Positions 1 through 21,414 of a stretch of 21,414 nt of DNA are shown here, piece after piece. Both the position numbers and the translations under genes were made by a program. Source of the DNA: a virus; the IMG/VR virus record IMGVR_UViG_3300027784_000066, positions 1-21,414 of that record. One strand, given 5' to 3'. Every line of letters starts with the position of its first letter. Position 1 is the stretch's first letter. The notes beneath the pieces are model-generated. The model was not told the DNA's origin. It ran no database searches and worked only from the letters and a program-made list of their open reading frames with translations.

Positions 1-2374
1 CCTCATGATTAGGGATGTAGCTCCAAAAAGCCACAGAGAATGTTTCATTGGATATAGACGGGGCACTATCTGTCTCCACGTAATCATCTTCCCCGTCAAA
101 TATTAAGGCAGTTTCGGTATCATGGAACACTTCTTTTCGTGCTTGGTCTGATTTATTCTCACCTATTTTATCTACAGCAGTTTCAAGTTTTTCTGATAGA
201 TTTCCTAAAGCCTCTCTATAAGCACTAAACTTAGAATTAAGGCTGTCCCTGTCTCCCTCTTCTACTTTACGCTTATCGAGTATGCTCTGAATCTCAGCAG
301 TCAAGCTACTATAATCACTATCATAACTATTCTTATAACTGCTCAAATCATCTTTTACACCCTCACCTTCAAGCCACTTACTTCCATAGATGTAGTTATA
401 TCTTTTATCAAGATTTTCTTTTTCAGTTTCCAGAGAACTTAAATGTTCCCCAATGGCTTTAGCTTCTGATTCTGATATAACTCCCTCTCTGAACTCTTCG
501 TCAACATAGGTCTCAAAATCATCTAAATCATCTTCTAAGTCTCCAATATCAGCTAACAGGCCAGACTCTATTCCGTCAGCATAACTTTCTGCCTCCGCTA
601 TAGCATCTTCTTTAGCTTGATTAGCTTTTTCCTGCGCTCCTGTTGGTGTTTCTTTTTCTGAAGGGTCGTAACCTTCTTCAAACTGTGATGTCTCTGCACT
701 AATATACAGACCATTGAAATCTATGGCAGTGTTCCATTTATTGCCACCATCTTTAGTTAGCCCAAAACCGTAATTTTTACCATCATATTTACCGAACCGT
801 AATTGCTTGTTGGGGTCACCTGGTTTTGTCGCAATTATATTATATGTGTCCCAATGGAAAAATAGCCCATCGTTTTCCTCATCAAATGCTCCCACTTTAA
901 CTAAATCGGTTGCAATCCTGCCACTCGTTATTTTGTCAGCAGTAAAACCTTTACCTGTTCCAAAAGTGCTCCACTGCCAATGGCCTGCACCGTCTTTTTC
1001 GTCCGCTATTGCTAAACCACTTCCTGTTAATTTCATAGCTGAACTACCATCTGCTGCTTCAAATACCAAATTACCGTCTTCGTCAGTCCACCAATTTGAT
1101 TTTGAGGAATTGAACTTATTTTGAAGCACATCTATTGTTCCATTTAAAACTGAAGTAGGAACCGTCCCGTCAGGGTTTAATTTTTTAGCTTTATCCCATA
1201 CTCCTTGTTTCCCACTCATACGGTTTACCTGGTTTCTGACTTCGTGCATACGTTCAGAAAACACAGGTCTAAAATTGCCCATTTCTACTTTAGTCATGTG
1301 TGGATTTTTGAGAGGAATTTCCATTTTAATTATTCGACTGAAGAGAGGTTCTAAAATTTGTGGTGGAACAATGTAACAACTGTCTCCCACTCTGGCTTTG
1401 TCGTATTCAAATCCCATTTCCTCTAATGTAAAGGTTTCAGCCTTAACATTTATGTTAGGTTTACCGTAATGTTGAACATGACTTAAACCTGCTTCAGCAA
1501 TAGCTTCAGGGTCAGTATGGTGTTCAGTTTCAAAAGGTTCCCTGGAAAATCTGTGGTCGAAGTCCATTTTGTCAGGGTTCCAGATACCATATTTTAATCG
1601 AAGTTCATCATCGCCTACCCATGTTTGCCCTTCAGGTTTATCAACAGGGTCTCCTTCTTCTTTGTCCCAACTAACAGAAGAAATGTCTATTTTTTCTATT
1701 TCGCCTGTTTCTTCGTCTATTCCTTCTCCCATGCCATAAGGGTATACAGCAGTTATTGTGTTTTCCAAACTAAAAGTAACATTAATATCGATAAGGTCGT
1801 GGCCAAACTCGTAAATTTTACCAGTGTAACTTCCTCTTTTTTCAAGTAAATCAACATACCTGGTCCCAATCTTGGAACCTGATTTCTCAATCCGATAAAA
1901 CAACTCTCCGTCAAAAGTATCTCTAATTTTTCTAATAGCATCTAAAGGACTTGCATGTATTTTACCTGGACTTCTCTGGCCACCCACTTCAACAATTCCT
2001 ACTTCCCACCCTGTTCCCTGTAAAGCTTGTTCTAAAGCATACGTGGGTGAAACACTTTGCAAATTAGTGTCTACTTTTTCCTTTGATTTAAGTTCAAAAA
2101 ATACATGTCTACAATTAGCTTTAACTCTTTCGCCTCTGCTGTCAACAATCACATTAACTTCATTTATTTCTAATAAGTGCCAATTATTATCCCTGTCAGG
2201 AATGAAGACTTTGTTTCCTTCTTTGAGATATTGTGTATCTGCTTCACTGGCAGGATATGAAAACACAAACCTAAAGTCTTCATAGATGTCCTCAATAAGA
2301 CGTGGGTCAATTACCTTTTCATAATCCAGGTAACAGATTTGTTTTTCTTGTTTACTGAAAAGAACTACCTGCAT
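1..2374 (-). CDS. Tail endopeptidase / tail-tip protein (Tal-like), C-terminus beyond window
   Basis: The frame is open from ATG at 2374 to the left edge: 791 residues are visible and no stop is reached. The first ~400 residues look like the siphophage tail-associated (Prophage_tail endopeptidase-like) hub that closes the tail tip below Dit. Residues ~430-560 hold the segment typical of these proteins (DGNLVFEAADG, then a W-T-FGTGKGFTADKI-type motif). Residues ~585-745 are charged and helical, probably coiled coil. The last 37 visible residues (LIFDGEDDYVETDS, then SNETFSVAFW) match the opening of a LamG/concanavalin-like lectin domain, suggesting a glycan-binding receptor module. Its ATG directly follows the TAA of the Dit gene. 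Tail-tip role is secure from position and N-terminus; peptidase activity and lectin ligand are inference. Confidence 0.85.
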   Translation of the reverse strand, partial: MQVVLFSKQEKQICYLDYEKVIDPRLIEDIYEDFRFVFSYPASEADTQYLKEGNKVFIPDRDNNWHLLEINEVNVIVDSRGERVKANCRHVFFELKSKEKVDTNLQSVSPTYALEQALQGTGWEVGIVEVGGQRSPGKIHASPLDAIRKIRDTFDGELFYRIEKSGSKIGTRYVDLLEKRGSYTGKIYEFGHDLIDINVTFSLENTITAVYPYGMGEGIDEETGEIEKIDISSVSWDKEEGDPVDKPEGQTWVGDDELRLKYGIWNPDKMDFDHRFSREPFETEHHTDPEAIAEAGLSHVQHYGKPNINVKAETFTLEEMGFEYDKARVGDSCYIVPPQILEPLFSRIIKMEIPLKNPHMTKVEMGNFRPVFSERMHEVRNQVNRMSGKQGVWDKAKKLNPDGTVPTSVLNGTIDVLQNKFNSSKSNWWTDEDGNLVFEAADGSSAMKLTGSGLAIADEKDGAGHWQWSTFGTGKGFTADKITSGRIATDLVKVGAFDEENDGLFFHWDTYNIIATKPGDPNKQLRFGKYDGKNYGFGLTKDGGNKWNTAIDFNGLYISAETSQFEEGYDPSEKETPTGAQEKANQAKEDAIAEAESYADGIESGLLADIGDLEDDLDDFETYVDEEFREGVISESEAKAIGEHLSSLETEKENLDKRYNYIYGSKWLEGEGVKDDLSSYKNSYDSDYSSLTAEIQSILDKRKVEEGDRDSLNSKFSAYREALGNLSEKLETAVDKIGENKSDQARKEVFHDTETALIFDGEDDYVETDSAPSISNETFSVAFWSYIPNHE

Positions 2375-3124
2375 TTACCTCCACCTCTCTCGAAATTCCA
2401 ACTCTATTTCGGTGTTTGCAGGAACAACGTCAAAACTAAATTCACCTGGTGGAATTTGAAAATAAGGAGAAGTTTTTTGAATTGAGACATCACTTCTTGC
2501 GTCTTCTCCATTTACAGTGACCATTCTACCTCTGGTATCCAGTTTTACGACATCACCTGGGTTTAACTCTTTGTCTAAAATAAATTCCCTGTCACCTAAT
2601 TTTAGTTCAAAATCTTCTGTTTCTTCCTGAATAACAGCCTTTAATTCAAAATGCACAGGAATACTACCTTCGTTTTCTCCTGTTGTTTCGTTTATTTCTT
2701 TCTTATCAACTGCTTCAGTGTAAGGTTCAGGTATAAAAAATTCAACTTCACATTGGGAATGGGTTATTATGTCCTCTGCACTAATTTCCCCTCTTAGGTA
2801 ACCCATCCACCTTCTGTTCAAATCATCATCAAAAATTATCTCTTTGGAAATGGGTTTATTTCGGTCGTTTTTAACTGTCTTTAACCACTCTGCTACTTCG
2901 TGTGCTCTATTACGTAACTGTTCTGGAGTGTCTGCATGTATTTGAAACGACACAGGAATAATTTTACCACGGTCGTCCTGTCTCACTGGCACAGTTCCTT
3001 GATACCCAGGTATTTCCTCTTCTGTATCTTCTGTAGGAGTTCCCAGGTTCCTGCCTACAACACTAACTATTTCAATATCAAAATCGTCTGAATGGGTGCC
3101 ATTATATTTGAAACCATAACTCAT
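2375..3124 (-). CDS. Distal tail protein (Dit, SPP1 gp19.1-like)
   Basis: This 249-residue protein sits between tape measure and tail-tip protein, the invariant place of Dit. The N-terminus (SYGFKYNGTHSDDFDIEIV) and the middle segment on replacing part of the target position, ending in a GYLRGEI-type strand, resemble the Sipho_tail family. Dit forms the hexameric ring joining the tail tube to the adhesion device. The C-terminal ~100 residues (from ~150) look like a galectin-like beta domain, ending in an aromatic, acidic tail. The ATG lies 3 bases after the TAA of the tape-measure gene, with only a weak ribosome site, so translation may be coupled. Confidence 0.85.
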   Translation of the reverse strand: MSYGFKYNGTHSDDFDIEIVSVVGRNLGTPTEDTEEEIPGYQGTVPVRQDDRGKIIPVSFQIHADTPEQLRNRAHEVAEWLKTVKNDRNKPISKEIIFDDDLNRRWMGYLRGEISAEDIITHSQCEVEFFIPEPYTEAVDKKEINETTGENEGSIPVHFELKAVIQEETEDFELKLGDREFILDKELNPGDVVKLDTRGRMVTVNGEDARSDVSIQKTSPYFQIPPGEFSFDVVPANTEIELEFRERWR

Positions 3125-3127
3125 AAT

Positions 3128-5281
3128 TTACACCGTCCCCAATAGTGCTTTAATATTCTCATTCTCCCAAATAGCTACGTCTAATTCCTCTCTAACATCT
3201 TCCCTTCTAAGCAATTGAACTACAAGCTTAGCAAGCTTTTCTGTGTTTATGCCACTGGGAGCCTCTTTAACGTGAATATTAACTGTCTTAACTTCTTCAC
3301 GTTTCTGTTCAGGAGTTATGACTTTCTCCCCGTCTCGCAAAAGAGCTAAATCCTCTCCTCCAGGACGAGAAGATTTAAAGGTGCCACCAAAGTGAAGTTT
3401 AGGTATCCTGGGTAGAGAAGCTCTTGGAATATTGGGAATACTATATTCGTTCCCCCCAACTAAAGGCACCCAACTTGGAATTTCAAAGGAAGGCATTCTG
3501 TTTATAGCATCTGCTATAGCATTCACCATGCGTTCAGCAGCTCCTATTACAGAGTTTATCAGACCTATAATAGTATTGACAATGCCCCGAAGTATGCCAA
3601 CTAAACCTTCCCACATTCTTTCCCAATCTCCGGTAAACAATCCAGCAAATGTGTCAAACACGCCCCGTATTATCTCTAAACATCCACCTAATACAGCAGA
3701 AAGAACATCTAAAGCGGTTTGGAAAACTCCTTTAACCATGTCCCACATAAATTTAGCTAAAAAGATAATCCTGTCTCCATACTTTTCCCAATACCACTCA
3801 ATAAAAGTCCATAGCAATTCGATAATGCCAGATATGAGAAAATACGCAATATTAAATAGACCTTTAATAGTATCCCACATGCCTTGAACAATCCCAATTA
3901 TATTTTCTCCGTGCTCTTCCCAAAAGTCTCCAATCCATTCCATAACTGACTTAATTAATTCCCCAACAACTTCAAGAACTGTCCCAACAATCTCTTGAAT
4001 AGTTTCCCAAACATTCCTGGCAGTCTCCATTATTTTTTCGCCATGTTCTTCCCAAAAATCTTCAATCCACTCTACTGCTTCTTCTATTAGCTCATTGATA
4101 TAATCCAAAGCTGTGCCAATAATTTCTTGAATACGTTCCCATACTTCCTGAGCTTTAGCGGAAATCCGTTCCCAAACTTCAATTATAAATTCTCTAAATT
4201 CTTCGTTTTCCTGCCACAAGTGTCTAATTATTGCTATCATTCCTGCAATTGCACCAACTATTAATATGATAGGTGCTAACAGAGCCAATTTAGCCACTGT
4301 TAATCCTTTAATTGCTGTAATTGCTCCAGTGGCTACCCTGGTCACTCCTGCTTTAGCTACCGATATACCTTTAATAGCAGGTCCTAAAGCGATTAAAGCA
4401 GGTGTTAAAGAAGAAGCTGCTTCTGCCAAATCCCCATACTGATACATTAAGTCCTCTGCTCTTGATTGAAGTCTCTGCATTAAAGTATAACTCTCAGCGT
4501 GAGTTTCTGCCTGTTCTTCAATTACTTCAGAAGAGTCTTTCACTTCTTCCTGGTATTTCTCTAACTGTTCTTCTGTTAAACCTAAAGAATCTAACATCTT
4601 ATTTATGTCACCGTCAGATTCATTTACAGCTTTTCTAAATTCGGACCTGGCAGTTCTGGCAGACATGCCCAATTCGTGTTCTAAAGCACCAGTTACGGCA
4701 GCTGCATCATCAATATCCATACCTAAATCTCTGATTTGAGGTCCAGTTCTTTCAATAAAACGTAAAAATCCTGAAACGTCTCCTGAAGTTTCTCTGGTTA
4801 CATAACCAAAAGCAGATAAGGCTTGCTTCTCTTCTCCAGCAGCTACCCCTACAGCTCGAAGAGCACTACCACTCTTTGCAAGCCTATCAGCATTTTCTCC
4901 TGTTGCGTCACCCACCGTGTCCCAAAATTCTGCATATTCCTTTAAAGCTTCAGCAGAGCGAATGCCCTGCTGTCTTCCTGTTTCCATAAGGGTTAAAACG
5001 TCTGAGATTGGGAATGTTGCATCAGACATAGATAGTGCCATGCTTCGAACTTCTTCTTCCTTCATTTCCATGGCAGAAGCTATGTTTCTTGTTTGTTCTG
5101 TAAGAGGAGCCTGCTTTCTGGCCATAGTTTCAATTCCTGCACCTGCAGTGGCAGTAGCAGCTCCCACCGCAAGCCAATTCTTCTCTAAAGTCTTAGCTGC
5201 AGAACTCCCCTTACTTTTAACCCTATCGACCACTTCAGTGGCCTTGTCTTGAGCTTTAATGACAATTTCCATAACAGCCAC
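3128..5281 (-). CDS. Tail tape measure protein with 44-residue repeats
   Basis: 717 residues. The protein fixes tail length and is threaded inside the tube; at roughly 0.15 nm per residue this predicts a tail near 105-110 nm. Residues 1-300 are helical and Ala-rich with the usual TMP core (NIASAMEMKEEEV, AAAVTGALEHELG). Residues ~331-353 (LALLAPIILIVGAIAGMIAII) form a hydrophobic segment typical of TMPs. Residues 380-511 are three exact-length 44-residue repeats of the pattern W..I....L..I.ELI...EWI.DFWEEHGE.I, with a degenerate fourth copy after them. The C-terminus has the usual Pro-rich linker and GGEDLALLRDGEKVITPEQ. GTG at 5281 has AGGTGA just upstream; ATG three codons in is an alternative. 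The preceding chaperone frame stops only 5 bases before. Confidence 0.93.
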   Translation of the reverse strand: MAVMEIVIKAQDKATEVVDRVKSKGSSAAKTLEKNWLAVGAATATAGAGIETMARKQAPLTEQTRNIASAMEMKEEEVRSMALSMSDATFPISDVLTLMETGRQQGIRSAEALKEYAEFWDTVGDATGENADRLAKSGSALRAVGVAAGEEKQALSAFGYVTRETSGDVSGFLRFIERTGPQIRDLGMDIDDAAAVTGALEHELGMSARTARSEFRKAVNESDGDINKMLDSLGLTEEQLEKYQEEVKDSSEVIEEQAETHAESYTLMQRLQSRAEDLMYQYGDLAEAASSLTPALIALGPAIKGISVAKAGVTRVATGAITAIKGLTVAKLALLAPIILIVGAIAGMIAIIRHLWQENEEFREFIIEVWERISAKAQEVWERIQEIIGTALDYINELIEEAVEWIEDFWEEHGEKIMETARNVWETIQEIVGTVLEVVGELIKSVMEWIGDFWEEHGENIIGIVQGMWDTIKGLFNIAYFLISGIIELLWTFIEWYWEKYGDRIIFLAKFMWDMVKGVFQTALDVLSAVLGGCLEIIRGVFDTFAGLFTGDWERMWEGLVGILRGIVNTIIGLINSVIGAAERMVNAIADAINRMPSFEIPSWVPLVGGNEYSIPNIPRASLPRIPKLHFGGTFKSSRPGGEDLALLRDGEKVITPEQKREEVKTVNIHVKEAPSGINTEKLAKLVVQLLRREDVREELDVAIWENENIKALLGTV
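3749..4144 (-). repeat. Three 44-codon (132 bp) tandem repeats within the tape measure gene
   Basis: Residues 380-423, 424-467 and 468-511 align without gaps. Copies 1 and 2 are closest: both contain QEI(I/V)GT and end in DFWEEHGE. Copy 3 is more hydrophobic and a fourth decayed copy follows. Forty-four is four times eleven, matching the 11-residue aromatic periodicity known for tape measures. Gain or loss of a copy would shift predicted tail length by about 6-7 nm. Confidence 0.85.
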
Positions 5282-5286
5282 TTAAA

Positions 5287-5601
5287 TCACCTCAACATTC
5301 CCTTTACTTCGTCCTTCTCTTGCGTTCCCTTACTCTTTGAATTGCTTTGTTTATTACTTCTTCTATGCATTTCAGCATAACCAAACAGGAGAAACATTTG
5401 TTGATATAAAGTTAAATCGTTCTGGTTATCTGCTAAACGGTATCCCAATTTATCCAGGATTATCATTTCCTGGCCAACATCGCTTTCAGCGAAATCTCTA
5501 ACTCTTTTTTCCACGTTTACGAAAGGATTTCTCCTGCTTACCCTCTTTGTCTTTCTTTTCATTACTGATAGTATCCTTAGGGTTCTCCCCTGAAACATCA
5601 A
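5287..5601 (-). CDS. Tail assembly chaperone, T extension reached by ribosomal frameshift
   Basis: This frame follows the shorter chaperone and is probably read only as its C-terminal extension: the first ATG here (5601) has no convincing ribosome site, and its first ~30 codons are the overlapped frame of the upstream gene, very Arg/Lys-rich. The useful part starts about 5505 and adds 72 residues (RVRDFAESDVGQEMIILDKL onward, with LTLYQQMFLLFGYAEMH), giving a fusion of about 225 residues. By analogy with lambda gpG/gpGT, the T domain would bind the tube protein while G binds the tape measure. The shift needed is +1 (or -2), not -1; the probable site is the six-A run at 5505-5510. Confidence 0.8.
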   Translation of the reverse strand: MMFQGRTLRILSVMKRKTKRVSRRNPFVNVEKRVRDFAESDVGQEMIILDKLGYRLADNQNDLTLYQQMFLLFGYAEMHRRSNKQSNSKSKGTQEKDEVKGMLR

Positions 5602-5965
5602 AAACCTGTTCAGCTATTTCAGCAATTGCACCTGGTTTCCAACTGTCTAAAATTACATCTGCTGTTAGGTTTTCTTTGTCCTCTACAGCAAGCCCCATGG
5701 CCACTGCTTCAGCGTCCATTCTGGCTTCATTCTCTATTACTTCCTCAAAATCAAAATCAGTTGTCGGATTTCCTTCTTCATCATAGGTCACTGAAATCCC
5801 ATTTGTAGCCATGGAAGAAAGCTTAATTAATTCCCTTTTACTTAAAGGTCTAAGAGGAACGCTACTTCCAATAGCTTCAATATAGCGTTCCTCAACTTTA
5901 TCTGTTCCCAGGGTCACATGTTGCTGAATATCAGCCAATGAATGAAGAGATTTCTTCTTAGTCAT
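5498..5965 (-). CDS. Tail assembly chaperone (G protein)
   Basis: 155 residues, between tail tube and tape measure, where siphophages encode the G/GT chaperones that keep the tape measure soluble and recruit tube subunits. The sequence is acidic with a helical core (RPLSKRELIKLSSMATNG, EARMDAEAVAMGLAVED, LDSWKPGAIAEIAEQVFDVSG) as in the XkdN-type chaperones, then a Lys-rich end. The ATG at 5965 has AAGGAGTGA upstream. The stop TAG at 5498 lies two codons past the lysine pair K153-K154, coded by the A-run, where the frame change is expected. Assignment rests mostly on position, size and the overlapping second frame. Confidence 0.85.
   Translation of the reverse strand: MTKKKSLHSLADIQQHVTLGTDKVEERYIEAIGSSVPLRPLSKRELIKLSSMATNGISVTYDEEGNPTTDFDFEEVIENEARMDAEAVAMGLAVEDKENLTADVILDSWKPGAIAEIAEQVFDVSGENPKDTISNEKKDKEGKQEKSFRKRGKKS
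5504..5512 (-). promoter_or_regulatory. Candidate +1/-2 programmed frameshift site
   Basis: On the minus strand GG-AAAAAA-G is read GGA AAA AAG AGT TAG in the G frame. The T frame needs the next codons to be AGA GTT AGA, so the ribosome must move +1 (equivalently -2). Lys-tRNA sliding on the A-run just before a stop could do either. It looks like the dnaX-type A AAA AAG heptamer, but a -1 shift would lead to a stop after 13 codons. Confidence 0.6.
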
Positions 5966-5979
5966 GCTTTACTCACTCC

Positions 5980-6984
5980 TTAAGAACTAATTTCACTTTC
6001 ATTATTTTCTATAGTAGCTACTATGTCTGTTTCGGTGTCTTCTCCGTCCACTTCTTCTGTATCCATTAAAGCCCTGACGTTTATTTCCTGAACCAATTCA
6101 TCCCTTCCAGAAGGTTGCGTGTTTACTCCCATTAAAATACACTTAGGAAGAGTAATCACACCACTTCCATGTTCACCGCTTTCCAAAGCAATTTCAACGT
6201 CTATCTCCTTAGTCCCCGTGTCTGCAGGTCCGCTTTCACTTCCCCAGAATTTCTCGATAACGTCTGTATTAGTATAATTTAAATTCATGTTAGCAGTAAC
6301 TTCTCTTTCATTAGAACGAATACGTTTCGAATATCTGGAACCTAAAGCCCTTCCTGCCTCTGCATCAGAATTGTTATTAATATCCAGAGTTAAAGATTTT
6401 ACATCGTCAGACTCCACAACGTTACCGTTTTCGTCTCCAATTACCACCGTAACGTTATGAAACGCCAACAAATAAGCTTTCGGCAAACTAAGGTCTTCAA
6501 TTTTCTTGATATCGTCTTTACTGTCTTTAGCTGCTAATACTTCAGCAGTTAAAACAGCAAATTCTCCTTCAACCTCTAACTGTAGTGTATTTATTACACA
6601 ACCACTGAAAACATGTTCAAAATGGTCTTTACCCAACCCGGCACAAAAGCTGGGAAGGAATACATCTTTTGCTCCGTAAATTTTGTGTTCGTTTAACCCA
6701 TTTGTTCCACCCTCAAGATTAAATTTATAGCCTCCCAACGCCCACTTCAGGAAATAAGCTATAGTGTTAATATCGGAAGCGTATACAATATTTCCGCTGG
6801 GTGAATAAAATCCTGGTCTGTGCACCTTAGCAGCTCTACCTAAACCCCCACCGTAAATAAGATGTGGTTCTCCAGGAGTGTCTAAACTGGAACCTGTTTT
6901 ATCCACGTGAAATTGAGCAGGAGGCGGACTATCTGGTGCAAAACTGTCCTCTTCTTTAAAACCAGCATACCTTAATACCGTCAT
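5980..6984 (-). CDS. Major tail tube protein
   Basis: 334 residues between the tail terminator and the tail chaperone, the normal place for the tube subunit. There is no sheath gene, supporting a siphovirus. The sequence is beta-rich and Gly/Asp-rich. It resembles the tail-tube family seen in Bacillota phages, with segments such as SPSGNIVYASDINTIAYFLK, a middle containing VKSLTLDINNNSDAEAGR and NEREVTANMNLNYTN, and a C-terminal strand GSGVITLPKCILMGVNTQP. The C-terminal ~25 residues are acidic and probably flexible. The ATG has GGAGTGA at suitable distance. Family call is moderate; role from gene order is strong. Confidence 0.8.
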   Translation of the reverse strand: MTVLRYAGFKEEDSFAPDSPPPAQFHVDKTGSSLDTPGEPHLIYGGGLGRAAKVHRPGFYSPSGNIVYASDINTIAYFLKWALGGYKFNLEGGTNGLNEHKIYGAKDVFLPSFCAGLGKDHFEHVFSGCVINTLQLEVEGEFAVLTAEVLAAKDSKDDIKKIEDLSLPKAYLLAFHNVTVVIGDENGNVVESDDVKSLTLDINNNSDAEAGRALGSRYSKRIRSNEREVTANMNLNYTNTDVIEKFWGSESGPADTGTKEIDVEIALESGEHGSGVITLPKCILMGVNTQPSGRDELVQEINVRALMDTEEVDGEDTETDIVATIENNESEISS

Positions 6985-6991
6985 AACTTTT

Positions 6992-7444
6992 TCACTCCTT
7001 TATCAAAAATGTAACTTGCAATACCGCACCAGCACTATGGTTTTTACCATCTGATAGCCCTGGTCCAGAGAACACAAAACGTAAAGTCTTTGTGTCCTGC
7101 ACTACGTCTCTCAACCCCAAAGTTCGGTCTTTTAGTATAGCAGACCTGCCTTTGGAAGCCAACTCATTTGCTCTTCGATAACCTTCTTCAGGGTCATCAT
7201 CTTTTACTACTGACACAATGTTTACAGGCAACTCCCACTTTTCACGAATGGTGGTGGGTTCATGAACCTGTCTTGCGTCAACTTCAGGGAACACCCAAAG
7301 GTTAGGTGTCTTAGGTTGCACCCTGGCCTTATCACCTCTGATAACTTCTGCAACGTCTGGAAGCAACCCATCTTCTTTAATTTCTTTTTCAATAGCTTCC
7401 ACAAACGCTTTAGTGATACCCTCCAAAGCTTCATCTAACCTCAT
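6992..7444 (-). CDS. Tail terminator / tail completion protein
   Basis: 150 residues with an alpha-beta layout: an N-terminal helix (LDEALEGITKAFVEAIEKEI), then strands NLWVFPEVDAR and WELPVNIVSVVKD, a helix EGYRRANELASKGRSAIL, and C-terminal strands TLRFVFSG and AVLQVTFLIKE. This pattern and its place directly before the tube gene fit the tail-terminator (lambda gpU-like) group that caps the tube and meets the neck. The ATG overlaps the preceding stop by four bases (ATGA), so translation is probably coupled. No catalytic motif is seen or expected. Confidence 0.7.
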   Translation of the reverse strand: MRLDEALEGITKAFVEAIEKEIKEDGLLPDVAEVIRGDKARVQPKTPNLWVFPEVDARQVHEPTTIREKWELPVNIVSVVKDDDPEEGYRRANELASKGRSAILKDRTLGLRDVVQDTKTLRFVFSGPGLSDGKNHSAGAVLQVTFLIKE

Positions 7445-7974
7445 TGAGAACCACCCACCTTAGCTACCGCACGTCTGGCGAACTCTTGCGTCCTTTGTTG
7501 TGTCCTGTTAATAGAATAGTCTACATATGGTGTCTGTCCGTCAGGTTTATACGGTGGAATACCCTTTGGCCACACTAAAAAAGGCTTAAATCCCATAGAT
7601 TTTGCCCAATTAACAAAAGCAGCTTTCTGGCCTGGAGTAGTTAAATCCCCTCTCCATACTGTTTCTTGGCCAACCTTCCCCCAATAAAATTTTAAAGCTT
7701 TTGCTCTTAAAGGTTGAATAGGTTGCCCTTGTGGTCCGTAAATACCTGTTCCCTGTTGGTGATGTAAAGCGTAATGAACGTTGGTGTAAACCGTGTAACT
7801 GAGTTTATCTCTTTTATTTAAAGTCCATGAACCTGCTAACCTACCGTGGTCAGTAGGCGAATAACGTCTGAGATTTCCCCACACGTCTGTGGCAGTGTAT
7901 TTCATGGCCAAATCTATGGCTTTTATAACATCGTCTTCAAATCGGTCAAGCTCCATTTGCTGTTCTAAGTTCAC
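7441..7974 (-). CDS. HK97 gp10-like neck / minor tail protein
   Basis: 177 residues. The N-terminal part has the signature of the HK97-gp10-like family: an N-terminal helix, then RRYSPTDHGRLAGSWTLNK, a strand pair and YTNVHYALHHQQGTG, meaning a polyvalent 'SPVDTGxLRxS ... YAxxxExGT'-type motif. The C-terminal half has Pro/Trp-rich loops (FKPFLVWPKGIPPYKPDG) before a basic helix. Such proteins sit at the head-tail joining region or are needed for tail completion. The GTG start is preceded by AGAGGTG at good spacing and lies 3 bases past the stop of the connector gene. Confidence 0.75.
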   Translation of the reverse strand: MNLEQQMELDRFEDDVIKAIDLAMKYTATDVWGNLRRYSPTDHGRLAGSWTLNKRDKLSYTVYTNVHYALHHQQGTGIYGPQGQPIQPLRAKALKFYWGKVGQETVWRGDLTTPGQKAAFVNWAKSMGFKPFLVWPKGIPPYKPDGQTPYVDYSINRTQQRTQEFARRAVAKVGGSQ

Positions 7975-7977
7975 GGT

Positions 7978-8409
7978 TTACACCTCTTGTTTTACTTTAC
8001 TTATTTTAATTCGTGGTTTTGCTGGAAATTTTGCTAAATCCTTTTTAATAGCATTAGTAAAGATGTTCTCCTCAGCCATTTTCACCGCATACTCACCAAC
8101 TTTAAGAACAGGAGTATCTCTCCTCACCATGGCTTGAGCTATCATATTAGCTGCTATCCGTAAGGCAATAAAGTGGATACCTGGAGGAATTTGCTCTCGT
8201 TCTCCGTTTTCATACTCCTTGAGATAATCTCTTTTACGGTCCTGGTCAATCATATCTTTAATCTGGACCAACCAACTCTCAAGAAGTTCGTCAAGCTTTT
8301 CCTCTGCTGTTTTACCTCCTTCTTCGTCCTTAAAATATAAATCTTCAGGACGAATACCAGTAACAGTTTTCAATTCCTCCAGGTCTCCATAATATTTTTT
8401 CTCAGCCAC
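7978..8409 (-). CDS. Head-tail connector (adaptor, gp6-like)
   Basis: 143 residues, mostly helical: DLEELKTVTGI, then a long amphipathic segment around TAEEKLDELLESWLVQIKDMIDQDRKRD, and IHFIALRIAANMIAQAMVRR. This is the layout of gp6/YqbG-type connectors, which form a ring under the portal. Its place after capsid-associated genes and before gp10-like and terminator genes agrees. GTG at 8409 is preceded by GGGTGAT. Sequence-level family match is by pattern only. Confidence 0.7.
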   Translation of the reverse strand: MAEKKYYGDLEELKTVTGIRPEDLYFKDEEGGKTAEEKLDELLESWLVQIKDMIDQDRKRDYLKEYENGEREQIPPGIHFIALRIAANMIAQAMVRRDTPVLKVGEYAVKMAEENIFTNAIKKDLAKFPAKPRIKISKVKQEV

Positions 8410-8414
8410 TTATA

Positions 8415-8657
8415 TCACCCACTTCCCTCCTCAGAAGAGGGTTGTTTTACCTCCTCTTCTATTTGTAGAGGTTTATCTTCTTTTTGCTTATTAGTGGTGT
8501 TAGTGTTGGGTTTTTGCACTTTAAGTTCTTTGTTCTTCTCAATCTCCTTCAAAGCGTTATCACTAACACTAACAACACGGGTGCACCCTACAGGGAAAAC
8601 ACGTCCTCCGCTTGCCTGAACTTTATTACTTTTGTTTTCAACTGTCACCTTCTTCAT
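8415..8657 (-). CDS. Small virion-associated protein, paralogue of its upstream neighbour
   Basis: 80 residues of unknown function. The first ~48 residues (VENKSNKV..GGRVFPVG......SVSDNALKEIEKNKELKV) align with the N-terminus of the 136-residue protein encoded immediately upstream, so the two arose by tandem duplication. The remainder is a hydrophilic Asn/Lys/Glu tail. Between capsid and connector genes, a capsid decoration or head-completion role is possible, but nothing in the sequence proves it. The ATG overlaps the preceding TGA (ATGA), indicating coupled translation. Confidence 0.8.
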   Translation of the reverse strand: MKKVTVENKSNKVQASGGRVFPVGCTRVVSVSDNALKEIEKNKELKVQKPNTNTTNKQKEDKPLQIEEEVKQPSSEEGSG

Positions 8658-9064
8658 TGTTCACTGCCCCCCTCTTTTAAACTGGCTTTATACTCTTCCA
8701 GTTTTTCAGGGTGCTGACTGAGAATGTGCATTTTAACGTTCTTACCTTTATATTTGTCACAATACGGACAGGTTGACTTTTCCTCTGGTTTAACTTCTTC
8801 TTGTGATGTCTTCTGTTGAACAGGTTCCTTGAGTTCAGTTTCTTCCTGCTTAATGGGTTCCTGTTTTACAGGTTCTTCCTTCTTAGGTTCCTGTGTCTCT
8901 TGCTCCTTATTTAACCTGGTTACTTTTAAGTTTTTATTTGACTTAATGAGCTTATATTGATAAACACTTACCGTAATGTGTTCTACTGTGGACAGAGGAG
9001 GGAACCTTTGTCCCCCCTCCTCCACCATATTTTTACTTTTGTTCTCTACTTTAATGGTGTGCAT
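8654..9064 (-). CDS. Small virion-associated protein with C2H2-type zinc finger
   Basis: 136 residues in three parts. Residues 1-48 form a small domain shared with the next gene (KVENKSKNMVEEGGQRFPPL ... LIKSNKNLKV). Residues ~50-95 are a repetitive Glu/Pro/Lys/Gln linker with PVKQEPIKQEE-like units. Residues 99-118 are a C-x2-C-x10-H-x4-H motif (C99, C102, H113, H118), a classical C2H2 zinc-finger spacing. It directly follows the major capsid gene, so a decoration or DNA-contacting head protein is plausible inference. The start is ATG 9064 with GGGGGTG upstream. Confidence 0.8.
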   Translation of the reverse strand: MHTIKVENKSKNMVEEGGQRFPPLSTVEHITVSVYQYKLIKSNKNLKVTRLNKEQETQEPKKEEPVKQEPIKQEETELKEPVQQKTSQEEVKPEEKSTCPYCDKYKGKNVKMHILSQHPEKLEEYKASLKEGGSEQ

Positions 9065-9081
9065 TATCTATAGCACCCCCA

Positions 9082-10092
9082 TTAATCTAATTCTTCTTTA
9101 TCAAGATAAGCAGTGACAGCAGCTTTTTCGTCTTCGTAATGAGCGTCACACTCAATAGTCAAATAAAACTCGGTTCTCCGTTCTTCAGCGTTGCGACAAG
9201 GTTCAATCGTAACTTCATGGAATACGCCCCAAACCATGTTGTCAGGGTGCTGAAGAGTAGCAACCCCACCCAAACCCTTTTCGCCTCCGCTTGCGTCAGG
9301 AGCTACTGAGCGTTCAAGCATGGGAGCGTAAACCACTGGAATGCCTTTGTAGTAAAGCCTTTCTCCTGCGGTTTGAGCACTATCTCCTAAAGCAGTTCCT
9401 CTTTGCTTAAGAATGTTACGATAACCGTCCTCAATTTCGTAAGGAACGTAAAAACGCCACTCTGAACGGTTAACCAGATATTGCTTAGGCAAAGCGTCTA
9501 ACAATGCACCCAAAATAGATTCAGCATCATCAGGGTCAAAATCGTTGTCGTCCCCTTTACCGAATATGTGCTTATCAGCAAGTTTCAACCAACCATCGGT
9601 CATTTCCAGAATGCCTGCTTCTGTTAGGTTTTCAGTGTTAGATAGCAAAGCCCACTCTTCGAAATCCCTTCCAGCTGCTTCTCCGAAAAGGTTAACTAAG
9701 TGATTTTCGAAATCACCACGTTCAATGTTTCGGCGAAGTGCTCTGTCTGTCAGAGCTACCTTACCACGAAGCTCCTGAGCAATTAGCTTATTCGTCCAGG
9801 TGTCAGGCTTAACGAAGCTCTCAGAACCTTTTTCAGTTTCAGAGCTTCCATCGTCCTTAATACCTTTAGTCAAAACACGGTCGACAAAACCAATGCGGTC
9901 GATTTCCGTTTTTCGACTGGTCATTTCCTGGAACCTTGCTTCAGGAAGAATATTGGTTCTGTGTTGCATGGCTTCAACAAAGCGGTCAAACTTCTGCGTA
10001 ACCAATATAGAATCTCCCAAAGCATTTACATCTACCACACTCTTAAACGCTTGGTCTAACTTTTGTAAAAGCTGTTCATTAGTGTAAGCCAT
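9082..10092 (-). CDS. Major capsid protein (HK97 fold)
   Basis: 336 residues, right after the protease-scaffold gene, the standard place for the capsid subunit. There is an N-terminal helix (NEQLLQKLDQAFKSVVDVNALG). The body has features of HK97-fold capsids: RTNILPEARFQEMTSRKTEIDRIGF, a spine-helix-like region RNIERGDFENHLVNLFGEAAGRDFEEWALL, LPKQYLVNRSEWRFYVPYEI and YKGIPVVYAPML near the A-domain strands. The N-terminus has no long delta-domain of HK97 gp5 type, in agreement with a separate scaffold encoded by the upstream gene. ATG overlaps the preceding TAA by one base (TAATG), which implies coupled, high-level translation. Confidence 0.88.
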   Translation of the reverse strand: MAYTNEQLLQKLDQAFKSVVDVNALGDSILVTQKFDRFVEAMQHRTNILPEARFQEMTSRKTEIDRIGFVDRVLTKGIKDDGSSETEKGSESFVKPDTWTNKLIAQELRGKVALTDRALRRNIERGDFENHLVNLFGEAAGRDFEEWALLSNTENLTEAGILEMTDGWLKLADKHIFGKGDDNDFDPDDAESILGALLDALPKQYLVNRSEWRFYVPYEIEDGYRNILKQRGTALGDSAQTAGERLYYKGIPVVYAPMLERSVAPDASGGEKGLGGVATLQHPDNMVWGVFHEVTIEPCRNAEERRTEFYLTIECDAHYEDEKAAVTAYLDKEELD

Positions 10093-10478
10093 TATTTATC
10101 CTCTCCTCTCTTTTTTCTACCGAAAGCATCTCGGCCTTTAATGCCCCTTTCGGGTTCTCCTTCTTTATCTCCGTCTTGTCCCGTCAGAGATTTAGAAGAA
10201 GTAAACTTCTTACTAATACGGTTCTCCAGTTCTTCAAGTTTCTGGACAACTTCAGACTTAAAAGATTCAAGTTCTTCGTTGCCCTGGTCTTGAGTGTCAG
10301 TATCGGTGTTGGTGCTGTCGGTGTTTCCTTCGTCACCCTCTTCACCTTCACCAGTCTGGCTATCTTGAACATTACCACTCTCTATTTGAGATTTGAGAGA
10401 AGTGATTTCTTCCTGAATGGGTTCGACAGCCTCTTTTACTGCACCCTCAACCATTTCCTTTAACTTCTCCATTTCCAT
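10092..10478 (-). CDS. Possible separate scaffolding protein from an internal in-frame start
   Basis: ATG 10478, in frame with the protease, has AAGGAGG (10489-10495) about 10 bases upstream. It would yield a 128-residue acidic coiled-coil protein identical to the protease C-terminus: helix EKLKEMVEGAVKEAVEPIQE, a Glu/Asp/Thr-rich spacer, a second coil ELESFKSEVVQKLEELENRI and a Lys/Arg tail of the sort used to contact capsid subunits. This arrangement is known from lambda C/Nu3. A second ATG six bases on is an alternative. The ribosome site is seen; its use is inferred. Confidence 0.5.
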   Translation of the reverse strand: MEMEKLKEMVEGAVKEAVEPIQEEITSLKSQIESGNVQDSQTGEGEEGDEGNTDSTNTDTDTQDQGNEELESFKSEVVQKLEELENRISKKFTSSKSLTGQDGDKEGEPERGIKGRDAFGRKKRGEDK

Positions 10479-11600
10479 TTCCTCTTCCCCTCCTTGTTCA
10501 GAGTTTTTATTACTTGACTTCTGTGCACTCCCTTCACTTCCTTCTCCTTCATTATCGCCTCCATAAATAGATTTACCTTTTTCCTCTCGTTCTTTATCTG
10601 CTTCGTCCACAAGATATTTCAAGTGGGTAAAAGCTTCCTTAAGTTCTCGGTATACTTCCTCAGAAAACCGCATGCCTTCTTTTTTACCGAAAAGCCCTTT
10701 GAAGAAACCTTTAACACCTTTCTCGTTCTCACCATTTTGTTCGTCCTGCTCGGTGTTCGGTTCTGGTTCCTTCGACTTCAATGCGAAAAATTTCGCCTTC
10801 GGGACAGCAGGTTCGTCAACAATACTAACTGCTGCTGCTACCCAATCTGGCCCCAGGTCCCTTAAAAGCGTTTTCTTCAAAGCCACGTCAGGCGTTTGCT
10901 CTTTCACTGCTTGCTCAAAGGTCTGGCGTTTTATACCCATGACAGAATAACCAATTAAATTCCCGTCCTCAATGTCCTGCCAGGTTTCTTCATTAAGAAC
11001 TTTAGAAGCCATAATCCAGCTACCTTCAGGAATAACCATTTCTCCACCAGTGAAAACGTTATTAACTCGAAGCTCTTTAGGAGTAATATAGCTTTCCACT
11101 GGAACACCCACGTTGTTTAGGGTGTGCTTAATGTCCACGTTTCTGTAAGACAGCATCCATTCATGAGCTGCTTCCTCAATCTTTTCCTTAGTAACTGTCT
11201 CTCCGTCATGGTCTTCCTCCCCAGGGACCAAAATAGGTGCGTAAGCAATTTGTCTGGTGTTGTCCTTCATCACGATAGGTCCTGTGAGTTCGCACTCCAC
11301 CCTTAACCCTTTAGTAACAGGGTCAATTCCTTCAGATTGAAGTTTCTTGTAAGCGTAAATATTATCCACTTCTCTTACCCTTCCCAAAAAGACTTCGTTA
11401 TTCTCTTTGCGATAAGGAACCTCATATAGTTTATCGTTTGAAGTGTTCTTAACGATAACAGCATCAGAGAACGTATGAACTAAATACATGTCCCTTATCT
11501 CTTCCCCGTTTCTTGGGTCGTGGTTATCTAACTCCTGCCACACTTTACGTTCTACTTTATCCCTTACTACTTCAAAACTGTCGTCAACTTTACGCCCCAC
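10092..11600 (-). CDS. Prohead protease (XkdF / Peptidase_S78_2-like) fused to scaffold-like C-terminus
   Basis: 502 residues from GTG 11600, which has AAGGAGGTG five bases upstream; an in-frame GTG at 11618 overlaps that ribosome site and is unlikely. Residues ~95-275 match XkdF-type serine proteases: LTGPIVMKDNTRQIAYAPIL, KIEEAAHEWML, then DIKH (H159), SWIMASKVLNEETW and LIGYSVMG (S219), ending SIVDEPAVPKAKFFALK. H159 and S219 are the likely catalytic pair. Residues ~280-370 are a charged linker. Residues 375-502 are Glu-rich, helical and coiled (EMEKLKEMVEGAVKEAVEPI; LESFKSEVVQKLEELENRI), with a basic end, like a capsid scaffold. A strong internal ribosome site could make the scaffold alone. 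Confidence 0.82.
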   Translation of the reverse strand: MGRKVDDSFEVVRDKVERKVWQELDNHDPRNGEEIRDMYLVHTFSDAVIVKNTSNDKLYEVPYRKENNEVFLGRVREVDNIYAYKKLQSEGIDPVTKGLRVECELTGPIVMKDNTRQIAYAPILVPGEEDHDGETVTKEKIEEAAHEWMLSYRNVDIKHTLNNVGVPVESYITPKELRVNNVFTGGEMVIPEGSWIMASKVLNEETWQDIEDGNLIGYSVMGIKRQTFEQAVKEQTPDVALKKTLLRDLGPDWVAAAVSIVDEPAVPKAKFFALKSKEPEPNTEQDEQNGENEKGVKGFFKGLFGKKEGMRFSEEVYRELKEAFTHLKYLVDEADKEREEKGKSIYGGDNEGEGSEGSAQKSSNKNSEQGGEEEMEMEKLKEMVEGAVKEAVEPIQEEITSLKSQIESGNVQDSQTGEGEEGDEGNTDSTNTDTDTQDQGNEELESFKSEVVQKLEELENRISKKFTSSKSLTGQDGDKEGEPERGIKGRDAFGRKKRGEDK

Positions 11601-11633
11601 GGTTACACCTCCTTCCACACTACTTTACTTAAC

Positions 11634-12146
11634 TCATTCGGCAGTTCTGAAAGTGAACTTGTAATCCTTCTCCATTCCCAACTTGTCACCTTTAGAAATA
11701 ACAGCTTCCTTTTCAACTACTACCTGGTATTCTTCATCAGCGTCCAAATCCCCGTCAGGAGAAATCCTCAAAATCAAATCGTCTCCATCGTCCTCTTCAA
11801 TGCTGACGCTATCTATGGTGTGTTCAGAATCATCGTCAAGTTTAATTACTTTAACCTGGCCTTCGGTCTCGGAAGAGTTTTTCCAAAACTCAATTTCTTC
11901 GTTGAAAGTAATGTCTATGTCGTCACCAACAGATACTTCCTCTTCCCCTGCTTCAGGAGAAGTTTCTACTACCTCCAAAAATTTCTCATTGTGTTTAATG
12001 AGAGGTCTTTTTGCAGGGTTCAAATCATCAATTTCATCGTAAATTGTCTTGGTTGCATCTGCAAGCAACCCCAACAAATTATTTAGCTTAGGAAGATTTT
12101 CTCCTCCTTCACCTTTACCTATCTTTTTGGGTATTCTTTCTGGCAT
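11634..12146 (-). CDS. Head-module protein with Ig-like (Big_5-type) domain
   Basis: 170 residues, very acidic. Residues 1-55 contain a helix (KLNNLLGLLADATKTIYDEIDDL) that may anchor it. Residues ~60-168 look like a bacterial Ig-like domain of Big_5 type: VVETSPEAGEEEVSVGDDI-DITFNEEIEF, then VKVIKLDDDSEHTI, LILRISPDGDLDADEEYQVVV and a final strand KDYKFTFRT. Ig-like domains are frequent on phage virions as surface decorations that stick weakly to carbohydrates. The place among head genes suggests capsid decoration, which is inference. AAAGGAGGTG precedes the ATG at ideal distance. Confidence 0.75.
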   Translation of the reverse strand: MPERIPKKIGKGEGGENLPKLNNLLGLLADATKTIYDEIDDLNPAKRPLIKHNEKFLEVVETSPEAGEEEVSVGDDIDITFNEEIEFWKNSSETEGQVKVIKLDDDSEHTIDSVSIEEDDGDDLILRISPDGDLDADEEYQVVVEKEAVISKGDKLGMEKDYKFTFRTAE

Positions 12147-12173
12147 CTTGTTTCACCTCCTTTCAAGTATTAT

Positions 12174-12506
12174 CTAAAATACTACCCCTTCCTCTTCAAC
12201 TGGCCCTATCTCCTCTTCAAACATTTCCTCCGTTACTCCTTCCACTTTCATGGAAAACTTTTTACCCTTCAACACTTTAAACTGAATAAACTGGTCTGCC
12301 CACACCAACATATGAACCCAATTACTCCCTGCCTTAACTTCATCTAAACCCCCAACACGTGGGTCGTAAGCTGTTAAAGAATTTTTCAATTCGTTCTCAA
12401 AGCGGTCCTTTTCTGCTGTTTTAGAAAGTTTAGTAACCTTCAAACCACCGTTCCACGTTAACTCAGCGTATAAACTTTTACCTTTGTATATTTTACACTT
12501 TATCAA
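12174..12506 (-). CDS. Conserved-looking small protein of unknown function
   Basis: 110 residues, not recognised. It is mixed alpha-beta with Lys/Glu: strands CKIYKGKSLYAELTWNG and FIQFKVLKGKKFSMKVEGV, a central helix AEKDRFENELKNSLTAY, and an acidic C-terminus (EEMFEEEIGPVEEEG). The start is TTG 12506 overlapping the TGA of the MuF gene (TTGA), with AGAGGTG seven bases upstream, so it is probably translated together with MuF. A chaperone, or an immunity-like partner to the HExxH domain fused to MuF, would both fit such pairing; neither is shown by the sequence. Confidence 0.75.
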   Translation of the reverse strand: MIKCKIYKGKSLYAELTWNGGLKVTKLSKTAEKDRFENELKNSLTAYDPRVGGLDEVKAGSNWVHMLVWADQFIQFKVLKGKKFSMKVEGVTEEMFEEEIGPVEEEGVVF

Positions 12507-14125
12507 GTTAATACACCTCTCATTACTGCGTAAATCACTTTAAAATGTTCACGGTCCAACCGTAAAAGCTCTTCAGGGTTGTGATACATGTATTCCAGAC
12601 CTACAGACATCACTTCCAAACCTTTCAAATCACCATAAACCCTGCCCACATAAGGTGTAATGAAGTGGTCCCTGTAACCAACTTCACCCTCCCTACCGTT
12701 TATGTTAACCATACTCTCTCCTTGAGTTCTGCGGTTAAAGAACTCTTCGGTAATCCTCTGTGTGTCATGGCTTCCTTCGAAATCTATAAAGTGCCCATAT
12801 TCGTGAACTAAAGCTTGGGTCCTGTTTGCATTCCAATTAATTCTACCTTTATTTTCTCCTGAATAAATGTAACTACTTCTATAACGCATAGAGTCATGAG
12901 CTCCAATTTCATTTGGTAAACCTGCCTGGTTGTGAACCCTTGGGTCAACTCTTCTTTCTAAGAAATCACAAGCATTGTCAAATTTCCTGGCGTGTGGTCC
13001 ATACATACGACTTTTCGGTTCTGATAATTTATTTGCAAGAGCGTCAGTAGAGAACGTTTCTTGTTTTCCTTTATAATCTGGAAGTATGTCCTGAGCAGAC
13101 ATTCCTTTAGCTTCACCTTTTCTAATTTGTTCTTCCATTCTTTTTTCAATTACGTCAAGTTTCTTTTCAACAGACCTATGTTTTTTCACTTCTTCCCTTA
13201 TTTCTTCCATGGCTTCATCTGATAGCGGTTCTGGTTCATCTTCATCTATAGGTATTAAATCTTCTTCTCTAAACCGTGGCATGTTGTCTGGTGGTCTGTA
13301 TCCTTCTGGTATAATGAAAGGAACCAACCTACATCGACAGTTAATCCATTCTTCGATAGTAGATTCCCCTCCAGACCTGTCTCCAGGATAACGAAGACGA
13401 TTGCTGAAAGTATCCCCTCTTTCAATGATTTGACCATGTAACTCTACGTGGTCTGCCCTATCTTCCCTAACTCTTTCGTCTTCAGCAGTCCACCACTGCA
13501 CATATTCAACCTCAAAATCAACCATGGTTCTGTAAGCACCTTTATTTTGGTAACAATTAGTCTCGGTTCTTGCAATTCTTTCTGCTTCCCAGGTTTTTAA
13601 ATTTTCAAATTCTCGTTCTAATCTCTGTGCAGCTTCATCTATACCTAAACCTTCTTCATAACTAATGGAAAGGTTGCTCATTACGTCTCCACGAACACGC
13701 CTCATGGTTCTCTCACTGGCCTCAAAAGCTTCCTCCAACATTTCTTCTTTCACTCTGTCTGGAAGTTCCATGGTCTCCCTGTCCAGGGTGACACTGAGAC
13801 CTGCCTGTTGAATTAATTGCATGGCCCTACGTCTTCCATACCTACCAGCATCTACAGCACCATCTTCAAAAATTCTCCGAAACATGGCCCCTGACTTGTT
13901 TATAAGGTCAACCAATTTACGCTTAGTTATTTCGTCTGAAGGAACCCTACCAATTCTCTTTAACTCTCGAACAGTCCCCTGGCCAACCTCTCCAAAAAGA
14001 CTTGCAAGTTTCCTTTTAATTTCTAACTCTGCCCTGCGTTGTCCTCTTGGAACAGACTTCTTGGCATAATAACTGGCCAGTGTTTTTGTGGTTTCCTCAA
14101 GCATTTTCTCAGCTAACATAACCAT
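12503..14125 (-). CDS. Minor head (MuF) protein with C-terminal HExxH metallopeptidase-like domain
   Basis: 540 residues. Residues ~30-260 are a Phage_Mu_F domain: IARTETNCYQNKGAYRTM, YVQWWTAEDERVREDRADHVELHGQ, then FSNRLRYPGD and INCRCRLVPFI with the conserved Cys pair. MuF proteins are minor capsid components close to the portal, injected in some phages. Residues ~280-350 are a charged helical linker. The C-terminal ~170 residues carry LVHEYGHFIDF with H441-E-Y-G-H445, and EVMSVGLEYM with E504 in position to be the third zinc ligand, so a zincin-type peptidase is predicted. This looks like the MuF-fused effector arrangement. ATG 14125 overlaps the portal TGA by one base. Confidence 0.85.
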   Translation of the reverse strand: MVMLAEKMLEETTKTLASYYAKKSVPRGQRRAELEIKRKLASLFGEVGQGTVRELKRIGRVPSDEITKRKLVDLINKSGAMFRRIFEDGAVDAGRYGRRRAMQLIQQAGLSVTLDRETMELPDRVKEEMLEEAFEASERTMRRVRGDVMSNLSISYEEGLGIDEAAQRLEREFENLKTWEAERIARTETNCYQNKGAYRTMVDFEVEYVQWWTAEDERVREDRADHVELHGQIIERGDTFSNRLRYPGDRSGGESTIEEWINCRCRLVPFIIPEGYRPPDNMPRFREEDLIPIDEDEPEPLSDEAMEEIREEVKKHRSVEKKLDVIEKRMEEQIRKGEAKGMSAQDILPDYKGKQETFSTDALANKLSEPKSRMYGPHARKFDNACDFLERRVDPRVHNQAGLPNEIGAHDSMRYRSSYIYSGENKGRINWNANRTQALVHEYGHFIDFEGSHDTQRITEEFFNRRTQGESMVNINGREGEVGYRDHFITPYVGRVYGDLKGLEVMSVGLEYMYHNPEELLRLDREHFKVIYAVMRGVLT

Positions 14126-15618
14126 CAGTCCTCTTCTGACTTATAACTTCTGTCTTTCCTGGCAATCTCAATTAACTGTTCATGTAGGTTATTCATGGCC
14201 ATAAGTGCTTCGTTATCCTCTTCCTGCTGTTCTGCTATTTGAGAAATGGGTGTTCCTTTCAAATAAAATTCATCCATAAGTGGGTCGTCAGAGGGTTCTA
14301 AACCAAATTTATGTCCGAAATTTTCAATTAACTTGTTGGGGGTTATAGCTGCATTTTCAAAAAGTTTAATGGCCAACTCTAAATCGTGCTTTTCGTCTCT
14401 GGTGTCTATTTCTTCAAGTTTAAATTCCCAATCGGTTGCTTCAAAAGCTCCCCAAACAATATAACGGTTGATTAAAGTCTCTAAAGTTTCCTGCCTGGGT
14501 TCAATGATAGAGCGTTTATAAATTTCGGTGCTTTCTTGAGCGGTGTTGCCACTTAAACTACCAACCTCAGCAATACCAGCCCTATACGGTGGAACACCGT
14601 GAGCAGACAAAATTTCGTCTCTATTGTCTTTACGATAAAGCCTGAAAGAAGCTTCTTTAACGTCTACACTTAAAGGTTTAAACTGTATCTGAACATCTCC
14701 ATCATCTCCAGCACGTGTGGGAACGGTCAAAATAAGGGTAGAATGTGGGTCCTTAGAGAGGGTTTGAAAGTGCTCTTCAATTGCTTTTTCTAATTCTGTT
14801 TTACCGTGTTCGTCCTCTTCGCCAGGGTCAAAATTACCAGTGACAAAGACAGCGTAAGCAGGAACACCATAATTATCAAAAAAAGAAATATTATAATCTC
14901 TTCGTGAAATGTCTCCGTGAACAGCTCCCAACGCTGGAATAATGTCTGGCAGTCCATAATAATCAGAACGTGGCGTATAGTTTACCAGCCACATTACCTC
15001 AGAAGCCCTTCTTTCAGGTGAAATAGAGTTTATTTCTCTAATTTGACCACTCTCAAAATCAATGTCGCTTTCTAATTCTATGCTCTTAAACCATCGCTTC
15101 CTGGTTCCTCTCATTTGAACATAACGCATCATATCACTGTGTATTCTAATAGTGTGTGCTGGAATGTGCTTAAGTAAAACGGGTTCTCCGTCAGGTTTAT
15201 GGTCTGTCCTGACCAATTCCAAAGCACCGTAACCAACGCTTTCGTAATCAAACATAGTCTTATTTAGAACAGAAGTTATAGGTTCTGGAAGCTCTTCAAA
15301 AAAGGCCACTACCCTGTCGTATTGTTCCTGACTTGGATTTTCCTCTTCCCGTGGCTTCAACTTCCAACCTAAACCTGCTGTCTCCCTGGCTTTGGTTCGG
15401 CAACAACGATAATGATAAGTATTTAGTTCCAAAATTCTGGCCAAAGCTTCAGGGTTGTAAAGAGGTGACACCACTCCCAGGTTTCCATAAACATTATGGA
15501 ACACGTCTGAAGGAAGCTGTTTGGAGTCACTTTTTAAAGCATATTGTTCTAAAACATCTGTTCTCATTGTTTTCCCTTTATTTGTCACGTAAGCAAAGGG
15601 TTTTCTTGTTTCTGACAA
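14125..15618 (-). CDS. Portal protein (PBSX/SPP1-type phage portal)
   Basis: 497 residues, directly after the large terminase. Portal dodecamers form the DNA gate at one capsid vertex and dock the terminase. Visible family features are an N-terminal KPFAYVTNKGKTMRTDVL lead, NLGVVSPLYNPEALARILEL, RTKARETAGLGWKLKPRE, FDYESVGYGALELVRTDHK, the central VMWLVNYTPRSDYYGLPDI-type segment, RRDYNISFFDNYGVPAYAVF, and AHGVPPYRAGIAEVGSLSG before the C-terminal helices, all typical of PBSX-family portals. The start is TTG 15618 with AGGTGA six bases upstream and only 6 bases after the terminase stop. Confidence 0.93.
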   Translation of the reverse strand: MSETRKPFAYVTNKGKTMRTDVLEQYALKSDSKQLPSDVFHNVYGNLGVVSPLYNPEALARILELNTYHYRCCRTKARETAGLGWKLKPREEENPSQEQYDRVVAFFEELPEPITSVLNKTMFDYESVGYGALELVRTDHKPDGEPVLLKHIPAHTIRIHSDMMRYVQMRGTRKRWFKSIELESDIDFESGQIREINSISPERRASEVMWLVNYTPRSDYYGLPDIIPALGAVHGDISRRDYNISFFDNYGVPAYAVFVTGNFDPGEEDEHGKTELEKAIEEHFQTLSKDPHSTLILTVPTRAGDDGDVQIQFKPLSVDVKEASFRLYRKDNRDEILSAHGVPPYRAGIAEVGSLSGNTAQESTEIYKRSIIEPRQETLETLINRYIVWGAFEATDWEFKLEEIDTRDEKHDLELAIKLFENAAITPNKLIENFGHKFGLEPSDDPLMDEFYLKGTPISQIAEQQEEDNEALMAMNNLHEQLIEIARKDRSYKSEED

Positions 15619-15624
15619 TTAAAT

Positions 15625-16941
15625 TCACCTACTTCCTACGGATTTCGCTTTAACCCTAACTTTTTCTCTACCTTGAAGCATGAGTTCTGTCATGCCCCAA
15701 ACCAAAGCGTCTAACCTGTCTGGACTAACCATTCCAGAATTAGGAACCCACGTGCAAAGCTGGTCCTCTAACTGTGGAAGGTTGCCTACGTGGTGAACTT
15801 TTCCTTGTTCATATAAAGCAGCTACGGGTTCTGCCCTGGTCTGCTTGCCTCTACTGGCGTAAACGTTCTTGTAAGAAACGTTAGGGTCTAAAGAACGGAT
15901 TGTGCTTTCAATCATTTCGCCACCATTATTAGCTTCACCAATTATGCGGTCTGCACCAAACTCATAATAAGCGTTAATAGCTCTTTCTGCCCAACCATGT
16001 GGCGAAGCCCTTAAGCTCAAATCTTCAATAACATAACCGTGATTGTCTTCTCCCAGGCCAACCACTACAATGCCTGTTTCGTTAGCAGTGTCTTTACTTG
16101 AACCTGCTGGGTCAATGGCCACCACAATCCTGTAAAATGTTCCTGGCTTCTCCACTCGATTAGCGTCTATAATTTCTCTGTTCCAAAGAGCGTCAGGGTC
16201 GTCCTCAATAACTTCAGCGTAAAGTTCCTGTCGCCCCAACCTGGTGCCTTCATATCGTGAAATCACTTCATCATAAAAAGCTTGAGCAAGATTAGTTCTG
16301 TTTTCGTAAGTGCTTCCGCTTACTGTAAAAGTGTGTTCTGAGTTTAACAAATCTTTCACTATTTTAATCGGCCTGGGTGTTGTAGTGATTATGGCTTTTG
16401 GGTCGTTTCCTAACCTCAAGCAGAACATTATCATGTCCCACGCTGAAAGGTATCTCCAGGCAGCTAATTCATCACACCAAACTAAATCAAACTGCGGTCC
16501 ACGTAAGCGGTCTGGTTTATCCGCACTAAAGAGGGTTGCTATTGCTCCATTCGGCCACGTAATTCTTCGTTTGGACGGTTCATACTTTGGTTCAAACCAC
16601 AGTGGACAAACGCTTAGCAAACCGCTTTCACCTTCAACCATTACGTCCCTGGTGTCGGCAGCTGTCGCCCCTACCAGGCCAATCCTTTTATAACCTAACT
16701 CTTCTATGGCGTATCTTACTGCCTCTGCTCCAGTTCTGGTTTTCCCCCAACCCCTGCCTGCCATGGCCAACCAATTTCGCCACGGTCTGGAAGTAGGCCA
16801 AAGCTGGTTCGGTCTGGCCCAAATAGACCAATCATAAAAAAGAACTAAAGTTTCTTGGTAACTTAACTCCTCAATTAGCTCCTGTCTCTTGTTTTCGCTG
16901 AGCGAAGCTATTGACTTTACTAAGGAGACGTTGTTTGACAT
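15625..16941 (-). CDS. Terminase large subunit (packaging ATPase/nuclease)
   Basis: 438 residues. The ATPase half has Walker A GRGWGKT (62-68), Walker B DLVWCDE (152-158) with the catalytic Glu, and the coupling motif TTTPRP (186-191). The RNase H-like nuclease half has VAIDPAG (D277), GEANNGG (E336) and DRLDALVWGM (D411), the three acidic metal ligands. It moves DNA into the prohead through the portal and cuts the concatemer. ATG 16941 has AGGAGAGA seven to eight bases upstream, so the 71-base overlap with the small-subunit gene is probably real. Confidence 0.96.
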   Translation of the reverse strand: MSNNVSLVKSIASLSENKRQELIEELSYQETLVLFYDWSIWARPNQLWPTSRPWRNWLAMAGRGWGKTRTGAEAVRYAIEELGYKRIGLVGATAADTRDVMVEGESGLLSVCPLWFEPKYEPSKRRITWPNGAIATLFSADKPDRLRGPQFDLVWCDELAAWRYLSAWDMIMFCLRLGNDPKAIITTTPRPIKIVKDLLNSEHTFTVSGSTYENRTNLAQAFYDEVISRYEGTRLGRQELYAEVIEDDPDALWNREIIDANRVEKPGTFYRIVVAIDPAGSSKDTANETGIVVVGLGEDNHGYVIEDLSLRASPHGWAERAINAYYEFGADRIIGEANNGGEMIESTIRSLDPNVSYKNVYASRGKQTRAEPVAALYEQGKVHHVGNLPQLEDQLCTWVPNSGMVSPDRLDALVWGMTELMLQGREKVRVKAKSVGSR

Positions 16942-17386
16942 CTTTTATCTCTCCTACGTCAATAACATTCTTATCTGTGCTTTCACCGCAAGCTAACCTG
17001 CCCATCTGGTGAAGAGTTTTAGCCGCCATGGCTATTGTGTAAACTTCACTACTGTCAGCTTGCTTCATAAATTTATTTAAACGTTGAAGTCCTGTCGTGG
17101 CAATCTCAACAGCAGCTAAATCCAGGTCGGCACCAACGCCAGCAATCTGGTCCATCACCCGTTCCTTGCGTTCCTGTTCCACTTCCTGCCTGAACTGGTC
17201 CCGTTCAACCGTCCACTGCTCTTTTTTGGACTTTCGCCCCAGGTTCTCATAGCTGATACCGTGCCTTTTGGCCACTTCTCGAATACTCGGCCAAATACGC
17301 ATGCCACTGTCTGGGTCCACGTAACCTTCAATATATTCACGCTTGGCCAATTCAGTTTCTTTTTTCTTATTAGCTCTTGCTTCCAT
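16871..17386 (-). CDS. Terminase small subunit (DNA recognition)
   Basis: 171 residues and the first gene of the late operon. Residues ~32-58 (WPSIREVAKRHGISYENLGR then KKEQW) are a helix-turn-helix of the kind found in Bacillota phage small terminases, followed by a long coiled region (ERDQFRQEVEQERKERVMDQ) and an oligomerisation segment. It selects the packaging site and activates the large subunit. ATG 17386 has AAAGGAG 10 bases upstream. A promoter candidate lies just before it, so this is likely the start of late transcription. Confidence 0.88.
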   Translation of the reverse strand: MEARANKKKETELAKREYIEGYVDPDSGMRIWPSIREVAKRHGISYENLGRKSKKEQWTVERDQFRQEVEQERKERVMDQIAGVGADLDLAAVEIATTGLQRLNKFMKQADSSEVYTIAMAAKTLHQMGRLACGESTDKNVIDVGEIKDVKQRLLSKVNSFAQRKQETGAN

Positions 17387-17414
17387 GGCCTCACAACTCC
17401 TTTGCTTTAATTTA

Positions 17415-17443
17415 AGTTTAACATAAATTTATTCCCGTGTCAA
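17415..17443 (-). promoter_or_regulatory. Candidate sigma-70 promoter for the late operon
   Basis: On the minus strand TTGACA (17443-17438), 17 bases, then TAAACT (17420-17415, four of six consensus bases). Transcription would begin about 20 bases before the small-terminase ATG. Its -35 box overlaps the left end of the inverted repeat at 17442-17455. Confidence 0.5.
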
Positions 17444-17455
17444 GTTCACGAACTT
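17442..17455. promoter_or_regulatory. Operator candidate between divergent promoters
   Basis: AAGTTC-AC-GAACTT is a perfect 6-bp inverted repeat overlapping the leftward -35 box and lying 24 bases before the rightward -35 box. The half-site core TTCGTGA recurs at 17488-17494 in the spacer of the rightward promoter. The ribbon-helix-helix protein encoded next door is an obvious but unproven ligand. Confidence 0.45.
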
Positions 17456-17478
17456 AACTTCTCTTAACATTCGCATCG

Positions 17479-17508
17479 TTGACATAATTCGTGATTACGT
17501 GCTATAAT
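17479..17508 (+). promoter_or_regulatory. Sigma-70 promoter of the rightward genes
   Basis: TTGACA (17479-17484), 18-base spacer, TATAAT (17503-17508): both boxes match consensus exactly. It reads into the ribbon-helix-helix gene whose ATG is 38 bases further on, with AAAGGAGAGGAG as ribosome site. Confidence 0.85.
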
Positions 17509-17546
17509 AGAAGTAGCACACAAGACAAAGAAAGGAGAGGAGAAAC

Positions 17547-17708
17547 ATGAAAAGAGACACCCAAATCGTCATTAAGCTAACACAAGAGGAGAAAAAACAA
17601 TGGCAGAATTTTGCAGACGAATACTCTGTGAACCTTTCTCACCTGGTCCGAAAGCTTATGGCCCAACACATGGAAAACATGAAAAAATCTGTTGCTAAAG
17701 AGAGGTGA
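17547..17708 (+). CDS. Small ribbon-helix-helix (Arc/CopG-type) DNA-binding protein
   Basis: 53 residues from an ATG with AAAGGAG upstream. The layout is a single beta strand (DTQIVIKLT) followed by two helices (QEEKKQWQNFADEY and SHLVRKLMAQHMENM) separated by a short turn (SVNLS), exactly the ribbon-helix-helix pattern; such proteins bind DNA as dimers through the strand pair. It is the first gene of the rightward unit and overlaps the start region of the next. Likely a transcriptional regulator of the divergent region, or a protein binding the nearby repeat array as some CopG/ParG-type proteins do. No toxin gene is adjacent, so an antitoxin is less likely. Confidence 0.82.
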   Translation: MKRDTQIVIKLTQEEKKQWQNFADEYSVNLSHLVRKLMAQHMENMKKSVAKER

Positions 17709-17713
17709 TTGAA

Positions 17714-18571
17714 ATGGAGACCACTGCCCCCCAGCAAGGCATCACGGAAGAGCAAGCCATTTTAGCTCTGCATAGCTGGTTAACTCAATGCCTTTGCGAA
17801 AATCCAGAACACGACACAGAAGACGCTAAAATGCAAAAATACGACAACAAACTTTATCTCCGTCCAGCTATTAACAGAGAGCTTAAATCAGACCTTCGTT
17901 GGTTGCTTGATAACGCTTCTTACTGTCAAAGCACCAAAGAGTTCGTTAGTAAAGTTCGAGACATTATAATTTTCAATCGACAAGAATACGACTACAAAAA
18001 ACACGTTCCTATTCTTTGTGAAGAATGTGCTCGTTCCCGTGGGTTCACTGTCGATACGGTTTGGCCAATTGTCTCTCAACCAGACTACAGGTGCTCCAAA
18101 TGCGGAAATTACTGGAGACCAATGGACGACAGCGTTCCAGGTGCTTACATTGAACTTGAAGACGGACAGCCAATTTGCCTGGTGTGCTTTCTTAAAGAAA
18201 GCCTGCAGGACGAAGTGCAAAAGTATCGACAAAAGCAACTTCGAGAGAACATGAAGCTTATCAATCCTAATAAACAAGAAGAAAGCACTTCTCTCAGTAG
18301 AAAAGAACAGCGTAAAATCTGGAGAGAACGCAACGAAGAAATCTTGGCCAACACACTGCAGGAAGGTTCTTGTAAAAAATGTGGTGAAGCAGAAGACAGT
18401 GAATTAGACATCATCACCACAGAAGAAAGTCCAAAAGGTAAAGTTTCTAACTGGAGAAGAGACAACAGCCCTGAAGTCTTCCAGTCTAAACTTTCCACTT
18501 GTGTTATTATTTGCCACGACTGCCTAAAAGATGAAAAAGCTGTCGAGAGAATTAGAAAGCGGAAAAATTGA
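17714..18571 (+). CDS. Cys-rich zinc-binding protein with degenerate HNH-like C-terminus
   Basis: 285 residues. ATG 17714 is chosen because AGAGGTGA ends six bases upstream; an in-frame GTG at 17705 falls inside that ribosome site. Three CxxC knuckles are visible in the middle: C102/C105, C127/C130, C155/C158, probably a treble-clef or ribbon pair. Residues 220-270 follow the layout of small HNH endonucleases: CKKCGE, SELDI, a conserved-type Ser, then TCVIICHDC. But the positions of the catalytic His pair after 'LD' read IITT, and the final CH is CL. It may therefore be a zinc-binding DNA or protein adaptor rather than a nuclease. Function unknown; expressed with the RHH protein. Confidence 0.8.
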   Translation: METTAPQQGITEEQAILALHSWLTQCLCENPEHDTEDAKMQKYDNKLYLRPAINRELKSDLRWLLDNASYCQSTKEFVSKVRDIIIFNRQEYDYKKHVPILCEECARSRGFTVDTVWPIVSQPDYRCSKCGNYWRPMDDSVPGAYIELEDGQPICLVCFLKESLQDEVQKYRQKQLRENMKLINPNKQEESTSLSRKEQRKIWRERNEEILANTLQEGSCKKCGEAEDSELDIITTEESPKGKVSNWRRDNSPEVFQSKLSTCVIICHDCLKDEKAVERIRKRKN

Positions 18572-18625
18572 GACACCACAATTTCAACAATTTTTCACCA
18601 CAATTCTCTTGCCACACGCCACAAG

Positions 18626-18654
18626 CCCTGGCCACACGCTGGTCAGGGTTTTTT
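18626..18654 (+). terminator. Rho-independent terminator 1 of the rightward unit
   Basis: An 8-bp stem CCCTGGCC/GGTCAGGG (one G-U pair), 7-base loop and TTTTTT, 55 bases after the stop codon. The loop contains ACACG from the repeat motif. Confidence 0.85.
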
Positions 18655-18674
18655 CATATTCAGATACCGAAGAA

Positions 18675-18700
18675 GCCCGTCACACGGGCATCTTTTTCTT
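18675..18700 (+). terminator. Rho-independent terminator 2 of the rightward unit
   Basis: GCCCG-TCACA-CGGGC followed by ATCTTTTTCTTT. It is a tandem backup to the first terminator. Read leftward the stem is followed only by TTCTTC, so it is at most a weak terminator in that direction. Confidence 0.75.
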
Positions 18701-18911
18701 TCGTTGCCTGTGGTTGACAAGTATCTGCCACATGTGGCAAGCGTGTGGCAACAAGCCACATCGCCACAATCCTATGCCACACACACACTCACTTCGTGAG
18801 TGTGTGTGGCAGAGTGGTCCTTTTTTGGGAACACCTCTTGCCACACGTCAGAAACACTCTGTAATTACCTGTGACCTTAAGAATGACCGAAAACTTCGGT
18901 ATGTGGCTATA

Positions 18912-18945
18912 CGTGTGGCAAGCTGGAAAGAACTGGTACCACACG
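18912..18945. repeat. 34-bp diverged repeat, copy 1
   Basis: It starts CGTGTGGC and ends CCACACG, so it is itself an imperfect hairpin. It matches 19077-19110 at 29 of 34 positions, and all five differences are transitions. The flanks are not similar. Confidence 0.85.
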
Positions 18946-18999
18946 TGTGGCAACTGTCTTGCCACACGATAGTGTGTGGCAGAACTAATTATTAAGAGG

Positions 19000-19028
19000 A
19001 TTATAATATTCGAGAATGCCCGTAACAA
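19000..19028 (-). promoter_or_regulatory. Candidate leftward promoter inside the repeat region
   Basis: On the minus strand TTGTTA (19028-19023), 17 bases, TATAAT (19005-19000). A transcript would run through the hairpins between 18990 and ~18700 with no gene to translate, so it could make a structured RNA. The -10 box is exact; the -35 matches four of six. Confidence 0.4.
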
Positions 19029-19076
19029 CGGAAATTTTTCTTCTCGGCTTTTCTGTGGTCTTGGTGGGTTGATAAC

Positions 19077-19110
19077 CGTGTGGCGAACTGGAAGGAGCTG
19101 GCACCACACG
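19077..19110. repeat. 34-bp diverged repeat, copy 2
   Basis: Second copy of the unit at 18912-18945, same orientation, 165 bases further on. Its outer arms extend to 9 bp (ACCGTGTGG/CCACACGGT, 19075-19112). It runs directly into the tandem 12-mers. Confidence 0.85.
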
Positions 19111-19136
19111 GTCTGCCACACGGTCTGCCACACGTG
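19104..19136. repeat. Tandem 12-bp repeats (CCACACGGTCTG)
   Basis: Two exact copies at 19104-19115 and 19116-19127 are followed by CCACACGTG (19128) and CCACACATATG (19137), so four CCACAC cores stand in direct orientation. The 12-, 12- and 9-base phasing resembles iterons, but no replication initiator is encoded in the window. Confidence 0.85.
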
Positions 19137-19147
19137 CCACACATATG

Positions 19148-19188
19148 AAAAGGGTGCCCACTGGTTATGTCAACACCCTTGGGCACCC
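19148..19188 (-). terminator. Terminator of the leftward early operon
   Basis: On the minus strand GGGTGCCCA (19188-19180) pairs perfectly with TGGGCACCC (19160-19152), loop 19 bases, then TTTT. It lies 36 bases past the last stop codon (19224). AGGGTG occurs twice in the arms and loop, allowing an alternative pairing with CACCCT, so an attenuator-like switch is conceivable. The U-run is short. Confidence 0.6.
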
Positions 19189-19223
19189 ATGCGAGTGCGA
19201 GACTTCAGCTGGCTCTTTCGGTA

Positions 19224-19427
19224 TTAGAGACGAATATCATTGTCGAACTGGTCTACAATATTAATTTCTGCGAAGCCAACTTCAAATTCTTCCCAATTTA
19301 CACTATTCATATAACTACTTGCTTTAGATTTTTGAAACGCTTCCATTTTCGTTTTCGCTATAGCTTCGCCTTGGAAATCCACTTCTCCGTTCTCTTTTTC
19401 GATAACGAACACTTTAAACAGCTTCAT
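19224..19427 (-). CDS. Short in-frame product with its own ribosome site
   Basis: 67 residues, beginning MKLFKVFVIE. AAAGGAGAGAAAAGC directly precedes its ATG, a far better ribosome site than that of the long form at 19664. It has an alternating strand, helix, strand pattern as in small alpha/beta phage proteins and an acidic end. Whether long, short or both forms are made cannot be told from the sequence. Confidence 0.55.
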   Translation of the reverse strand: MKLFKVFVIEKENGEVDFQGEAIAKTKMEAFQKSKASSYMNSVNWEEFEVGFAEINIVDQFDNDIRL

Positions 19428-19664
19428 GCTTTTCTCTCCTTTCGTTTTTCGTTCTACCATTCCACTGAACACTAAATTTTCATTCACTTGTTTTTCCAAC
19501 TCCTTTTTTATGTGACTTTGAAAATCAATGCCCACACTGCTTTTACAATTGTGGTGCATGTGAAGAAACGGTCTTGGTGGTTCTGGCGGTTTCAATGTTG
19601 TTAATTTCTTTGGTGGTGAGATTGACTTTTCTAATGATGAGAATAAACTTTCTATTTTACTCAC
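19224..19664 (-). CDS. Unknown protein, last gene of the early operon; nested start possible
   Basis: 146 residues from GTG 19664, which overlaps the TGA of the upstream membrane peptide (GTGA) and follows AAAGGAG without a gap, so it must rely on coupled translation. The N-terminal half has a Pro-rich stretch (LKPPEPPRP), HMHHNC and a helix (FQSHIKKELEKQV). Residues 80-146 begin with a second ATG (19427) having AAAGGAG seven bases upstream, and form a compact small domain (MKLFKVFVIEKENGEVDF; TKMEAFQKSKA; WEEFEVGFAEI). The 67-residue form may be the main product. No family recognised. Confidence 0.65.
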   Translation of the reverse strand: MSKIESLFSSLEKSISPPKKLTTLKPPEPPRPFLHMHHNCKSSVGIDFQSHIKKELEKQVNENLVFSGMVERKTKGEKSMKLFKVFVIEKENGEVDFQGEAIAKTKMEAFQKSKASSYMNSVNWEEFEVGFAEINIVDQFDNDIRL

Positions 19665-19744
19665 CTCCTTTCCAATAAATGCCCTAACATATGAAGCATA
19701 AAAGCCACTGCTAAAAAGGCGAAAGCTATTTCCATGTTATCCAC
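19661..19744 (-). CDS. 27-residue single-span membrane peptide
   Basis: From GTG 19744 (AAGGAG nine bases upstream), or ATG three codons later (19735). The peptide is MDNMEIAFAFLAVAFMLHML followed by GHLLERR: acidic N-terminus, one hydrophobic helix, basic C-terminus, so N-out/C-in by the positive-inside rule. The TGA overlaps the next GTG. Its size and design fit phage micro-proteins acting on the host membrane, but the function is unknown. The ribosome site, spacing and coupling support it being real. Confidence 0.6.
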   Translation of the reverse strand: MDNMEIAFAFLAVAFMLHMLGHLLERR

Positions 19745-19759
19745 TCTGTTTCACTCCTT

Positions 19760-19978
19760 TCAAGCTGGGTCGGCCACAATACACCAGGTGCCTAATTCTT
19801 TGTCGAAATAAGGGTGGCCCAAAGCTCTGAAAGTTATAACATCTTGGTGTGTTTTCACCACTTCACCGTCTGGTTCATAAAGCGTGAACAACTCCCCAGG
19901 ATTTAAGTCTTCGAAGCGAATGTTTTCCCACTCTCCAGTGTCAGCGTTATACTTTTTAGTGTCTCTGTCGTTAGACAT
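19760..19978 (-). CDS. Small unknown protein
   Basis: 72 residues from ATG 19978, which has AAGGAGG eight bases upstream; an in-frame TTG at 20014 lacks one. The sequence is mainly beta: DADTGEWENIRFEDLNPGEL-like opening (here NADTGEWENIRFEDLNPGE), FTLYEPDGEVV, DVITFRALGHPYF and GTWCIVADPA, suggesting a small barrel such as those found in phage 'NPGE-F' hypothetical proteins. Function not known. The next gene starts 16 bases further. Confidence 0.75.
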   Translation of the reverse strand: MSNDRDTKKYNADTGEWENIRFEDLNPGELFTLYEPDGEVVKTHQDVITFRALGHPYFDKELGTWCIVADPA

Positions 19979-20010
19979 GGCTTCTTCCTCCTTCAGAGGT
20001 GATAATTTTT

Positions 20011-20139
20011 TCAATAATTAGCTGTCTCATCTTCAAGTTCTACAATTAGAGTGGTGCTGTCTGTTGCGGGGTTTCCAACGTTTTTCACCCTTTTTCCTGT
20101 TAATTGACTATAAATCTTGTTATTTCTCAATATGAACAT
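20011..20139 (-). CDS. Small unknown protein (42 residues)
   Basis: ATG 20139 follows AAAGGAGAAAAAGCC, a strong ribosome site, and the gene overlaps the upstream gene by 13 bases. The peptide (MFILRNNKIYSQLTGKRVKN, then a Thr-rich strand TDSTTLIVELEDETANY) is beta-rich and acidic at the end. No family recognised. Support comes from ribosome site, overlap and tight packing. Confidence 0.6.
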   Translation of the reverse strand: MFILRNNKIYSQLTGKRVKNVGNPATDSTTLIVELEDETANY

Positions 20140-20306
20140 GGCTTTTTCTCCTTTTCTTCAATGTGCTCCCTGCGTAATCTGTCATACCTTAGCTCCCAAC
20201 CTTTTATCATGTAAATGAGTTCTTCTGCTTGCTCTGGTGGTGCGTTGTTAAAAACTTCGTGAAGCTGTCGCAAGACTTCAGCAGTTTCCTGTAGTTCAGT
20301 TTTCAT
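20127..20306 (-). CDS. Small helical unknown protein (59 residues)
   Basis: ATG 20306 has GGAGGTGG upstream and overlaps the end of the preceding gene by 11 bases. The peptide is helical and charged: TELQETAEVLRQLHEVFNNA, then PPEQAEELIYMIKGWELRYD and a basic/acidic tail ending KKPCSY. It could form a short helical hairpin. Function unknown; probably co-translated with its neighbours. Confidence 0.65.
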   Translation of the reverse strand: MKTELQETAEVLRQLHEVFNNAPPEQAEELIYMIKGWELRYDRLRREHIEEKEKKPCSY

Positions 20307-20541
20307 AGTTCCACCTCCACTCTAACTTAAAATTTCGACACTGCCTGAGCTTTTTTACCCACGAAGGATTTCCACCGTTACCACTATTAGTTATGTTATG
20401 TATGTCGAGTGCAAAACTGTAAGCTTCTTTAATTTCTTTCAGCGTGTGTTCCTGAGACACCTTAACTAAATCCTCCGTGCTTTTAGATTTTTTGACCTTT
20501 TCGATTATGGCCTTTCGGGTTTCGGTTTCTACCTCTCCCAT
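20296..20541 (-). CDS. Small unknown protein (81 residues)
   Basis: A helical N-terminal half (ETETRKAIIEKVKKSKSTED, HTLKEIKEAYSFALDIHNI) and a basic/aromatic C-terminus (WVKKLRQCRNFKLEWRWNYEN). ATG 20541 stands 2 bases after the stop of the preceding gene, with GGGGGTAGAG upstream. No known domain seen. Basic C-terminus may bind nucleic acid, which is speculation. Confidence 0.75.
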   Translation of the reverse strand: MGEVETETRKAIIEKVKKSKSTEDLVKVSQEHTLKEIKEAYSFALDIHNITNSGNGGNPSWVKKLRQCRNFKLEWRWNYEN

Positions 20542-20543
20542 TT

Positions 20544-20765
20544 TTACTCTACCCCCAATTCTTCTTGAAGGTTCTTTAATGCTGTTTCTGAAGAGATTGC
20601 CCCTTCTTTTGCTTTCCTTAATACATTTTCAATTTTTTGGACTTGTGTCGTCCTGAAATTTAGTCTTGCTTGAATTATGGGAATGTGGTCTGGTTCGATA
20701 GAAGTAAGCTCTCTTTCTGACAAATTATAGTCATAATCGTAACGGTCTTGACGAAAAGAAGTCAT
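20544..20765 (-). CDS. Small unknown protein (73 residues)
   Basis: ATG 20765 is preferred because AGGAGG lies nine bases upstream; in-frame ATGs up to 20885 lie within the upstream gene and lack a ribosome site. The N-terminus is Tyr/Asp-rich (SFRQDRYDYDYNLSERE), followed by a helical hairpin-like C-terminus (QARLNFRTTQVQKIENVLRK and SSETALKNLQEELG). Unknown function; part of the early operon. Confidence 0.75.
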   Translation of the reverse strand: MTSFRQDRYDYDYNLSERELTSIEPDHIPIIQARLNFRTTQVQKIENVLRKAKEGAISSETALKNLQEELGVE

Positions 20766-20781
20766 TTTATTCCCTCCTCTT

Positions 20782-20976
20782 TTAATTGTCGTCAGGTTCA
20801 AAACCTTCAAATATACCGTCCAGAAATTTTTCTTGATTTCTCTCAATCCAGAGCACGGTTTCATAATATCCCAGGTTGTGTGCAACTCTCTGGACGTTAG
20901 CGTAATCGAACATGTTTACGCTTCCGTTTTCCATCACTGCTTCAATTCCTTCGAACACCTTTTTAGGAACCTTCAC
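20782..20976 (-). CDS. DUF5049-like small protein
   Basis: 64 residues from GTG 20976 with AAAGGAG nine bases upstream. The sequence VFEGIEAVMENGSVNMFDYA, then RVAHNLGYYETVLWIERNQE and YL-like end DGIFEGFEPD matches my memory of the DUF5049 pattern found in Bacillota phages (NMFD, LGY, W+..N...+.+GIF.GF). Function of that family is not known to me. It is acidic at the C-terminus and sits after a 72-base leader containing a hairpin. Confidence 0.65.
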   Translation of the reverse strand: MKVPKKVFEGIEAVMENGSVNMFDYANVQRVAHNLGYYETVLWIERNQEKFLDGIFEGFEPDDN

Positions 20977-21000
20977 CTGACACCTCTCCTTTCAGTTTCA

Positions 21001-21039
21001 CCCTGACAGAGGCCCTTAACGAGAGAACCCCTGCCAGGG
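21001..21039 (-). other. Hairpin in the leader between AbrB-type and DUF5049-like genes
   Basis: On the minus strand CCCTGGCAG (21039-21031) pairs with CTGTCAGGG (21009-21001) over nine bases with one G-U, loop 21. No U-run follows, so it is not a leftward terminator; it may be a processing or attenuation site. AACCC/GGGTT (21026-21041) offers a competing small hairpin. Confidence 0.5.
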
Positions 21040-21048
21040 TTAACCTTT

Positions 21049-21306
21049 TTACCTTAGCAAATTACTAACACAACTTCTGCAGACTTTCTTTCCACAATAT
21101 TCAGAGAATGCGTCAACTTCTTCCTCCAGCATTATTTCACAGATAACACAGTGTGGTTTTTCTTCGTGTTTTCGGACCACCACTTCCCAACGGTTTAGAA
21201 TGTAAATTTCAACTGGGTCTCCGTTTTTAACGTCAAGATGTTTTCGAATTTCTTTAGGAATGACTAACCTTCCTAAACTGTCAATGTGTTTAACTACTCC
21301 TACCAA
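21049..21306 (-). CDS. AbrB/SpoVT-type regulator with C-terminal zinc-binding knuckles
   Basis: 85 residues from TTG 21306, which has AAAGGAG nine bases upstream and gives the usual short lead before the domain; an ATG at 21354 has no ribosome site. Residues 2-45 are an AbrB swapped-hairpin domain (VVKHIDSLGRLVIPKEIRKH, then NGDPVEIYIL), which binds DNA as a dimer. Residues ~54-82 carry CVIC and YCGKKVCRSC, four to five Cys that probably hold a zinc. It resembles AbrB-like transition regulators carried by phages. Likely an early regulator of phage or host genes. Confidence 0.85.
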   Translation of the reverse strand: MVGVVKHIDSLGRLVIPKEIRKHLDVKNGDPVEIYILNRWEVVVRKHEEKPHCVICEIMLEEEVDAFSEYCGKKVCRSCVSNLLR

Positions 21307-21414
21307 TTTCGTCAGCTCCTTTATCTGCTTTACCCAAGTCACAATGACAAGCAAAGCAGTGCCACTTTGAGTTCATGTTGCCTATTTCATCTTCAACTGC
21401 TTCAACGTGTTTAT
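21290..21414 (-). CDS. C-terminal end of a small Cys/His protein (partial)
   Basis: The frame enters from the right edge and stops at TAA 21290-21292, overlapping the AbrB-type start by 17 bases. The 41 visible codons include NMNSKWHCFACHCDLGKAD and end ADEIGRSS. The HCFACH segment recalls CHC2-type zinc knuckles of primases, but too little is visible to say more. An internal ATG (MNSK...) could start a 28-residue peptide but has no good ribosome site. Confidence 0.5.
   Translation of the reverse strand, partial: KHVEAVEDEIGNMNSKWHCFACHCDLGKADKGADEIGRSS

Follow-up and report, generated by a model that had tools for sequence, protein, structure and literature searches.

The window, meaning the whole 21,414-nucleotide stretch analyzed, is a viral fragment that makes up the entire IMG/VR record IMGVR_UViG_3300027784_000066. 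In it, two transcription units converge on the island under study (Table 1). The left one, read rightward, comprises a consensus promoter, an RHH and an HNH-like gene, and terminators of its own; the right one is a series of small leftward genes that ends at 19224. The original prediction had the island bordering the RHH gene, but the HNH-like gene, whose product is not a helicase, intervenes and abuts the array with its 3' end, and the RHH gene ends 0.9 kb away. The RHH and HNH-like genes (region 17415 to 18689) overlap by a few bases, are oriented opposite to the late genes, and look like a separate moron-like or toxin-antitoxin-like cassette. As IMG/VR queries, the RHH protein retrieved no relatives and the HNH protein one weak match only. 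Profile scans found no initiator helicase among the proteins of the 21-kb fragment. At 21049 to 21354, an AbrB/MazE-like domain (phrog_4681, E 6.5e-22) carries a small tail that is rich in cysteine and resembles a zinc finger.

The dense array of GCCACA/TGTGGC words that had been predicted from the sequence was confirmed. The island contains 20 exact cores (12 on the plus and 8 on the minus strand) spanning 18611 to 19141, compared to 0.18 expected in 535 b (Poisson probability of at least 20, ~4e-34), and in shuffled versions of the island the top 6-mer averaged 4.0 copies and never reached 20. The window as a whole has 28 cores versus 7.2 ± 2.6 in 100 dinucleotide shuffles, and the 8 cores outside the island, which had been described as a handful, correspond to chance. 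The extended consensus is TTGCCACACG, with T preceding GCCACA in 14/20 cores and C and G following the core in 14/20 and 13/20. Perfect palindromes, long inverted arms, and 12-bp direct tandems were all found as anticipated. A 35-bp unit occurs twice, its copies being identical at 29/35 positions by eye. Among 19 records scanned, the island was the densest two-orientation 6-mer array. INPHARED phages contained no DNA homologous to the exact island, and pattern searches of IMG/VR found none either, a degenerate 32-b pattern of the 35-bp unit having no match elsewhere. Open reading frames through the island matched no Pfam family.

The most AT-rich part of the island, a candidate DNA-unwinding element, reaches 83% AT over 30 b (from 18981) and 72% over 40 b (from 18986), with 16 cores on its left and 4 on its right. 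The stretch is weak, as 4% of all 40-mers in the window reach at least 72% AT, and almost every relative has a stronger one. The terminators expected on both sides were recovered in part: the left one sits inside the array, and the length of its loop kept the right hairpin from being called by the terminator scan. GC skew tracks the gene strand and so gave no information.

Table 1. Features of the island and neighboring genes in the window
Feature	Position	Strand	Basis
Large terminase subunit	15625..16941	-	Terminase_6N, 6C
Small terminase subunit	16871..17386	-	Weak profile match
Consensus sigma-70 promoter TTGACA-18-TATAAT of the RHH-HNH unit	17479..17508	+	12/12
53-aa RHH protein, RelB/NikA/DUF6290-like	17547..17708	+	Profile matches below cut-offs
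288-aa multi-zinc-knuckle protein, C-terminal HNH-like	17705..18571	+	phrog_3106, E 9.6e-6
Bidirectional array (putative iterons), 20 cores, consensus TTGCCACACG	18609..19143	.	Counts, repeat and word scans
Intrinsic terminator of the RHH-HNH unit, core 18631 in stem	18623..18651	+	Terminator scan
Second terminator-like hairpin	18675..18689	+	Terminator scan
Perfect palindrome TGCCACATGTGGCA, two head-on cores, 18727(+) and 18733(-)	18726..18739	.	Sequence
Long hairpin TGCCACACACACACTCAC-TTC-GTGAGTGTGTGTGGCA	18772..18814	.	Inverted-repeat search; folds on both strands
35-bp unit, copy 1, CGTGTGGC-N(~18)-ACCACACG, cores and conserved CTGGAARGARCTGG	18911..18945	.
35-bp unit, copy 2	19076..19110	.
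Candidate DNA-unwinding element, most AT-rich part of the island	18981..19025	.	AT content
Promoter-like TTGTTA-17-TATAAT inside the AT-rich stretch	19000..19028	-	10/12, consensus match only
Hairpin plus TTTT, probably terminating the leftward small genes	19152..19188	-	Inverted repeat and sequence

Arrays in structural relatives of the phage

Scans with the large terminase subunit (TerL) yielded mostly phages that were too distant, and the true structural relatives, L326 to L338, with portal, protease, capsid, and tail genes in the order of the window, were obtained by a capsid scan. The small terminase subunit of the window is 30 to 33% identical to proteins of L332/L333. The contigs of six structural relatives were searched without bias for short words that recur in the two orientations. 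Equivalent arrays with other words were found in two of them, G012 (contig of L332) and G014 (contig of L334), whose portal and capsid proteins are 51 to 55% and 51 to 54% identical to those of the window. In both, the array follows the gene of a large primase-helicase, starting no more than ~10 b from its stop codon. The protein combines a CHC2 zinc finger with a DUF927 (MCM-like) domain and has an HTH_56 "Cch helix-turn-helix" domain at its C terminus; it is similar to NCBIfam SCCmet_Cch1, below the cut-off. The G012 array (20000 to 20304) begins 9 b past the stop and has 11 GTGG[CT]AA cores in the arrangement +++---++---, the word being TTACCAC, extended CATTACCACT. G014 has 10 GGTTACA/TGTAACC cores, mostly between the helicase gene and a DnaN-like clamp gene. 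The words are TTACCACT in G012, TGTAACC in G014, and TTGCCACACG in the window. Both arrays enclose the most AT-rich DNA of their genomes, which at 82 to 88% AT ranks within the top 0.03%.

No comparable array was present in the relatives G010, G013, and G015, of which G010 and G013 are clearly fragments. In G011, also clearly a fragment, the array is a one-orientation tandem of another word, TCAAGGTGAAT, upstream of an RHH-zinc-ribbon gene and between DnaE/RuvC-like and packaging genes. The same word forms a contiguous 11-bp tandem just 5' of the RHH-zinc-ribbon gene in the close structural relative L346 (3773 to 3940). Among the TerL relatives, only L008 (IMGVR_UViG_3300042331_000074) has an array of its own, a dense two-orientation, palindromic and tandem array of GTACCCG at 1 to 1100, upstream of terS; a 24-b unit is also present there in five tandem copies, at the contig end.

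Helicase-adjacent arrays in other phages and mobile elements

Cultured phages were retrieved with the G012 helicase or the G005 VapE helicase as protein query; like the structural relatives, they were fetched by protein and provide independent evidence. Each of several carries its own word behind a DUF927 or VapE helicase gene: THSA-485A (GGTAACCGA), FP_Epona (TAGGTGAAAC, which the L346 word TCAAGGTGAAT resembles), Staphylococcus aureus JS02 (TGTTGCATCA), Paenibacillus Dante (CTGCAACA), phiRg507T2, Jekyll, AC844P2, the satellite Javan86, and S. thermophilus P738. The SaPI-like record PT1028 has AGTTCCCG behind a DUF927 helicase gene. The layout was less clean in Pseudomonas U5, the array was weak in Gardnerella AB1, and an S. 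pneumoniae phage was ambiguous; in Leuconostoc Ln-8 and Caulobacter GB2A there was no array next to the helicase gene. In the unbiased scan, the densest two-orientation 6-mer adjoined the helicase gene in 13 of 14 helicase-bearing records or pieces, with a tie in AC844P2. The exception was G003, in which another word beside the terminase-side array ranked first and the helicase-side array second.

Contigs fetched by the TGTGGCA word include G020, with the array directly behind VapE, G006, with the array directly behind a DnaG-DUF927 protein, G005, in the order VapE, array, RHH, terS, and terL, and L367, in which a PriCT_2/AAA_25 helicase gene is followed after 28 b by an array of the window's word TGCCACACG and then by HTH, terS, and terL genes. 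The recurrence of the word in these four is not independent evidence, since it was used to fetch them. Helicase families were found in 7/23 contigs with TGTGGCA arrays versus 0/22 controls (Fisher one-sided ~0.005, by hand). TGTGGCA clusters in L281, L220, L191, and L303 lay inside long collagen-like or low-complexity ORFs and were discarded by eye.

Two freshwater contigs each hold two full copies of an iteron-AT-iteron array of the word TGCCACACTT, ~6 to 7 kb apart, G002 (L342) at 31950 to 32460 and 38000 to 38500 and G003 (L355) at 2900 to 3400 and 10250 to 10750. One copy lies beside a PriCT_2/DUF5906 primase gene and the other beside the terminase genes. Identity between the two copies of one genome is 78% and 86%, and across the two genomes 67 to 70%; the within-genome likeness is expected if both copies must fit the same initiator. 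Adjoining the terminase-side TGCCACA array of L355 (~9951 to 10300) is another two-orientation word, GCACCA/TGGTGC, in 13 copies.

Function of the array

The comparison with the helicase-side arrays of the relatives and of other phages strongly supports the replication origin that was among the functions originally proposed. We infer that the island is probably the origin of this phage, of the iteron type known from SaPI and SCCmec elements (Rep/Cch). Its initiator would be a phage-encoded helicase (Rep, Cch/Cch2, DUF927-, VapE-, or PriCT-type) with its gene outside the 21-kb fragment, and it would use a C-terminal DNA-binding domain to bind the many TTGCCACACG words. Oppositely oriented words would load two head-to-head hexamers, the AT-rich stretch near 18981 to 19025 would melt to start bidirectional replication, and hairpins formed by inverted words may aid strand opening.

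In SaPI origins, the iterons come directly after rep; SCCmec Cch2 uses its C-terminal domain to bind direct repeats located immediately 3' of its own gene and requires AAGTG, a part of TACCACTTAAT / TACCACTT, for unwinding (PMC7581432). The Cch2 word TACCACTT is nearly that of G012, CATTACCACT, and bears a looser likeness to TTGCCACACG of the window; the helicases of G012 and G014 are Cch-like, as in SCCmec. The window shares with the Cch2 origin hairpin-forming inverted repeats and short words, which in the window, too, would be bound by the C-terminal domain of an initiator helicase. The SCCmec origin, with its three 5-nt iterons, directly follows cch2, whereas the window has 20 words in both orientations, terminators within the array, and no helicase gene on the fragment. 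Multiple short two-orientation words around an AT-rich center are also the layout of SaPI rep/ori, as seen in PT1028, but SaPI arrays abut rep, have a strongly AT-rich center, and use a different word (AGTTCCCG in PT1028). The VapE/PriCT-type systems G005, G020, and L367 use the TGCCACA word of the window, and in G005 and L367 the array lies between the replication genes and terS-terL. In these three, as in JS02 and Dante, the helicase gene is adjacent; the window array instead neighbors the oppositely oriented RHH-HNH unit and small genes.

Several features count against the origin reading. Iteron origins lie directly downstream of the initiator helicase gene, and here an HNH-like gene takes that place; the AT-rich stretch, though flanked by words on both sides (16/4), is weak, and the array is longer (535 b) with terminators inside. 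The lack of homologs of the exact island in the INPHARED and IMG/VR searches and of a comparable array in G010, G011, G013, and G015 points the same way. The island would work like a SaPI/Cch-type origin but is not classed as a proven member because the fragment lacks a helicase, the abutting gene is HNH-like, and the AT-rich stretch is weak. For an array detached from its helicase, G002 and G003 offer a precedent, their terminase-side copies likewise not adjoining a helicase gene. By analogy, the island could be a second, terminase-proximal copy, with the main origin near the off-contig helicase; its role might be that of an accessory origin or of a link between replication and packaging. This reading is unlikely. 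The window array does have the terminase, and no helicase, in its neighborhood; a second array is not visible in the fragment, and G012, G014, G005, and L367 have a single array each. About as unlikely is a broader form of it, in which some phages keep co-evolving helicase- and terminase-side arrays and the island is the terminase-side copy, a detached origin connecting the initiation of replication with the onset of packaging or with a second replication start.

An array bound by the neighboring RHH protein, as originally proposed, and acting as a centromere-like or operator site for omega/ParG-like partition or repression appears improbable. RHH proteins such as omega typically have arrays of short words in two orientations, and an RHH gene occurs near the array in the window, G005, and G011. 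The arrays nevertheless track helicase genes, most of them without an annotated RHH gene alongside. The scanned window proteins include no ParA-like protein, and the RHH promoter region (17387 to 17546) has no core and one 1-mismatch match (GCCTCA), so that little supports the RHH protein as the binder.

Still less probable is a pac or cos site recognized by the small terminase. The array lies 1.2 kb upstream of terS, arrays precede the terminase genes also in L367, L257/L258, and G003, and the duplicate at the terminase in G002/G003 keeps part of this idea alive. On the other hand, these two contigs have copies at both the helicase and the terminase, the arrays of G012 and G014 are ~10 kb upstream of the terminase genes, at the helicase, and an array is no regular terminase feature in the relatives.

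Arm-type integrase sites of an attP are hardly plausible: smaller TGCCACA clusters do occur beside tyrosine-integrase-like genes in L152, L234, L288, and L371, but no integrase was found among the scanned window proteins, and 20 cores are far above usual arm-site sets. The clusters of L152 (981 to 1227, also near a tRNA-like end) and of L234 and L288 (~5150 to 5370) are probably arm-type sites themselves. Just as implausible is a structured noncoding RNA: the fold is strong (z -7.9) and terminators are nearby, but the opposite strand folds about equally (z -8.5), as inverted repeats must, Rfam gave no match, the promoter scan found no consensus promoter on the plus strand of the island, no homologous sequence for covariation was found, and the relatives keep the array architecture and not a sequence.

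Returning to the iteron-type origin, the comparisons suggest a rule for locating origins in uncultured phages, namely, the densest short word in two orientations, usually behind a DUF927, VapE, or PriCT helicase gene. The paired copies of G002 and G003 pose the question of a coupling between replication and packaging. As the word varies from phage to phage and the architecture is constant, the specificity of the initiator may be readable from the genome.
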